Assembly: GCA_014379345.1 (NCBI GenBank)
Contig: JACMLY010000105.1
Location: 1-64,000, forward strand
Length of the DNA: 64,000 nt
Source: Chitinophagaceae bacterium
Lineage (GTDB): Bacteria > Bacteroidota > Bacteroidia > Chitinophagales > Chitinophagaceae
Reading direction: 5' to 3'
The stretch's first letter is position 1, and every line of letters starts with the position of its first letter. Below are positions 1-64,000 of the stretch, piece after piece. Made by a program: the position numbers and the translations under genes. The notes beneath the pieces are model-generated. The model was not told the origin of the DNA. It did no database searches and was given only the letters and a program-made list of their open reading frames with translations.

Positions 1-2298
1 CTGGGTATTGGTATTGCGGCGATGGTATGGGGCTATCAAACCTATCAATTTGCATTCAGCTTCGATAATTTTCATCCTGACCGAAACAATACCTACAGGG
101 CGCTGGTTGACAAAGATGGTACGGATGGAATCAAAGGGATCTTTCCAATGGCAGCCGTTCAGGCGGCCAAAACGGATTTTGCGGGCATTCGTGAAACGGT
201 GCTGCTTGATAGCCGCGGACTGAATATAAAAACCCCCGGGGGGGAAACCTTTGCTGAGCAGGTCCACTTTACAGAATCTGCTTTTTTTAATTTTTTTAAT
301 TTTCCATTAGTTAAAGGAAGTCATGATCTCGATGATCGTAGCGCAGTTCTGGTCACAGAAAAAATTGCCAAAAAATATTTCGGGAATGAAAATCCCATTG
401 GCAAAACAATCATTTTTTATGCCGGGGAATCATATGCAATGACATTTACCGTGAAAGCGGTATTGCGGGATTTACCTGTCAATTCAACTATTCACTTTAA
501 TTTCCTTACAAATTTTGACAATCAATTAAAACCCGATGGCAGCAGGATCAAATCCGATGACTGGGGCTGGTTTGTAGATGCAGCTTTTTTTAAGATCATC
601 AGCCCTTCTTATGCAAATGCCTTGGAAAAAAGCCTGAAAAAATATATCCCACTGCAAAATAAAGTGAGAGAAGATTGGAAAGTATCACGTTTCAAATTGA
701 TAACACTCCGTGAAAATGCAATGCTGACAAATGTTATTACTTCTAACAATCTTTCTGAGAGACCCGAGGATTCTGCTACTTATGGTCCTATTATATTTGC
801 TTTTCTGATCCTTCTTTCGGCCTGTCTCAATTTCTCAAATACTACCGTTGCACGCGCAAATTCAAGATTGAAAGAAATAGGAATGCGCAAGGTAATGGGA
901 AGTACGTACAGCCAGTTGATATTGCAAATGTTGCTGGAATGTGCCATCATCGTTTTAGCAGCCATTGCATTATCTGTGTTATTCAATTCCTGGTGGCTCC
1001 CTGCTTTCAACAAAATGTTCGTATTTGTCGATGTAAAGGCAGATTATCTTCACGATCCCGGTCTTTTAATATTTATAGGAATTATGCTGGTCATCACCAC
1101 CCTATTAGCGGGTGCTTACCCGGCATTTTATGTAAGCCGTTTCAACCCTTCCACTATCTTTCGCGGTTCAGTCAAATTCGGCGGTTCCAACTTGTTTTCG
1201 CGGCTTATGCTTGGATTGCAAATATCAATATCGATCATTACGGTTGTCGGAGGAATAGCCTTTGCCAGAAACGCGGAATTTCAGCGAACATTTGATTTTG
1301 GCTATAACCTTGAAAATACTATGGGAATTGTAATAAATGACAGGAATGCATTCAATGCGATGAAAAATGAATTGACAAATATTCCGCAGGTGACCGGTCT
1401 TGCAGGAACGAGACATCATATCAGTTTTGGTTACAGGAATGTGGTAGCCGAAGCAGGAGGATTTAAAAAGGAAACCAATTATCTCGAAGTTGGCAAGGAA
1501 TATATGCAGGTAATGAACCTGAAGATGGTTACCGGCAGGTCTTTTGATTCATCTATGGAATCTGATTATTCGCGTTCGATCCTGGTGACGCAGAAAATGG
1601 CAGCCAATTTCGGATGGAATGATAAGGAAGCTGTGGGTAAGCAGGTACATATTGACACCGTTGTTTATTCGGTGATCGGAGTATTGAAAGATTTTCACTC
1701 TAATACGTTTTTTGATCCGCTGGAACCGGCCGTTTTAAAACTAGTAAGTGAAGATCGCTTTCAATATCTGGTTGTCCAGGCAAAACCAGCAGATCTGACG
1801 GGCGTTTTCTTAAAGTCAAAAGCAATTTGGGAAAAGTTATTTCCATTAAAGCCATTCAATGGCTTTTATCAAAATGAAATCACGGCAGAATCTTATCGCG
1901 TAACGAGCAGCATAGCAAAAATATTTTCGTGGTTTGCCATTGTATCAATTTTACTTACGGCAACCGGCTTATTTGCCCTTGTTTCTCTTACCATGCTGAA
2001 AAAAATGAAAGAGATCGCCTTGAGAAAAGTGGTGGGCGCAAGAGCCGGCGATATCCTGCTGCTGATCAATAAAGGATACTTCTGGGTATTTATGGTATCC
2101 GCCATATTGGGCTGTTATGGAGGTTGGTCATTAACAAAATTGTTGCTGGATATGATCTTTAAAATAAATGTCGGCATTGAAAATTCAACACTGATCATTT
2201 CGGTAGGGATACTGTTTCTGATTACTGCATGCATAACCGGAGCTAAAGTGTGGCAGGCAGTAAGAACTAACCCGGTTAAGTTGTTGAGAATGGAATGA
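1..2298 (+). CDS. MacB/FtsX-like ABC transporter permease, 5' partial
   Basis: The reading frame is open from base 1, so the start lies upstream; compared with the two complete paralogs downstream about 28-30 N-terminal residues are missing. Visible parts are a periplasmic MacB_PCD-like domain, a first FtsX membrane block beginning near residue 263, a second periplasmic segment, and a second FtsX block at the end. Each FtsX block carries the hallmark after its first helix: EIGMRKVMG and EIALRKVVG. Such permeases pair with a LolD/MacB-type ATPase and act in mechanotransmission or export across the envelope. It starts a run of three paralogs followed by an ATPase and a TolC-like protein. Substrate is unknown. 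Confidence 0.93.
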   Translation: MGIGIAAMVWGYQTYQFAFSFDNFHPDRNNTYRALVDKDGTDGIKGIFPMAAVQAAKTDFAGIRETVLLDSRGLNIKTPGGETFAEQVHFTESAFFNFFNFPLVKGSHDLDDRSAVLVTEKIAKKYFGNENPIGKTIIFYAGESYAMTFTVKAVLRDLPVNSTIHFNFLTNFDNQLKPDGSRIKSDDWGWFVDAAFFKIISPSYANALEKSLKKYIPLQNKVREDWKVSRFKLITLRENAMLTNVITSNNLSERPEDSATYGPIIFAFLILLSACLNFSNTTVARANSRLKEIGMRKVMGSTYSQLILQMLLECAIIVLAAIALSVLFNSWWLPAFNKMFVFVDVKADYLHDPGLLIFIGIMLVITTLLAGAYPAFYVSRFNPSTIFRGSVKFGGSNLFSRLMLGLQISISIITVVGGIAFARNAEFQRTFDFGYNLENTMGIVINDRNAFNAMKNELTNIPQVTGLAGTRHHISFGYRNVVAEAGGFKKETNYLEVGKEYMQVMNLKMVTGRSFDSSMESDYSRSILVTQKMAANFGWNDKEAVGKQVHIDTVVYSVIGVLKDFHSNTFFDPLEPAVLKLVSEDRFQYLVVQAKPADLTGVFLKSKAIWEKLFPLKPFNGFYQNEITAESYRVTSSIAKIFSWFAIVSILLTATGLFALVSLTMLKKMKEIALRKVVGARAGDILLLINKGYFWVFMVSAILGCYGGWSLTKLLLDMIFKINVGIENSTLIISVGILFLITACITGAKVWQAVRTNPVKLLRME

Positions 2299-2436
2299 GG
2301 AAATATGTACGACCTGCCAGCCGGCAGGCAGGTGTACGATGTGGGATGTGGGATGTTGTTACGAGTTGAATGCTGATTGAAGAACTAACGATGATATGTT
2401 AGTGCAAAAGATGATAAAAATTCAAAAGCCTGGCCC

Positions 2437-2487
2437 CCTTCAGTCTTGAGCGGAGTCGAATGGAGAAGAAGGTCCGGGGATGAGGTG
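2437..2487 (+). repeat. 51-nt dispersed intergenic repeat, copy 1
   Basis: This stretch matches 5002-5052 at 44 of 51 positions. Both copies lie just after an FtsX-permease gene and end in GGGGATGAGGTG. The sequence looks like a recurring intergenic word block rather than a gene; no coding potential is seen. Confidence 0.7.
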
Positions 2488-2553
2488 AAAACTGTGAACA
2501 ATAAACAAATAACTATTCAAATTCCCCTTTAGGGGGGCCAATGGGGGGTACCT

Positions 2554-4923
2554 ATGCTTAAAAACTATTTCAAAATCGCGCTCAGGAATTTTTGGAAAAA
2601 CAAAACTTTTTCCTTCATCAATATTTTTGGACTTGCCCTTGGCATGGCATGCAGCCTGCTCATCATGTTGTGGGTGCAGGACGAAAAAGCCATGGATGGA
2701 TTCTTTAAAAATTCTGAAAGGATATTTAGTGTATATGAAAGGCAGTATTACGATAATAAAATCGAAGCATTCCATGGCACACCGGGCATCCTTTACGACG
2801 AAATCAAAAAAGTCATACCCGAGGTCGAATATGCTTCCGGGATGGCCTGGAATGAGCGAGGTACCTTCCAGGCAGGTAATAAGATCATGAAGGAAGAAGG
2901 AAACCAGGCCGGTGCAGATTTTTTCAAAATATTTAGCTACCGATTGTTGCAGGGAAGACCTTCAACGGCATTGAATACCCCTGTAAGCATTGCCATCTCG
3001 CGAAAAATGTCGGAGGATTTTTTTGGTAGTCCACAGGCAGCAATGGGAAAAACAATCCGGTACGAAAATCAAAAAGATTTTAAGATAACTGCAGTCTTTG
3101 AAAATATTCCCAAAAACGCTTCGCGGAAATTTGATTTCCTGATCAACTGGGAAGCATGGCTAGACAGGAACAGTTGGGCTAAGGAGTGGGGGAATAACGG
3201 TCCTGCTACCTTAATCCAACTTCGTGCGGGCGCAAATGCCCTATTGGTTGAGAAAAAAATTAAGAAATTCCTTGATAATTATAATAAAGATCAAAGTGCT
3301 GCTTTCCGAATTGAACTGGGGCTTCAACGTTATGATGAGCTGTACCTGCATTCAACATTTAAGAATGGAAAAATTGCCGGCGGGCGAATTGAGTATGTCC
3401 GCCTGTTCAGCATTGTTGCCATTTTTATCTTATTGATCGCCTGTATCAATTTCATGAATCTCACCACGGCCCGTTCCGTTAAGCGAGCAAGGGAAATAGG
3501 GATCCGAAAAGTAGTGGGTGCCGTGCGCTCTGTATTGAGGCGACAGTTCATCGGCGAAGCAGTACTACTCTCTTTTTTCTCGATCATTATTTCGCTGGTA
3601 CTGGTTTCACTTTTACTCCCCTCTTTCAATACGATCACAGGAAAACAGATCTCACTACCTGTAAACCAGAGCAGTTTCTGGCTAAGCCTTGCAGGTTTAA
3701 CCCTGATCACCGGATTTATATCAGGTAGTTATCCTGCCATCTTTTTATCTTCTCTCAATCCGGTAACAGTTTTAAAGGGAGCATTGAAATTCAGCACGGG
3801 TGCTGCATGGTTCCGAAAGGGCCTGGTCGTATTTCAATTCGCGCTTTCTACGATCCTGATCATAGGAACAATCGTTGTTTCAAAACAAGTGGATTATGTA
3901 CAGTCTGAAAACCTCGGTTATGAAAGAGAAAATCTGGTCTATATTCCGCTTGAAGGTGACCTGACCGGGAAATATTCTTTATTTAAAGACCAGGCTTTGA
4001 AAATGCAGGGCATACAACAGGTAACGAGGATATCGCAAACGCCTACGCAAATTGAAAACGGCACGGGAGGTGTACAGTGGGAAGGCAAAGATCCAAAAAC
4101 ATTGCCGATGTTCACCCAGGCTTCTGTAGGATACGATTTCGTAAAAACAATGAATGTAACAATTCTTAAAGGGCGTGATTTTTCTAAAAATTTCGGCACC
4201 GATTCTGTCGGATATATTGTGAATGAAGCTGCCTTGAAAAAGATCGGCTATAAAGATCCAATTGGGAAGCCATTGACCTTTTGGGAAAAGAAGGGAAGCA
4301 TCATAGGAGTCGTAAAAGATTTTCACTTTAATTCATTGCACGAGCCGATTAACCCTCTTATCATCAGGTACGGCGAAAAAGAAACCTATGGCTCAGCAAT
4401 GGTGCGTATCGGTTCCGGGAAAACGAAACAGGCAATTGCAGGCTTGGAAAAGCTTTGCAAGCAACTGAATCCCCAATTCCCTTTTACCTATTATTTTTCC
4501 GATGACGAATACCAGAAATTGTATAAGAGCGAACAGGTTGTCAGCAAACTTGCTAATTCATTTGCATTCCTGGCAATTTTCATCTCATGCCTCGGATTAT
4601 TAGGACTCGCCATGTTTACCGCCGAACAACGAACCAGGGAAATAGGGATCAGGAAAGTTTTGGGCGCAAGCATCTCTTCATTGTTCGCACTCATGTCTAA
4701 AGAGTTTATGTTTCTTGTATGCATCTCTCTGGTCATTGCCTCTCCGGTTGCGTGGTGGCTCATGAATAACTGGTTGCAGAACTATGCTTACAGAACTCCC
4801 ATTTCATGGTGGGTATTTTTATTCGCTGGTGCGCTCGCGGTGATCATCGCATTGGTTACCGTAAGCTTCCAGGCTACAAAAGCAGCTATTGCGAACCCGA
4901 TAAAAAGTTTGAGAACGGAATGA
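2554..4923 (+). CDS. MacB/FtsX-like ABC transporter permease
   Basis: A 789-residue protein, the usual length for the large Bacteroidota FtsX permeases. It opens with the family signature MLKNYFKIALRNFWKNK, then a first membrane helix (about 18-38), a MacB_PCD-like periplasmic domain, an FtsX block from about 283 with EIGIRKVVG near 314, a second periplasmic domain, and a last FtsX block with EIGIRKVLG near 695. It ends in IANPIKSLRTE, typical of the family. It is expected to sit in the inner membrane with the ATPase encoded at 8463. The start ATG is the only one matching family N-termini. Paralogous to the flanking permeases; substrate not deducible. Confidence 0.95.
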   Translation: MLKNYFKIALRNFWKNKTFSFINIFGLALGMACSLLIMLWVQDEKAMDGFFKNSERIFSVYERQYYDNKIEAFHGTPGILYDEIKKVIPEVEYASGMAWNERGTFQAGNKIMKEEGNQAGADFFKIFSYRLLQGRPSTALNTPVSIAISRKMSEDFFGSPQAAMGKTIRYENQKDFKITAVFENIPKNASRKFDFLINWEAWLDRNSWAKEWGNNGPATLIQLRAGANALLVEKKIKKFLDNYNKDQSAAFRIELGLQRYDELYLHSTFKNGKIAGGRIEYVRLFSIVAIFILLIACINFMNLTTARSVKRAREIGIRKVVGAVRSVLRRQFIGEAVLLSFFSIIISLVLVSLLLPSFNTITGKQISLPVNQSSFWLSLAGLTLITGFISGSYPAIFLSSLNPVTVLKGALKFSTGAAWFRKGLVVFQFALSTILIIGTIVVSKQVDYVQSENLGYERENLVYIPLEGDLTGKYSLFKDQALKMQGIQQVTRISQTPTQIENGTGGVQWEGKDPKTLPMFTQASVGYDFVKTMNVTILKGRDFSKNFGTDSVGYIVNEAALKKIGYKDPIGKPLTFWEKKGSIIGVVKDFHFNSLHEPINPLIIRYGEKETYGSAMVRIGSGKTKQAIAGLEKLCKQLNPQFPFTYYFSDDEYQKLYKSEQVVSKLANSFAFLAIFISCLGLLGLAMFTAEQRTREIGIRKVLGASISSLFALMSKEFMFLVCISLVIASPVAWWLMNNWLQNYAYRTPISWWVFLFAGALAVIIALVTVSFQATKAAIANPIKSLRTE

Positions 4924-4930
4924 GAGAATA

Positions 4931-4994
4931 TGTACGATGTGCGAAGTACGAAGTAAGATCTACGAAGTACGATGTGCGAAGTACGAAGTACGAT
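4931..4994 (+). repeat. Tandem TACGAAG/TACGATG word array
   Basis: A run of degenerate heptamer-like words (TACGATG, TACGAAG) directly after a permease stop codon. The same words occur at about 2310-2355, 12738-12846, 18110-18142 and 34715-34797. No open frame or RNA gene is recognised. Confidence 0.75.
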
Positions 4995-5001
4995 TTGGCT
5001 T

Positions 5002-5052
5002 CCTTCAGTACTGAGCGGAGGCGAATGGAGGAGAAGGGTTGGGGATGAGGTG
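5002..5052 (+). repeat. 51-nt dispersed intergenic repeat, copy 2
   Basis: Second copy of the block at 2437-2487 (44 of 51 identical, same orientation, same position relative to an FtsX-permease gene). The shared flanks could mean the gene-plus-spacer unit was duplicated, or that the block spreads independently. Confidence 0.7.
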
Positions 5053-5148
5053 GTAAGAGTGATGAGTGGGGAATAAAACAAAAAATAATTACTCAATACT
5101 GATCAATACTCAACCATGAACTATGACCATACACTTCAAAACTTTAAA

Positions 5149-5580
5149 ATGAAAAATACAATCGTTTCTTTTTTGATAATGGCTTCGATCTGGTCTTACG
5201 GTCAGGAGGATAATGAAAAGGTAAAGAATGCCGTATTGGATTATGTTGATGCATTTTATTACGGAGACACCACAAAGATCATCCGTAGCATTTCGGCAGA
5301 CATAGTGAAATATGGTTATTACCGCAAGAAGGATGAAACGGTGTATGCCGGAGAACCTATGTCGTACAGGCAGATGCTTGATTATGCAACAGCAGTGAAA
5401 AAAAGAAATAATCCCGCCGCCGCCGATAAACATGTAAAGAAAATTGAGGTACTCGATTACCAGGACCAGACGGCTGCAGCAAAGCTAACCGCCTGGTGGG
5501 GCACAGATTATTTATTGCTAAGCAAGATAAACGGCAACTGGATGATCACGCATGTATTGTGGCAGTCTCCTCAGAAATGA
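5149..5580 (+). CDS. Secreted NTF2-like (lumazine-binding-like) protein
   Basis: A 143-residue protein from the ATG at 5149, chosen because it gives a clean signal peptide (MKNTIVSFLIMASIWSYGQ); an upstream in-frame ATG at 5116 would bury it. After cleavage the sequence fits the SnoaL/NTF2-like cone fold seen in putative lumazine-binding proteins: a helix with VLDYVDAFYYGD near the start, a middle YYRK segment, and a final strand pair ending NGNWMITHVLWQ. Members are small ligand-binding or enzymatic folds and the substrate cannot be told. It sits between two permease genes and may be unrelated to transport. Confidence 0.75.
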   Translation: MKNTIVSFLIMASIWSYGQEDNEKVKNAVLDYVDAFYYGDTTKIIRSISADIVKYGYYRKKDETVYAGEPMSYRQMLDYATAVKKRNNPAAADKHVKKIEVLDYQDQTAAAKLTAWWGTDYLLLSKINGNWMITHVLWQSPQK

Positions 5581-5720
5581 GTTTAAAGTTTAAAGTTTGG
5601 TATAAGTATTCAATAAAATGAGTTTTTAAGCAAGACAGAATCAGCATAAAATAAAAATCTAAAAAAGTTACCTAACCCATCTGACCTTAAACCATCAACC
5701 TTAAACCTTAAACTTTAAAC
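5581..5720 (+). repeat. Inverted TTTAAAG/CTTTAAA word repeat
   Basis: The gap after the NTF2-like gene starts with GTTTAAAGTTTAAAGTTTGG (5581-5600) and ends with the reverse-oriented CCTTAAACTTTAAAC (5706-5720). It is the same heptamer class as the arrays at 55563-55688 and 57890-58047. In RNA the arms could fold into a long stem. Confidence 0.7.
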
Positions 5721-5731
5721 CACAACAGCGT

Positions 5732-8140
5732 ATGATTAAAAATTATTTCAAAACCGCCTGGCGGAATCTATGGAAAAACAAAGCATTTTCCGCGATAAAC
5801 ATTATTGGTCTTGCCATTGGAATGTCTGCATGCATCATCATCATGTTATTTGTATTTTATGAGAAAAGTTTCGACAGTTTTCATAGCAGAAATATTTATC
5901 GCCTTAATGAGGTACAAAAGTATGAGGGTATGGTAGCTCCGCAGAATGTGGCACTATCAATGTTTCCGATGGGTCCTACCCTGAAAAATGAATTCCCCGA
6001 AATTAAAAATTACACCCGGATCAATGATTTCGACGACGTAGGTCTGAACTACCTGGATAAAAAAGTGTTTTTGCCAAAGATGTATTGGACCGATTCTTCA
6101 TTCTTTGAAATTTTTGACTTTGAATTATTGAAGGGTGATAAAGTTGCCGTACTGGAAAAACCGGGTAGTGTTGTACTGACCGAAGAAAGTGCCGCTAAAA
6201 TATTCGGAAAAGAAGAACCCTTGGGCAAAACGCTTGTTTATTACGGAAATGATACCATAAGCTTCGTGATTACCGGGATACTGAAAAATATTCCCAGGAA
6301 TTCTCATCTTCAATTCGATGGTTTATTTTCACTCAGTACCGTAGCCGGTGCGAATGACATGAATAACTGGGACTCAAATTGGTTGGTCACTTACCTGGAT
6401 CTATCAGATAATGCCAATATCGCCACGCTGCAGAAAAAGTTTCCCGCGTATCTCAAAAAACATATGAGCAATGAAGGCTGGAAGAATTATGAATTGTTTC
6501 TGCAGCCCCTTCTAGAGGTGCATTCAAACTCAATGGGCATCACCCATGATTACCTCAACTTTCAAAAGTTCGATAAAAATTATACCCGGTTGTTTTCAAT
6601 TATTGCTTTTATTGTTCTTGTTATTGCCTGCATCAACTTCATGAATCTTTCCACCGCCAAATCTGCCGGCAGGGCAAAAGAAGTAGGGATACGAAAATCA
6701 ATTGGAGCAGAAAGATCCCAACTGGCATTTCAGTTTATCGGCGAATCAGTTTTGATTTCGTTGCTAGCCCTTATTATGGCAGTTATTTTTGTAAAACTAT
6801 CTCTCCCCTATGTTAGTCAACTAAGTCAGCGGACCCTCAATTTTCCCTTATCAGGCGATCCAACACTTATGTTGATCGTTCTGATCGGTACTATTATGAC
6901 GGGAATCATTGCCGGAGTCTATCCCGCCATTTATCTGTCTTCATTTCAACCGACCAAAGTCTTAAAAGGCTCTCCTGAAACCGGAAACAACAGAGGGATT
7001 TTCAGGAATATATTGGTGGTAGGTCAGTTTACAAGTGCCGTCTTCCTGATGATCGCCACCGTTTTTGCAATAAGGCAACTCCATTTTATGCAAACCCGCG
7101 ATCCGGGATTTAATCGTGAACAGGTCATGACCATTCGACTTGATTCCAAATCTTCGCGCAAGTACGATGCATTAAAAGAAGAATTCTTAAAAAATGTATC
7201 GGTAACGGGTGTCACTGCTTCTAACCAGCGACTAGGGAACAATCTTCACCAGAGTGGGGTTAAATATGTGGGTGATGGGCCTGAGCGACAATTGACCTCT
7301 TCACAAATACTCGTTGACGAGGATTATGTAAATTTGTACAACATTCGTTTAGCAGCAGGCAAAAGTTTTTCAAAAGACCTTGAACGCACACCCGGGGGAA
7401 ACGTCATCATAAATGAAAGTCTTGCGAAGGAGTTACTAAAAGACAATCCGGGATCGCCGTTACAAACATTGATCGGAAAAAGATTTGGATTCAGCTGGAT
7501 AGATACGTTGGGCACGATCGTGGGAGTAGCTAAAGATTTTAATTTCAATTCCCTTCATCATAAAATAGAAACGCTTTTCATGCTTTATACCAAAAATGCC
7601 AGGTATGGGGAAATTTCTGTGAAGATCAACGGAGCGAAAGCACAGCAGGCGATAGCGCATATTCAATCATCCTGGAAAACAATATTGGCTGATCAGCCCT
7701 TGGAATATGGTTTCCTTGATGAACATTTCAATGAACTTTACAAGGCGGATATGCAGGTAAGCGAAATCGTGGGCGTGTTGGCAATGCTTGCCATCGTTAT
7801 TTCATGCCTTGGATTATTTGGCCTTGCTTCTTATTCAGCAGAACGACGTGTGAAGGAAATCGGGATTAGAAAAGTTATGGGAGCCTCTGTACAAAATGTT
7901 GTTACACTTCTTTCCAGGGATTTTATCAAGCTGGTATTGATCGCTAACATCATTGCCTGGCCGATTGCCTGGTTTGCACTGAGAAAATGGTTGCAGGATT
8001 TCGCCTACCGTATAGAGATCAACTGGTGGATATTTTTTGCAGCCGGCGCGTGCGCCGTTTTGATTGCACTGCTTACGATAAGCTTTCAGGCAATCAAAGC
8101 AGCTATCGCTAATCCAATAAAAAGCCTGAGAAGTGAATGA
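5732..8140 (+). CDS. MacB/FtsX-like ABC transporter permease
   Basis: An 802-residue paralog of the two upstream permeases. It opens MIKNYFKTAWRNLWKNKAF, followed by a first helix, a MacB_PCD-like domain, an FtsX block with EVGIRKSIG near residue 316, a second periplasmic domain, and a final FtsX block with EIGIRKVMG near 708. The C terminus is IANPIKSLRSE. It is the permease closest to the ATPase gene, although 322 bases separate them. Three permeases with one ATPase suggest that the ATPase serves several partners, or that each permease answers a different signal. Inner-membrane location is inferred from the helices. Confidence 0.95.
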   Translation: MIKNYFKTAWRNLWKNKAFSAINIIGLAIGMSACIIIMLFVFYEKSFDSFHSRNIYRLNEVQKYEGMVAPQNVALSMFPMGPTLKNEFPEIKNYTRINDFDDVGLNYLDKKVFLPKMYWTDSSFFEIFDFELLKGDKVAVLEKPGSVVLTEESAAKIFGKEEPLGKTLVYYGNDTISFVITGILKNIPRNSHLQFDGLFSLSTVAGANDMNNWDSNWLVTYLDLSDNANIATLQKKFPAYLKKHMSNEGWKNYELFLQPLLEVHSNSMGITHDYLNFQKFDKNYTRLFSIIAFIVLVIACINFMNLSTAKSAGRAKEVGIRKSIGAERSQLAFQFIGESVLISLLALIMAVIFVKLSLPYVSQLSQRTLNFPLSGDPTLMLIVLIGTIMTGIIAGVYPAIYLSSFQPTKVLKGSPETGNNRGIFRNILVVGQFTSAVFLMIATVFAIRQLHFMQTRDPGFNREQVMTIRLDSKSSRKYDALKEEFLKNVSVTGVTASNQRLGNNLHQSGVKYVGDGPERQLTSSQILVDEDYVNLYNIRLAAGKSFSKDLERTPGGNVIINESLAKELLKDNPGSPLQTLIGKRFGFSWIDTLGTIVGVAKDFNFNSLHHKIETLFMLYTKNARYGEISVKINGAKAQQAIAHIQSSWKTILADQPLEYGFLDEHFNELYKADMQVSEIVGVLAMLAIVISCLGLFGLASYSAERRVKEIGIRKVMGASVQNVVTLLSRDFIKLVLIANIIAWPIAWFALRKWLQDFAYRIEINWWIFFAAGACAVLIALLTISFQAIKAAIANPIKSLRSE

Positions 8141-8462
8141 AATGGTGAGTGGTGAATATATGTCATCGCGATAATGAGTTTTGGTTGGCGGTATAATATG
8201 AAAAATTTGGAAATATCTAAGAACCATCGCTTATGAACCAACTACAAACCATTCACTTCAAAAGCGGACATGAATGTATCAAAACCGTGCACTTGGCATC
8301 ATACCATTACGCTTAAATAACTGAAAGGTAACAAAATAGCAGAGTGGCATTTTGTTGGCCATTATCCGGAACAAATATCTCTTTTATGAACCAGGGTTGA
8401 TCTATTACCTTTAAAAGCGCATTTTCTACCGCGATTGCGGAATTAAATTTTCAAATTAAAAT
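8141..8462. other. Intergenic region before the ATPase gene
   Basis: A 322-base stretch with no credible gene. It is AT-rich toward the ATPase start and presumably carries that gene's promoter, but no convincing -7/-33 pair was picked out. No tRNA or hairpin terminator was seen. Confidence 0.6.
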
Positions 8463-9131
8463 ATGCTAGAACTACAACATGTCTCGAAATGGGTAAATAC
8501 AGGAAGTAATCGCACGTTTATTTTAAAAGATGTAAATCTTACAGTGAAGCAAGGCGAATTTGTTTCTATCATGGGACCCTCCGGATCGGGCAAATCAAGC
8601 CTGCTGAATATTATTGGCATGCTTGATGAACCCTCTGAAGGGGAATATTCTTTTATGGGTGAAGCAGTTCACAAGCTAAAAGAAAAACACCGTTCGGCCC
8701 TATACAAGCAATATATCGGTTTTGTTTTCCAGGCCTATCACCTGATCGATGAATTGACGGTGTATGAGAATATTGAAACGCCGCTGATTTATCAAAACAT
8801 AAAAGGGTCTGAAAGAAAAGGAATGGTTGCTGATATACTCGATCGTTTCCAGATAGTCGGTAAAAAGGACCTGTTCCCCACGCAGCTTTCGGGGGGTCAG
8901 CAACAACAGGTAGGCATAGCCCGCGCATTGATCGCAAAACCAAGATTGTTACTGGCAGATGAGCCTACAGGTAATCTCAACTCCAAACAGGGTGAAGAGA
9001 TCATGGACCTTTTTAAACAACTGAATAATGAGGGAGTTACCATTATCCAGGTAACACATTCCGATAAAAATGCAGCCTATGGTTCTCGCATCATCAATTT
9101 GCTGGATGGAAGAATAGACAACCAATCATAA
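8463..9131 (+). CDS. ABC transporter ATP-binding protein, LolD/MacB type
   Basis: A 222-residue ATPase of the LolD/FtsE/MacB class. Walker A GPSGSGKSS is at 38-46, the Q-loop near FVFQAYHL, the ABC signature LSGGQ near 143-147, and Walker B LLLADEP just before TGNLNS. The D-loop to H-loop region ends in VTHSDKNAAYGSR. It would energise the FtsX-type permeases encoded upstream. One oddity: the signature continues QQQQVGIARAL where most relatives have QQQRVAIARAL, so the usual arginine is glutamine. The TolC-like gene follows after 52 bases, which supports an export function spanning both membranes. Confidence 0.95.
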   Translation: MLELQHVSKWVNTGSNRTFILKDVNLTVKQGEFVSIMGPSGSGKSSLLNIIGMLDEPSEGEYSFMGEAVHKLKEKHRSALYKQYIGFVFQAYHLIDELTVYENIETPLIYQNIKGSERKGMVADILDRFQIVGKKDLFPTQLSGGQQQQVGIARALIAKPRLLLADEPTGNLNSKQGEEIMDLFKQLNNEGVTIIQVTHSDKNAAYGSRIINLLDGRIDNQS

Positions 9132-9183
9132 ACATTACTTAACACCAAATAAATAACCGCTAGTACCCTGGAACTAATAAACA

Positions 9184-10617
9184 ATGAAGATGTTGAATAT
9201 GAAAAAAATATTTTTTTGTGGTTGCCTCATCGCTTATTCAATATTGGCCACCAGTCAAACCAATGCCATTAGCCTGCAACAGGCAGTAGAAACAGGTATC
9301 AAAAATAATTTAGATGTAAAACAAAGTGATTTGCGGATGCAAACAGCATCTGTGAACTGGAAGCAGTCGAAAGCAAATCTTTTTCCCTCGTTGGAAGGAT
9401 TTGCCAATCATGGGATCAACCAGGGCCGGAGCATCGATCCTTTTACAAATGCATTCGTTAACCAGTCGGTCAATTATGCCGGTTATGGATTGAACACTTC
9501 TGTAATAATATTCAATGGCCTCGCCATACAGAATAATATCAGGCAAAATGCCCTCACTTATGAAGCAACAAGGCTCGAATTGCAACAGGAAAAAGACAAC
9601 CTCACACTAAATATTATACTTTCTTACCTGCAGGCACTCAATAACCAAGATCTGCTTACTCAATCGCGCAATCAGGCCGAAGTGTCAAGGAAGCAAGTGG
9701 AACGTTTGGATATTCTATCTCGGGAGGGAGCCATAGCGCCGGCACAGTTGTACGACCTGAAAGGCCAATTGGCAAATGATGAACTGGCCATCGTAAATAA
9801 CCAAAATGCAGTAAATGCTGCAAAACTTACGCTGAGCCAACTAATGAATGTTCCTTATAATAAAAGTATCCAACTGGAAAAATTAAATGTTGACGAGTTC
9901 TCTACGAACTATGACGTAACACCGGAGGCTATTTACAAACAAGCCCTTGAACAACTCGCCCTTGTGAAAGCAGCCCAGTTAAGAACAGAAAGTGCAGTAA
10001 AAGGTATCAGGGCAGCAAAAGGTGACCTCTATCCTACTCTTTCAGTAAACGGGAATGTGACAACCAATTATTCGAGCGCTGCAAACCAGGATATTTTTTT
10101 GAATACTACTGATGTAACCACCACTCAGTATGTAACAGTCAATGGAATAAAAACGCCGGTTATTAGCCCGAGGGATAATTTTTCCTCCCAAAAAATAAAA
10201 TATAACGATCAATTGGATAATAACCTTTTTACCTCTCTGAATCTTGGCTTACGTATTCCATTATTCAATGCACTCCAGGCAAGAAGCCGTGTGAAGCTGG
10301 CCCAGATCAACCAGAAAAATTTTGAATACATTGAGCAAACCACAAAAACCCAATTATCCCAGGCTATTGAACAGGCTTATTTTAATATGACGGCTGCACA
10401 AGACCGGTATAAGGTGCTCACTGACCAGGTCAATGCTTTTAAAGAATCCTTCCGGTCTGCAGAGATCCGTTTTAATGAAGGGGCAATTACTTCAGTTGAT
10501 TACATCATTGCCAAGAATAATCTCGACAGGGCAAACCTCAACCTGATCTCCGCGAGATACGATTATGTTTTACGGACAAAAATTCTCGATTATTATCAGA
10601 GCAAGCCCCTGTGGTAA
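9184..10617 (+). CDS. TolC family outer membrane efflux protein
   Basis: A 477-residue protein with an N-terminal signal peptide (MKKIFFCGCLIAYSILATSQ; the ATG at 9199 is an alternative start). It has two OEP repeats of long helices, typified by ISLQQAVETGIKNNLDVKQ at the start of the mature protein and a second AIEQAYFNMTAAQDRY segment. The length is normal for TolC-like channels. It should form the outer-membrane exit duct for the upstream ABC system. The periplasmic adaptor usually found with such systems is not in the window and may lie upstream of base 1. The gene ends beside a strong inverted repeat. Confidence 0.93.
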   Translation: MKMLNMKKIFFCGCLIAYSILATSQTNAISLQQAVETGIKNNLDVKQSDLRMQTASVNWKQSKANLFPSLEGFANHGINQGRSIDPFTNAFVNQSVNYAGYGLNTSVIIFNGLAIQNNIRQNALTYEATRLELQQEKDNLTLNIILSYLQALNNQDLLTQSRNQAEVSRKQVERLDILSREGAIAPAQLYDLKGQLANDELAIVNNQNAVNAAKLTLSQLMNVPYNKSIQLEKLNVDEFSTNYDVTPEAIYKQALEQLALVKAAQLRTESAVKGIRAAKGDLYPTLSVNGNVTTNYSSAANQDIFLNTTDVTTTQYVTVNGIKTPVISPRDNFSSQKIKYNDQLDNNLFTSLNLGLRIPLFNALQARSRVKLAQINQKNFEYIEQTTKTQLSQAIEQAYFNMTAAQDRYKVLTDQVNAFKESFRSAEIRFNEGAITSVDYIIAKNNLDRANLNLISARYDYVLRTKILDYYQSKPLW

Positions 10618-10619
10618 AA

Positions 10620-10681
10620 TTTTTTGCCACGGATTACACGAATTAATAATTCGTGTAGTTCGTGTAATTCGTGGCAAAAAA
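10620..10681. repeat. Inverted repeat between convergent genes, terminator-like
   Basis: Arms of 23 nt (10620-10642 and 10659-10681) pair with one wobble; they start with six T and end with six A, so each strand yields a hairpin followed by a U run. It lies 2 nt from the ends of both the tolC-like gene and the facing hupE-like gene, as a bidirectional terminator should. The words (CACGGATTACACGAA, TTCGTGGCAAAAAA) recur at 50435-50507. Confidence 0.8.
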
Positions 10682-10683
10682 TC

Positions 10684-11343
10684 TTACAATACGCGCTGCA
10701 CCGTCCAGTAAAGTGCAATGCATGCAATTAATATTGATAAAGGGTATACAATAAATTTCCTGTACCAGGATTTTTGGCCGAATGGGATAATCAGAAGAAG
10801 AAATACTGCGGCAATAATAGCGATCTGCCCTATTTCAACACCTGCATTGAAAGCCAGGATCGATGTATAAAACTGATTACGGGGCAATCCGGTTTCATTT
10901 AATGCGCTTGCAAATCCGAGCCCGTGTACTAACCCAAAACCAAACACGATAAGAACCCGCCAGGGCTTTAATTCGGTCAATAAAATATTTTCGATCGCCA
11001 CAAATGCAATGGACAAGGCGATGATCGGCTCAACGATTCCACCAGGCGCCGTAACAATATTTTTCATACTTAATGCCAGCGTAATTGAATGGGCTATTGT
11101 AAATGCAGTTGCCTGCCATAAAATAGTTTTCCATTTTGTATTGATCAGGCACAATGCAACGATAAATAAAATATGATCGACCCCATCGGGAATGATATGT
11201 TTTGTGCCCAACTTTAAATAAAACCATGCAACATCAACCGCGGGAACTTTTTCCAATGCATAATTAATTGCATGTGCGGAAAGATCCTTCACAAATAAAC
11301 AGGCACCCAACAGCGCCAGAAGTTTTTGAATGGTCCGGTACAT
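10684..11343 (-). CDS. HupE/UreJ-like integral membrane protein
   Basis: A 219-residue membrane protein with a signal-like N terminus and about six helices. Family motifs are present: HIIPDGVDHILF near 48-60, TIAHSITLAL, a glutamate in VEPIIALSIAFVAIEN, FGLVHGLGFAS and FNAGVEIGQ. The conserved His, Asp and Glu residues inside membrane segments suggest metal (Ni/Co) or proton handling as in HupE/UreJ permeases, but no hydrogenase or urease gene is nearby. It is the last gene of a three-gene minus-strand set with a TPR protein 7 bases upstream and a DUF4331 protein before that. Function in this setting is unproven. Confidence 0.88.
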   Translation of the reverse strand: MYRTIQKLLALLGACLFVKDLSAHAINYALEKVPAVDVAWFYLKLGTKHIIPDGVDHILFIVALCLINTKWKTILWQATAFTIAHSITLALSMKNIVTAPGGIVEPIIALSIAFVAIENILLTELKPWRVLIVFGFGLVHGLGFASALNETGLPRNQFYTSILAFNAGVEIGQIAIIAAVFLLLIIPFGQKSWYRKFIVYPLSILIACIALYWTVQRVL

Positions 11344-11350
11344 AAACCGT

Positions 11351-12694
11351 CTATAAATTTTGAAGAGCTTTTTCCCCCTCGGATTTCAAATCATTTGAAA
11401 TATTTGCATTTCCTGCCAGTACCTGTTGTAACAAAGATTTTGCCGTTGAACGATCACCCGACTTGCTATATATTAATCCTGCCCTGCATAGTAAGGTGGG
11501 GTTCCTGCTATTTGTCTTCATCGCCACTTTCAGGTGCGGCAATGCTTTTGCATATTCACCTTTTGAATAATATACCCAGGCTACGGTTTCATTAACATCT
11601 ATATTTTCGGGCCTTCGATTGTATTCGGCCAACGCGTAGTCAAGCGCCTTGTCTGTATCCTGTACTTTTAAATAAGCATAAGCCAGTTCACGATCTGAGT
11701 AATGACCGGTGCTGTCTTCCATTGCTTCTTTTTTTGTAGTATTTATCATATCGCTGACAATTCCCCTCGCAATTTCATCCGCTTTCTCTTTCTCACCCTT
11801 CAACAGGTATACATCGGATAGTGCTTCTTTCAAAGAATAATCGTGGATGGTTGAATCTGCCTGACGGTATAAAGCGATAGCATCATCATATTTTTTTTGA
11901 ATGACCGCCATTCTTGCCATTCCCGCGAGTGCATATGCGTAAGCGGGTCGTTCTTCCAGCGCAAGAATGTAATTCATTTCGGCACTTTTCATATCACCGG
12001 ACTTTTCAAACAGATAACCCAGTTGCACTCTGGTCCATGCAGTGGATTCGTCGCCCGGCGCACCGGCATCCACAGCGAGTTTCATTGCTTCTATGGCACC
12101 CGGATAATCACCATGGATCTCGCGCAGATAAGATACACGCGCATATGACCGCATATCGGGCCTTATAGAAATCATTTTTTCAAGGCTTCCTACGGCCGCT
12201 TTGTAGTCACCCATCTCAACATACCCATCTACCATAGTACCGTATACGAAAGCATTGTAAGGATTGATACTGACCGCTTTTTTGGCTGTCACCAAAGCTT
12301 CGGAGAAATGATGTTCGGAAAGAAAGATCATTGCCTTCAATGAAAGCGCCTCAAAGTTATTTGCGTTTCGTTTCAGCAGGTCGTTCACACATTTCATTGC
12401 TGCCTGGTCGTAGTATATATAGTTTCCTGTGACCCTTGCTTCACGTATATATAAAGTAGCCAATGCTATCTTCGCTGCTTCATCATCAGGATTGTCTTGC
12501 AACTTCTGTACTAAAGTATTTGCCTGCGCACGAACTTGTTTCCATTCGTCTGTTGCGGCTGTTGAGCCGGATCTTTCGAGTAGATAGAACACTTTTTCTT
12601 CCTTATTTTTTTCTTTCGCCTGGTAACGAAAGAAAATAAAAACCACTGCTGCTATAAAAACAGCAACTGAAATAAAGTAAATATTTTTTTTCAT
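11351..12694 (-). CDS. Tetratricopeptide repeat protein
   Basis: A 447-residue protein with an N-terminal membrane anchor or uncleaved signal (residues about 5-23) and then several TPR units. Clear repeats include NPYNAFVYGTMVDGYVEMGDY, an ALEERPAYAYALAGMARMA unit and a C-terminal NSRNPTLLCRAGLIYSKSGD unit. TPR arrays are protein-binding scaffolds; here it would face the periplasm. It lies between the DUF4331 gene and the HupE-like gene and only 7 bases separate it from the latter, so the two are probably co-transcribed. No enzymatic motif is seen. Confidence 0.88.
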   Translation of the reverse strand: MKKNIYFISVAVFIAAVVFIFFRYQAKEKNKEEKVFYLLERSGSTAATDEWKQVRAQANTLVQKLQDNPDDEAAKIALATLYIREARVTGNYIYYDQAAMKCVNDLLKRNANNFEALSLKAMIFLSEHHFSEALVTAKKAVSINPYNAFVYGTMVDGYVEMGDYKAAVGSLEKMISIRPDMRSYARVSYLREIHGDYPGAIEAMKLAVDAGAPGDESTAWTRVQLGYLFEKSGDMKSAEMNYILALEERPAYAYALAGMARMAVIQKKYDDAIALYRQADSTIHDYSLKEALSDVYLLKGEKEKADEIARGIVSDMINTTKKEAMEDSTGHYSDRELAYAYLKVQDTDKALDYALAEYNRRPENIDVNETVAWVYYSKGEYAKALPHLKVAMKTNSRNPTLLCRAGLIYSKSGDRSTAKSLLQQVLAGNANISNDLKSEGEKALQNL

Positions 12695-12737
12695 GCTACG
12701 TGGTGTTAACGCTGATACATGTAACTAAGCCGTAGAA

Positions 12738-12846
12738 AGATGTACGATGTAAGATGTACGATGTAAGATGTTTAATGTACCCTGTAATATACAAGTCAGA
12801 ATTACGAGCAGATATAATTACATCGTACATCAAACATTGTACATCT
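12738..12846. repeat. Inverted TACGATG-word repeat
   Basis: Left arm 12738-12766 and right arm 12818-12846 pair at 26 of 29 positions around a 51-nt loop. The left side is built from AGATGTACGATGTA words. It lies between the DUF4331 and TPR genes and could fold in their shared transcript. Confidence 0.75.
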
Positions 12847-12869
12847 CACTATGAACTTAGCACTATTTA

Positions 12870-14984
12870 TTATTTTGATTTTACCAATTGAATACTGTTC
12901 AAGACCCGCCCGTTAATAGTGGTATTAACGAAATAGGCGCCTTTACCCAGTTCATTTGTTTTCCATTCAACAGAATACATTCCCGGAGCATGTTGTTTGT
13001 TAACGAGCACCTTAACCTGTTTGCCTGTTACATCATATACAGCTATCGTGACTTTTGAAGAATTGGTCAGCCTGTATCTGATCGTGTTGTTATCGGCAAC
13101 CGGATTTGGGGTTGACGTTACGAAAACCTCAGGAGAAGTTAACCCCATGGCGCTTTCGCTTCTGGCGCCTCGAGTTTCTTCCATTCGTGGAGCAGGATTC
13201 TCCGGCTGACCACCTCCATTATTTGTTTCTTCTTTCGGAGCTGCTACACTACAACATTCGGCTGTACCAGCCCAGGGCGTTTGTACAAATGGGAACTGTT
13301 TTCGTATAGTGGTATCGTTTTTATTTACACCGGTGCTATAGGTGATCACATTTAACAGATTCGGAGTGACCGGGTTGCCGCCAGGCTGGAAATCATCGTA
13401 CCACAATCCAATGGCTGCTAAAACCACACCGCTCACAGCTTGTAATTCTATACGCGTTACATCATCTTCCAGTCTTCTTCCATTTGGAAATCCATCCATA
13501 TTTGGTATGAACTGAAGGTTTTTATTGGTATTGTACGCGGGATCTGTAAGCCCAGACACAGCGGCTTGCAACAAACCTAATGAACTGTACACGCCCGGTT
13601 TTCTTTCCGTAACAGGAACCGCCATATTTAACCGAAGCATATCACCCCCATTCGGAAGAAAATTATTAATAAAAGGTTTTCCTTCAGCCAGGGGATTTCC
13701 ACCCTTGCCTACCGCTAACTGATATGGGCGGAGATTGGGCACACCGGTATTAAATATCGGATATAAATCCACCGATCGGGGAGATCCCGGAGCAGGCAAT
13801 AATAGGGTGCCAAAAATAGCATCATCTAATGCAGTTCCGACAACTCCGGAAGTCCCTTTTAATGCATACAATCCATTCTGGTTATTCCCAAATCCAAAAG
13901 CTCCAAGTGAATTTTTCTGAATGCGCAGAGGCTTAAACGCAGGAACAGCCCCTCCAAATAATGCATCATCCATGTACAATGCCAGCTCCGGATTGTAAAA
14001 GAAATTACCAAATACCTTGATCTGTGAAAGATCCTGGTAAGGGGTCAGTGAATTCCACAAATCTTTGTAACCGATAGGTACGATCACTTCATTTGTAAGC
14101 GGCATGCCGAGTCTTGAAACCTGTACCCATGATCCTGAATGTGATTCAGTTCCATTATTATTCAATACTCTTATTCTTTGACGGCTTGCAGAAGCCCAAA
14201 CGCCAATGACGAAATCACCATCCAGAATATTTTTTGCCTGTGAAGCGCGCTTGCGATCTTTTTGCAGGGTTGAAATATCGATCTGCAAGGCGATTACCGA
14301 AACGTTTTTGCATTTAACTCCATCCCTTGGAGCCGTGCCGGTGGTGCGGGGTGCATCTCCAAGGTCAAAAATACCTCCGAGATCCACAAAGAATGGGTCG
14401 TCACTGGGACCGCAAAAAACTTTTTCACCAGTAGATGCTTTATTGATCGACTTATCGATCAGCTGCCGGTAATCAGGAACATTCAGTCCGACGGGCGTAC
14501 TGATTGAACGGGGTCCGATGTTTGGAGGAGGCACCATCCCCTTTTCAACAACTTTCTGAAAGCTTTGTCCGCCATTGATGCTTCTTTCAAGTGTATAGGT
14601 TGTTTTCAGATTTTGTTTTCCCAACCTGATATTAAAAAAGGTGGTTGGATCCTCGTTTGTTTTATTAAATGTGAACCTGTAAATAATATCATCCCCCTTG
14701 GTAGCGATATTATTATCGATATGGATTTCGTAACGGATATTCTCACCAAACTGGTTATAGTTTGGTCCTCCCTGTGGCAATTGAAGGGGAACATAATTCG
14801 CGATGATGGTGATCTTATTGGGATCATCAGGACTTCGGAACGCGTACAGATCAGTATTATCGGCCAGCGGATCGTTCGCGATCAATGGAGCTTCCCGGTG
14901 ACTGGAAGACATTAATAACAACGAGAAAGAAAGAAGGCAAACCGCGGACTTAATACTCCCTGCCGTGATTTTTTTTTGTTTCAT
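12870..14984 (-). CDS. DUF4331 family surface protein with T9SS sorting domain
   Basis: A 704-residue exported protein. A signal peptide (about 1-28) ends just before SSHREAPLIANDPLADNTDLY, the hallmark start of DUF4331 proteins, which continues to roughly residue 570. A proline/glutamate/asparagine-rich linker follows, then a C-terminal Por secretion (type A) domain with PNPVADNNTIRY and VYDVTGKQVKVLV. The tail implies outer-membrane passage by the type IX system and surface attachment or release. DUF4331 has no assigned biochemical role. It is the first gene of a set with TPR and HupE-like genes, an association that points to a shared envelope function. Confidence 0.93.
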   Translation of the reverse strand: MKQKKITAGSIKSAVCLLSFSLLLMSSSHREAPLIANDPLADNTDLYAFRSPDDPNKITIIANYVPLQLPQGGPNYNQFGENIRYEIHIDNNIATKGDDIIYRFTFNKTNEDPTTFFNIRLGKQNLKTTYTLERSINGGQSFQKVVEKGMVPPPNIGPRSISTPVGLNVPDYRQLIDKSINKASTGEKVFCGPSDDPFFVDLGGIFDLGDAPRTTGTAPRDGVKCKNVSVIALQIDISTLQKDRKRASQAKNILDGDFVIGVWASASRQRIRVLNNNGTESHSGSWVQVSRLGMPLTNEVIVPIGYKDLWNSLTPYQDLSQIKVFGNFFYNPELALYMDDALFGGAVPAFKPLRIQKNSLGAFGFGNNQNGLYALKGTSGVVGTALDDAIFGTLLLPAPGSPRSVDLYPIFNTGVPNLRPYQLAVGKGGNPLAEGKPFINNFLPNGGDMLRLNMAVPVTERKPGVYSSLGLLQAAVSGLTDPAYNTNKNLQFIPNMDGFPNGRRLEDDVTRIELQAVSGVVLAAIGLWYDDFQPGGNPVTPNLLNVITYSTGVNKNDTTIRKQFPFVQTPWAGTAECCSVAAPKEETNNGGGQPENPAPRMEETRGARSESAMGLTSPEVFVTSTPNPVADNNTIRYRLTNSSKVTIAVYDVTGKQVKVLVNKQHAPGMYSVEWKTNELGKGAYFVNTTINGRVLNSIQLVKSK

Positions 14985-15374
14985 TGTGTCAATTTTAAAA
15001 TGAAGAATAGGTCAAATGAATGAACGGGCGCAAAAGGATTGCGTCGAATAGGATGCTGAAAATGGAGGTAAGTTGAATTTAAGCAGTTTTGGAAGGGTAG
15101 GTTTTGGTCATCAAAAGGCCTTTGATACCTGAGTTACGAGAAGTGATCGGTGATAGATTTTATTCCCTAAAAAAAAAGGGAAACGAAACATATATTCTGA
15201 AAAATGGCAAATTACAGTCCGCGTTATAAATTTATTGAACTTTTCTTGCTTTTTAGATTTTCATCTTACTATCACAATTTCATAACCTCACAAGGGGTTC
15301 AGGTCTCATTCTGCCATCCTGTCATTTTGTAGGCTTTTTACTCTATCTTTGTCCTCCTAAATTTTCAAAAGTTG
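14985..15374. other. Divergent intergenic region, DUF4331 gene / miaB
   Basis: A 390-base gap between divergently transcribed genes. It should hold both promoters. A good -7 box for miaB is annotated separately; nothing equally clear was found for the DUF4331 gene. An A-rich tract lies near 15170-15180. No gene or RNA was seen. Confidence 0.6.
15344..15351 (+). promoter_or_regulatory. Probable Bacteroidota -7 box for miaB
   Basis: TATCTTTG is an exact match to TAnnTTTG, 23 bases before the ATG at 15375. A TTTTG lies upstream but at a spacing shorter than usual, so the -33 element is uncertain. Confidence 0.5.
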
Positions 15375-16811
15375 ATGCCGGATCTGAAGATCAATAAAGT
15401 GCATGATGAGAGTCGTCAGGGGGAGTCGTACGGATCCTTTGTATTAGATAGCCCAACCCATACAAAGAAATTCTATATTGAAAGTTATGGCTGCCAGATG
15501 AATTTTGCTGACAGCGAGATCGTTGCATCCATTTTACAGGACAGCGGCTTTGGTGCTACCAGGAACTTTGAAGAGGCCGACCTTATACTCCTGAATACCT
15601 GCTCTATACGGGAGAAAGCAGAACAGACCGTACGCAAAAGACTTACAGAATTCAGGAAATTGAAACAGGGAAAAGCCGGAACACTTATAGGTGTTCTGGG
15701 ATGCATGGCAGAACGGTTAAAGTCGAAATTTCTGGAAGAAGAAAAGCTTGTTGACATTGTTGTAGGCCCCGACGCCTACAGAACCTTACCAGGCTTGATC
15801 ATTGAAGCGGAAAGCGGCCAAAAAGCCGTGAATGTTTTATTGAGCCGTGAGGAAACGTATGCAGACATTTCACCTATCCGCTTAAACAGCAACGGCGTCA
15901 CTGCATTTGTAAGCATTATGCGGGGCTGTAATAATATGTGCGCCTTTTGTGTAGTGCCATTTACCCGTGGTCGTGAAAGGAGTCGCGACGCTGATTCCAT
16001 TGTAAAAGAATGTACCGATCTTTTTGAACAGGGTTATAGAGAAGTTACTCTTTTAGGACAGAATGTTGACAGCTATTATTCGACCAATTCCCTCTCCACC
16101 GGAAGCGGCCAGGGGGAGGCTCCCGTTACATTTGCAAAGCTCCTTGCTAATGTTGCCTCTATTGATCCTCAACTGAGAATACGTTTTTCTACTTCACATC
16201 CGAAAGACATCACCGATGAAGTGTTGCTCACAATGGCAAAGCATGAGAACATTTGTAAAAATATCCATCTTCCCGTGCAAAGCGGCTCTACAAGAATCCT
16301 GCAACTGATGAACAGAACCTACACCCGTGAATGGTATATGGCCAAGATCGAACGGATCCGGGAGATCATGCCTGATTGTGGGATCAGCTCTGATATTATT
16401 TCAGGCTTTTGTACTGAAACAGACCAGGACCATCGGGATACACTGGCTTTGATGGAATTCAGCAATTATGATTTTAGCTATATGTTCTTCTACAGTGAAC
16501 GACCAGGAACGCTGGCAGCAAGGCGTTATACCGATGATATACCCGAAGAAATAAAAAAAGAAAGGCTCGATGAAATTGTAAAACTTCAAAATCGCTTATC
16601 AAGGGAAAGTAATAAAAGGGATATCGGCAAAACATTCAAGGTGCTTATTGAAGGTGATTCAAAGAAAAGCAGCGATGACTGGATGGGAAGAAGTTCACAG
16701 AACAAGGTGGTGGTTTTTGCAAAAGATGATCTTAATTACAGAAAAGGAGACTATGTAATGGTAAATGTTCATGAATGCACTGGAGCCACTCTAATTGGAA
16801 AAATAATTTAA
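15375..16811 (+). CDS. miaB: tRNA-2-methylthio-N6-dimethylallyladenosine synthase
   Basis: A 478-residue radical-SAM methylthiotransferase that adds the 2-methylthio group to i6A37 of tRNAs. The N-terminal UPF0004 domain carries the three cluster cysteines in YGCQMN, LNTCS and LGCMAER; the radical SAM motif is CNNMCAFC near residue 185; a TRAM domain closes the protein with [20 protein letters not shown]. The ATG at 15375 is preferred to a TTG one codon earlier. Near residues 236-250 a Ser/Gly-rich stretch ([15 protein letters not shown]) interrupts the region between GQNVDSYYS and VTFAKLL; its DNA (16090-16119) looks like an intergenic repeat word. A sigma-54 regulator gene follows. Confidence 0.97.
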
Positions 16812-16858
16812 GAATATAAAATATTACGCCTTGGGCCCGCAGCCATGGCTTTATTCAT

Positions 16859-18106
16859 ATGGAAATTCAATCAATAAAAAACAGGTTTGGGATCATCGGC
16901 AACTCCCCTGCATTAAATTTTGCCTTACAGGTGGCAGCTCAGGTGTCAAATACAGATCTTACGGTTTTAATTTATGGAGAAAGTGGTGTAGGTAAAGAAG
17001 CATTCTCCCAGATCATTCATTCATTGTCGGGCCGAAAGCACAATCCATTTATTGCGGTCAATTGCGGGGCAATACCGGAAGGAACTATCGACTCTGAATT
17101 GTTCGGGCATGAAAAAGGTTCTTTCACCGGGGCTATGGATAGTCGTAAAGGCTATTTTGAAACAGTGAATGGAGGAACTATTTTCCTGGATGAAATTGGT
17201 GAAATGCCCTTAGGCACACAGGCCCGCTTGCTTCGTGTACTCGAAACCGGTGAATTTATAAGAGTAGGCTCTTCGAAAGTACAGAAAACAGATGTGCGCG
17301 TCATCGCTGCTTCTAACAAAGATCTGCTGGAATTGAACCACCAGGGAAAGTTTCGGGAAGATCTGTATTACCGTTTGAGTACTGTCCCGATCCGGGTACC
17401 GGCATTGAGAGACCGTAAAGAAGATATTATCATCCTGTTCAGAAAATTTGCTGCAGACTTTTCAGAAAAATATAAAGCAGCTCCCATACAACTTGACGAC
17501 GAAGCGAAAAATCTGTTAATTAATTATCCATGGCCCGGCAATGTTCGGGAATTGAAGAATATTGCAGAGCAGGTGTCTGTACTGTCTAGTGATAAATTAG
17601 TAACCGCCAAAGAATTAAAGCGGTTTTTACCAGACAGGGATTTCACTCGTTTGCCGGTACTTGCGAATAGCCAGGGTCATGCGAATGGCCATGAGTTTGC
17701 AAATGAGAGAGAGATCCTGTACAAACTTTTCTTCGATATGAAGAAAGACGTGAATGAATTAAAGAAAATGTTTGTTGAAATTTTACAAAACCCTGCCCTG
17801 GCAACGCAGCATGCGTCTTTTATGAATGAGTTCAAAGAAATAAAGCCGCAGGATATGATTGGCGCCTCTGTACCTGCACCGGCGATCAATTCGCAACAAC
17901 ATGTATTGCTTCAACATAAAAACCATGATGAGATTCATCAACATGAAGAAGTGGAAGAATCCCTCAATATCATGGATAAAGAAAAAGAACTGATCATTAA
18001 AGCCCTTAAGAAACATAAAGGAAAAAGAAAGGACGCTTCTTCGGATCTTGGTATCAGTGAAAGAACCTTATACAGGAAGCTTAAGGAATATGATATTAAA
18101 GAATGA
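16859..18106 (+). CDS. Sigma-54-dependent transcriptional activator (no receiver domain)
   Basis: A 415-residue enhancer-binding protein. The AAA+ core begins directly at the N terminus: Walker A GESGVGKE, the sigma-54 contact loop as GSFTGA (usually GAFTGA), Walker B GGTIFLDEIGEM, and WPGNVRELKN. A linker of roughly 100 residues, partly histidine-rich (HKNHDEIHQHEEVEE), leads to a Fis-type HTH with ASSDLGISERTLYRKLKEY at the end. There is no receiver, GAF or PAS input domain, so activity must be set by level, partners or the linker. It lies between miaB and lptE. Confidence 0.95.
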   Translation: MEIQSIKNRFGIIGNSPALNFALQVAAQVSNTDLTVLIYGESGVGKEAFSQIIHSLSGRKHNPFIAVNCGAIPEGTIDSELFGHEKGSFTGAMDSRKGYFETVNGGTIFLDEIGEMPLGTQARLLRVLETGEFIRVGSSKVQKTDVRVIAASNKDLLELNHQGKFREDLYYRLSTVPIRVPALRDRKEDIIILFRKFAADFSEKYKAAPIQLDDEAKNLLINYPWPGNVRELKNIAEQVSVLSSDKLVTAKELKRFLPDRDFTRLPVLANSQGHANGHEFANEREILYKLFFDMKKDVNELKKMFVEILQNPALATQHASFMNEFKEIKPQDMIGASVPAPAINSQQHVLLQHKNHDEIHQHEEVEESLNIMDKEKELIIKALKKHKGKRKDASSDLGISERTLYRKLKEYDIKE

Positions 18107-18109
18107 TGT

Positions 18110-18142
18110 GAGAGGTACGAGGTACGAGGTACGAAGTACGAA
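18110..18142 (+). repeat. Short tandem TACGAGG/TACGAAG array
   Basis: Five degenerate copies of the TACGA(G/A)G word follow the regulator's stop codon by about 4 bases. No opposing arm was found in the gap. Same class as 4931-4994 and 34715-34797. Confidence 0.65.
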
Positions 18143-18274
18143 GTGGGGTTAAAAGGTTGCGAATAGTTAAAGCCATAGTCAGTACACCAAATCTAGTAAT
18201 AGGGTAGACAGAAAACGATTTGAGAAGTAAATGTACGAGTGAGAGAATAAACGCAAAATAGAAACGGTATTACA

Positions 18275-18787
18275 ATGTCAGTTAAAAAAAATACTTCTGT
18301 ACTTATTTCAGCTTTATTATTGCTGGTGATTAATTTCAGCAGCTGTTACTCCTTCAAAGATGTAACGATAGCACCTGAAGTGAAAACAGCGAAGGTGAAT
18401 TATTTTGGAAACAAGGCTTCTTATATTAATCCGCAATTGAGTCCGGCTTTAACAGAGAAATTAAGACAAAAGATCAATGGGCAAACAAGATTGACACTGA
18501 TCCAGGCCGACGATGCTCACTATGATATCAGTGGCTGGGTATCTCAATACATGTTAACAACTTCCGGCATCTCCAATCAGCAGGCAGCTACCAACAGGCT
18601 TGTTATAACCGTTCACGTGATTTTCAGGAACCGGCTTGATGAGAAGGCCAACTTTGAAACAGATCTTTCACGCAATTTTGATTTTGATGCGCGCCTAACC
18701 CTGCAACAGGCGGAGGCACAAAAAGCAGATGAGATTGTTCGGAACATGACGGATGAAATCTTTAACCGGATCTTTTCAAACTGGTAA
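18275..18787 (+). CDS. lptE: LPS assembly lipoprotein LptE family
   Basis: A 170-residue lipoprotein with a hydrophobic signal and a lipobox ending in FSSC at about residue 24. The mature part shows the LptE-like pattern of Bacteroidota: VNYFGNKASYINPQLSPALTEKLRQKI, then a strand-rich middle (YDISGWVSQYM), and a C-terminal helix VRNMTDEIFNRIFSNW. LptE plugs the LptD translocon in the outer membrane and helps deliver LPS. Sequence conservation in this family is weak, so the call rests on length, lipobox, pattern and its place next to secG-type genes. The unknown gene 8 bases downstream is likely co-transcribed. Confidence 0.8.
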   Translation: MSVKKNTSVLISALLLLVINFSSCYSFKDVTIAPEVKTAKVNYFGNKASYINPQLSPALTEKLRQKINGQTRLTLIQADDAHYDISGWVSQYMLTTSGISNQQAATNRLVITVHVIFRNRLDEKANFETDLSRNFDFDARLTLQQAEAQKADEIVRNMTDEIFNRIFSNW

Positions 18788-18795
18788 TCGTTCAT

Positions 18796-20055
18796 ATGGA
18801 AAATCAAATCGATGATATTGTCGGGCATTTATTCCACAAGAAGAGATTGGATGATGTATCTGAAACGGAGTTGGAACAATTCATTGCAACCTATCCCTAT
18901 TTTGCTGTGGGTCATTTCCTGCTTGCTAAAAAAACGCAGTTAACCTTTTCGCCGCGCAGTAATGAAAAAGTTGCTGCAACAGGAGTTTATTATCACAATG
19001 CATTATGGCTGCAATGGCTACTCGATCAGGATCTCTCAACTGATCAGAAAAAAACAGTTATCGAAGAATTTGTACCACACAATAATAATAATGAAGTTTT
19101 TCAGGAACAAGTGATAGATTCGGGCACGCCTGCAGATCTTCCACACGCTGAAGCCGTTGAACGGAAAGAAAACAGCGAAGCCACTGACAACGATGCATCT
19201 CCGCAAATGGACCATACATCACCCGTAGATGAACTTCCGTCAGCATCAGAAAATATCATGGAACATCTGCCTCGCATACAAGAAGAAGAAAAAGTTCCTG
19301 CATATGACACATTCAACGATAACCGGGAATTTGGAAACGGAGCCGAAAACAAATTTGATTCATCTGAACAAGACCTAAAAGTTGAGGCCGATCAAAGAAT
19401 GTACGAAGACGATCATGTAAATGATCTATCTCCAAACAGTACAATTCCCGTTGAGGAGACAGCACCGGTTAGTGATTTGCATACGGCTTCCGAACCGGAG
19501 ATCGAAGAAAATATTTCTTCGCAGATTAGTGAAGATAAACAAGTGTTTCTGGCGCCGGAAACTGAAGTCGGCGGGGATGCGCAAAAAAATTCAGAAGAAG
19601 CTGAGAGCCGTGCATCCGCTGCAAGCATAGAAAGAACATTAACTACCGCAGCCCTGATTCCAACAAAGGCAGAGCTGGAAAAAAATGATTTCAGTTTCGA
19701 ACCCTATCATACCATCGATTATTTTGCTTCGCAGGGCATAAAACTTCAGCAGGCTGATCTTTCCAAAGATAAATTCGGAAAGCAGTTAAAAAGTTTTACA
19801 GAGTGGCTGCGTAGTATGAAAAGATTGCCTCAGGCTGCGACAGAAGCAAATCTCGATGAAGCAACCCAGCAATCCATTCAGCAGATAGCGGAACATTCTT
19901 TTGAAGAAAAAGAAATTGTTACCGAAACCATGGCAGACGTCTGGATCAAACAGGGAAATAGGGAAAAAGCCATTGATACCCTGCATAAATTAAGTTTGCT
20001 TAATCCCTCTAAAAGCCATTATTTTGCAGCCAAAATAGAACAATTAAAAGTGTAG
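18796..20055 (+). CDS. Uncharacterised protein with acidic middle and TPR-like C terminus
   Basis: A 419-residue protein without a signal peptide. Residues about 1-95 are helical (VSETELEQFIATYPYFAVGHFLLAKK is split by helices); about 100-280 is low-complexity and rich in Glu, Asp, Ser and Pro; the last 140 residues are ordered and end in a TPR-like helix pair, IKQGNREKAIDTLHKLSLLNP. It sits 8 bases after lptE and 4 bases before secG, so it is very likely in their operon. Its position hints at an envelope or secretion accessory role, but no function can be assigned from sequence. Confidence 0.85.
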   Translation: MENQIDDIVGHLFHKKRLDDVSETELEQFIATYPYFAVGHFLLAKKTQLTFSPRSNEKVAATGVYYHNALWLQWLLDQDLSTDQKKTVIEEFVPHNNNNEVFQEQVIDSGTPADLPHAEAVERKENSEATDNDASPQMDHTSPVDELPSASENIMEHLPRIQEEEKVPAYDTFNDNREFGNGAENKFDSSEQDLKVEADQRMYEDDHVNDLSPNSTIPVEETAPVSDLHTASEPEIEENISSQISEDKQVFLAPETEVGGDAQKNSEEAESRASAASIERTLTTAALIPTKAELEKNDFSFEPYHTIDYFASQGIKLQQADLSKDKFGKQLKSFTEWLRSMKRLPQAATEANLDEATQQSIQQIAEHSFEEKEIVTETMADVWIKQGNREKAIDTLHKLSLLNPSKSHYFAAKIEQLKV

Positions 20056-20059
20056 TGAT

Positions 20060-20383
20060 ATGATGATCCTGTTTTTGATATTGATAATTTTAGCTTGTGT
20101 GATCATAGGCTTTTTTATACTGGTACAAAATCCAAAAGGCGGAGGCCTGGCTGGTAACATTGCTGGCTTCAGCACCCAGTTTATGGGCGTTAAGCAAACA
20201 ACCGATGTATTGGAGAAAGGAACATGGATACTGGCAGTAATGATTGCCTTGTTAAGCATTTTTTCAGCGGCTTTTATCGGCAAAGGCGGTCCTTCTGGTA
20301 ACGAACCAAATTTAAGACCTACCTCCACCCAACAGGCACCGGCTAATCAGCAGCCCGCACCCATCACACCACCCACCCGTTAA
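20060..20383 (+). CDS. secG: Preprotein translocase subunit SecG
   Basis: A 107-residue protein with two membrane helices (about 2-20 and 55-74) flanking the SecG loop with LVQNPKGGGLAGNIAG. The C terminus is a Pro/Gln-rich tail typical of Bacteroidota SecG. SecG assists SecYEG-mediated export across the inner membrane. Two adjacent ATG codons exist; the first (20060) is given. The gene starts 4 bases after its neighbour and ends 27 bases before a good intrinsic terminator, making it the likely last gene of the lptE operon. Confidence 0.95.
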   Translation: MMILFLILIILACVIIGFFILVQNPKGGGLAGNIAGFSTQFMGVKQTTDVLEKGTWILAVMIALLSIFSAAFIGKGGPSGNEPNLRPTSTQQAPANQQPAPITPPTR

Positions 20384-20410
20384 TCAAGAACTGATTGTTA
20401 TAAAATACCA

Positions 20411-20437
20411 GCCCTGCCATTATTAGCAGGGTTTTTT
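20411..20437 (+). terminator. Intrinsic terminator after secG
   Basis: A stem CCCTGC/GCAGGG with an 8-nt loop is followed directly by six T. It lies 28 bases after the secG stop codon. Confidence 0.85.
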
Positions 20438-20465
20438 AATTATTTTACAGCCAATCACAAAAATT

Positions 20466-21515
20466 ATGTGGAAGAAAATCGTAATTGTTGGTTTGCTCAT
20501 ACTCATTTTCGTGGGCCTGTTCATTGGCTGGCGTTTCTTTATGAGCAATACAAACTTCGATGAAAAATCAAAGTACTTCTATATACGCACCGGTGATGCC
20601 AATTATCAGGCGGTTTACCAATCATTTTCGGATAGCAATTTTGTCAAAAACCCTTCTTCTTTTAACCAGATCGCGAACCGCATGGAGGTATGGAATAAAT
20701 TACGGCCGGGTAAATACGAAATTAAAAAAGGAATGAGCCTGTTTGAGATCGCAAAAATGTTCCGAAACGGCAAACAAGCTCCAGTAAACCTGACGATCAC
20801 CAAAATACGAACCAGGGAACAATTGGCCGGAATGATCGGCCGACGATTTGAATGCGACTCCGCCGCCATGATCCGGTTTATGACAAACACTGATTCTTTA
20901 AAAGAGTTTGGATTGGATAGCAATATTGTAATGACAGCCGTGTTTCCCAATACATATACGTATCTATGGAATTCCACCCCTTCGAATATTTTTTCTAAAT
21001 TATATGCTGAACATAAAAAAGTATGGACTGCTGAGCGCCGGCAATTGGCTCAACAACATGGACTGAATCCTGCAACTACATATATCCTCGCATCTATCAT
21101 TGAAGAAGAAACGAATCTGAGGGAAGATAAAGGCAATATGGCCAGTGTATACATGAACCGTATGAGTAAAGGGATCAAACTTGGCGCCGACCCAACGGTG
21201 AAGTTTGCGTTAAAAGATTTTTCGCTGAAGCGTATTTATGAAAAACACACAGCAGTTGAATCCCCGTACAATACGTACCGGAATTTTGGGTTGCCGCCCG
21301 GCCCCATTTGTACACCATCGCTGGAAACAATTGATGAAGTATTGCATTCCCCTTCGACCAATTATCTTTTCTTTGTTGCCAAAAGCGACTTTTCACAAAG
21401 ACATGTATTTACGGAAACCTATGCTGATCATCTGAAGTACGCGAAAGAATATCATAAAGCCCTTGACCAGTTGATCCAAAAAAAACAAGCTGCTAAAGAA
21501 GATACCGGCGAATAA
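20466..21515 (+). CDS. mltG: Endolytic murein transglycosylase MltG (YceG)
   Basis: A 349-residue protein with one N-terminal membrane helix (about 4-25), a LysM-like subdomain (GKYEIKKGMSLFEIAKMFRNG) and the YceG catalytic domain. The catalytic glutamate lies in ASIIEEETN near residue 217, followed by the family block ASVYMNRMSKGIKLGADPTV and PYNTYRNFGLPPGPI. MltG cuts nascent glycan strands in the periplasm and sets their length. The gene begins after the secG terminator and overlaps nothing; the BrkB-type gene starts 3 bases after its stop and is probably co-transcribed. Confidence 0.96.
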   Translation: MWKKIVIVGLLILIFVGLFIGWRFFMSNTNFDEKSKYFYIRTGDANYQAVYQSFSDSNFVKNPSSFNQIANRMEVWNKLRPGKYEIKKGMSLFEIAKMFRNGKQAPVNLTITKIRTREQLAGMIGRRFECDSAAMIRFMTNTDSLKEFGLDSNIVMTAVFPNTYTYLWNSTPSNIFSKLYAEHKKVWTAERRQLAQQHGLNPATTYILASIIEEETNLREDKGNMASVYMNRMSKGIKLGADPTVKFALKDFSLKRIYEKHTAVESPYNTYRNFGLPPGPICTPSLETIDEVLHSPSTNYLFFVAKSDFSQRHVFTETYADHLKYAKEYHKALDQLIQKKQAAKEDTGE

Positions 21516-21518
21516 ACC

Positions 21519-22511
21519 ATGACAAAACTCGAACGCATCATACTAAACTTTTCTGTAGTTCGGTTTTTAATAAACAAAAGTAAACACATTATTTTACCTG
21601 GTTTTGATGGCGTACCACTCTATGATGTCATCGTATTTTTCTTAAGCCAGGTACGGAGGGTGGGCTTGAACCAGAGAGCCGAAGCGGTTTCCTTCAATTT
21701 CCTGATGGCCATTCCGGCGGCTACAATTTTTTTGTGCACACTTATCCCCTATCTACCGGTTTCAAAACAGGTGACTGATGAATTATTAGTGCTGACAAAA
21801 GATATTTTCAGGAGCGGTGACACGTATGAGTTCGTGTCACAATTCCTGAAGGATTTCCTGATGACACCCCGGAGCGGACTTCTGTCAATCGGTTTCGTGC
21901 TGGCAGTTTACTACGCTTCCAATTCCATGATGGGCATTATGTATTCTTTTAATAAATCTCTCCTCAGTGCAAGCAAAAAGAATTTTTTGCAAATGAGATG
22001 GATGGCTGTTAAACTCACAACTGTTTTAATTTTGCTGATCATTGCCACGGTCATATTATTGATCACCCAGGGTAAGCTCGCCCAGGTTTTATTCGATTGG
22101 CTTGACATTAAGAATAAGTTTTTGATTTTCTTAATATTTTCTGTGCGATGGATTGTTATCGGAGCATTATTTTTTTATTCAGTAGCCATCACTTACAAGT
22201 ATGCGCCTGCCATGCACAAGCGCTGGAGACTTTCCTCACCGGGAGCCATCTTTGCCACGTTCCTGCTGGTTGTTACTAATTTTGCATTTTCTTTCTGGGT
22301 GAACCATTTCAGTACTTATAATAAAGTATATGGTTCTATCGGAACGATCCTGATTATCATGGTGCTGATATATATCAACTCACTCTTGTTGCTTATTGGC
22401 TACGAACTGAATGTGAGCATTCATTCACTGAAGGCAATGGCCGAAGAAAGGCAGAAGGCTGAACTGCAACAGCAACCGGCGGCTGAAAAGAAAATGGTTG
22501 ACAATGCTTAG
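21519..22511 (+). CDS. YihY/virulence factor BrkB family membrane protein
   Basis: A 330-residue integral membrane protein with six helices. Family features are the AVSFNFLMAIPAATIF block near residue 56, FLMTPRSGLLSIGFVLAVYYASNSM in the middle, and the late helix pair with GTILIIMVLIYINSLLLLIGYELN. The charged C-terminal tail (about 300-330) is cytoplasmic. YihY/BrkB proteins are widespread; a transport or envelope-biogenesis role has been proposed but is not established. Tight linkage to mltG (3-base gap) suggests joint expression. Confidence 0.93.
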   Translation: MTKLERIILNFSVVRFLINKSKHIILPGFDGVPLYDVIVFFLSQVRRVGLNQRAEAVSFNFLMAIPAATIFLCTLIPYLPVSKQVTDELLVLTKDIFRSGDTYEFVSQFLKDFLMTPRSGLLSIGFVLAVYYASNSMMGIMYSFNKSLLSASKKNFLQMRWMAVKLTTVLILLIIATVILLITQGKLAQVLFDWLDIKNKFLIFLIFSVRWIVIGALFFYSVAITYKYAPAMHKRWRLSSPGAIFATFLLVVTNFAFSFWVNHFSTYNKVYGSIGTILIIMVLIYINSLLLLIGYELNVSIHSLKAMAEERQKAELQQQPAAEKKMVDNA

Positions 22512-22599
22512 CCGCTCACCATTTTTTTGAGCCAACAAAAATAAAAAGTGGTTTTCGGGCTTGATTTTTGTTAAGCTTTGTGAAATAAAACGTTTGTAT

Positions 22600-23250
22600 A
22601 TGAAAGCTGTTCTTCTTCCTAAAAGCTCACCCTGGCTGAGCCAGTGGCAAAAAATATTACTCGCGGTAATGCTGTTACCCGCCCTTTCGTTACTGTCGTT
22701 TTCCCTCAAAGAAAAAAATCTTCCTATTGGCGCCGAATTACCAAAAGCTGATGTTAAACTGCGTGATATAACCGGTAAAGAGATTACCCTGAAAACCTCC
22801 ATGAAGGAAAATGGTTTACTGGTTATGTTCAGTTGCAATACCTGTCCTGTCGTTGTTAAAAACCAGGGTCGTGCAAAAGAAATTTGCCAATACTCATTAT
22901 CAAAAAATGTGGGTGTGGTAGTATTAAATTCTAATGAAGCAAACAGAAACGACGATGAATCATTGGATGCTATGAAGAACTATGCAAAAGCACAGGCCTA
23001 CAGCTGGTATTATGCAGTAGATAAGAATAGTGAACTGGCAGATGCTTTCGGCGCTAACCGGACACCTGAATGTTTTTTATTTGATAAGAATGGAAAACTG
23101 GTATACCATGGTGCTATTGATAACAACCCGAATGATGAGGGCAATGTGAGCAGGCATCATCTAAAGGAAGCAGTCGATGAATTAGTAAACGGAAAAGATG
23201 TGAGTGTAAAGGAAACAAGGAGTGTTGGTTGTAATATCAAAAGGATGTAA
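22600..23250 (+). CDS. Membrane-anchored redoxin (AhpC/TSA-like thioredoxin fold)
   Basis: A 216-residue protein from the ATG at 22600; an upstream TTG in frame is less likely. A hydrophobic signal or anchor occupies about 16-34. The redoxin domain shows the reactive CNTCP motif in MFSCNTCPVVVKNQG, a cis-proline region NRTPECFLFDKNGKLVYHG, and a final helix AVDELVNGKDV. It likely reduces or oxidises thiols in the periplasm. It converges on a TlpA-like thioredoxin gene, giving two thioredoxin-fold proteins side by side on opposite strands. Confidence 0.88.
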   Translation: MKAVLLPKSSPWLSQWQKILLAVMLLPALSLLSFSLKEKNLPIGAELPKADVKLRDITGKEITLKTSMKENGLLVMFSCNTCPVVVKNQGRAKEICQYSLSKNVGVVVLNSNEANRNDDESLDAMKNYAKAQAYSWYYAVDKNSELADAFGANRTPECFLFDKNGKLVYHGAIDNNPNDEGNVSRHHLKEAVDELVNGKDVSVKETRSVGCNIKRM

Positions 23251-23274
23251 ACGCGCCCCGTTTTTAAAATCATG

Positions 23275-23306
23275 AGCCTTCCCCGAGAATACCGGGAAGG
23301 CTTTTT
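23275..23306 (+). terminator. Intrinsic terminator after the redoxin gene
   Basis: A 9-bp stem AGCCTTCCC/GGGAAGGCT (23275-23283 with 23294-23302) is followed by a T run, 25 bases after the stop codon at 23250. Confidence 0.85.
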
Positions 23307-23364
23307 CATATTAATAATCGCCGATACCGTGTACGTTTTTACACGTCGTGTCCGTTGTGCCTTC

Positions 23365-23421
23365 CGTCGTGTTCTTTGAGAACCCTGTGGTTTTGAATCG
23401 GTGTTCACGAAGAACACGACG
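23365..23421. repeat. Inverted CGTCGTGTTCTT repeat between convergent genes
   Basis: Twelve-nt perfect arms at 23365-23376 and 23410-23421, 5 bases from the end of the facing tlpA-like gene. The surrounding words (CACGACG, GTGTTC) belong to the same kind of word-like inverted repeats found in other gaps. Confidence 0.65.
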
Positions 23422-23425
23422 AATT

Positions 23426-23908
23426 CTATTCTTTTACCTGTGCTTTTACCTCGGCTTCAACCTGGAGGGGCGTCAGTTGCCGGTCAAAAAATTTTCGGTA
23501 ATTGGTTTTATTATTTATAAATAAAGTGGCCGGAATGCTTCCGTTCCATTTGGAATCAATTTTAGCACAGAAAAGATCGGCATTGGTTTCATTGAGCCAA
23601 TAAAGACTGGCCTTGAAATTTCTCCTTTTCACAAAGGTTTCCAAAGCTGCAGGGTACGATTCCTTAAAATCAAGGCTTACCAGCACCAGCTCCACTTTTT
23701 GATCCGCATATTTTTTAACGGTTTCCTGGAAATACGGAATCTCATGCAAACACGGAATACACCAGGTTGCCCAGAAACTGATGATCACAGGATGATCCGT
23801 TTTTTGAATGATATCTTCAATTTCAGCGATCTGTACTTTTTTTACCTGTTGGCTAACGACTTTTAAAGCGAACATCAGCACACAAGCAAACATCAAACTC
23901 TTTTTCAT
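23426..23908 (-). CDS. TlpA-like thioredoxin family protein
   Basis: A 160-residue exported protein: signal peptide about 1-19 (MKKSLMFACVLMFALKVVSQ), then a TlpA/ResA-like domain. The active site is WCIPC in FWATWCIPCLHEIPYF, the cis-proline lies in SIPATLFINN, and the KVELVLVSLDF strand is typical of TlpA. It would act on disulfides in the periplasm, for example in cytochrome or envelope-protein maturation. Single gene, facing the redoxin gene; no operon partner is seen. Confidence 0.92.
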   Translation of the reverse strand: MKKSLMFACVLMFALKVVSQQVKKVQIAEIEDIIQKTDHPVIISFWATWCIPCLHEIPYFQETVKKYADQKVELVLVSLDFKESYPAALETFVKRRNFKASLYWLNETNADLFCAKIDSKWNGSIPATLFINNKTNYRKFFDRQLTPLQVEAEVKAQVKE

Positions 23909-24052
23909 GCAATTTTTACTTTTTTAAAGGGGTCGAACAAAAATAATCATTCGAATTTACAGGCCTTGTTAAACACCCCGGACATTCCATTTCTACCGAT
24001 GGATCAATTAAGTGTAATTTGCACATTCTCTATGTATTTGGAGCTTTTCCCC

Positions 24053-24060
24053 TATTTTTG
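24053..24060 (+). promoter_or_regulatory. Probable -7 box for the membrane pyrophosphatase gene
   Basis: TATTTTTG matches TAnnTTTG exactly and lies 31 bases before the ATG at 24092. A TTTG occurs at 24037-24040, closer than the usual -33 spacing, so only the -7 part is claimed. Confidence 0.5.
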
Positions 24061-24091
24061 CGGCCTTAATTTTCAATAAGAATTGTTGCTT

Positions 24092-26338
24092 ATGGACAAA
24101 TTGATCTATCTCGTTCCCGTGATGGGCGCTATCGGCTTACTGTACACTTTTATCAAATTTAACTGGGTTTCAAAGCAGGATGCCGGTTCAGACCGCATGA
24201 AAGAGATTGCAAAATACATTCAGGAGGGAGCGATGGCGTTCTTAAAAGCGGAGTATAAGATCCTGGCCTATTTTGTAGTGATAGCAGCATTATTATTGGG
24301 AATAATGGGGTATAGCAATGCCGACAGTCATTGGAGTATTGCTCTTGCCTTTATCATGGGAGCCATTTTCAGTGCAATGGCTGGTTTCATCGGAATGAGA
24401 ATAGCCACCAAGGCGAATGTACGTACCGCCCAGGCAGCCCGCTCCAGTTTGAAAAAAGCACTGGCGGTATCTTTTACCGGCGGTTCGGTCATGGGTCTCG
24501 GAGTAGCCGGCCTGGCCGTTTTAGGATTAGGCGGTTTGTTTATTATATTAAAAGCAATTTTTGCGGATGGATTTGCAGTCGATACCGTGGAAATGGAAAG
24601 AACAATCGAGGTTCTTACAGGATTTTCATTAGGCGCTGAAAGCATTGCCCTGTTTGCCCGGGTAGGCGGCGGAATTTACACCAAGGCCGCCGATGTGGGG
24701 GCTGACCTGGTGGGTAAGGTAGAAGCAGGCATCCCCGAAGATGATCCGAGGAACCCTGCGACGATCGCTGATAATGTAGGTGACAATGTAGGTGATGTAG
24801 CCGGGATGGGTGCGGATCTATTCGGATCATATGTTGCCACCGTTCTTGCCACCATGGTGTTGGGAAGAGAAACAACCATCCCGCAGGAGGCTCTCAATGA
24901 ATTCGGCGATATGGCCCCGATCCTGCTTCCTATGATGATTGCAGGTGTTGGTGTGTTGTTTTCAATCATTGGTACTTTCTTCGTAAAAATTTCTGATAAA
25001 GCGGGCCTCAATACAGATGCAGTGCAGAAGGCCTTAAATATGGGCAACTGGGGATCGATCGTATTGACAGCTATCGCTTCTTACTTCCTTGTGCATTGGC
25101 TGTTGCCTGATAATTTAAGCCTTCGTGGTTTTGACTTTACGCCCGATCGCGTTTTTGGCGCAATTGCCGTTGGTTTGGTGGTGGGAACTTTAATGAGCCT
25201 GATCACCGAATACTATACAGCCATGGGAAAGCGGCCGGTGAATAGTATTATTCGTCAATCAGCCACCGGACACGCCACAAATGTGATAGGTGGGCTGGCA
25301 GTAGGCATGGAAAGCACCTTCCTGCCAATAATCGTACTGGCCGCTGGAATTTATGGAAGCTATGAATTTGCAGGCTTGTACGGTGTGGCCATTGCTGCCG
25401 CAGGCATGATGGCAACCACCGCCATGCAACTAGCCATTGACGCATTCGGTCCTATCGCAGACAATGCCGGGGGAATTGCTGAAATGAGTGAATTGCCGAA
25501 AGACGTTCGTGAAAAAACCGATATACTGGACGCGGTTGGAAATACTACAGCGGCTACCGGTAAAGGATTTGCAATTGCTTCCGCCGCATTGACGGCATTG
25601 GCTTTGTTTGCTGCTTTTGTAGGCATTGCCGGCATCGATGGAATTGATATCTATAAAGCTGATGTTTTAGCTTGTTTATTTGTGGGTGGAATGATCCCAT
25701 TCATATTCTCGTCACTGGCTATCCGAGCTGTAGGAGAGGCAGCCATGGCAATGGTGGAAGAAGTAAGAAGGCAGTTCCGCACGATTCCCGGGATCATGGA
25801 AGGCACTGGTAAACCCGAATACGATAAATGCGTTGCCATTTCTACAGAAGCGTCTATTAGAAAAATGATGCTGCCGGGAGCCATCACAATATTATCCCCC
25901 CTGATCATCGGTTTTACGATGGGACCCGAAGCATTGGGTGGATTCTTAGCAGGTGCTACCGTTAGCGGGGTTCTGATGGGCATGTTCCAGAACAACGCCG
26001 GTGGGGCCTGGGATAATGCAAAAAAATCTTTTGAAAAAGGGGTAGAGATCAATGGAGAAATGTATTATAAAAAGTCGGAACCTCACAAAGCCTCGGTGAC
26101 CGGTGATACTGTAGGTGATCCTTTTAAGGATACATCAGGACCTTCCATGAATATCCTGATCAAATTAATGTCGATCGTTTCGTTGGTGATCGCCCCAACC
26201 CTGGCTTCTATTTTTGAAACAGGCGGAAATCATGCAGGCAGAAAACAAACTCATAAAGAAGTTGTGATAAGTTCAGAGGCTGGCGAAAATCCAAAGATGT
26301 TGAAACCGTCCAAAAACGTTTTGCTTATAAAAGAATGA
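24092..26338 (+). CDS. hppA: Membrane-bound ion-pumping pyrophosphatase
   Basis: A 748-residue, many-helix membrane pyrophosphatase that couples PPi hydrolysis to H+ or Na+ transport. The catalytic loop contains [20 protein letters not shown] followed by [20 protein letters not shown], and the second acidic loop has [26 protein letters not shown] carries alanine where potassium-independent enzymes have lysine, so a potassium-dependent enzyme, possibly sodium-pumping, is inferred. The ATG at 24092 is preferred to two TTG codons just upstream. About 40 polar residues extend past the last helix. A stand-alone gene between a promoter box and a distal hairpin. Confidence 0.96.
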
Positions 26339-26962
26339 TATTCGTCTATCGCTGGTGAATGGATAAAGTGGTAGAAGAACCGGACAGATTTTCATTTATT
26401 TTTACCAGACGATTGATTTCCATAAGGCTACTAATCATACCAAATACCAAAAGTCCTGATGTTTCTACATCGGGACTTTGCTTGAATGCACCTTTACAGT
26501 ATCTGAACCCAGGATCATTTCGTTGAGAATCGCATTCAGACCTGAGTCATGCCGCTCCTACGGAGCGGATTGAGGATGAAATGTATTTTCTACAAAGATG
26601 AAATTCCTGACGGCGTGTTTGTGTGCCGGTGGTAAAATCTGATTGTAATACGAGCTCCACTATCTGCTAGTTTTGGGGTTGATGGAAGAGAATCGCTGAG
26701 GATACTTATAAATGTGAGGTAAAAACAGGCTATTTTAAATTGGAAAAGGTATTTGCCGGTAGAAGAGGACCGGAAAATTGATACTGAATACTGATATAGT
26801 GGCGATTATTTTCTACAAATCGGCTTCATTACAGGTAATTCGCCTATAACTTATAGGAAGCGTTGAAGAAAATTTTCATATAAACGTTCATAATGATGGC
26901 TTGAAAAATGCAGGGTATGAGTGAAATTAATTCAATCGGATCCGGCTAGAATCAGAGTGTAC
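26339..26962 (+). other. Long intergenic region after hppA
   Basis: A 624-base gap with no credible gene on either strand. It holds a terminator-like hairpin (26451-26478) and a copy of the CTCCTACGGAG word at about 26550-26562, also seen at 37382-37397. The last 100 bases should carry the promoter of the kinase-like gene. Confidence 0.6.
26451..26478 (+). terminator. Possible terminator hairpin after hppA
   Basis: A 12-bp stem AAGTCCTGATGT/ACATCGGGACTT with one G-T pair and a TTCT loop. It is 113 bases past the stop and the T run is short, so efficiency is uncertain; it could also work on the other strand. Confidence 0.5.
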
Positions 26963-28432
26963 ATGAAATTCAACATATTAATTCATTCACTGTTGAGGCC
27001 TTTGCTTCCTGTTTGTGCAGGCGTATCTTGTTTTATTTCTGGTTCCCACACCCAGGCACAGGATTCAGTGATCGTGGCTGCAAGCACAAAATATATAAAC
27101 TGCTCACCTGTGAGGGTTTTATTTATTGGAAAAAATTATCGCAGAGAATGGTCTACCCCGGTTAAAATGCCCGTGTTTCATTTAAAAAAACACCAGGGAG
27201 GTTTTAAGATTAAAGAGTTGGGCGGAGGACAACAAACCAAAAGCCTTCGGTTGCTCGACAAAAATGGCCAGGAATGGGTGCTGCGTTCAACAGATAAGGA
27301 TGTAGCAAAAGCGATGGAAGTAGCGATAAAAAACAAATTTGTCAGTAGAATGGTAAAGAATCCTGTTCAGGATCTTATTTCGGCATCACATCCTTATGGA
27401 AGTCTTACCGTATCAGATCTTGCCAGAGCGGCCGGAGTTATTGTTGCCCGACCTAAATTATTCTTTGTGCCCGATGACCCTGACTTCGGAGAATACAGAA
27501 GTCTTTTCGCCAATACAGTCTGTTTTCTGGAAGACAGAGAGCCTACTCCTGATCAATCAGAACCAGAGAGTACAGAGGATGTTATGGAGAAAGTTTTTAA
27601 AAAGAATGATCATCAACTATTACAACAGAATGTATTAAGGGCCCGTCTTCTCGATATGTTAATAGCAGATTGGGACAGGCACCAGGATCAATGGAAATGG
27701 GGCGTTCAGAAAAAAGGTGAAACAACTTATTATTACCCGATTCCCAAAGACCGCGACTTTGCATATTTTAAATCAAATGGATTGCTGGTTTTATTTGCGT
27801 CGATGACCGTTCTGCCGCATATGCACAGTTTCACCAACGATGGTTCAGCGCTCAAAAAGTTAAGCAATAAAACATGGGAAATGGATGCTCAATGGCTCAA
27901 TCAACTCGATGAGAAAGACTGGAAAAATGCCATCATTCAATTTCAAAATAAGCTTACAGACAGTGTGATTGAAATGGCCGTAAAAAAAATTCCGGCCGAA
28001 GTGTATGCTATCAGTGGCAAAAAACTGGAAAGGAAATTAAAGAACAGAAGAAATGGTTTGCTTGAACACGCAATGAATTACTATCGCTTTCTTGCCACAA
28101 ATGCATTTATTATAGGAAGCGATGAACAGGAATTTTTTACAATCGAAAAAGCGGGCGATAATATTACAGTAACTGCTTCGCGGAATGGGTCTGAGGATAA
28201 AAACAAGATCATCTATCAACGGACATTCAATCAAAGACACACTAAGAAAATAGTCATCATGGGACTGGATGGAAATGATCATTTTGACATTAATGAAAAT
28301 GTTTCTTCCTCTATTAAACTTCAATTGGAAGGTGGTGATGGCAATGATGTATATAGCGTAAAAGGAAAAATAAAAACAAAAATTGAAGACGATCATAACT
28401 CGCCCGCCAAAATAGTTTTAGCCCAAAAATAA
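26963..28432 (+). CDS. Exported atypical-kinase-like protein with RTX-like C-terminal repeats
   Basis: A 489-residue protein counted from the ATG at 26963, which gives a signal peptide ending near SHTQAQ; a GTG 14 codons upstream is the alternative. The middle resembles the module found between phosphoesterase and beta-barrel parts of large Bacteroidota outer-membrane proteins: GGGQQTKSLRL, EWVLRSTDKD (104-113), HPYGSL, LFFVPDDPDFGEYR. DMLIADWDRHQDQW (D236, D238-R-H240) and PKDRDFAYF (D263, D265) mimic the catalytic loop and metal-binding aspartates of HipA/Fam20C-like kinases. GLDGNDHFDI and GGDGNDVYSV near 434 and 457 look like calcium-binding RTX turns. There is no barrel. Kinase activity is inference. 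Confidence 0.7.
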   Translation: MKFNILIHSLLRPLLPVCAGVSCFISGSHTQAQDSVIVAASTKYINCSPVRVLFIGKNYRREWSTPVKMPVFHLKKHQGGFKIKELGGGQQTKSLRLLDKNGQEWVLRSTDKDVAKAMEVAIKNKFVSRMVKNPVQDLISASHPYGSLTVSDLARAAGVIVARPKLFFVPDDPDFGEYRSLFANTVCFLEDREPTPDQSEPESTEDVMEKVFKKNDHQLLQQNVLRARLLDMLIADWDRHQDQWKWGVQKKGETTYYYPIPKDRDFAYFKSNGLLVLFASMTVLPHMHSFTNDGSALKKLSNKTWEMDAQWLNQLDEKDWKNAIIQFQNKLTDSVIEMAVKKIPAEVYAISGKKLERKLKNRRNGLLEHAMNYYRFLATNAFIIGSDEQEFFTIEKAGDNITVTASRNGSEDKNKIIYQRTFNQRHTKKIVIMGLDGNDHFDINENVSSSIKLQLEGGDGNDVYSVKGKIKTKIEDDHNSPAKIVLAQK

Positions 28433-28442
28433 CCTCAGTGCG

Positions 28443-28560
28443 CCTCTGTGCGCTTTCCCTCCGTTACCTCCTCTGTGGTTAAAAAACTCTTGCAACGTTA
28501 GACTCTTTATATGCAGTACCAAAGTCAACCACAGGATGCAACGGAGGGAAGGCACAGAGG
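28443..28560. repeat. Imperfect inverted CACAGAGG-word repeat
   Basis: Left arm 28443-28480 (CCTCTGTGCGCTTTCCCTCC...) and right arm 28527-28560 (...GGAGGGAAGGCACAGAGG) pair imperfectly. It begins 10 bases after the kinase-like gene. CACAGAGG words recur at about 39607-39627. Confidence 0.65.
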
Positions 28561-28636
28561 CTCTGATTTAGCCAATGTTGATGATAACAACATTCACCCG
28601 GAAATTGCGTAATTTGTAGGTATAACGATTGTAGTC

Positions 28637-29530
28637 ATGCAACCCGCTATTTTATTTTATGCCATTCCCTTCTTTGTGCTTTTACTTTCTGTTGAAGCGT
28701 GGTTTTCCTACAAAGAAAATAAAGACCTGTATGAAAAAAAAGATACATGGAGCAGCCTTGCCCTTGGTATCGGAAATGTGCTGACCGGTTTCATAACAAA
28801 GGCATTGATTTTTGGTTTATTTACTGTCATATACGAATACAGGCTATTTACATTGGATGCGTCGACATGGTGGTTTTGGATATTGTTATTCTTCGCTGAT
28901 GATTTTTCGTATTACTGGTTTCATCGCACCAGCCATCATGTTAACTGGTTCTGGGCTTCGCATGTAGTACATCATTCTTCACAACGATATAACCTCGCCG
29001 CAGCGTTGAGGCAAACCTGGACCGGAAATGCAACCGGCTCGTTTCTATTCTGGGCCTGGATGCCGTTGGTAGGATTTCACCCCATCTTAATTTTGTTCAT
29101 GCAACAGATCAGTTTAATCTACCAATTCTGGATCCATACCGAAACCATCGGCAAAATGCCCCGCATCATTGAATTTATTTTTAATACCCCTTCCCATCAT
29201 CGTGTTCACCATGGAAGTGATCTGAAATATCTTGATAAAAATCATGCAGGCATTCTTATTATATGGGACCGGCTATTCGGCACATTTCAAAAAGAAGAAG
29301 AGCGTCCGAACTATGGACTCACCAGGAATGTAAACACTTTTAATCCTGTCGCTGTAGCCTTTTCAGAATGGAAGCATCTATACAAAAAAATGACCGGCAC
29401 TCATTCAGCAAAGGATGCCTTCAAATACCTCATCAAGCCACCCGGCTGGAGCCACGACGGAACCAGTAAAACCGCCAGGGAAATGATAACGGAATACAAC
29501 CGCTTACACCCGGATAATCCCATTCATTGA
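28637..29530 (+). CDS. Sterol desaturase / fatty acid hydroxylase family protein
   Basis: A 297-residue membrane protein with about four helices and the three histidine clusters of the diiron hydroxylase superfamily: HRTSHH (96-101), HVVHH (109-113) and HRVHH (188-192, preceded by another His). FWIHTETIG between clusters is also typical. Such enzymes oxidise lipid acyl chains or sterol-like substrates at the membrane using O2. The bacterial members are mostly uncharacterised, so substrate is open. A single gene followed by the blaI promoter region. Confidence 0.92.
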   Translation: MQPAILFYAIPFFVLLLSVEAWFSYKENKDLYEKKDTWSSLALGIGNVLTGFITKALIFGLFTVIYEYRLFTLDASTWWFWILLFFADDFSYYWFHRTSHHVNWFWASHVVHHSSQRYNLAAALRQTWTGNATGSFLFWAWMPLVGFHPILILFMQQISLIYQFWIHTETIGKMPRIIEFIFNTPSHHRVHHGSDLKYLDKNHAGILIIWDRLFGTFQKEEERPNYGLTRNVNTFNPVAVAFSEWKHLYKKMTGTHSAKDAFKYLIKPPGWSHDGTSKTAREMITEYNRLHPDNPIH

Positions 29531-29571
29531 TTTGATTTGCAGGGAAAATAAAATGAAATTATCTTGATTTA

Positions 29572-29612
29572 ACATTTGTATACGAAATTTCTCGTAAATT
29601 TATCACAAATGT
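29572..29612 (+). promoter_or_regulatory. Candidate operator for the blaI-like gene
   Basis: ACATTTGT (29572-29579) and ACAAATGT (29605-29612) form an 8-bp inverted repeat ending 7 bases before the blaI start. Between them lies an imperfect palindrome ACGAAATTTCTCGT. BlaI/MecI repressors bind palindromes with TACA/TGTA-type cores over their own promoter, so autoregulation is plausible. Confidence 0.5.
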
Positions 29613-29619
29613 ATTTACT

Positions 29620-30003
29620 ATGTCAACGATCAAGTATATTAAGCCAACAGAAAGCGAACTGGAAATTCTTCAGGTATTATGGGATAGAGGTTTAGCAAGT
29701 GTTCGCGAAGTACATGAAGAATTGTCAAAAACAAAAGATGCAGGATATACCACTACTCTTAAGCTGATGCAGATCATGCATGAAAAGGGATTGGTAAAAC
29801 GCGATGATTCAGTTAAAACGCATATTTATCAACCCGCTGTCAGCAAAGAAAAAACGCAGAAGCATTTACTGGGAAAAATGATCAACACCCTTTTTGGAGG
29901 TTCAACTACCCAACTCGTTATACAGGCACTCGGAAATCATAAAGCTTCTGCCGACGAATTGGATGAGATTCAGAAACTGCTTAACAATCTAAAAAATCAA
30001 TAG
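29620..30003 (+). CDS. BlaI/MecI/CopY family repressor
   Basis: A 127-residue winged-helix repressor. The HTH begins PTESELEILQVLWDRGLASVREV and the recognition helix lies in TTTLKLMQIMHEKGLV; the C-terminal dimerisation part has LLGKMINTLFGG. In staphylococcal systems BlaI is cleaved after a sensor peptidase responds to beta-lactam. Here it is followed after one base by an M56 peptidase gene, the usual Bacteroidota pairing. The target genes may be just this operon. Confidence 0.94.
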   Translation: MSTIKYIKPTESELEILQVLWDRGLASVREVHEELSKTKDAGYTTTLKLMQIMHEKGLVKRDDSVKTHIYQPAVSKEKTQKHLLGKMINTLFGGSTTQLVIQALGNHKASADELDEIQKLLNNLKNQ

Positions 30004-30004
30004 A

Positions 30005-31831
30005 ATGAATGCACTGTACCAGTCGGCTTTTTTAAAAGCCTTGGGTTGGTCATTATTAGATAGTTTCTGGCAAATGGGTTTATTGTGGTTGCTGTACGTG
30101 TTGCTGACCGGAAATGGAAAAAGGTTTCAGCCGAGGCAAAAACACTCACTGGCATTGTTATCATTGGCCGGGGGTTCAATTTGGTTTGTAGCTACTTTGA
30201 TTTTTCACTTTAACCAGCTGGTAAATGCCGGCACGGTTACCCTTAACTCGAATACCAACGGTGACACAGATGCGGTTGTATCAAGTCCTTCCATCGCCTC
30301 CTTTTTTTCCATTCTTGAACCGGCGCTGCCTTTTTTATCGCTGGCTTATTTAGCGGCTATTATTTATTTATTCATCCGCTTGTATCGCCAATATTACGTT
30401 ACGCAAAAACTTTTTTCAACCGGTATATACAAAGTTAATCCCGAATTGAGGGTTTTCCTTAAACATGTTGCTGCCCAGATGGGAATTAAGAAGAGTGTTA
30501 GTATCTGGCTCTCTGATCTGGTGGATACACCTCTCACCATTGGTTTTTGGAAACCTGTTATTCTATTGCCTGTAGCGGCCATTAATCACTTGAGCATTCA
30601 ACAGGCTGAATCCATTGTATTGCACGAACTAAATCATATCAGCCGAAACGATTATTTTATCAATTTGCTGATCGCATGCATGGATATCATTTTATTTTTT
30701 AATCCCTTTGTTCGCATACTGACCCATATTATTAAAAATGAAAGAGAGAACAGTTGCGATGATATGGTTCTCCAATTCCGTTATGATGCTGGTCAATATG
30801 CAAATGCCTTACTACTGCTGGAAAAAAACCGCGTTCATACTGGTGCGCTGACTATGAATGCAACAGGTAGAAACAAAAAATTATTATTGAATAGGGTGGA
30901 AAGAATTTTAAATAAAAAATCTACATGCAGTGCCATCAATCAGAAGCTTGTAGCTTATGCTCTATCTGCCTTTCTAATCGGATTCATCGGTTGGTACAAT
31001 CCTGGCAAGGTGATTGTAAAAACGATCGGTACAGTACAAAATAGTGTCAGCGGCATCGACGCGGAACAAATAACCAGTGATCTTATTAAAGATGAGATCG
31101 CCAAAGAAAAAGTTTCCATCAAAAAAAAGAAAATAACTCCATCGTCGCATCTCTCAATTCAAGATGATCACAAACGGGAAGATCCCGCACAGGAAATTAT
31201 AGAATGGATAATAGATGATCAACCCGCAGACGCCCCGTCACAAGAAACTTCGACGTCACTAATCTCCTTTGCAGGAACGCAATCGGAAGAACGCGAATAT
31301 TCAATTCCTGAAACTACAATTGCCGCCGAACCTGTCTATAGTGGAGAAGTACATCCCTATGTTCCCAGCACAAGTTTCTCCTATCAGATCGTAGAAGATA
31401 CAGCCTTACCAAAAAAATACATTCTTACACAGGCTGAGGTAAAGGCAAAAGAAGCCATGACAACCGCCTTAAAAGCTCTCCAGGAAATCGATTGGCAAAA
31501 ACTGGAAAAGGAAATGACTGCTGCGGGTAAAAAAATTGATATTGTAAAACTTCAGCAGGAACTGAAAAAGGCAATGTCGGATGTTGACTGGAAAAAGGTG
31601 AATGAAGAAATGCAGGCTTCCCTGATACAGGCAGAAAATGAATTAATGAAAGAGCATTCAAACTTGCGTAATGAATTGCAAAGATTTCAGCAGGACCGCA
31701 ATATTAAACAGGCCCGGCAACAAAAAATCTATAAGGCAATTATACAGGAAAGACTGTGCGAGGAAAAAGTTCAGGAATTAAAGCCGGTAAGGAAAAAGAC
31801 AGCGCCGAAAAAAAAGATTGTATATATCTAA
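30005..31831 (+). CDS. M56 family (BlaR1-type) membrane metallopeptidase
   Basis: A 608-residue protein. The N-terminal half has four or more membrane helices and the M56 zinc motif HELNH at 207-211 followed by ENSCDDMVLQ, which supplies the third ligand region. After a helix near residue 320 the rest is a charged, lysine/glutamate-rich region with coiled-coil character (DWQKLEKEMTAAGKKIDIVKL and similar repeats). No penicillin-binding sensor domain is present, so the signal is not obviously a beta-lactam. It starts one base after the blaI stop and presumably controls that repressor by proteolysis. A strong terminator follows. Confidence 0.92.
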   Translation: MNALYQSAFLKALGWSLLDSFWQMGLLWLLYVLLTGNGKRFQPRQKHSLALLSLAGGSIWFVATLIFHFNQLVNAGTVTLNSNTNGDTDAVVSSPSIASFFSILEPALPFLSLAYLAAIIYLFIRLYRQYYVTQKLFSTGIYKVNPELRVFLKHVAAQMGIKKSVSIWLSDLVDTPLTIGFWKPVILLPVAAINHLSIQQAESIVLHELNHISRNDYFINLLIACMDIILFFNPFVRILTHIIKNERENSCDDMVLQFRYDAGQYANALLLLEKNRVHTGALTMNATGRNKKLLLNRVERILNKKSTCSAINQKLVAYALSAFLIGFIGWYNPGKVIVKTIGTVQNSVSGIDAEQITSDLIKDEIAKEKVSIKKKKITPSSHLSIQDDHKREDPAQEIIEWIIDDQPADAPSQETSTSLISFAGTQSEEREYSIPETTIAAEPVYSGEVHPYVPSTSFSYQIVEDTALPKKYILTQAEVKAKEAMTTALKALQEIDWQKLEKEMTAAGKKIDIVKLQQELKKAMSDVDWKKVNEEMQASLIQAENELMKEHSNLRNELQRFQQDRNIKQARQQKIYKAIIQERLCEEKVQELKPVRKKTAPKKKIVYI

Positions 31832-31836
31832 TATAA

Positions 31837-31860
31837 AAGCCCCGCAATGCGGGGTTTTTT
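31837..31860 (+). terminator. Intrinsic terminator after the M56 gene
   Basis: Stem CCCCGC/GCGGGG with an AAT loop and six T, ending 29 bases after the stop codon. Confidence 0.9.
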
Positions 31861-32045
31861 ATTGATGCAGGTTGATGATATCCTGACTCGGTATATCCGC
31901 GGTAGCGATCTGCCATTTTCTCTTACAAAACAGAGCGCCGGCAATCAAGTGCTGGCTTGCTTATTGCGTAATCAAAGATCGATAGCGGGCTCGGCAACGA
32001 TGCCTGAATCGTGCTCCCATCTGTTTAAATGCGTTAATAATTTTT

Positions 32046-32924
32046 ATGAAACAACTATTTCTATCCGTGGTTTTATTCGGCTATCATTTGCTGGCTGCGC
32101 AAAAGGTCAATCAGTGTGGAATCATTATTCCTCCCCGGTCAACCCAATCGAATTTCCAATCAGTCTATGAAGCAAGGAACTACATCAATACAATGCTTGA
32201 CAGCATCAACTGGAAAGAAAATTTTACAATTCAGGAACAAAATGGAATAAACAATGCCTATGCTACGATTATCAGGAACAGGCGCTATATTATTTATGAC
32301 AATGATTTTTTAGAAAACCTGGATGGATATGCCGGAACCAAGTGGGCTTCGGTTAGCGTATTAGCCCATGAAATGGGCCATCATTACCGCAATCATATCA
32401 TTGATACAAAAGGAAGCACTCCTCCAAAAGAAATAGAAGCTGATTATTTTTCAGGTTATGTGATGGCAAAACTGGGCGCCACACTAAATGAAGCCAGGGC
32501 AGCAATGGAACAGATCGCCTCACCACGGGCAAGTGCAACACATCCTGCAAAAGCCGACAGGTTAAGCGCAATAGCAAAAGGTTGGGACTATGCCAATGGA
32601 ATTGCAAGCGCAAGTCCTACCACTCCTACACCTCAGCCACAGCAAAATCCTCCGCCAGCTTCCAACGATGCAAGTTGGATATATCTTTCCCTTTATGGCA
32701 ACAATGAAATGACTGTTTATTTGTCGGACAATGGGCGCGATTTCACCGCCGCACCTCTTAAAACCACACAGCCATTTGTATTCAAGTTTGAAATTTATAA
32801 TTACGGATGGTTGAGATTTTCAAACGATAGCCGCGCAAGAACTCATAAAATAATGCATGCCAAAGATTATGCGATCATATGGAGTCGTAGAACTAATAGC
32901 TGGACGGTTATTGAAGTACCATAA
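32046..32924 (+). CDS. Exported zinc metallopeptidase-like protein (gluzincin motif)
   Basis: A 292-residue protein with a signal peptide (about 1-18). The zinc-binding HEMGHH is at 108-113 and a downstream EIEADYFSG at 129-137 supplies the third ligand, a pattern as in M48 and related gluzincins. ASATHPAKADRLSAI after it is also M48-like. A Pro/Thr/Gln-rich linker (about 195-215) leads to a C-terminal domain of about 75 residues of beta character (SWIYLSLYGNNEMTVYLSDNG) that I do not recognise and that may be a binding or surface module. Stand-alone gene; substrate unknown. Confidence 0.82.
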   Translation: MKQLFLSVVLFGYHLLAAQKVNQCGIIIPPRSTQSNFQSVYEARNYINTMLDSINWKENFTIQEQNGINNAYATIIRNRRYIIYDNDFLENLDGYAGTKWASVSVLAHEMGHHYRNHIIDTKGSTPPKEIEADYFSGYVMAKLGATLNEARAAMEQIASPRASATHPAKADRLSAIAKGWDYANGIASASPTTPTPQPQQNPPPASNDASWIYLSLYGNNEMTVYLSDNGRDFTAAPLKTTQPFVFKFEIYNYGWLRFSNDSRARTHKIMHAKDYAIIWSRRTNSWTVIEVP

Positions 32925-33020
32925 ATTAATTCAATCTTTACGCCTACTTACGATTTCATATTATTACATTTGATGGAACGCGTATTGGCTGGATAAATAC
33001 TTTAAGGAAGAGTTACTGTA

Positions 33021-33818
33021 ATGACCTATTACACCATATCACCGTCCGCACTGCTTTCCGGTTTTGTTCGTTGTTTCTGGGCACTCGAAAGTACCGATCA
33101 AACTTATACCCACCGGTCGATGGCTGATGTTTGCGCGGAAATGGTGTTTCATTATAACGGCAGATTTGACGAGCTTCTCGGCGGCAAAAGCGAACCTTCA
33201 TGCATCTCTGCATTGCAGGGACCTTTGACGCAGATACGAAGATTTAGAATAGACAAACCCTTCGCCATGTTTGGCGTTTATTTGTATCCCTACTCCATCC
33301 CTGTATTATTTGGAATTCCTGCAACAGAAATCAGTAACCAGATGCCTGATCTAATTACACTGCTGGGGAAAGAGGGTGAAGCATTAGAGGAAAAAATGAT
33401 ACTGGCATTTAATAACAAAGAACGTGTGAAAATAATTACTGAATTCCTGGAAAAACGAATTCAAAAAAATCAGCAACGCAACCACGCTGTGTTTTCATCG
33501 ATCCGGTTTATTATACAAACTAAAGGAACGAACAGAATAGAAAAGGTAGCTGATCAGTATTTTATTTCCCAACGACAATTTGAAAGAAAATTCAGGGAAT
33601 TCTCAGGTCTTGCACCGAAGCTTTTTTCCAGGATAGTACGCTTTCATTCCGCCTGCCAGCTATTTGGAGATTCAAATAAATCTTTAACGAGTATAGCGTA
33701 CGATTGCGGTTATTACGATCAATCCCATTTTATCCACGACTTTAAAGAATTTTCCGGCTACCATCCGAGGCATTATTTTTCCGGAAAGGCAGAAGGCACT
33801 GAATGGAAAACCGAGTAA
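33021..33818 (+). CDS. AraC family transcriptional regulator
   Basis: A 265-residue regulator. The N-terminal part (about 1-130) fits the DUF6597-type sensor domain of Bacteroidota regulators (YYTISPSALLSGFVRCFWALES). The C-terminal AraC HTH region has ISQRQFERKFREFSGLAPKLF and SLTSIAYDCGYYDQSHFIHDF, followed by FSGYHPRHYF. It lies 73 bases upstream of a VOC gene and a cupin gene on the same strand and may control them; the effector is unknown. Confidence 0.92.
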   Translation: MTYYTISPSALLSGFVRCFWALESTDQTYTHRSMADVCAEMVFHYNGRFDELLGGKSEPSCISALQGPLTQIRRFRIDKPFAMFGVYLYPYSIPVLFGIPATEISNQMPDLITLLGKEGEALEEKMILAFNNKERVKIITEFLEKRIQKNQQRNHAVFSSIRFIIQTKGTNRIEKVADQYFISQRQFERKFREFSGLAPKLFSRIVRFHSACQLFGDSNKSLTSIAYDCGYYDQSHFIHDFKEFSGYHPRHYFSGKAEGTEWKTE

Positions 33819-33891
33819 AGATGTCGGTTTTTTCCAATTTGCAATTAGTTATGCCGGCTAGATTTGCATTCAACAAAATAAATTATTAACG

Positions 33892-34266
33892 ATGGAAATT
33901 CAATCAGGGCACCAGGTAGTAATGCCTTATCTGGTAATACCCAACGCAGAAGAATTTTATGACTTTATAGAAAAAGTTTTCGGTGGCCATGAAACGAGCC
34001 GGTTTTTGAATGATGATCAATCACTCATGCATGGAGAAGTGAATATCGGCGGCAGTACAATCATGTTTGGAAAGAGTAGTACGGAATGGCCGCCGCAACC
34101 TGCAGGTTTATATATTTATGTTGAGAATGCCGACGAGACCTACAAAAAAGCACTTAAAAATGGCGCCTCAGTGGTAATGGAATTATCAGACAAGGACTAT
34201 GGCCGCACCGGTGGCGTCAAGGATCCGTTTGGAAACGTGTGGTGGATCACAGCTAATCGTTCATAA
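33892..34266 (+). CDS. VOC family (glyoxalase/bleomycin-resistance-like) protein
   Basis: A 124-residue single-domain VOC protein of the PhnB-like type. It opens with VMPYLVIPNAEEFYDFIEKVFGG, has HGEVNIGGSTIMFG in the first half, and closes with DKDYGRTGGVKDPFGNVWWIT. The family binds a metal and acts on, or sequesters, small molecules; this branch is mostly uncharacterised. It sits between an AraC regulator and a cupin gene, so the three may form a small regulated unit. Confidence 0.88.
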   Translation: MEIQSGHQVVMPYLVIPNAEEFYDFIEKVFGGHETSRFLNDDQSLMHGEVNIGGSTIMFGKSSTEWPPQPAGLYIYVENADETYKKALKNGASVVMELSDKDYGRTGGVKDPFGNVWWITANRS

Positions 34267-34304
34267 CCACGGCATCACCTAACCATAAAAACCTTTACCT
34301 AAAA

Positions 34305-34718
34305 ATGGCAGATCATAAATTACCTGAAGGCTCAATCTTTTTACCTGCAAACCAGGGGCGGCATTATAACATGGGTAAAATGCAGGCTATTTTCAAAGCA
34401 GACGAAGAGGAAACAAAGCAGCAATATTGCATTTCCGAATGGTGGCTGGATCCTTATTCTGAGGGGCCGGGTGCACACTCACATGAAAAAAATCAGGATA
34501 TTTTTTATGTGCTTGAAGGAACAGTATCCATTCTGGTTGGCAAAGAATGGTTAATGGCTGCGAAAGGATCTTTTATTTTAATTCCTGAAAACACGATCCA
34601 TGATTTTGCCAATCGCACAGATAGTAAAATCGGCCTCCTAAACTTTTTCATTCCCGGCGGCTTCGAACGAAACATGCCATCGATTGTAAAATGGTTTGAG
34701 GAAAAGAATACAAAGTAG
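34305..34718 (+). CDS. Cupin domain protein
   Basis: A 137-residue protein with a single cupin barrel. Motif 1 is recognisable in GPGAHSHEKNQDIFYVLEGTVS (His pair and Glu) and motif 2 in FILIPENTIHDFANRT. These residues usually bind Fe, Mn or Zn. The reaction cannot be deduced; small stand-alone cupins include isomerases, dioxygenases and sugar-binding proteins. The stop codon lies inside the left arm of a long inverted repeat that separates it from the facing porP-type gene. Confidence 0.88.
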   Translation: MADHKLPEGSIFLPANQGRHYNMGKMQAIFKADEEETKQQYCISEWWLDPYSEGPGAHSHEKNQDIFYVLEGTVSILVGKEWLMAAKGSFILIPENTIHDFANRTDSKIGLLNFFIPGGFERNMPSIVKWFEEKNTK

Positions 34719-34797
34719 GAAGTATGAAATACGAAGTACGAAATACGAAAGCTGTTTTGAATTTCGTACTTCGTACTTCGTATTTCATACTTCCTAC
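34715..34797. repeat. Long inverted TACGAAG-word repeat between convergent genes
   Basis: Arms of 36 nt (34715-34750, 34762-34797) differ at one position and enclose an 11-nt loop. It starts within the cupin stop region and ends 5 bases from the porP-type stop, so it probably terminates both. The arms are made of TACGAAG and TATGAAA words. Confidence 0.85.
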
Positions 34798-34802
34798 CTG
34801 TC

Positions 34803-35822
34803 CTACCATACATTTTTCGGGCACCAGTCTCCATATTTATTGCCAAGTAAAAAACCAACAATGATCTCGTGTGTTCCTTTACTGACGGTATTTAATCTCG
34901 AAGTTGTGTAGTCATAAGAATAACCCACATTAATGGTATTTGAAATATTCATCCCGACCATTCCTGCAAAACCTTCACCAGTGCGATAGCTCGCTCCGAT
35001 CCACGCCAGATCAAGGTATTGCAATTTGGCATTAATATCCACCTGCATGGGCAATGGGTTGATGTATTTTACCATTACAGAAGGTATAAAATTGAAGTCT
35101 TCTCCCGCCAGTAACCTGTAACCGGCCGTTAAAAACAGATGTGGAACGAGTTTGCCATCCGTTGTACCTACGGAATTATCAGAAAAAGCAATTTTTTGAG
35201 GGATGATCTGCTGAGCAGAAAAACCAACAAAATAATCTGCAGAATATAAATAAAGTCCGGCGTTGAAGTCTGGTTTGAGCTGGTTAAGATAACCTCCATT
35301 TTGCACTGCTGGATCTACAGTAGTGTAAATGAAATCAAGCTTTGAGGTGTTCAGACTAAAATTGGTAAAGCCCGCCCCGAATCCTGCAGCCAGGCTGGTT
35401 TTTCCACTAATACCCAAATGATAGGCATAGGTAACATATGCGGCAAATTGATTCAACGGTCCGGTCCTGTCATTCATTACCTGCAGTCCTATCCCATGAT
35501 GGGGTTCGGCGGCTGTATACTCCTCCCAAAAACTTTTACCTCTCGGGTTTTCTCCGGGAACTTTGTATGAAGTCGGACTTGTTCTGTAATCCTTCTTCCC
35601 GATCGGCCGATGAATCGTAGCATAGGTTGTGATAGGTGCTCCATCAAAACCTACCCATTGGTGCCTGTGACTGAGCTTCACATCGGTGTAATTCTCGATC
35701 CCGGTCAGTGCTGGATTAATGATAAACTGATTAAGAATGTACTGGGTATAGTGAGGCTTTTGCTGTGCATACAGCATTGAACAAATCATTATCCACCCTA
35801 TCAGTAAAACATTTTTTTTCAT
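34803..35822 (-). CDS. PorP/SprF family type IX secretion membrane protein
   Basis: A 339-residue outer-membrane beta-barrel protein. A signal peptide (MKKNVLLIGWIMICSMLYAQ) precedes the family start QQKPHYTQYILNQFIINPALTGIENY. Later segments (HHGIGLQVMNDRTGPL, YAYHLGISGKTSLAAGFGAGF, VGYSYDYTTS) match the PorP/SprF pattern. The ATG at 35822 is preferred to a GTG two codons upstream. Relatives assist secretion and attachment of T9SS cargo such as gliding adhesins. No adhesin gene is adjacent, so its partner must be encoded elsewhere. Confidence 0.93.
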   Translation of the reverse strand: MKKNVLLIGWIMICSMLYAQQKPHYTQYILNQFIINPALTGIENYTDVKLSHRHQWVGFDGAPITTYATIHRPIGKKDYRTSPTSYKVPGENPRGKSFWEEYTAAEPHHGIGLQVMNDRTGPLNQFAAYVTYAYHLGISGKTSLAAGFGAGFTNFSLNTSKLDFIYTTVDPAVQNGGYLNQLKPDFNAGLYLYSADYFVGFSAQQIIPQKIAFSDNSVGTTDGKLVPHLFLTAGYRLLAGEDFNFIPSVMVKYINPLPMQVDINAKLQYLDLAWIGASYRTGEGFAGMVGMNISNTINVGYSYDYTTSRLNTVSKGTHEIIVGFLLGNKYGDWCPKNVW

Positions 35823-35907
35823 GTACACACGATTAACCCAGGTTAGTCTGGAGTGGAGTGCTGTCTTGCAATATAGTGAAACGGATGCTAAAGCATGAGC
35901 TCAAAAT

Positions 35908-36528
35908 TTATTGCTCTCCGACAGTATTCAACGCGTTTTTCCCCTCGCAAAATAACAAATCAAGTATCGAGAGATGAGGAATAAAACCAGTTCGTTCTTC
36001 AAATACCTGCCTGTATTTCGGTGCTGAAGGAAATTTTTCGCAAATAGAACCTGGCGATAACCGGCTTCTCCAATCGTCCCAATTTTCAACATCATAGAAT
36101 TCGTTCCATTCAGCGGTCAAACTGACAGCAACATCAATATTCAATTTATCGCTTATCCACCGGAAACATGAAAGGTTCCAGTCTACCAAAAATTCTTGAC
36201 GCTTATTATAAAGGTGATCTAACTCATCACGGTAATATTCGAACCAGGGTGATTTATTGTAACACGAAACGATTGTCTTCCAATGTGCCGCTTGCCACGT
36301 AGTCCGATTTTCAACGCGAATATCTTTCGTAAGGCTTTTTTGGTTACGGCCTTGCTGAAGTGGAACACTCAATAAAATGGAGCCTCCCGCGCCTGCGATC
36401 ATCAATCTGTTCCGAAAACTCATTTTTTGAAAGCTCTCATATTGTTCAAATAATAAATGTGTTGCGGGACATAAACTCTTAAACAATATAGAGGGTGGAA
36501 AATATTGATATTCAATTACAATTCCCAT
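35908..36528 (-). CDS. WbqC family protein
   Basis: A 206-residue protein of the WbqC-like family, recognised by EYQYFPPSILF at the start, QKMSFRNRLMIAGAGGSILLSVPL in the first third, and WQAAHWKTIVSCYNKSPWFEYYRDEL in the middle. Relatives lie in polysaccharide or modified-sugar gene clusters and may be small transferases, but no biochemical role is firmly established. No signal peptide, so cytoplasmic. It follows the porP-type gene divergently spaced by about 85 bases and is not clearly in an operon. Confidence 0.87.
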   Translation of the reverse strand: MGIVIEYQYFPPSILFKSLCPATHLLFEQYESFQKMSFRNRLMIAGAGGSILLSVPLQQGRNQKSLTKDIRVENRTTWQAAHWKTIVSCYNKSPWFEYYRDELDHLYNKRQEFLVDWNLSCFRWISDKLNIDVAVSLTAEWNEFYDVENWDDWRSRLSPGSICEKFPSAPKYRQVFEERTGFIPHLSILDLLFCEGKNALNTVGEQ

Positions 36529-36822
36529 TGATTCTGTAGTTGAGTGTATTCTGTATAAGATTTAACTATCTATCTGTCATCTCTGTCAATTTGTGTCCCT
36601 TATCTTATGATTATAATTATTAGATGCCAATTATAAACATCTTATAAACAATCTATAACAATAAAAAATAAAACTAAAATTATTAGTTGGCAGATTTCGC
36701 TAGAAAAATTCAATTAGTGCCTGTTCAAATCTAAAGCTTTTAGCCAAGAAAAGTCTAAAAATGTAAGGGCGTTTTCGGGCTCAAAAATTAATCCCCTACT
36801 TTGCAGCCAAAGAAATTATCTG

Positions 36823-37272
36823 ATGACTAAAAGGCTTGTTTCGATAAATACCGTATTGGGAATTTTGCTGCTCTTGTCTTGCGCTAAACCAAAAGGTTTC
36901 GATTACCTTGGTTTTCAAAATGTGAGGGTGATAAAATGGGGCATCAAGGAAACGACCGTGGGTATGGATGTGCAGTTTTACAATCCGAATTCCGGATTGC
37001 AATTAAAAAAAGCAGAAGTCGACGTGCAGATAAATAATAAGTATTTAGGACGAACTGTCATAGATAGTCTTATCAATATTCCCAAAAAGGATACGTTTCT
37101 TATTCCAATGACCATGACGATGGAAACTATTAACGCGGTTTCCGGAATTCTGCAATCCATTTCCGACAGTTCGGTGTTGGTGAAACTCGACGGAAAAGCG
37201 ACCGTCGGAAGATCGGGAGTGTTTTTTAATTATCCCATCAAATATGAAGGAAATCAAAAGATAAAACTTTAA
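36823..37272 (+). CDS. LEA14-like (LEA type 2) lipoprotein
   Basis: A 149-residue lipoprotein with a signal and lipobox LLLLSC (Cys about 20). The mature part fits the LEA type 2 / water-stress-hypersensitive-response beta fold: KWGIKETTVGMDVQFYNPN, LKKAEVDVQINNKYLG, then a DTFLIPMTMTM strand. Bacterial members are periplasm-facing lipoproteins of unclear role, perhaps stress protection. It is a single gene in an AT-rich region. Confidence 0.85.
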   Translation: MTKRLVSINTVLGILLLLSCAKPKGFDYLGFQNVRVIKWGIKETTVGMDVQFYNPNSGLQLKKAEVDVQINNKYLGRTVIDSLINIPKKDTFLIPMTMTMETINAVSGILQSISDSSVLVKLDGKATVGRSGVFFNYPIKYEGNQKIKL

Positions 37273-37554
37273 TGAAAGGACCTCAAATTCGCAACGCGCT
37301 TAAAACGAATTGTCATTTCGAAGTGAATAATAAACGCGGCTTAAGCTCTTTGCAAGTGATATTTGAACCCTAAAAATCACACGTGGCTCCTACGGAGCCT
37401 TTATACTGGTCGTTTATCACTATAAAGACGGTGCTCCTTCGGAGCTGAGTATAGATCGGTAAGAATAGCATCTGACAGCGCCTTTAATTCAATATGCATG
37501 TCTCTAACTCGATTCAACCTTATTAATGGCATCGGTAATGGGCTGCCGAGGTGA

Positions 37555-37743
37555 TTACCTTAGCATGAAGATGGACGTAGTGAGAAGCTTACCGAAGTCA
37601 TGCCAAGGTTGAATAGCAGTTATTTCTACATAGGAGATATTTCCGTTTCGATTTACAATGAGAAACGCTTGTCGGTTTTGAATATTCAATGGAATACTCA
37701 TGTTCCTGGAGATAGAGAATGATGTTGCGCCCTGATAGAAAAC
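37555..37743 (-). pseudogene. Possible remnant of a peroxiredoxin-like gene
   Basis: A short minus-strand frame reads SIPLNIQNRQAFLIVNRNG then NISYVEITAIQPWHDFGKLL before a stop. This resembles the C-terminal third of redoxins (R-x-FVID-x-x-G-x-I-x-YVEV). The N-terminal part with the peroxidatic cysteine is absent; upstream lies the HMA-gene terminator. A chance open frame is the main alternative. Confidence 0.25.
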
Positions 37744-37752
37744 CGTAAAAAA

Positions 37753-37770
37753 AAGCCCCTCACGGGGCTT
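37753..37770 (-). terminator. Intrinsic terminator after the HMA gene
   Basis: On the minus strand a 7-bp stem AAGCCCC/GGGGCTT with a 4-nt loop runs into a T tract, starting 14 bases after the stop codon at 37784. Confidence 0.88.
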
Positions 37771-37783
37771 CAAAAAATTTTAA

Positions 37784-38152
37784 TTACAACGTTTTCTTCA
37801 TTCCTCCGCCGTCTGCCGGTTTCTTACAGCATTTAGGAAGTTCTTTATAGGATTCTTCATTGGCGGTAATATCGTCTGCATCATATCCCGTATTGGCGAT
37901 AGCCGTCTTTATATTCTCAATATTCGTGCGGTCTGTTACAAAGGTCACTTTGGTTGTTTTCCTCTTGTAGTCCACGGTCACCTTTTGCACCCCTGTCTCG
38001 CGGATCATATATTCTTCGATCCGCTTCTTACACATATCGCATTGAACAGTGGGGGTCTTAATCGTAACTGTCTGAACTGCTTTTTTAACCTGTGCAAACC
38101 CGGTCGCAGCAAAACCGGCAAGGGCAATGGATAATACTAATAGTTTCTTCAT
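37784..38152 (-). CDS. Exported heavy-metal-associated (HMA) domain protein
   Basis: A 122-residue protein with a signal peptide (MKKLLVLSIALAGFAATGFAQ), an HMA ferredoxin-like fold and a Cys/Lys/Gly-rich tail. The metal site is CDMCK within TPTVQCDMCKKRIEEYM, a variant of the usual GMTCxxC motif; a second cysteine pair, CC, lies in LPKCCKKPADGG. It may bind copper, zinc or another soft metal in the periplasm. It lies 23 bases after pyrE on the same strand, but a functional link to pyrimidine synthesis is not expected. Confidence 0.9.
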   Translation of the reverse strand: MKKLLVLSIALAGFAATGFAQVKKAVQTVTIKTPTVQCDMCKKRIEEYMIRETGVQKVTVDYKRKTTKVTFVTDRTNIENIKTAIANTGYDADDITANEESYKELPKCCKKPADGGGMKKTL

Positions 38153-38175
38153 GGGAATAAATTTATCAAATTTAA

Positions 38176-38808
38176 TTAAAACCCTTTCCAGTTAGAAGGA
38201 TCAAGACTCCAATTTAACAAAATTTCCTCCTGATCCGGGCTTACGATCGACCTTTCGATGGCCAGATTGATCAAAGTAGGGTAATCGGTGAGAGAAAAAT
38301 ACCTCAGGTTCCTGCTCTTTAACGCTTCCGCGGCCACCGAAAACCCATAATTAAAGATCGAAACCATCCCAACCACTTCAAGGCCGCTCTGTTCCAGAAC
38401 ATCCACTACCTGAAGGCTGCTTTTGCCTGTTGATATCAGGTCTTCAATAACCACTGTTTTCTGGTGCTGTTCGTAATAACCTTCGATCTGGTTTCCCAAT
38501 CCATGCTCCTTAGGCTTGGGGCGCACATAGATGAATGGAAGTTTCAACTGGTCGGCGGCCATTGCTCCCCAGGCTATACCCGCCGTAGCCACCCCTGCTA
38601 ATAATGCAGCTTCAGGAAACTCTTCAAAAATCACATTACACATTTCTGACTTTATAAACTCACGGATATAGGGAAAGGACAATACCTTGCGATTATCGCA
38701 ATATATAGGACTTTTCCATCCCGAAGCCCAGGTGAAAGGCTTGTCCAGGCTCAACTTTATAGCGTTAATTTGTAATAGCTTTTCAGCAACGGCCTTTTCG
38801 TTTGTCAT
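38176..38808 (-). CDS. pyrE: Orotate phosphoribosyltransferase
   Basis: A 210-residue type I phosphoribosyltransferase that converts orotate and PRPP to OMP. The PRPP loop is in KTVVIEDLISTGKSSLQVVDVL, and FTWASGWKSPIYCDNRKVLS is the family N-terminal block. The ATG at 38808 is preferred because relatives start close to it; an in-frame codon at 38823 adds five residues. It lies about 2 kb from pyrB and pyrR on the same strand, so pyrimidine genes are clustered but interrupted by unrelated genes. Confidence 0.95.
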   Translation of the reverse strand: MTNEKAVAEKLLQINAIKLSLDKPFTWASGWKSPIYCDNRKVLSFPYIREFIKSEMCNVIFEEFPEAALLAGVATAGIAWGAMAADQLKLPFIYVRPKPKEHGLGNQIEGYYEQHQKTVVIEDLISTGKSSLQVVDVLEQSGLEVVGMVSIFNYGFSVAAEALKSRNLRYFSLTDYPTLINLAIERSIVSPDQEEILLNWSLDPSNWKGF

Positions 38809-38959
38809 GCCGCTAAAATACAAATTTGAAAATTTGAAAATGTGAAAATGAGAAAATGGCTTTCTATCAACGGTAAAAACAGTTATCTATATTGACAACC
38901 AGGCTCACATTATTTTCATCCCGCAACTGCGGGACTAATTTGCTAATTTTCAAATCCCC

Positions 38960-39586
38960 ATGCATATCAAAGTTTATTTTGGCGACAAACCTCTTTTTCT
39001 TACCGATACGATGAATGATGAGATAGAACCTTACAAACATCATGATGACGCCATATTTATAGATGAATTTTCGCCACCGGCTATCAATTCCATTATACAT
39101 GAAATGAGATTGCAAAAAATCCATGCAGGTATTTTGTTCCATTCCGAAATTGAAAAACTGAAAAAATCATTTATAAAGAAATTTACCTTGATAAAAGCTG
39201 CAGGAGGACTTGTAGTGAATGAGGATGGGCTTCTGTTATTCATTTACCGCCGGGGCAAATGGGATCTTCCAAAAGGCAAACTTGATCCGGGAGAATCGCC
39301 TGAAATATGCGCTATCCGGGAAGTAAAAGAGGAAACAGGTCTGAATACGGCAGTCTTGCAAAAACATTTGATTACCACCTATCATACCTATGAAGAGAGT
39401 GGAAAGCATTTTTTGAAAGAAACAGATTGGTATCTCATGCATTCGCCGAACCAGGAAAAACTCGAGCCACAAACAGACGAACAAATCACAACTGCAGCCT
39501 GGATTGCCCCTGCAGAACTTTCCAGATACACAAACAATACGTATCTGCTGATCACAGATGTGCTAAAAACCGCTGGATACCTTTAA
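38960..39586 (+). CDS. NUDIX hydrolase
   Basis: A 208-residue protein with a roughly 70-residue N-terminal extension and a Nudix domain. The Nudix box is intact: GKLDPGESPEICAIREVKEE followed by TGL, supplying the catalytic glutamates near residue 115. The family hydrolyses nucleoside diphosphates linked to other groups. The N-terminal extension (YFGDKPLFLTDTMND...) is common in Bacteroidota members but its role is unknown. It is transcribed divergently from pyrE across a short gap with TTTGAAAA words. Confidence 0.92.
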   Translation: MHIKVYFGDKPLFLTDTMNDEIEPYKHHDDAIFIDEFSPPAINSIIHEMRLQKIHAGILFHSEIEKLKKSFIKKFTLIKAAGGLVVNEDGLLLFIYRRGKWDLPKGKLDPGESPEICAIREVKEETGLNTAVLQKHLITTYHTYEESGKHFLKETDWYLMHSPNQEKLEPQTDEQITTAAWIAPAELSRYTNNTYLLITDVLKTAGYL

Positions 39587-39647
39587 TTCGTTGATCTGTT
39601 TACGTAGGGCACAGAGGCGCGCAGAGGAATTAGGATTTAATTAATTC

Positions 39648-40073
39648 CTATTTCTTAGCAATCACAGCAACGGTAAGTCTGCTTATGCATATCAACTTTT
39701 GGTCTTCATCATGAATTTTGATATCCCACACATGTGTAGACTTTCCAAGATGAAGCGGAGAAGCCGTGCCGGTGACAAAACCTTGTTTGGCACTACGAAT
39801 ATGATTTGCATTGATCTCCAGTCCAACACAAATAGATACCGACGGGTTAATGATCAATGCAGAGGCGATACTTCCCAGCGTTTCTGCGAGAACACAGGAA
39901 GCACCTCCATGCAATAGCCCGTATGGCTGGTTGGTGCGGTGGTCAACAGGCATGCGTGCTTTCAGAAAATTTTCACCGATCTCAATAAATTCGATACCAA
40001 TATATTCTGCCATCGTATTCCTTCCAAAGACCGACAGATCATCGAGGCTTATTTTATGAGTAAACCAGATCAT
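39648..40073 (-). CDS. Hotdog-fold thioesterase (PaaI/MenI-like)
   Basis: A 141-residue hotdog protein. The signature is NQPYGLLHGGASCVLAETLGS, with the catalytic Glu in AET, and VGLEINANHIRSAKQGFVTG as the second conserved stretch. This pattern fits hydrolases of aromatic acyl-CoA such as 1,4-dihydroxy-2-naphthoyl-CoA (menaquinone pathway) or phenylacetyl-CoA. No men or paa gene is near, so the exact substrate is open. It follows coaD on the same strand with a gap of 71 bases. Confidence 0.9.
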   Translation of the reverse strand: MIWFTHKISLDDLSVFGRNTMAEYIGIEFIEIGENFLKARMPVDHRTNQPYGLLHGGASCVLAETLGSIASALIINPSVSICVGLEINANHIRSAKQGFVTGTASPLHLGKSTHVWDIKIHDEDQKLICISRLTVAVIAKK

Positions 40074-40144
40074 ATTATCATTTCAGGTGTGTGGCGTGGC
40101 TTAATCTTCATCGTTCATGGATTAACTTTAAACCTTACACTTCG

Positions 40145-40636
40145 TCATTGCTGTTTCTCAAATTTTCCATTCATAATAGCATTTGCGACAATATCCGGTA
40201 AGAATTGTCTTGCGTCGCCCCCATTTCTTATTACATCCCTTACCAGTGTAGAGGCTACTGAAGTATATTGAGGAAGGCAGGTGAGAAACACAGTTTCTAT
40301 ATTGTAATCGAGGCTTCGGTTCATGTCCGCAATGGCTTTTTCGTATTCAAAATCGTTGACATAACGGATACCGCGAAGTATAAAATTAGCGCCTACCCTT
40401 TTGCAACAATTGATCGTCAGACCCTCGTATATGACTGCTTCCACGTTGGGATTATTGTTATAAATTTCATTGATCCAACCCATACGCTGCTCTTCAGAAA
40501 ACATCGGCGCCTTATTAGCATTGCGGCCAATCCCAATGATCAGTCTATCGAATAAAGGAATAGCGCGATCTATAATATCGATGTGACCAATCGTAATGGG
40601 ATCGAAAGTACCGGGAAATAAGGCAATGCGCTGCAT
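40145..40636 (-). CDS. coaD: Pantetheine-phosphate adenylyltransferase
   Basis: A 163-residue nucleotidyltransferase that makes dephospho-CoA from phosphopantetheine and ATP. It opens with ALFPGTFDPITIGHIDII, holding the T/HxGH motif, and has the C-terminal signature VASTLVRDVIRNGGDARQFLP. In most homologs the latter reads SSS/T at the start. Length is typical. It follows pyrB after 50 bases on the same strand and is likely co-transcribed. Confidence 0.96.
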   Translation of the reverse strand: MQRIALFPGTFDPITIGHIDIIDRAIPLFDRLIIGIGRNANKAPMFSEEQRMGWINEIYNNNPNVEAVIYEGLTINCCKRVGANFILRGIRYVNDFEYEKAIADMNRSLDYNIETVFLTCLPQYTSVASTLVRDVIRNGGDARQFLPDIVANAIMNGKFEKQQ

Positions 40637-40686
40637 AGTGGTTAATTTTAATATTAATTTGGATTCTCCCGCCTCATTGTCGATGA

Positions 40687-41622
40687 TCAGTTGTTCATTT
40701 CCCGTCCACCCGAAAGAAGATATAGCACGGCCATCCTTACTGCCAGGCCATTTTCAACCTGTTGCAAAATGATTGATTGTTTACTATCTGCAGCATCACT
40801 ATCCAGTTCTACCCCACGATTGATAGGGCCCGGGTGCATAATAATAATCTCCTTGCTCAAACTATCAAGCAGTTTTTTATTGATACCATAGGCAAGATTG
40901 TATTCGCGGAGAGAAGAAAATAAAACCTGGTTCTGCCGTTCCAGCTGAATACGTAACACATTTGCTACATCGCACCACTCCAGGGCATTTCTGAGATTGT
41001 ATTCAACACGCACATCAAATGCCTCTTTCATATATTTTGGGATTAGCGTTGGAGGACCAGCTACCATCACCTCCGCTCCCATTTTCTTCAACAAATAGAT
41101 ATTACTTAACGCCACCCTGGAATGCATTATATCACCTATTATCGCAATCTTTTTACCTGCTATATTTCCCAGTTTCTCCCTGATCGAAAAAGCATCCAGC
41201 AAAGCCTGGGTAGGGTGTTCATTGATCCCATCTCCGGCATTGATGATGGCGGCAGGAATATGCTGTGCCAGAAAATGAGGAGCACCGCTTGCGCTATGGC
41301 GCATCACCACCATATCGACCTTCATCGATAAAATGTTGTTAACCGTATCCAGAAGTGTTTCGCCCTTGGCAACGGATGAAGCGCTGGCGCTGAAATTTAC
41401 CGTATCGGCGCTCAAACGCTTTTCAGCCAGCTCAAATGATATCCTGGTACGGGTAGAATTTTCGAAGAATAAATTAACGATAGTCACATCACGAAGTGAC
41501 GGCACTTTTTTTATCGGCCTCTGAAGTACTTCTTTAAATTGTGTAGCAGTATCTAAAATAGTTTGAATGTCCTGTGGAATAAGATCCCTGATTCCGAGAA
41601 GATGTTTAACTGAAAGTTGCAT
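40687..41622 (-). CDS. pyrB: Aspartate carbamoyltransferase catalytic subunit
   Basis: A 311-residue enzyme that condenses carbamoyl phosphate with aspartate, the committed step of pyrimidine synthesis. The carbamoyl-phosphate loop STRTR lies in FFENSTRTRISFELAEKRL and the later HPTQALLDAF block is intact. HPGPINRGVELDSD is the aspartate-binding region. The ATG at 41622 is chosen because it yields the normal N terminus (MQLSVKHLLGIRDL); a longer frame exists upstream. It lies 72 bases downstream of pyrR, which probably regulates it. No pyrI is seen. Confidence 0.96.
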   Translation of the reverse strand: MQLSVKHLLGIRDLIPQDIQTILDTATQFKEVLQRPIKKVPSLRDVTIVNLFFENSTRTRISFELAEKRLSADTVNFSASASSVAKGETLLDTVNNILSMKVDMVVMRHSASGAPHFLAQHIPAAIINAGDGINEHPTQALLDAFSIREKLGNIAGKKIAIIGDIMHSRVALSNIYLLKKMGAEVMVAGPPTLIPKYMKEAFDVRVEYNLRNALEWCDVANVLRIQLERQNQVLFSSLREYNLAYGINKKLLDSLSKEIIIMHPGPINRGVELDSDAADSKQSIILQQVENGLAVRMAVLYLLSGGREMNN

Positions 41623-41694
41623 TTCGGGGATCGAAGATAAAGGAAAAATAAGAATAGCAAGAAGAATAAGGCAAGCCAAGTTCAGCAAAAGATC

Positions 41695-42216
41695 TCATAC
41701 CAATGCCACTTCATCACGCCCGTCCCGTTGCTTCCAGAACACTTTTACCTTTTGTGAAACGATTGAATCGATGGCTTTACCGACATAATCGGGTTGAATG
41801 GGTAATTGTCTGCTGAAACGGCGATCGATCAGAATGCACAATTCTACTTTGGATGGCCGACCGAAATCGAGCAATGCATCCAATGCGGCACGTATGGTGC
41901 GGCCGGTATACAAAACATCATCGATCAACACTACGTTTTTGTTTTCTATGGAAAAAGGAATATCAGTATGATTCGGAATATGAAGTTCTTTACGGATATC
42001 ATCCCTGTAAAAAGTAATATCCAATTTGCCATAATTTATTTTATGAGCAGGAAGCAATTGCTGCAACTGCTGCACAACCTGGTCCGATACAAAAATTCCC
42101 CGGGGCTGAAGCCCTATTAATACAGTATTTTCCAGGTCTACATGATTTTCCAGAACCTGGTGGCTAAGTCTCTTGATCGTAAAAGCCAGCTGCTGTTCGT
42201 TCAATACTGTTTTCAA
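41695..42216 (-). CDS. pyrR: PyrR bifunctional pyrimidine operon regulator / uracil phosphoribosyltransferase
   Basis: A 173-residue PRT-fold protein. The PRPP loop is in KNVVLIDDVLYTGRTIRAALDAL and the family block ENTVLIGLQPRGIFVSDQ follows the first helix. In many bacteria PyrR binds nascent mRNA and attenuates pyr genes. No ATG is available near the N terminus. The TTG at 42216 gives MKTVLNEQQLAFTIKRL, matching relatives; another TTG at 42243 would add nine residues. pyrB follows after 72 bases, supporting a regulatory link. Confidence 0.9.
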   Translation of the reverse strand: MKTVLNEQQLAFTIKRLSHQVLENHVDLENTVLIGLQPRGIFVSDQVVQQLQQLLPAHKINYGKLDITFYRDDIRKELHIPNHTDIPFSIENKNVVLIDDVLYTGRTIRAALDALLDFGRPSKVELCILIDRRFSRQLPIQPDYVGKAIDSIVSQKVKVFWKQRDGRDEVALV

Positions 42217-42273
42217 GAAATAATTTTTATAAAAATAAGTCAAACGTCTAAATTAGGGAATTAACTCTCCCTC

Positions 42274-42978
42274 ATGCGATTATTATGGAGCATCTGGCGG
42301 CTGGTAGTCTTAATTTTTGATCTGCTGGTGCTTTATTTTTTGTTTGCCATTATTGGCCTGTTTTGGCCGAGGAACAGAGACGAATCCTTTCATCAATCCG
42401 GCATACCGATTATTATCCACGGTGATGGTTTTCATACGGAATTGTATTTACCTATCGAAGATTCGATTATCTGTTACAATTGGTTTGATTTTATAAGGGA
42501 TACAATCATTACTCAAAAACATAGTAAAAACAGGTACATAAATTTCGGTTGGGCTGAAAAAGACTGGTCGATTGCAGGATCAGAAAATAAAACAGGCGTA
42601 TTAATGGCTATGGAAACTTTGTTATGGCCCTGGAATAAAAGTGTTATGCATGTTCAATTAATGGATACCGTTCACCCGCTTAAACATCCTTTTACCGCAA
42701 AACGCATACTAAGTGCGCAACAATACAAACAATTAATTGCGTTTATCACGGAAGGATTTGTTATGAAAGATAACAAACCACGGGTTCAATCCTACAATGG
42801 ATACTATGGCTATGACTATTTTTTTTCTTCAAATCGAAACTATAACGCAGTCAACACTTGTAATCAATGGGTGGCTGATGCATTGAACATTTGTGGAGTT
42901 CGCAATCCCCGTTTCGCACCTTTCGGATGGAGTATTGCTTACCAGGTGAAAAAAAAATATTTCGCGCAGAGCCATTAA
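42274..42978 (+). CDS. TIGR02117/DUF2459 family protein
   Basis: A 234-residue protein with one N-terminal membrane helix (about 8-30) and the family pattern HGDGFHTELYLPIED, NRYINFGWAEKDW, LLWPWNKSVMHVQL and NTCNQWVADALNICGV near the end. The HGxGFHT segment and the Cys/Asn/Gln in the last block could be catalytic, as in papain-like or NlpC-related folds, but no activity is known to me. It is transcribed divergently from pyrR with a 57-base gap and ends at a long inverted repeat. Confidence 0.85.
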   Translation: MRLLWSIWRLVVLIFDLLVLYFLFAIIGLFWPRNRDESFHQSGIPIIIHGDGFHTELYLPIEDSIICYNWFDFIRDTIITQKHSKNRYINFGWAEKDWSIAGSENKTGVLMAMETLLWPWNKSVMHVQLMDTVHPLKHPFTAKRILSAQQYKQLIAFITEGFVMKDNKPRVQSYNGYYGYDYFFSSNRNYNAVNTCNQWVADALNICGVRNPRFAPFGWSIAYQVKKKYFAQSH

Positions 42979-43023
42979 GCAAATTGATAATTTACTTAAA
43001 TGCGACTAAGAATAACTTGATGA

Positions 43024-43106
43024 CTATGTTCCTTCTATGTTTCCATGATCCTATGTGATAAATTTTTTTCACCACATAGGATCATAGAAACATAGAAGGA
43101 ACATAG
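43024..43106. repeat. Long inverted repeat between convergent genes
   Basis: Arms of 34 nt (43024-43057, 43073-43106) with one mismatch and a 15-nt T-rich loop. Words such as GAAACATAG and GGAACATAG repeat within each arm. It lies between the TIGR02117 gene and the facing pruA and probably acts as a terminator for either or both. Confidence 0.85.
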
Positions 43107-43135
43107 AGAGACTAAACAATCTTTGGTTGGTACTT

Positions 43136-44764
43136 TTACCCTTGAAATGGGTAATGGTAATCTGTTGGAGGATTAAAAGTTTCTTTGATTGTTCTAGCGC
43201 TTAACCAACGGTAAAGATTGAGAATAGAACCGGCCTTATCATTTGTGCCGCTTGCTCTTGCACCACCAAATGGTTGTTGACCAACAACTGCGCCAGTGGG
43301 TTTGTCATTGATATAAAAGTTTCCGGCGGCATTACGTAATTTTTGGGTTGCGAACTCAACCGCATGCCTGTCCTGAGCTATAACTGCACCTGTTAATGCA
43401 TACGGCGATGTGGAATCAACAAGATCCAACGCCTCTTCAAATTTTTCAGCATCATATACATGTACTGTCAGTACCGGGCCAAAAATTTCGTCGCACATCG
43501 TAATGTATCCGGGATCCGTTGCTTCAATAACTGTAGGATCGATAAAGTATCCTTTTGATTTATCAGCATTTCCTCCTACCCATATATTCACTCCAGGATC
43601 TTTTTTTGCATTGTCGATATATGTTTTGATCTTATCGAAACTTTTTTCATCTATAACGGCATTAATGAAATTGTTGAAATCTTCTACTCCTCCTATTTTA
43701 AAGCTCTTTACTCCGGCTATCAGTTTTTGCTTGACGCTTTCTGCAATATTTGAGGGAATGTATGCCCTTGAAGCAGCAGAACATTTCTGTCCCTGAAATT
43801 CAAATGCGCCCCGCAACAAGGCAGTCACTACCACATCGGGATCAGCCGATTTGTGTGCAATAACAAAATCCTTTCCACCTGTTTCACCGACAATGCGTGG
43901 GTAAGACCGATAGTTTCCTACATTTTCACCAATCGATTTCCACATTCCATTAAATACCCCGGTGGATCCTGTAAAATGTACTCCGCCAAAATCTCTGTGA
44001 GCGAGGCAAACTTTTCCGATGGTAGGTCCATCGACATATATTAAATTGATAACCCCATCCGGCAAACCTGCTTCCTTCAAAATCCGCATGAACATTTGTG
44101 CCGAATAAATCTGTGTGTTGGCCGGCTTCCACACCACTACGTTGCCACACATTGCCGCGGAAGTTGGGAGATTACCCCCGATAGCAGTAAAATTGAAAGG
44201 GGTAATTGCCAGTACAAATCCTTCGAGAGGACGATATTCAAGCCTATTGTGCATTCCGGGAGAACTAATGGGTTGCTGCTTATAAATCTCACCGAGGAAA
44301 TGAACATTGAAGCGTAGAAAATCGATGATCTCACAAGCACTGTCTATCTCGGCCTGGTATGCGTTTTTACTTTGGCCAAGCATGGTAGTGCCATTCATGT
44401 AAGGCCGGTATTTTGTAGCAATAAGATCTGCAGCCCGCAAAAAAATGTTTGCTCTTGTTTCCCATTGCATATCAGCCCAGGTTTCGCGGGCCCGTAATGC
44501 TGCATCGATTGCCTGGTGTACATGTGACTCATTACCCGCATGGAAATGCGCTAAAGTATGTGCTATCTCATGCGGAGGATGAATAGGTTTGGTATCACCT
44601 GTCCTTACTTCTCCACTACCGATGTACATCGGTATATCTATCTGTTGCGATCTTAATTCATCCAATACCTTCTTCAAAATTTCTCTTTCGTTTGAACCCG
44701 GTGCATAGTTCAGCACCGGTTCATTTTGGGGGAGAGGGTAATTGAAATATCCCAGCATATTCAT
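43136..44764 (-). CDS. pruA: L-glutamate gamma-semialdehyde (P5C) dehydrogenase
   Basis: A 542-residue aldehyde dehydrogenase of the P5CDH group I type, which oxidises glutamate semialdehyde to glutamate in proline breakdown. The catalytic cysteine is in FEFQGQKCSAASRAYIP and the glutamate in RIVGETGGKDF; the NAD-binding loop lies in GVHFTGSTGVFNGM. The start MNMLGYFNYPLPQNEPVLNY matches relatives. It is a single gene; proline dehydrogenase is not in view. An inverted repeat upstream may be an operator. Confidence 0.96.
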   Translation of the reverse strand: MNMLGYFNYPLPQNEPVLNYAPGSNEREILKKVLDELRSQQIDIPMYIGSGEVRTGDTKPIHPPHEIAHTLAHFHAGNESHVHQAIDAALRARETWADMQWETRANIFLRAADLIATKYRPYMNGTTMLGQSKNAYQAEIDSACEIIDFLRFNVHFLGEIYKQQPISSPGMHNRLEYRPLEGFVLAITPFNFTAIGGNLPTSAAMCGNVVVWKPANTQIYSAQMFMRILKEAGLPDGVINLIYVDGPTIGKVCLAHRDFGGVHFTGSTGVFNGMWKSIGENVGNYRSYPRIVGETGGKDFVIAHKSADPDVVVTALLRGAFEFQGQKCSAASRAYIPSNIAESVKQKLIAGVKSFKIGGVEDFNNFINAVIDEKSFDKIKTYIDNAKKDPGVNIWVGGNADKSKGYFIDPTVIEATDPGYITMCDEIFGPVLTVHVYDAEKFEEALDLVDSTSPYALTGAVIAQDRHAVEFATQKLRNAAGNFYINDKPTGAVVGQQPFGGARASGTNDKAGSILNLYRWLSARTIKETFNPPTDYHYPFQG

Positions 44765-44793
44765 TTTTTTTTATTCTATGACACTAATTGTTA

Positions 44794-44814
44794 CGAATCA
44801 TTGTGAATGATTCG
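44794..44814. promoter_or_regulatory. Candidate operator upstream of pruA
   Basis: CGAATCAT and ATGATTCG form a perfect 8-bp inverted repeat with a 5-nt spacer, 30-50 bases upstream of the pruA ATG. The position suits a repressor or activator site; no regulator is known. A GATTCGATTGATTCGA near-tandem follows immediately. Confidence 0.35.
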
Positions 44815-44828
44815 ATTGATTCGACTCT

Positions 44829-45050
44829 AATTCTCAATATTCAGTGCCCGATGTTCAATATTCAATTGAAAAGCATGAAAGCCGTTGTTGGTGTTTTCAC
44901 CAACAACAGAAGCGTGGGTAGAGATCACATCATCTCACGATTGCCTTTTGTCCGGCGACACTTCTGTGGACGCTGTTGTTGGTGAAAACACCAACAACGG
45001 CCTCCAAGATATTACCTGAACATTGAGAATTGAATATTGAGAATTGAACA
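44829..45050. repeat. Outer inverted TTGAGAATTGAA-word repeat enclosing the 120-bp element
   Basis: The left side (44829-44867) and the right side (45019-45050) carry opposing AATTCTCAATATTCA-type and TTGAATATTGAGAATTGAA-type words; the outer 15 nt are an exact match. The hairpin-bounded element at 44881-45001 lies in between. Confidence 0.65.
44881..45001. repeat. 120-bp MITE-like element with terminal hairpins, copy A
   Basis: The ends are perfect 27-nt inverted repeats (44881-44907 and 44975-45001). Each end is itself a hairpin: GTTGTTGGTG, four T (left) or four A (right), CACCAACAAC. Inside, AGAAGCGT near the left end can pair with ACACTTCT near the right. The core contains AAGCGTGGGTAGAGATCA, similar to AAGCGGGGTAAAAGGTCA in copy B. 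No open frame. Target-site duplication is not evident. Confidence 0.75.
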
Positions 45051-45076
45051 TTTTTCCATTAAATACGAACCATCAA

Positions 45077-46172
45077 CTATGAACTGACAGTTTCTTTTTC
45101 CATCATCAGGTACGCTTTAATAAACCCATCCAGTTCACCATCCATCACCGGACCAACATTCCCTACTTCATAATCGGTACGATGATCTTTGATCATTTTA
45201 TAAGGATGAAACACGTAGGAACGTATTTGCGATCCCCACTCAATTTTTTTCTTTGAAGAATTGGCCGCATTTTTCACCACTTCTCTTTTCCTCATTTCTT
45301 CTTCGTATAAACGGCTCTTTAGCATCGTCATCGCCTTCTCCCTGTTTTCACCCTGAGTTCTTGCCTGCTGACATTCAACAATAATGCCCGAAGGTTTATG
45401 AGTTAAACGCACGGCCGTTTCCACTTTGTTTACATTCTGCCCACCGGATCCACCACTACGGAAAAATGCCCATTCCACATCAGCAGGACTCACTTCAATT
45501 TCAATTGTATCATCGATCAGTGGGTAAACATATACCGAAGCAAAAGAAGTATGCCGCCGTGCATTGCTATCGAATGGAGAAATCCGAACAAGACGATGAA
45601 CGCCGCTCTCAGCTTTTAAAAACCCGTAAGCAAACGGACCATCAAACTGTAATGTGGCGCTTTTAATTCCTGCACCTTCGCCGTCCTGCAGATCCAATTG
45701 AGTTACAGACCAGCCTTGTTTATCTCCATACATTCGGTACATCCGCATCAGCATTTCGGCCCAATCCTGGCTTTCTGTACCACCGGCTCCGGAGTTGATT
45801 TGTAATATCCCAGGTAATTCGTCTTCAGGCTGATTGAGTGTGCTTTTGAATTCAGCTTCTTCAATAAGCAGCTGTGATTTTTCGTAGGCTTCCTTCACTT
45901 CTTCTTCCCTGGCCTCCCCTTCCTTCCAGAAATCGAATAACACGGCAAAATCCTCCACAGCAGTTTCTACCTGCTCATAGAGTTTTACCCAGTATTCGTT
46001 GAGTTTAATATCCTTCAGGATCTGTGTAGCCCGGGCATTATCGTTCCAAAAACCCTCTGCCAGAGTAAGTTGCCTATCCTGCGCTATTTTATCACGACGG
46101 TTAGCGACGTCAAAGAAACCTCCCCAGAACCACTATACGGTCCCTCATAACTTTCAATTGTTCTTGTGTCAT
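45077..46172 (-). CDS. prfB: Peptide chain release factor 2, programmed +1 frameshift
   Basis: A 364-residue product formed from two frames. Frame 0 runs from the ATG at 46172 for 20 codons to CTT followed by an in-frame TGA (46112-46110); a +1 shift at CTT-TGA-C gives GACGTCGCT... and continues to 45077. RF2 reads UGA and UAA stops. Domain features are the SPF anticodon-like motif in [13 protein letters not shown] and the GGQ catalytic motif in [14 protein letters not shown]. The frameshift autoregulates RF2 level. Frame-0 length (20 codons) is a little shorter than the 25 of E. coli. Confidence 0.97.
46109..46125 (-). promoter_or_regulatory. prfB programmed frameshift site
   Basis: On the minus strand GGGGAGG (a Shine-Dalgarno-like stimulator, 46125-46119) is followed by TTTCTTTGAC, where the ribosome can slip from CTT-TGA to the +1 frame at the UGA stop. 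This is the standard RF2 feedback switch: low RF2 favours the shift. Confidence 0.93.
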
Positions 46173-46425
46173 AGGGCGCAAAAGTAATTTGAAAATTCGG
46201 GAATTTGAAACTCAAAATGGTAAGCTGCAATTCCTCCATTCGGCTAATTAGCCGATCGATCTTGAACTATGCTCCATGAAAACCATTAGACCGAAAGTGA
46301 AATTTTAAATGTCTTATCGATTATTTGTGTTCATTCAACGAGCAAATCGTCGCATTTAGCGAAAAGTATTCAGTATGCCTTTTATGGATGGTATTTTTGA
46401 CTTGTAAAGTACAGATCCGAACCCC

Positions 46426-47886
46426 ATGTATAAAATTATAAACAAGAAGCATTTTTTCTACCCTTTCCTTCAGCGGAAAAAAAATCCGTTGAAAGGCATT
46501 TTCATAAAGTTTGGCTTTCCCCTGTTTATTCTTTTCATATACAGTTCCAGCTCCGCACAAAGTATTACCGAGATCATTACCGACTATGAAGGGTATTGGA
46601 AAAGTTCGTCGAGCGCTATAAATCCTTCGAAGCCTAATAATAATCATAACCTCTTATCCTTTTCATTTAGCGGGGTGCGCTATTCGACGGGAGTAAATGA
46701 TGGATTACTTACAAGCCAGGGACAAAGTTTTATTGCTGGCGATTACCGGGCCCTGCCTGTGCAATCTATTAACGGAACAATCAATTCAAATACCAAGATC
46801 GGAGTAGGTGCCATGTTCGACGGAGTGCCTATTGGCCCGAGCAATCCACCTCCAAGTAATAATATTCCTTACTACTTAACTGATGGACAGAAAGGATTGA
46901 ACATAGGCACCTGTGTTGCGAACCTGCCTGCAGGAACGCTCTTCTTTAGTGTAGGAAATATTAGTCCCACAGCGATAGGAGATGGAGTACCTGATGTTGT
47001 CATTACACAGACAGCCGATCCGTCGGCAAGTTCTTTTGACCGATACGAGTTCACAGATGTAAATGGAAACCGGATAGGAAATTATCTGGACATTATACTC
47101 ACCAGCATCACTCCTGTTGGAAATTGGATTGCAGATTTTTATGAAGCAAGCACCAACCCGATGGTACTGAATTCAGGATTTACAAATACACAACGACCTA
47201 TTCGGTTATGGGCAGCAGATTTCAATGCCTTTGGCATCAGTGCTACCGATATCTCATCAATTGCTTACTTTAAAATAGCGTTGAACGGAAACAGCGATGT
47301 TGCCTTTGTTGCCTATAATAACAATGCAATCAATTTTTCCACCGTCCTTCCGGTTCAACTTTCATCTTTTACAGCATCGGGTGTAGAGAATGGAGTTAGA
47401 CTATCCTGGCAAACACTTTCGGAAGCAAATACCGATCGCTTCACTATCGAGACAAGTACCGATGGAATAAATTTTTCTGCAGTAGCAGATAAAAAAGCCG
47501 CAGGTTATAGTTCAAACCCTATCGGTTATTCATACACGCATACAAATCCTCCCTCCTCACATACACGCTATTACCGTTTGAAACAGTTTGACCAGGACGG
47601 AAAATTCAAGTATAGTAAGATTGTGCAGGTTGATATTATAGAAAAAAATACCGTGCGCTTATATCCCAATCCGGCAAATGATAAACTGGTTGTTCACCAC
47701 AAACCTGCAAAAGGAAACGAGCAGCTTCAAATTATTACAACGCAGGGAAGAATAGTGCTACATCGTTATCTTAAACAAGGTACCGGCGAAACAAGCCTGC
47801 ACAGGCTGTGTTTGCCCAAAGGTTTATATTTTGTTGCGATCTATGACGGTATAGCAAAAACGACACACCCGTTGATGATCCAATAG
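46426..47886 (+). CDS. T9SS type A sorting domain protein of unknown function
   Basis: A 486-residue exported protein with a long signal region (about 1-45, ending near SSSSAQS). The body (about 46-305) is Ser/Asn/Pro-rich and beta-like with no domain I recognise; one stretch (about 310-395, LPVQLSSFTASGVENGVRLSW) resembles the fibronectin-like module common before T9SS tails. The last 80 residues are a Por secretion tail with LYPNPANDKLVVHH and GLYFVAIYDG. It is probably surface-attached or released. Single gene. Confidence 0.88.
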   Translation: MYKIINKKHFFYPFLQRKKNPLKGIFIKFGFPLFILFIYSSSSAQSITEIITDYEGYWKSSSSAINPSKPNNNHNLLSFSFSGVRYSTGVNDGLLTSQGQSFIAGDYRALPVQSINGTINSNTKIGVGAMFDGVPIGPSNPPPSNNIPYYLTDGQKGLNIGTCVANLPAGTLFFSVGNISPTAIGDGVPDVVITQTADPSASSFDRYEFTDVNGNRIGNYLDIILTSITPVGNWIADFYEASTNPMVLNSGFTNTQRPIRLWAADFNAFGISATDISSIAYFKIALNGNSDVAFVAYNNNAINFSTVLPVQLSSFTASGVENGVRLSWQTLSEANTDRFTIETSTDGINFSAVADKKAAGYSSNPIGYSYTHTNPPSSHTRYYRLKQFDQDGKFKYSKIVQVDIIEKNTVRLYPNPANDKLVVHHKPAKGNEQLQIITTQGRIVLHRYLKQGTGETSLHRLCLPKGLYFVAIYDGIAKTTHPLMIQ

Positions 47887-47916
47887 TGGAGAGATCTGAA
47901 AATGCCGACGCAGTAT

Positions 47917-48468
47917 CTACACAGCAAGCATGGCATATTCCTTATAGACTCCGATTTCTGCCAGGTTATTTTGCTGATCCAGCTGTTCCCTGATAGCATT
48001 TACTTCGGATTCTTTTACGAAAAATTCCAGTATATAAACATATCTGCAGCTCTCGTAATATGCCTCGTAGATATTCAAATAACGATAACCCGTCATTTTT
48101 TTATACGCCTCTATATCTGTCTGGTGGTTCTTAGAAAACACCATTATTTTAACCATATCACCCTTTGCGTGATTGCATTGAACCTGCAATGGAGTATAGC
48201 CTCCGGCCTCTACCACTTTAACATGTCCTTCAGGAAAATTGTGGGATAAACGGCCTTCCATAAAAACGAATTGAAAACTATCCTGGGGCCAGACATTCCT
48301 GGATACGAACCTGAATTTATTTTTTAGCTGAATCTGCTCCTGCAATGTAACCTCTATACCCTTATTCAAAAAACGCTTTGTAAAGCGTTCCCATTGCACA
48401 ATAAATTCTTCCGTGTTCATCGTAGTTTCATAACAAACAAATTGAACGATAGTATCTTTTATTTTCAT
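47917..48468 (-). CDS. Hypothetical protein
   Basis: A 183-residue soluble protein without signal or helices. It opens KIKDTIVQFVCYETTMNTEEFIVQWERFT and has a regular alpha/beta pattern with QDSFQFVFMEGRLSH, GGYTPLQVQCNHAKGDMVKIMVF and a final AIREQLDQQNNLAEIGVY. I do not recognise the family. The strand spacing and codon use look like a real gene. It ends 30 bases from the facing T9SS cargo gene and lies upstream of the prfC 3' region. Confidence 0.75.
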   Translation of the reverse strand: MKIKDTIVQFVCYETTMNTEEFIVQWERFTKRFLNKGIEVTLQEQIQLKNKFRFVSRNVWPQDSFQFVFMEGRLSHNFPEGHVKVVEAGGYTPLQVQCNHAKGDMVKIMVFSKNHQTDIEAYKKMTGYRYLNIYEAYYESCRYVYILEFFVKESEVNAIREQLDQQNNLAEIGVYKEYAMLAV

Positions 48469-48674
48469 TGCATTTTTTTCATGAACAATCCAATCTCTGT
48501 AATGTAAGCTTTATTACTGGAAGCAGGGGTTTTATTATGCTCAAGGTCTTACTCCGGCTAAAACAAAGCGTGTTAATTTTTATGTTTGATGTGTTCCATT
48601 TGCCCTTCGCGTGCCAGCCTTCAAGCTATACAATTAAAGTAATTACAAAATACCTTAAGATAGTAATGAGGTTT

Positions 48675-48731
48675 TTCGTGTCTTAGTGCCTTCGTGGCAA
48701 AAAAATTGCCACAAAGGCACTAAGACACGAA
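48675..48731. repeat. Inverted repeat after prfC, terminator-like
   Basis: Arms of 26 nt (48675-48700 and 48706-48731), one mismatch, around five A. The words CTTAGTGCCTTCGTGGCAA are of the same type as the CACGAAG repeats elsewhere. It lies 30 bases beyond the prfC stop on the minus strand. Confidence 0.82.
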
Positions 48732-48761
48732 GAACGAAAGAAGAAAGATCTGATAATATCT

Positions 48762-50360
48762 TTACACCGCTTCCTTATGTATTTCACTGGTAAAATGAAA
48801 TTGTATGTCAGGGTTGTTGGTCCGTTCAGTATTTAGAAACCATTCACTCTGCGCGAGGTAAACGGTGTACCCGTCTTTATCAATTGCAATATTGGAAGAT
48901 TTGAAACGTGTGAACTCTTCCAGCTTTTTCGGATCGTTACTGGTGATCCAGCAGGCTTTATAAAAAGGAACAGTGTTGAATTGAACCGATGCCCCGTATT
49001 CGTGCAATAAGCGATATTGAATTACCTCAAACTGTAGTTCTCCCACACAGCCGATGATCTTTTTATTTCCGCCATACTGGGTGAACAACTGTGCAACTCC
49101 TTCATCGGTGAGTTGTAACAATCCTTTTTCAAGTTGCTTAGTCTTCATTGGATCTTTATTCACCACTTCTTTGAATATTTCCGGTGAAAAAGAAGGAATA
49201 CCTGTGAAAAAAAATTCTTCCCCTTCCGTGAGCGTGTCGCCTATTTTAAAATTTCCGGTGTCGAATAAGCCTACAACGTCGCCGGGATATGCTTCCTCAA
49301 TCACATCTTTATCGCGGGCCATAAAAGTATATGGATTACTGAACCGTACGTCCTTGTCCAGTCTCACATGATGGAAATATTTATTACGCTCGAATTTACC
49401 GGAGCATACGCGCAAAAAAGCGATTCGGTCCCTGTGCTTCGGATCAAGGTTGGCATGTATCTTAAAAATAAAACCACTGAACCGGTCTTCGTTAACATCT
49501 ACTTTCCTGATTGAAGTCTCCCTGCTCCTGGGTATAGGAGCGATCCGGATAAAGGTGTCGAGCATTTCCTTCACGCCAAAATTATTAATGGCGCTCCCAA
49601 AAAATACAGGTGCAATTTTTCCCGCCAGGTATTCGTCAACATTCAATTCGCCATATACGCCATCAATTAATTCCACATCTTCTCTTAAGGCCCCGGCATC
49701 TTTCTCACCCAACTTATTGTCGAGCATTTTATTTTTCAGGTCTGTGATCTGAATGCTGTCATCATCTGAAGCCTTGGTATTTGCCGTAAATAAAAGAAGG
49801 TTTTTATCGTGTAAGTTATATACCCCTTTAAAATCCTTTCCGCTATTGATAGGCCAGGTCATTGGATGAAGCGAAATTTTGAGTTCTTTTTCAATTTCTT
49901 CCAACAGATCGAAACGGTTTTTCCCATCACGATCCATTTTATTAATAAATACTATTACCGGAGTATCACGCATACGGCATACTTCCATCAGCCGGCGTGT
50001 CTGCGCTTCCACTCCATTCACACTATCTATTACCAGGATTACACTATCAACTGCGGTCAGGGTTCTATACGTATCTTCCGCAAAATCTTTGTGACCGGGT
50101 GTATCGAGAAGATTAACCAGGATGCCTTTGTATTCAAAGCTCATCACTGAAGTTGCTACAGAGATTCCTCGTTGCCGCTCAATCTCCATAAAATCGCTGG
50201 TGGCGTGTTTTTTGATCTTATTGCTTTTCACCGCACCTGCAATCTGGATCGCGCCTCCAAACAACAAGAACTTTTCTGTAAGGGTTGTCTTACCCGCATC
50301 GGGGTGAGAGATAATAGCGAACGTTCTGCGTTTATTAATTTCGTTGATATATTTCATCAT
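48762..50360 (-). CDS. prfC: Peptide chain release factor 3
   Basis: A 532-residue translational GTPase that recycles RF1/RF2 from the ribosome. G1 is HPDAGKTT (19-26), G2/switch includes [15 protein letters not shown]3 is DTPGHKDF, and G4 is NKMDRDG. The C-terminal RF3 domain follows ([13 protein letters not shown] is present as [19 protein letters not shown]). Length is normal. Encoded downstream of glnS on the same strand with a long inverted repeat between them, so the two are probably separate transcripts. Together with prfB, two of the termination factors lie in this region. Confidence 0.96.
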
Positions 50361-50434
50361 TCAGAGGCGCAAATGTACATCAAAAGAGGCAAGCTATATT
50401 CCCAAACCCTTACCGAATTGGCAATATCACGTGC

Positions 50435-50507
50435 TTTTTTTGCCATGAATTACACGGATTAGCACGGATTAAATCCGTGGTAATCCGTGTAATTCGTGGC
50501 AAAAAAA
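50435..50507. repeat. Long inverted repeat after glnS, terminator-like
   Basis: Arms of 36 nt (50435-50470 and 50472-50507) with two mismatches, almost without a loop. Each arm ends in seven T or A. The words ATTACACGGATTA match those at 10620-10681. It lies 17 bases past the glnS stop and would give a U run on the minus strand. Confidence 0.82.
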
Positions 50508-50523
50508 TCGAGAGAGTAAGAAT

Positions 50524-52191
50524 TCAGGAGGATTTCTTTTGTTCTTTTATCCAGGCATCCTTCAAAGTTACCGTTCTGTTAAAGACGATCCGGCTTGGGC
50601 TGGTATCCTTATCCAAACAAAAATAACCTTTGCGGATAAACTGGTATCGATCATCAAACTTCGCCTGCATTAAAGAAGGCTCGGCATAAGCCTGCTTTAC
50701 AACCTGCAGAGAAACAGGATTTATATATTCTTTAAAATCTCCTTCCTCTGCCGCGGGGTTTTCAACTTTGAATAACCTGTCGTATAACCTGACTTCAGCA
50801 GTTATTGCATCGGGTATGCTCACCCAATGCAATGTACCCTTTACGTTGATGCCGGAGGTATCCGCCCCACTCCTGCTTTCCGGGATATAACTGCAACGCA
50901 ATTGGGATATATTTCCCTGTTCATCTTTTATTACTTCATCACATTTAATGATGTAAGCACTTTTTAAACGTACCATCTGCCCGGGTGCAAGCCGAAAGTA
51001 TTTTTTGGGTGGATTTTCCATGAAATCTTCCCGGTCAATGTATAATTCCCTGGAAAAAGGAATATCCCGCAAGCCTGCAGACTCGTCCTCGGGATTCTCA
51101 TCAGTTTGTACGCTTTCTTTTTTGCCTTCAGGATAATTGGTAAGAACAATTTTAACAGGATCAAAAACCACCATTCTTCGCAATGCAATTTTATTCAGGT
51201 GTTCCCTGACACAAAATTCCAACAGGCCAACTTCAATTAGATTTTCTCTTTTTGCCACACCTATTTTATCACAGAATTCCCGAATGGATTCAGGCGTGTA
51301 TCCTCTTCTTCTGAACGCACTGATCGTTGGCATACGCGGATCATCCCATCCTGCCACAAATTTTTGATTGACCAACTCGAGTAGCCTGCGTTTGCTCATG
51401 ATGGTGTAGCTGAGGTTCAGCCTGGCAAACTCGTATTGCCTCGACGGAAATATTTCGAGTTTCTCAATCAGCCAGTCATACAATTCCCGGTGAGGGATGA
51501 ACTCAAGCGTACAGATAGAATGCGTTACGTTTTCTATGGAATCGCTTTGCCCGTGTGCAAAATCATACATGGGATAAATACACCACTGATCGCCTGTGCG
51601 ATGATGATGTGCATGCTTGATGCGATACAATACTGGGTCGCGCATCAGCATGTTCGGATGTTTCATATCGATCCTGGCCCGAAGGGTGCGGCTGCCATCT
51701 GTGAACTCCCCGTTTTTCATTTTTTCGAACAGCACACGGTTTTCATCCTGGCTGCGGTCACGAAAAGGGCTGTCCTTGCCCGGTTCCGTCGGTGTTCCTT
51801 TCATTGCGGCGATTTCTTCTGAGCTGGAATCATCCACATATGCCAGATCATTTTTGATCAGCTTCACGGCATATTCATAGAGTATCCCAAAATAGTCGGA
51901 GGCATATAGTTCATTTTTCCATTGAAAACCCAGCCAATGCACGTCTTCCTTGATACTGTCTACATATTCTGTTTCTTCTGTCGTTGGATTGGTATCATCG
52001 AAACGGAGATTGGTATACCCTCCATACTTTTTCGTAAGACCGAAATTCAGGCAAATACTTTTTGCATGCCCGATATGGAGATACCCATTTGGTTCAGGAG
52101 GAAAACGGGTAACAATCTGTTTGTATCGGCCATTTTTAAGGTCCTCTTCTACAATCTCTTCCAGAAAATTAAGACTACGTTCTTCGCTCAT
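50524..52191 (-). CDS. glnS: Glutamine--tRNA ligase
   Basis: A 555-residue class I aminoacyl-tRNA synthetase charging tRNA-Gln. The HIGH motif is HIGH in PEPNGYLHIGHAKS near residue 43, and the KMSKS-like motif reads IMSKRRL near 264. C-terminal beta-barrel anticodon-binding domains follow. The ATG at 52191 gives the family-like start MSEERSLNFLEEIVEEDLKNG; a TTG nine codons upstream is unlikely. Having GlnRS means direct Gln charging without needing a GatCAB route for this tRNA. Single gene. Confidence 0.96.
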   Translation of the reverse strand: MSEERSLNFLEEIVEEDLKNGRYKQIVTRFPPEPNGYLHIGHAKSICLNFGLTKKYGGYTNLRFDDTNPTTEETEYVDSIKEDVHWLGFQWKNELYASDYFGILYEYAVKLIKNDLAYVDDSSSEEIAAMKGTPTEPGKDSPFRDRSQDENRVLFEKMKNGEFTDGSRTLRARIDMKHPNMLMRDPVLYRIKHAHHHRTGDQWCIYPMYDFAHGQSDSIENVTHSICTLEFIPHRELYDWLIEKLEIFPSRQYEFARLNLSYTIMSKRRLLELVNQKFVAGWDDPRMPTISAFRRRGYTPESIREFCDKIGVAKRENLIEVGLLEFCVREHLNKIALRRMVVFDPVKIVLTNYPEGKKESVQTDENPEDESAGLRDIPFSRELYIDREDFMENPPKKYFRLAPGQMVRLKSAYIIKCDEVIKDEQGNISQLRCSYIPESRSGADTSGINVKGTLHWVSIPDAITAEVRLYDRLFKVENPAAEEGDFKEYINPVSLQVVKQAYAEPSLMQAKFDDRYQFIRKGYFCLDKDTSPSRIVFNRTVTLKDAWIKEQKKSS

Positions 52192-52414
52192 GCTGTCACA
52201 TATTTTTAAAGTAGGCAAAGGTACGCTTAAGGAGTATACTGTTACTATTCACCGACTTTTAAAAATTGCGGCGGAAAGTATCCAATGACCCCTAAGTGGA
52301 ATATGTAATGATATTGATCCGGGCATCATCAAACAGCTCTGTAGAAATCGCGGTTCTTGGACGAGTTTGTGATTTTCTGTTCTCATTGTCGATTGTATCA
52401 TTTGGTCAACACGA

Positions 52415-53464
52415 TTAAATTAAAAAAGAAAACAGGAAGAATACAATAAACAAAATACCCAATACAATGGAGCCCATGATATTCAGTAAAAGAAAATTGA
52501 CAAAGGTTTTGCCATAACCAGTACCATAAAAGTTTTTCATGCCTAAAAATAAATGTATCGGCCAGTAGATCAATAATGCTGCAATGAACCAACTGAATAA
52601 AGGCCATTTGCTCCAGTTAAATAATGAATTAAAAGCGATGAGCAATAGTAAAATAATGAAACTGAAGATGTAGTGATAGATCGAAAATATAGCATGATCG
52701 CTATAAAGAAATTTTTTTCCCTTACTAAAAAGTAAAGCGAGCAGGCCGGCGAAAAAAGGCAAAGAGATGAAAAAAAGATACGGTAGCCTGTGTAAAAAAG
52801 CGCCAAATAGTTTGTTAGCACCTGCATCATAATCATCCTTGTACCTCTCTTTAAACCTCTCTGTTCCATAACCGATCTTTTCCCTGAGCCAGCCGGCATT
52901 CACAGCGCTGGTATCGTTTCTTGCATTCATATAAAATTGTTTTCCCCGAAAATGAACAAGCCTGGAAGCAGTTTTATCACCATAGGTTTTTAATTCGATC
53001 TGTTTACTTGAATCAAGCAGCTGTGATAGCTGATTCCTGACTGCCGTGTCGTTCGGCTTTTGTTTTGCGCTTGCTGAAAGCCCCATTGCCAGCTCCATGC
53101 GTTCTGCTCTATCCAATAACAAATAATCATTGGAATTAAAATTCACTGAAGGGCTCAGAGAAAAAAAGATCAGAAAAAAAACAGCAGAAGTAAAAAGGTA
53201 CATTCTTATCGGATCTAAAAACCGGACTCTTTTTCCCCGAATATATTCCCGTGCAACCAGGCCGGGACGAAATAATAAATAGCGCAGGGTATCAAAGAAT
53301 TTTCCATCAAAATGAAAAATATCGTAAATGAAATGTTTCGTTAGCGACCAGAAACTCAGATGCGAAGCAATATTCTCCTGGCTGCAGTGGTGACAATATC
53401 TGCCATGAACTGTTGCTCCGCAATTCAAGCAGTCCTTTTCAGTACGAGCTGGTTGGTGCGACAA
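52415..53464 (-). CDS. DUF3667 membrane protein with zinc-ribbon start
   Basis: A 349-residue membrane protein. A short N-terminal zinc ribbon, CLNCGATVHGRYCHHC (CxxC then CxxC), precedes a first helix near 82-103; four or more helices lie in the second half (about 215-349). Between them is an extra-membrane region of about 110 residues. No ATG is present; the start is a TTG at 53464, since the zinc ribbon begins only 12 residues later. DUF3667 proteins have no known role. Single gene. Confidence 0.85.
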   Translation of the reverse strand: MSHQPARTEKDCLNCGATVHGRYCHHCSQENIASHLSFWSLTKHFIYDIFHFDGKFFDTLRYLLFRPGLVAREYIRGKRVRFLDPIRMYLFTSAVFFLIFFSLSPSVNFNSNDYLLLDRAERMELAMGLSASAKQKPNDTAVRNQLSQLLDSSKQIELKTYGDKTASRLVHFRGKQFYMNARNDTSAVNAGWLREKIGYGTERFKERYKDDYDAGANKLFGAFLHRLPYLFFISLPFFAGLLALLFSKGKKFLYSDHAIFSIYHYIFSFIILLLLIAFNSLFNWSKWPLFSWFIAALLIYWPIHLFLGMKNFYGTGYGKTFVNFLLLNIMGSIVLGILFIVFFLFSFLI

Positions 53465-53575
53465 TTGTTTCTTTTTTAAAAAAATGACAAATTAAACTGC
53501 CATAGAAGTCGTACAAGTTTGATTGCAAATTTATTCTATCAACTATAGTATCGAATTAATTCCGGACATCCAAAT

Positions 53576-53851
53576 TCAGAAAAGTCTGCACAGAATACTA
53601 AAATCACCTAACAGAAAACCAGTGACCCAAACAAGTAGCGAAAAAAAAGAAAACAGCGCAGCATATCCAAGCCTTTTAATCAAATCCCAGTTTCTCTGCA
53701 ACAGCATGTAAATAACAATTCCTATCAAACCAAAAAGTCCAAAACCGAAATAAGAAGCATTCCCCCATTTGCATGAATAAGGTCCACATATCAGGGCCGT
53801 TATGAGTTGTATTACATATAATGTAATTACCGGGAAAAATATCTTATTCAT
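53576..53851 (-). CDS. Small hypothetical membrane protein
   Basis: A 91-residue protein with three predicted helices: about 4-22, 35-50 and 63-82. It has no recognised domain. Amphipathic spacing and position between two membrane-protein genes on the same strand make it a plausible real gene, 45 bases downstream of the antiporter gene. A role is not deducible. Confidence 0.6.
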   Translation of the reverse strand: MNKIFFPVITLYVIQLITALICGPYSCKWGNASYFGFGLFGLIGIVIYMLLQRNWDLIKRLGYAALFSFFSLLVWVTGFLLGDFSILCRLF

Positions 53852-53896
53852 GTTTTACATTTCTTTGAGCATTCATTGGCATGCACAATTGATATT

Positions 53897-55546
53897 TCAA
53901 ATTGTAGTTCCCTGTTGTTCCTCTTTGGGCAACTGTAGGTTCAGTTTCAATTCATCCACGTCCATTTTTCTTTCAACCTGCCTGAGGGCGTCATCACTGA
54001 ATTCGCCTTCCTTGTGAAGTTTTATCAGCAGGTCGCGTTGAAATTTCTTGATTTCCAACTGGGCATTTACTATCGGATCCGTAGGTATCACAGGTGAATC
54101 TTCATTTTCACGAGTGGCTTTTTTGTGGATACTGATTTCTCTTGTGAGATCTTTGATCATCTCTTCATATTTTTTTTTCAGCTGCTCTCTCAATTTAACA
54201 TCAAGCGGTACGGGAAATTCATGCTCAAGAAATTGAAGTGTATTATTGGCAAGGTACAATTGCAGTTCTTTTTCTTCGCGGTCAGGATAGTTTTGCGATT
54301 TTATTCCAAGCAGTCGCACAAGCAGAGGAAGCGATAGTCCCTGGACCACCAGGGTTACAAATATGACAACGAATGCCAAAAAGATAATGGAATTCCTTTT
54401 AGGAAAAGCGCTACCATCCTGAAGGGTTAATGGAATGGCGAGTGCAGTTGCCAGCGATATCACACCACGTGTGCCTGTCCAGGCCACAATAAGCACATTT
54501 TTCCAGGTTTGATCATCGTTTCCGGAAACAGATTGCCCGGACCCACTCTTTTTTTTGAAGATATTATTCCAATAAGCGCCGGCAAAAACCCAGATGATAC
54601 GAACGATAATAGTTACGAGGCTGATCAGCAGCCCGTACCCAAGAATTTCAAGGAAGGGATAATTACCAAGCCCCCTGATGATAGAAGGAACCTGCAATCC
54701 AATAAGGATAAAAACAAATCCATGTAATAAAAATACCAGTGTATCCCACACAACCCTGGTGCGCATTCTGGTCTGGAAAGAAAAGACTTCAGGAGAACGC
54801 CATGATATGATCAGACCTGCGCTTACAACTGCCAATATCCCGGAAACGTGTAATTCTTCTGCCGCGAGGTAAGACACAAATGGAGACAATAGGGTGAGGC
54901 TCGTTTCCACAACAGAGTTATTCTGTATTTTTTTATGTGCCAGTACAAAAAGGTATCCGATGACAACACCAACGAGAATGCCTGCGCCTGCAACAAATAA
55001 AAACTGAAGCCCCGCCTTCCAAAGCACAAAACTTCCGGTTGTCACGGCAGCAACGGCATAACGGTAAGCAATTAACGCAGACGCATCATTTACCAGGCTT
55101 TCGCCCTCTAAAATGGTGATGACCTGTTTATTCAGCCCGAGACCTTTGATAATACCTGTTGCAGCAACGGCATCGGGGGGAGAAACAATAGCTCCAAGTA
55201 TAAAAGCCAGCGGCCAGGTAAATCCGGGAATAAGATAATATGCCGCAGCGGCCACGGCAAAAGTTGTAAAAAAAACCAGGGTGATCGCTAAAGTTGAAAT
55301 AGGTCTTATTGATGTTCTGAATTCATGCCAGGAAGTTTTTGAGGCAGCATCATATAATAGTGGCGGAAGGATAATAAGAAAAACAACATCCGGGTCCAAT
55401 GCTAGATCAGGCAAAACAGGAATGAACCCGATGATCAGCCCCGCCGCCATCAAAAGAATCGGATATGGAAGTGTTCTTTTATCCGCCACTGCCATTAAAG
55501 AGATGAGAATGGCCATTATAAACACAATAACCTTAAAGTTATCCAT
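53897..55546 (-). CDS. Na+/H+ antiporter, CPA1 family (NhaP-like)
   Basis: A 549-residue protein with 12-13 helices and a charged cytoplasmic tail of about 130 residues. Ion-site motifs are visible in GAIVSPPDAVAATGIIKGLG (the DD/PD region) and EGESLVNDASALIAYR, with GTRGVISLATALAIPL later. It should exchange Na+ or K+ for protons across the inner membrane for pH and salt balance. The tail (EFPVPLDVKLREQLKKKYEE...) is coiled-coil-like and may be regulatory. The gene starts opposite the Crp/Fnr gene, separated by a repeat-rich gap. Confidence 0.95.
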   Translation of the reverse strand: MDNFKVIVFIMAILISLMAVADKRTLPYPILLMAAGLIIGFIPVLPDLALDPDVVFLIILPPLLYDAASKTSWHEFRTSIRPISTLAITLVFFTTFAVAAAAYYLIPGFTWPLAFILGAIVSPPDAVAATGIIKGLGLNKQVITILEGESLVNDASALIAYRYAVAAVTTGSFVLWKAGLQFLFVAGAGILVGVVIGYLFVLAHKKIQNNSVVETSLTLLSPFVSYLAAEELHVSGILAVVSAGLIISWRSPEVFSFQTRMRTRVVWDTLVFLLHGFVFILIGLQVPSIIRGLGNYPFLEILGYGLLISLVTIIVRIIWVFAGAYWNNIFKKKSGSGQSVSGNDDQTWKNVLIVAWTGTRGVISLATALAIPLTLQDGSAFPKRNSIIFLAFVVIFVTLVVQGLSLPLLVRLLGIKSQNYPDREEKELQLYLANNTLQFLEHEFPVPLDVKLREQLKKKYEEMIKDLTREISIHKKATRENEDSPVIPTDPIVNAQLEIKKFQRDLLIKLHKEGEFSDDALRQVERKMDVDELKLNLQLPKEEQQGTTI

Positions 55547-55562
55547 GCGCCTAATCTACGGA

Positions 55563-55688
55563 AAAGGTTTAAAGTTTAAGGTTTAAGGTTTAAGGTTGGT
55601 GGTTAAAAAAATATATAGAAATTGAAAAAGTAACAGAAGAGAATGAACAATTACATTATTCACCTTAAACCTTAAACCTTAAACCTTT
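55563..55688. repeat. Inverted TTAAACC heptamer arrays
   Basis: The left arm (55563-55596) is AAAGGTTTAA... words and the right (55662-55688) is the opposite orientation; 27 nt pair exactly if one heptamer on the left is looped out. Copy-number difference between the arms suggests replication slippage. Further CCTTAAACC words continue at about 55813-55852. Loop of about 65 nt. Confidence 0.8.
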
Positions 55689-55692
55689 CACT

Positions 55693-55812
55693 CCGTTGTT
55701 GGTGTTTTCACCAACAACAAGCGGGGTAAAAGGTCAATGTCGCAAAGAAGACAATCGCGATACACATAAAACCTACTGCGCCGCTGTTGTTGGTGAAAAC
55801 ACCAACAACGGC
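55693..55812. repeat. 120-bp MITE-like element with terminal hairpins, copy B
   Basis: Perfect 26-nt inverted ends (55693-55718, 55786-55811), each a GTTGTTGGTG/CACCAACAAC hairpin with a TTTT or AAAA loop, as in copy A. Length differs by one base from copy A. The right ends share CGCTGTTGTTGGTG, and the left inner flank AAGCGGGGTAAAAGGTCA resembles copy A. It is inserted within TTAAACC arrays between two divergent genes. Confidence 0.75.
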
Positions 55813-55855
55813 TTAACCTTAAACCTTTAACCTTTAACCACAAACCTTAAAACCG

Positions 55856-55863
55856 TATTTTTG
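55856..55863 (+). promoter_or_regulatory. Probable -7 box for the Crp/Fnr gene
   Basis: TATTTTTG matches TAnnTTTG exactly and lies 16 bases before the ATG at 55880. The upstream sequence is a word repeat (AACCTTAAAACC), and no -33 TTG-type element is visible. Confidence 0.5.
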
Positions 55864-55879
55864 TCTATTAACATTTTCC

Positions 55880-56461
55880 ATGTTTGAATTATTATTTCAA
55901 AAGTTCGACGAAAAGATTGAATTGTCTCAAGGGGAAAAACTGCTGAGCAAATCGTTTTTTATTCCTAAAAAGATCCGGAAAAAGCAATATTTGCTTCAGG
56001 AGGGTGATGTTTCCAAATACACTGCATTTGTAGAAAAGGGGTTTCTACGTTGTTATACTATTGATGATAAAGGCACAGAACATATTCTGCAATTTGCTTT
56101 CGAAGGCTGGTGGATCGCCGATCAATACAGTTTTCTTACCAATACCCCATCCAGGTATAATATAGATGCTCTGGAAGATTGTGAATTATTGTTGCTAACG
56201 AAGGAATCGGAAGAACAAATGCTCGAAAAAATACCCAAGCTCGAACGTTATTTTCGTCTACTTCTTCAGAATAGTTTAATTGCAACGATCAGGAGGCTAG
56301 AAAGCTCGCTAAGCGATACCGCCGAAGAAAAATATAATAGGCTTCTTACCAATTGCCCAACAATTGCGGAACGTGTACCTCAGCATATGATCGCCTCAGC
56401 AATGGGAATTACCCCTGAAACGCTGAGTCGTATCCGTAAGCAAATATCTCTTCGCAAATAA
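55880..56461 (+). CDS. Crp/Fnr family transcriptional regulator
   Basis: A 193-residue regulator with a cyclic-nucleotide-binding beta-roll (about 20-130; LLQEGDVSKYTAFVEKGFLRC) and a C-terminal winged HTH with the recognition helix ITPETLSRIRKQIS. The E-x-x-SR pattern in that helix is the one by which FNR-type proteins read TTGA half sites. The protein is short, as is usual for Bacteroidota members, and has no Fe-S cysteine cluster at the N terminus. A TTGAC-type palindrome lies just downstream, before the next gene. Confidence 0.93.
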   Translation: MFELLFQKFDEKIELSQGEKLLSKSFFIPKKIRKKQYLLQEGDVSKYTAFVEKGFLRCYTIDDKGTEHILQFAFEGWWIADQYSFLTNTPSRYNIDALEDCELLLLTKESEEQMLEKIPKLERYFRLLLQNSLIATIRRLESSLSDTAEEKYNRLLTNCPTIAERVPQHMIASAMGITPETLSRIRKQISLRK

Positions 56462-56534
56462 ATTACAGCAGAAATTCTCTTTACCCAATCCGTTAACTTT
56501 TCGTTTCATCGGCGTGCCGTCTATAAGCGGAATG

Positions 56535-56550
56535 ATTGACATATGTCAAT
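56535..56550. promoter_or_regulatory. Perfect Crp/Fnr-type palindrome
   Basis: ATTGACATATGTCAAT is a perfect 16-bp palindrome with the TTGAC-N4-GTCAA form used by HcpR/Crp-Fnr-type regulators. Its centre is about 65 bases upstream of the start expected from the -7 box at 56595, which suits class I activation. The regulator encoded immediately upstream is the natural candidate to bind it. Confidence 0.65.
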
Positions 56551-56594
56551 GCCATTTCTTGATTTGCCACAATGGCCATAGGTTTTTGTGCTCT

Positions 56595-56602
56595 TAGCTT
56601 TG
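56595..56602 (+). promoter_or_regulatory. Probable -7 box for the NAD(P)-binding gene
   Basis: TAGCTTTG is an exact TAnnTTTG match 19 bases before the ATG at 56621. Confidence 0.5.
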
Positions 56603-56620
56603 CATGAGAAAAAAAACGGA

Positions 56621-57217
56621 ATGGCAAAGAAAACAATAGCAATTATTGGAGCGACGGAAACGATAGGCGCCATCATAGCGAAAAATCTTTCAAGAGGAAA
56701 TTACCGGTTATTGCTTTTTGGACATGATCAGGCACAATTACAAGGAGTTGCGGAGGGAATAAAAGAAGTAAATCCTGCAGCCGATATTGATTGCATCAGT
56801 TGCCTGGTCGACGCCAGCTGGGAAGCTGATATTATTATCTCAGCAGTGCCAGCCGGCGCAGAAGAACAAGTAGCGAAAAAGATTAGGGAAGTTGCGACGC
56901 AAAAAATTGTGATCAGCATCCCCAACCCTGTCACTATATCTTCAGGATCGAGTGTCTCTAGAGGCACAAGTGCGGCAGAAGAATTACAAAAATTATTACC
57001 AAATTCAAAAGTGGTAAAAACCTTTAATACAGCTGATGCAGTTGACCTGGCTCGGGCGATCGCCGATGGCAAACAGATCGATTCATTTATAGCAGGTAAT
57101 GATGAGGAAGCAGTACTGACAGTAAGGGAGATTGTGTCGAATGCAGGATTTCATCCTATTATGGCGGGTGAACTGGCAACCAGCAGGGCGCTGGAAAATG
57201 CCCGGTTAGTAAAATAG
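56621..57217 (+). CDS. NAD(P)-binding protein (F420/NADP oxidoreductase-like)
   Basis: A 198-residue Rossmann-fold protein from the ATG at 56621; an in-frame TTG at 56588 is upstream. The dinucleotide loop is AIIGATETIGAIIAKNLS with a variant glycine pattern. The downstream blocks VVKTFNTADAV and SFIAGNDEEAVLTVREI resemble the coenzyme-F420-dependent NADP oxidoreductase family, in which many members without F420 act as NADPH-dependent reductases. The Crp-type palindrome and -7 box upstream suggest regulation by the adjacent regulator. The YceI gene follows 102 bases later. Confidence 0.85.
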   Translation: MAKKTIAIIGATETIGAIIAKNLSRGNYRLLLFGHDQAQLQGVAEGIKEVNPAADIDCISCLVDASWEADIIISAVPAGAEEQVAKKIREVATQKIVISIPNPVTISSGSSVSRGTSAAEELQKLLPNSKVVKTFNTADAVDLARAIADGKQIDSFIAGNDEEAVLTVREIVSNAGFHPIMAGELATSRALENARLVK

Positions 57218-57319
57218 GAAATAAATCAAACAAGACAACACTTGTTCTGCAAACGGCAATCGCTGATAAAGACTTTTATAAAATCAAAAAAAATCATTTC
57301 ACTTACTAAAAATAATAAC

Positions 57320-57874
57320 ATGTTAACAACAAAATGGGCTATAGATCCCACACACTCGGAAATTCAATTTAAGGTAAGACACCTGATGGTATCTTATGTG
57401 ACCGGCCAGTTCAAAAAATTTAATGCTACTGTAGAAACAACGGGGGAAGATCTGACTACAGCCAGGGTAACATTCACGGCTGATGTTGATTCAATCTTTA
57501 CCAATAACGAACAGCGGGATGCACACTTGAAGAATCCAGATTTTTTTGATTCTGAAAATCATCCCGAATTAAAATTCGAAAGTGATAAGTTGGAAAAAAT
57601 TACAGAAGAAGAATATAAAGTTTATGGAACATTAACAATGCGTGGCATTAGCCAAAAGGTCGTTTTAGACGCAGAGTATGGTGGAGTAACCGTAGATCCA
57701 TGGGGTAATACCCGTACCGGGTTTTCAATTACCGGCAAAATTAACCGCAAAGATTTTGGGGTAAGCTTTGGAACGGTTTCAGAAACAGGTGGTGTATTAC
57801 TCGGAGATGAGGTGAAGATCAGTGCAAATACTGAATTTGTAAAAGAAGCAAAGTTGGAAGAAGTGGCGGTTTGA
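57320..57874 (+). CDS. YceI family protein
   Basis: A 184-residue lipocalin-like protein. The start MLTTKWAIDPTHSEIQFKVRHLMVSYVTGQF (split here: WAIDPTHSEIQF, then HLMVSYVTGQF) matches YceI proteins and supports the ATG at 57320. Later blocks are NPDFFDSENHPELKFES and YGTLTMRGISQKVVLDAEYGG. It has no signal peptide, unlike many periplasmic YceI proteins, so a cytoplasmic location is possible. YceI folds bind isoprenoid-like lipids. It probably shares control with the upstream oxidoreductase. Confidence 0.93.
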   Translation: MLTTKWAIDPTHSEIQFKVRHLMVSYVTGQFKKFNATVETTGEDLTTARVTFTADVDSIFTNNEQRDAHLKNPDFFDSENHPELKFESDKLEKITEEEYKVYGTLTMRGISQKVVLDAEYGGVTVDPWGNTRTGFSITGKINRKDFGVSFGTVSETGGVLLGDEVKISANTEFVKEAKLEEVAV

Positions 57875-57889
57875 GGTTGATGCATTACA

Positions 57890-58047
57890 GGTTAAAGGTT
57901 TAAGGTTTAAGGTTTAAAGTTTGAAAGATATTAATATTGTAAAAAGTGCCAGGCAATAATTAGTAAGAAAAACGTTAAACCTTAAACCTTAAACCTTAAA
58001 CCTTAAACCTTAACCCTTAAACCTTAAACCTTAAACCTTTAACCTTA
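57890..58047. repeat. Inverted TTAAACC heptamer arrays between convergent genes
   Basis: The left array (57890-57922, GGTTTAA words) faces a longer right array (57974-58047) with about ten CCTTAAA heptamers. Unequal arms point to slippage expansion. It lies after the yceI stop and before the stop of the facing unknown gene. Confidence 0.8.
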
Positions 58048-58090
58048 AATCTAAAACCCTAAACCTCAAACCTTCTTCATAAGATTATAA

Positions 58091-58666
58091 TCAGAGTATC
58101 GCTTTTATCAAAGTAATAAGTTTGTCAACCTGGCTGCATATCATTTCCTGCTCATGGGGATCATCAGATTCCTTTAGAATATTTTCAATTTTTTTTGCAA
58201 CCGATCTCATACCGGTTCTTTCCATCACAAAATGGCCCTTTTGTTCGAGCAGGGATATAAATGACTGATCAAATAGGTGGGAAATATTTGCCTGTGGAAA
58301 AAAAATATCAATCCGGCGTAGCGTTCCTCCCTTGCTGTACTTAAACTTAAACGGGATGTCTGCGGCAATAAAGCGGATATCGACGATATTCCTGCAATAA
58401 TCCATCTCCATACAATCGGAAGTATTAAACTCCATGAGGTAGCCATTCTTTATGAGCTGAATGCAAACAACGATCCCCTTCTTCGCCGACGCTATATAGG
58501 TTATATCACTACGGTCCCTGATCTCTCCGTTGATATGTATCACGCTCAATGGATGATCACATTTCTTTAGATTTATTTCCAATGGACATTTTCCCGCGGA
58601 ATTTTTCCATAACGGCGAGTCGTGCACTTCGATCTGGCCATTGGTTATACAGTAAGTAATTTGCAT
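58091..58666 (-). CDS. Hypothetical protein, possibly a sensor-like domain
   Basis: A 191-residue protein from the ATG at 58666; a longer frame begins at 58726. It is soluble, with a beta-rich middle (MQITYCITNGQIEVHDSPLW at the start, DIPFKFKYSKGGTLRRIDIFF later) and a helical C terminus (KIENILKESDDPHEQEMICSQ). The layout recalls the N-terminal half of AraC-type regulators without the HTH, but this is a weak resemblance. It is divergent from an AraC-HTH membrane protein gene 196 bases away. No confident family. Confidence 0.6.
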   Translation of the reverse strand: MQITYCITNGQIEVHDSPLWKNSAGKCPLEINLKKCDHPLSVIHINGEIRDRSDITYIASAKKGIVVCIQLIKNGYLMEFNTSDCMEMDYCRNIVDIRFIAADIPFKFKYSKGGTLRRIDIFFPQANISHLFDQSFISLLEQKGHFVMERTGMRSVAKKIENILKESDDPHEQEMICSQVDKLITLIKAIL

Positions 58667-58862
58667 TGAGGTAAATTGAGTGAACCGGAAACAGGCCGCA
58701 AAATTAGCTGTGTTGAGGTCCGGCAAAAGGAAATGTGTGTTTCAAAAAGGGCATAGTTTGTTTAGCTTTACAAAACGGAACAGGATTTTACAAATCGGTG
58801 CAGGATTTATTTCCGAAAATCATCTAGATCGCTTTACAATCAGAACACTAACGTTTGTTTAC

Positions 58863-60119
58863 ATGAGCTTCATACTGATCATAAACATTGTTGGTTTTTG
58901 CCTTGGGCTACTTGCCTGTATCATTTTACTATTTGCGAACAAAACGCAGCGTTATGCCAACAATTTCCTGGTGATTTGCCTCGCTGGTCTTACACTTTCA
59001 ATGTTTCAGGCAATTCTTACCAATTCGGGTTATCTGAACAGGTATCCCCATCTTTTCAGGGTTTTCAGTCCGGTATTTTACATGATCATGCCTGCTGCAT
59101 ACCTGTACTTAAGGGCCATTCTTTTTGATGAAACCCGATTACGGCGATCGGATTTGCTTCATTTCATACCCGCGGTATTACATTTTTTTGAACTGCTACC
59201 CTGGTATTTAACGGATGCGACTACAAAACGGGAGGTGATAGACCGGTTTTTAACCAGCCCTGATTTTGTCATTCAGCTGAAGGAAGGATTGTTGCCAGCC
59301 TACACACATAATTTCATCCGGTCGATACTTTCTATTGGATATGTGATTGCTATGCACCGCTTGTTGTGGAAAACTTCTTTTGTAAAAGAAGGACCATTCA
59401 GAATTATCTGGTCGGTTGCTTTTCGCTGGCTCCAGGTATTCTGTTATTCATTAACTTTTCTTATAATATTCTTTTTTGGCACCCTGGTTTTGCCTGCGCA
59501 CACTATTGGCCGCACCAACATGATCAATATTATCATCAGCAGCCTTTTGATTGTTATAAACTTTTACCTGTTCTCCAAACCCCAGATACTGTATGGCATA
59601 CCCCATATTCAACATTTATCAAATAAACAATTTGCTGAAACAATAACCATTGAAGAACCTGCGAGGCTGTTATCTGAGATAGATCACGAACCGTCACCTG
59701 ATAAACAGCCATCTTCCACCGAGAGTACACATTCAGCGCTGGATTACCTGGCCGCGTACCAGCCGGTGGTTGAGAAACACCTCTCCGATGCCAAACCGTT
59801 CCTGAAGCAAGGCTATTCATTGGTACAACTTTCTGAGGAAACGGGAATTCCCCGCCATCATCTTTCTGCTTTATTGAATAAAATGTATGGTAACAGGTTC
59901 AACGATTTCATCAACCGTTACAGGATACAATATATCACCCAAAATATGGATGATCCTGAATGGCCGAAATTGACTTTGGAGGGGATTGCCAGGCAGGCAG
60001 GTTTTAATTCGAGAACGACTTTTTTCAATGCCATTAAAAAATTTACGGGCTTACCGCCCAGTGAATTCCTGGAGAAAGCAAAAAATAAACAAATTGACCT
60101 ATTTGAGAAACTTGCATGA
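58863..60119 (+). CDS. Membrane-spanning AraC-type transcriptional regulator
   Basis: A 418-residue protein with seven or eight membrane helices (about 3-240) and a cytoplasmic C-terminal AraC HTH. The HTH segment has QLSEETGIPRHHLSALLNKMYG and LTLEGIARQAGFNSRTTFFNAI, ending in FTGLPPSEFLEKAKN. The ATG at 58863 (MSFILIINIVGF) is preferred; a GTG 61 codons upstream would overlap the opposite gene and add a basic leader. A regulator held in the membrane likely senses an envelope signal and binds DNA near the membrane. Stand-alone gene. Confidence 0.87.
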   Translation: MSFILIINIVGFCLGLLACIILLFANKTQRYANNFLVICLAGLTLSMFQAILTNSGYLNRYPHLFRVFSPVFYMIMPAAYLYLRAILFDETRLRRSDLLHFIPAVLHFFELLPWYLTDATTKREVIDRFLTSPDFVIQLKEGLLPAYTHNFIRSILSIGYVIAMHRLLWKTSFVKEGPFRIIWSVAFRWLQVFCYSLTFLIIFFFGTLVLPAHTIGRTNMINIIISSLLIVINFYLFSKPQILYGIPHIQHLSNKQFAETITIEEPARLLSEIDHEPSPDKQPSSTESTHSALDYLAAYQPVVEKHLSDAKPFLKQGYSLVQLSEETGIPRHHLSALLNKMYGNRFNDFINRYRIQYITQNMDDPEWPKLTLEGIARQAGFNSRTTFFNAIKKFTGLPPSEFLEKAKNKQIDLFEKLA

Positions 60120-60149
60120 CCCGGATAATGGATTAAACAATCTGAAGTG

Positions 60150-60497
60150 ATGCTTAGGGAAATTGACAATTTCTACTTACAGAAAACCGAGCCTGCGAAA
60201 AGCTGCCTTCATGCGCTAAGGCAATTCGTTTTAAAATACGACAGAAATATTACAGAAGCCTGGAAATATAAAATGCCTTTCTTCTGCTACAAAGGAAAAA
60301 TGTTCTGCTATATCTGGCTGAACAAAAAAACGCATCAGCCGTATTTAGGAATTGTTGAAGGAAGAAATATCGACCATCCTATGTTGATTGCAGGGGAACG
60401 TTCAAGAATGAAAATAATGATGATCGATCCGGCAAAAGATCTGCCTGTTCAAACAATTGATACGATCTTCAGGAAGGCGATCCAGCTGTACAAATGA
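60150..60497 (+). CDS. DUF1801 domain protein
   Basis: A 115-residue single-domain protein of the DUF1801/YdhG type. The pattern runs EAWKYKMPFFCYKGKMFCYIWLNKK, then YLGIVEGRNIDHP and a C-terminal helix with VQTIDTIFRKAIQLYK. Structures of relatives resemble frataxin-like or MmcQ/YjbR folds but no activity is established. Its ATG overlaps a GTG one codon earlier. It follows the AraC-type gene by 30 bases on the same strand and ends before a clear terminator. Confidence 0.85.
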   Translation: MLREIDNFYLQKTEPAKSCLHALRQFVLKYDRNITEAWKYKMPFFCYKGKMFCYIWLNKKTHQPYLGIVEGRNIDHPMLIAGERSRMKIMMIDPAKDLPVQTIDTIFRKAIQLYK

Positions 60498-60646
60498 GCT
60501 GAAATATTTTCACAATATGTTATTTCCCAAATGATCCTGAGCCAATGATTCAGTAATAGATTTTAATAAGTGGGCAACAATGGTTCTGGAAACAAAAAGA
60601 TAATGAGCAATTTCAATTCTTAATAGAATTTTTCTCATGTGACACG

Positions 60647-60671
60647 GGCGGTTTTTACCGCCTGTTTTTTT
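60647..60671 (+). terminator. Intrinsic terminator after the DUF1801 gene
   Basis: Stem GGCGGT/ACCGCC, TTTT loop, then TG and seven T, about 150 bases past the DUF1801 stop. The T run overlaps the end of the facing response-regulator gene. Confidence 0.75.
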
Positions 60672-61422
60672 ACAGGTTTGCGATCCAATTTTTAAAATCA
60701 GGGGCTGTAAACTGACTGATGATAATGGCTTCTTTGATCCATGCCGTTGGCCTGATGTGCAATTCGATCTTCGAGAATTCGATGGATTTAAATTCCTTAA
60801 TGGCATTGATATTCACAATCAACTGCCTGTTGGCCCTGAAAAAAATCTTTTTATCCAACACTCTTTCCAGATCGGAAAGTTTCGCATCCATATAATATTT
60901 CGAATCCCTGAAATCCACTGCGAAAGAGATCTTCATTTCCGAAAAGAAAAAAGCAATATCATTAACGGGAATGGAAGTGTTAGCGGTACCCTTCCTCACA
61001 AGGATCCGTTCTTTTGTATATGGGGCCTCACCGGAAAGAACGGTATTTGTGCTTTTGCCGTAATAGTCCTTTATCTTAAAAAACTTTGCAATGCTTTCTC
61101 TCAGTACGTTCTCTTCGATCGGCTTAAGAATGTAGTTGATGCTGTTGGCCTTAAAAGAATCGATCACGTATTTATCATAGGCCGTAACGAATATTACCGG
61201 GGCTGAAACTTTTAAAATATCAAATACCTGCAGGGAATTTCCGTCGTTAAGATGAATATCCAGAAAAATAAGATCGGGCTCCTTATTTTTGCTCAGCCAT
61301 GCGATCAATTCGCTTACACTGCGAATAACGATCACTTCTTCGTACCCGAAATGAACTTTTTTGAGCATTTGCAACAAATGCTTGGCGGCGATCTTTTCAT
61401 CTTCAACAATTAAAACTCTCAT
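60670..61422 (-). CDS. LytTR family response regulator
   Basis: A 250-residue regulator: a receiver domain from MRVLIVEDEKIAAKHLLQML, with the phospho-acceptor Asp in PDLIFLDIHLNDG and the later VIFVTAYDKYVIDSFKANS, followed by a LytTR DNA-binding domain (about 145-250; KIFFRANRQLIVNINAIKEF). The ATG at 61422 overlaps the kinase stop codon in an ATGA, so translation is coupled and the two form a two-component pair. Targets are not evident. Confidence 0.95.
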   Translation of the reverse strand: MRVLIVEDEKIAAKHLLQMLKKVHFGYEEVIVIRSVSELIAWLSKNKEPDLIFLDIHLNDGNSLQVFDILKVSAPVIFVTAYDKYVIDSFKANSINYILKPIEENVLRESIAKFFKIKDYYGKSTNTVLSGEAPYTKERILVRKGTANTSIPVNDIAFFFSEMKISFAVDFRDSKYYMDAKLSDLERVLDKKIFFRANRQLIVNINAIKEFKSIEFSKIELHIRPTAWIKEAIIISQFTAPDFKNWIANL

Positions 61423-62432
61423 ACTTGTGTTTTTAAGATTGGCAGAAACACTTTGAACGCTCCCTCTTCCTGTAATACCATGCACTCTCCACCAACAATC
61501 AGTTTAGAGCGCTCAAACAGATTTCTCAACCCGATCTTGCTGCTCTCAATATTGGAATATTCTTTGGCCCGCATCCTATTTTCTACTGTAACGTATTTAT
61601 CCTGAAGTTTAACGGTAATCTGTAAAGGGTCCACCTCGCTGAACTGATTGTGCTTGATCGCATTTTCAATAAGGATCTGTATCGATACCGGTAGAACCAA
61701 CATATTTTCTATAGCTTCAAATTGTTCAAAGGAAATGGAAATTTCACCGTAGTGACGGATCTCCTGCAGGTAGGAATAGTCTCTCGAAAAATCGAGTTCT
61801 TCAGACAGAAAAACCAGGTTTTTATGCTGCGAGAAGATAACATACCGGTATACTTTTGCAAGCCTTGCACAAAACGCATTAGCTTTTACAGGATCCTCAT
61901 TGATCAGAAACAACAAGGTATTAAATGCATTAAAAATAAAATGTGGATCGATCTGGTATTTTAAAATCTCTACTTCCATAATTTTCTGGCTCTGCAGAAT
62001 ATAATCCAATGAACTGTTCTTCTGCCTGATCATGGCAGTTTTACTATTCAAAAGGGAAAACACCCTGAATAACGAGATGAACAAAAAAAAGCAAAATGAA
62101 TAAACGGCGATGCTGAAATAATCTGTTTTCTGTGCAAATAAAAAATTAAAAAATCCAACATAAACGATTGAAAATATGCCTGTCGACAGAACAATAAAAA
62201 CAGTAAAAATCATCAAGTCTGTCCCCGTTTCCTCGCTATTTTTTTTTCTGACGACCCGGTTTTCCATACCACGCCAGAACAGGACGGCCAGGTAAGCCAT
62301 TGCCAGATTCAAAAAAAAGAGAAAAAAGGAGTTGCCGATATCGTAAGTCTGGAATAACTGGGCAGTTACGGCCAGGAAAGCAAACGCGGCGGAATAACAT
62401 ATCAAATAAATCTGAAAAAGAGGCTTGTACAT
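61419..62432 (-). CDS. LytS-like sensor histidine kinase
   Basis: A 337-residue kinase with four membrane helices (about 7-110 and nearby) and a cytoplasmic His_kinase domain. The H-box is in YQIDPHFIFNAFNTLLFL, the N-box is IENAIKHNQF, and a G-region reads SKIGLRNLFERSKLIVGG. The ATG at 62432 is preferred to a TTG at 62453. The gene ends in the ATGA overlap with its response regulator. There is no large extracytoplasmic sensor, so the signal may be sensed within the membrane or through the neighbouring propeller protein. Confidence 0.94.
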   Translation of the reverse strand: MYKPLFQIYLICYSAAFAFLAVTAQLFQTYDIGNSFFLFFLNLAMAYLAVLFWRGMENRVVRKKNSEETGTDLMIFTVFIVLSTGIFSIVYVGFFNFLFAQKTDYFSIAVYSFCFFLFISLFRVFSLLNSKTAMIRQKNSSLDYILQSQKIMEVEILKYQIDPHFIFNAFNTLLFLINEDPVKANAFCARLAKVYRYVIFSQHKNLVFLSEELDFSRDYSYLQEIRHYGEISISFEQFEAIENMLVLPVSIQILIENAIKHNQFSEVDPLQITVKLQDKYVTVENRMRAKEYSNIESSKIGLRNLFERSKLIVGGECMVLQEEGAFKVFLPILKTQV

Positions 62433-62669
62433 ACCTAAATGATACAGTTGCAAATTTTAATGATTCAGCTGCCTTAATGCATGATTGGGTTCGACCGCTT
62501 GTCCCGGCTCTTATTATTGTATAATTTAAGCGCCTGGGACTGTTGAATTCCGCTTATGGATTAATTTGCTCATTGCCAGAAAAACATTCCTTGAAATTAA
62601 CGGTTATCTGACTAACTTAAGAACCATTCATATATTTTGTATCTATATAACTTTCATCAACACGCGAAA

Positions 62670-64000
62670 ATGACCAGGCTGTTTTACTGCTTATTGATAT
62701 TTGCTATAGCACCTGGTTCGGGCCGGGCGCAAAAATTACTTTTTCAGCATTTTGGAACGGAGAAAGGTCTTATTCAATCCAATATCAATCATATAGTCCA
62801 GGATAAAAAGGGAAATATATGGATTGGTACAAATGCAGGCATTTCAGTATATGACGGGAAGAAATTTACAAATTATGACGATCTGCAGAAACTATCCAAT
62901 TTAAGGATCAATAACATTATTTGTGATCAAAAAGGAATTGTATGGATAGCTACAGATAATGCAATACTAAAATTCGATAAAAACTTTACCAGAGTTTTTA
63001 GAACTGATACTCCGACAATCAGAAGGATTTTCCAGCTAACGGTTGACACGGACAACAATAAATATTTCATTTATAACAGAGAAATTTATAAAATTTCCGA
63101 TACTGGAAATCTAGCTGTTAAGTGGAATATTAATATACCCAGCAGATCACCGATCACTGTACTTTCCGTTGACCCTTTCAATAATTTTTGGGTAGGAACG
63201 GCTAATGCAGAAGCTTTTAAAATATCTAATGGGCAGGTAACACGACTAAAAGGTCCTTCCGATACAGACCTTTCAGGCTCCACACCCTTAGGTTTTTTCT
63301 CGATAAAAACCTCAAGCAGTAATTATACTTCTTACGTGACCACCCATGGGGTATTTATAGTTGAAAACGATAGTCTGGTTTATATCCGCGATAAGTACAA
63401 TAAAATACCAGCCAGGTCTCGCACAAACTCTGTTATAAAAACTTCCCAATCATCGGTATGGCTTGCAACAGACAGTGGTGTTCTTAAGTTCACTGCTGAC
63501 GGAAAATACAGGCAGTTTTCAAAAATGCATGATTTTACCAATTATGCAGTTACATGCATTTTTGAAGATCTGGAAAAAAATATATGGTTTGGCACTTATG
63601 GGAATGGCATCTTTAAATTATCGACAGAATCCATTTCATTGTATGACCAGGAAGATCAAATTGATTTCTCCAATATCGAATATTTTACAAAAACGATTCA
63701 CGGTGATATTATCCTTGGCACATATGGTCAGGGAATTATTAAAATGAAGGGGCAAAATTTTATTAAAAACCCGTTTTCGTCCCGAACCCCCTTTCTGCGA
63801 TTTGTTAACGGCTTAGCCGCAAAAGGAAGGCATACGTTCATTTCTACTTATGGGCAAGGAATATATCAATATGATAATATTACTTCAGTAATCAAAGAAG
63901 CGCCCTTAAACATCCAGGAACCTGTTATTAATGCACTACTTCCTTACAAAGCGGGATTCTTAGTATTTGCAGGTGGAAGATTTATGTATTCATTCAATAA
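62670..64000 (+). CDS. Two-component regulator propeller protein, 3' partial
   Basis: The frame opens at an ATG (62670) with a signal peptide (MTRLFYCLLIFAIAPGSGRA) and stays open to the window end, 443 codons with two more bases. It contains repeated Reg_prop blades: DKKGNIWIGTNAGISVYDG, QKGIVWIATDNAILKFD and LEKNIWFGTYGNGIFKLS. Such proteins usually continue into a Y_Y_Y domain and a histidine kinase or guanylate cyclase, but that part lies beyond the window. It is divergent from the LytS/LytTR pair, a 237-base gap. Confidence 0.92.
   Translation, partial: MTRLFYCLLIFAIAPGSGRAQKLLFQHFGTEKGLIQSNINHIVQDKKGNIWIGTNAGISVYDGKKFTNYDDLQKLSNLRINNIICDQKGIVWIATDNAILKFDKNFTRVFRTDTPTIRRIFQLTVDTDNNKYFIYNREIYKISDTGNLAVKWNINIPSRSPITVLSVDPFNNFWVGTANAEAFKISNGQVTRLKGPSDTDLSGSTPLGFFSIKTSSSNYTSYVTTHGVFIVENDSLVYIRDKYNKIPARSRTNSVIKTSQSSVWLATDSGVLKFTADGKYRQFSKMHDFTNYAVTCIFEDLEKNIWFGTYGNGIFKLSTESISLYDQEDQIDFSNIEYFTKTIHGDIILGTYGQGIIKMKGQNFIKNPFSSRTPFLRFVNGLAAKGRHTFISTYGQGIYQYDNITSVIKEAPLNIQEPVINALLPYKAGFLVFAGGRFMYSFN

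Follow-up and report, generated by a model that had tools for sequence, protein, structure and literature searches.

REPINs were defined in Pseudomonas fluorescens by Bertels and Rainey in 2011 (PMC3116915), and singlets were read there as decayed doublets. As described in the passages of that paper drawn on here, REPINs are inverted doublets with a spacer, about 100 nt in size, which give a long hairpin as single-stranded DNA (ssDNA); they also occur in tandem clusters of near-identical units, and the RAYT has REPs of its own. The elements described in the present study share these properties. Unlike the P. fluorescens REPINs, they have no GTAG-type tag at the hairpin foot, they keep the stem rather than the tag constant, and their copies are far fewer.

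The protein side of such systems was classified by Quentin et al. in 2018 (PMC6006769). In the sections of that work cited here, subclass 2.6 TnpAREP of Bacteroidetes is characterized by the motifs NH[LIV]H and YIH[QN]NP, and by a long distance between the HUH motif and the tyrosine (median 82, against 58-67 in most subclasses). Its genes are flanked by 'atypical secondary structures' that lack GT[AG]G and are copied elsewhere in the genome. The system reported here resembles subclass 2.6 in the motifs of its gene, its occurrence in Bacteroidota, the missing GT[AG]G, and the copies elsewhere in the genome. It is set apart by description, as the structures of subclass 2.6 are called weaker while many stems here are perfect, and doublets with a conserved core, which are found here, are absent from the description of the subclass in those sections. 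Other repeats have been grouped by Di Nocera et al. in 2013 (PMC3733652, partial text) into GTAG, CGTC, and TIR families; TIRtrons (TIRYT) are also described there. The present system resembles TIRtrons in that a RAYT-like gene is bordered by self-complementary inverted repeats belonging to a repeat family; the GGGGWSAS consensus given in that paper differs from the motif found here. As for enzymology, the available part of PMC8266576 reports that the TnpAREP of Escherichia coli recognizes single-strand REP, cuts at a CT beside the hairpin, and joins strands; GTAG is crucial for this enzyme, whereas those from a different group are tolerant of an altered GTAG.

Here we describe a repeat family of a Chitinophagaceae genome whose element has the architecture of a REPIN and agrees with subclass 2.6 in its context but lacks the canonical tag. 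No earlier description of this repeat was found in the literature, with figures, supplements, and closed journals outside the scope of the search.

Anatomy and folding of the two copies

The window, that is, the whole stretch of DNA analyzed, comprises 64,000 nt and contains two copies of the element, A and B. Copy A (44881-45001, plus strand) begins with a GCC tag (44881-44883), followed by the left REP hairpin with a 10-bp stem and a TTTT loop (44884-44907), a 67-nt core on the plus strand (44908-44974) with the box CGATTGCCTTTTGTCCGG that is partly common to diverged copies, the right REP hairpin with an AAAA loop (44975-44998), and a GGC tag (44999-45001). Copy B belongs to subfamily II and lies in the opposite orientation (55692-55812, minus strand); its parts are a TCC tag (55692-55694), a REP hairpin with a TTTT loop (55695-55718), a 67-nt core on the minus strand (55719-55785), a REP hairpin with an AAAA loop (55786-55809), and a GGC tag (55810-55812). 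Copies A and B score 82.0 and 100.8 bits, respectively, with the sequence profile R1, whose training set includes both.

The shared layout of two elements with a core of about 67 nt and inverted ends, which had been proposed in the first-pass annotation, was thus borne out: each copy is 121 nt long and consists of two facing 24-nt hairpins around a 67-nt core. All four hairpins have a 10-bp stem without mismatch and a 4-nt loop, and since the loop is TTTT in each left hairpin and AAAA in each right one, the ends form genuine inverted repeats, beyond mere self-palindromy. The annotation placed copy B correctly at 55693-55812, except that its start is 55692 and its orientation is opposite to that of copy A. 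It also took the cores to be only partly alike. In the alignment the hairpins are identical and the cores are indeed diverged, but the likeness becomes extensive in matching orientation: copy A and the reverse complement of copy B share 75% identity across 124 columns, the full length of the element.

The motif of the hairpin arm, GTTGTTGGTG, occurs 15 times in the window with at most one mismatch, against 3.63 occurrences expected, a count that no shuffle reached; the exact arms of copies A and B make up 8 of the 15. Folded as ssDNA, either strand of both copies gives a single long hairpin, with folding energies between -40.9 and -44.3 kcal/mol and z-scores between -9.0 and -12.5, and no shuffled sequence was equally stable. 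The long single hairpin is also predicted for the copies at C36:158k (z -6.2) and C107:7827 (z -7.5) on other contigs (labeled C) of the genome, while the copy at C107:106230 favors two separate hairpins (z -4.1).

Copy family in the genome

The search for copies covered the whole genome of 5.14 Mb in 173 contigs. The exact palindrome occurs 20 times and its control not at all. When up to three mismatches were allowed in the 16 fixed positions, 76 matches were obtained compared with 41 for the reversed control, so that many of the loosest matches are due to chance. What had been seen as two diverged copies in the window is therefore part of a larger family: manual counting of profile matches gives about 17 units, A and B among them, that are doublets or nearly so and fall into two subfamilies. 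By another manual count, 14 of the 20 exact palindromes lie within doublets, one of them with a decayed partner and two in a direct tandem on contig C136. Fourteen units were oriented manually, aligned, and made into profile R1; judged by loop asymmetry, the arms are inverted in 13 of them, C136 being the direct tandem repeat. Profile R1 found 75 matches in the genome at E <= 0.01, a number in which one element is often counted twice because both strands were included. The strongest of these matches are the training copies themselves, and a near-full further copy from outside the training set was found at C139:41254-41370 (E 1.2e-9).

Between copies at separate sites, identity ranges from 84% to 94% across matches 62-121 nt long; copy A and C36:158k share 84%, C36:158k and C36:215k share 88%, and C36:158k and C84 share 94%. 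BLAST comparison among 16 copies suggests two groups, one with copy A, C36:158k, C36:215k, C84, C107:106k, and C139, the other with copy B, C107:7.8k, C163, C83, and C118, and cross-matches of 71-77% link the two. A core box with a consensus of about GCGATTGCCTTTT is present in whole or in part in most of the 14 aligned copies and absent from C22, C47, and C136. Only two copies with unmatched cores had been considered as an outcome unfavorable to the idea of a mobile element; further copies with matching cores were found instead. Covariation in the core, another check suggested at that stage, did not appear: RNAalifold predicted 19 pairs for the 14 copies, all confined to the two end hairpins and none in the core, with a two-sided change in 1 of the 19. 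A secondary structure of the core is thus not supported by RNAalifold of these copies.

Tandem amplification occurs locally in the genome. Contigs C22, C84, C107, C136, and C139 begin or end in hairpin arrays, and such arrays of REP units are a possible reason why some draft contigs end there. The element DNA had no match in phage records, and an extended search pattern had none in viral contigs. A lone REP hairpin was also observed at C99:10423 (about position 224 of locus L038), centrally placed within a long inverted repeat that is of another type (TCGCAAAGACGCGAAGGCGCAAAG).

Tags at the hairpin foot

The 5' GT[AG]G tetranucleotide of canonical GTAG REPs is absent from the hairpin foot here. 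The outer tag is mostly GCC/GGC, and the inner side reads CGCT/AGCG. Within the core, 4 of the 14 units, A and B among them, carry a GT[AG]G at a distance of 6-11 nt from the left hairpin; we read it as not conserved, though a remnant is conceivable. The CGTC type of REP does not apply either, with CGTC present on the oriented strand of 2 of the 14 aligned units and at differing places. The same tetranucleotide also occurs near hairpins at C111 and at the RAYT gene, and, in copy A, adjacent to a single hairpin when the opposite strand is read.

The RAYT gene of the genome and its homologues

The first-pass annotation stated that no transposase gene is near the two copies. This is true locally, but the likely mobilizer lies elsewhere in the genome, on contig C36. 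A PF01797 search of the genome found two Y1 genes. The first is a RAYT, whose Y1 match (C36:203882-204124) falls inside a 202-codon frame located between hairpins at C36:203619 and C36:204314; when the RAYT protein was used as the query, this gene was the sole match in the genome at E <= 1e-10. The other Y1 gene, at C134:54938-55282, was weighed as a candidate mobilizer and set aside, as it is IS200-like (NF033573, 65.2 bits) and a scripted search found no such hairpins in its locus. The motif of this IS200-like gene (L172, 1396-1857), YIENQEFHHKK, resembles the subclass 1.2 motif given in the part of PMC6006769 used here.

The best NCBIfam model for the local RAYT is NF047646, 'REP-associated tyrosine transposase', with 72.7 bits against a cut-off of 80. 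The same model was the best in each of the six RAYT proteins scanned, yet with 68.2-76.1 bits it stayed below the curated 80 in all of them. The local motifs NHLH (HUH) and YIHNNP (Y) fit the subclass 2.6 pattern; among five homologues, NH[LIV]H is present in four and YIH[QN]NP in three. From the second H to the Y there are 74 residues in all six RAYTs, a figure to be set beside the published distances with care because the measuring convention of that paper may differ. An SS motif in the C-terminal tail, a further mark of subclass 2.6, is found in all five homologues and is absent from the local frame (L032 376-969, equal to C36:203675-204268, minus strand), which departs from the family sequence just before the SS tail; an interruption of the gene or an assembly error at this point seems likely.

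The RAYT shares with IS200/IS605 elements (IS608, ISDra2) the fold of a Y1 HUH transposase and the subterminal hairpins. Unlike them, it matches the IS200/IS605 family model weakly (21.3 bits, cut-off 55), and one copy of the gene was found in this genome. The fold was assessed with an AlphaFold model of an intact Pontibacter homologue (L056; mean pLDDT 63.4, pTM 0.65, with an unreliable tail). In a Foldseek search with this model, the first 30 matches were all transposases. Among them were those of ISDra2, IS608, and Sulfolobus tokodaii, and the REP-bound RAYT 4er8 had the highest query TM-score (0.53). At the sequence level, one RAYT used as the query had no match among solved structures. 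RAYT matches in plasmids came from five records, every one of them below 60% identity.

Association of hairpins and RAYT genes across genomes

A RAYT relative (E <= 1e-10) is present in 172 of 294 genomes of the family. The neighborhood of RAYT was examined in the best 30 RAYT loci, with this genome's own included. In 25 of these 30 loci, a TTGGTG-type hairpin lies at most 260 nt from RAYT under a rule that allows longer loops and stem variants and whose motif list was widened after the flanks had been inspected; the remaining five had no such hairpin. The hairpin is upstream in 20 loci, downstream in 24, and on both sides in 19. Its density near RAYT is 10 times that elsewhere in the same loci (58 per 15.6 kb compared with 25 per 67.7 kb). 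Under a strict rule, TTGGT..ACCAA with 4-12 nt between, 15 of the best 30 loci have the hairpin, 14 of them on both sides, and 15 do not.

The association was also approached from the repeat. The related-genome search advised in the first-pass annotation proved productive: the exact palindrome was found in 14 of the 294 genomes, and at least 119 named contig stretches contain the palindrome. These stretches were picked by the palindrome alone, and 10 of the 119 contain a RAYT homologue (E <= 1e-3). In nine, RAYT lies 71-176 nt from the palindrome, with a frame of at least 173 codons in five and only short frames in four; the tenth (L146) has a fragment at the stretch edge, more than 7 kb from the palindrome. 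Among the family genomes, RAYT is present in 12 of the 14 with the exact palindrome, the RAYT search giving no match in the other two, and in 160 of the 280 lacking it (P 0.028 in a one-sided Fisher test). The exact palindrome is hence missing from most family genomes that carry RAYT, and stem and loop variants are common.

A third rule was applied to 39 loci, made up of the 30 above and the nine drawn from named records. Of these loci, 30 have a hairpin upstream and 31 have one downstream, 28 having both. Among the upstream hairpins, 18 of 30 bear GCC as the outer tag; among the downstream ones, 21 of 31 bear GGC. Stem position 4 is G-C in all 61 hairpins, while position 1 varies (G-C 33, T-A 11, A-T 7, C-G 6, other 4); the pairing in this set is partly by construction because the search demanded the two G's of positions 7-8 as well as no fewer than 9 of 10 pairs. 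The stem of the repeat is also found in named contigs of Chitinophagaceae, Mucilaginibacter, Rufibacter, Pontibacter, and Ignavibacteria. Profile R1 was run over 100 of 132 other loci (13 from the family and 87 of the 119 named, with 32 named loci left out) and gave 63 matches at E <= 1e-6, many of which are one element on both strands; similar doublets therefore exist there.

Host context and the empty site

Both copies sit within other intergenic heptad repeats. Around copy A there is an ATTGANN-type repeat with a left arm at 44829-44857 and a right arm at 45017-45045 (or to 45051); these arms are a host repeat, probably outside the REPIN proper. The ATTGANN heptad has 24 matches in the genome (control 2), one of which adjoins the related copy C36:158k. 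Copy B is bordered on one side by inverted TTTAANG heptad arrays (55563-55690), also a host repeat, and on the other side by a heptad array (55813-55851); a further (TTTAANG)n array lies at 57891-58040. Intergenic (TTTAANG)n arrays, often facing their reverse complement, have 229 matches in the genome (111 + 118; control 0). The subfamily II copies inspected by eye (B, two on C107, C163, C83, and C118) are all in or beside TTTAANG arrays.

Copy A is located in a gap of 312 bp between prfB and an aldehyde dehydrogenase gene. Within prfB, 46100-46170 on the minus strand carries the purine-rich GGGGAGG, then CTTTGAC with an in-frame TGA, which looks like the usual arrangement for a programmed frameshift. 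Two genomes of the same genus keep this gene order, and there the gap measures 199 bp in G211, with no hairpin of the kind, and 20 bp in G081; in a third (G158) the order of prfB and aldehyde dehydrogenase is absent at the match. Neither the exact palindrome nor a RAYT match was found in any of the three. Because the heptad repeats are part of the insert in the window, the REPIN is not isolated in this comparison, and its border and any target duplication are unreadable from the gap. No empty site could be read for copy B: by eye, G158 and G211 have another gene next to the regulator. The earlier proposal of a mobile element under selection on its ends is supported by the dispersed copies, the conserved ends of the kind that flank RAYT, and the site that lacks the element in two relatives.

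Weighing of explanations

In our judgment, the elements are very probably REPIN-like inverted REP doublets, that is, non-autonomous miniature elements moved by a single-strand RAYT. Their size of 121 nt and their 27-nt inverted ends also have the look of a MITE, which would be mobilized by a classical DDE transposase through double-stranded cutting at terminal inverted repeats, with a target duplication. We consider such an origin highly improbable, because the ends form hairpins like those beside RAYT genes and because inspection of 12 flank pairs by eye, to which no statistics were applied, revealed none of the target duplications that the first-pass annotation had advised looking for. A structured RNA, transcription terminator, or attenuator that recurs for a host function seems just as improbable. 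It would account for the strong folding and for the placement of both window copies between long ORFs; set against it are the divergence of the A and B cores while the hairpins stay identical, and the lack of copy A in two same-genus genomes with the same gene order. An Rfam scan of the window also found no RNA family at its gathering threshold, which speaks against the structured RNA offered earlier as an alternative. Secondary use of such repeats as terminators could nevertheless occur.

The tandem arrays that occur locally, in which the hairpins are spaced rather regularly, recall host protein-binding or recombination sites of the integron attC or CRISPR kind. This explanation is the least probable of those weighed, given that the units of the arrays repeat the core too (by eye) and so contain no unique spacers, and that the association is with RAYT genes.

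Proposed mechanism and implications

Under the preferred reading of REPIN-like doublets, the unit would comprise two inverted 24-nt hairpins, each built as GCC followed by GTTGTTGGTG, the loop, and CACCAACAAC, around a family-specific 67-nt core. The putative mobilizer is the single relative of RAYT that the genome was found to encode; it is a tyrosine (Y1) transposase of the HUH single-strand kind, and its gene lies between two hairpins of the same type. When the element becomes single-stranded, for example on the lagging-strand template, its ends would fold as hairpins, or the whole would fold as one. RAYT would then bind the hairpins and cut beside the foot, and the excised or copied strand would be joined elsewhere without target duplication. 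Binding, cutting, and transposition of the doublets by RAYT are inferred here from the known systems. As the foot lacks GTAG and the stem is constant, recognition may lean on the stem, with GCC in the guide position. The local RAYT frame is broken before the conserved C-terminal part, and the REPIN family is therefore probably decaying or idle in this genome, where it may no longer be mobile.

A wider hypothesis can be put forward tentatively, and we regard it as rather more doubtful than probable: RAYTs of this Bacteroidota type might read their DNA the other way round from the known enzymes, the TTGGTG/CACCAA stem serving as a conserved, sequence-specific recognition site throughout the phylum and beyond it (Ignavibacteria), GCC at the hairpin foot replacing the GTAG guide, and the doublet with its conserved core being the moving unit that prefers or accompanies intergenic heptad repeats. 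If GCC does replace the GTAG guide, an altered cleavage dinucleotide is predicted. As one stem is present in all the named groups listed above, the cleavage rules would be testable with a single set of oligonucleotides. The present analysis supplies the sequence, the polarity, and the doublet architecture of repeats that accompany a little described subclass of RAYT.
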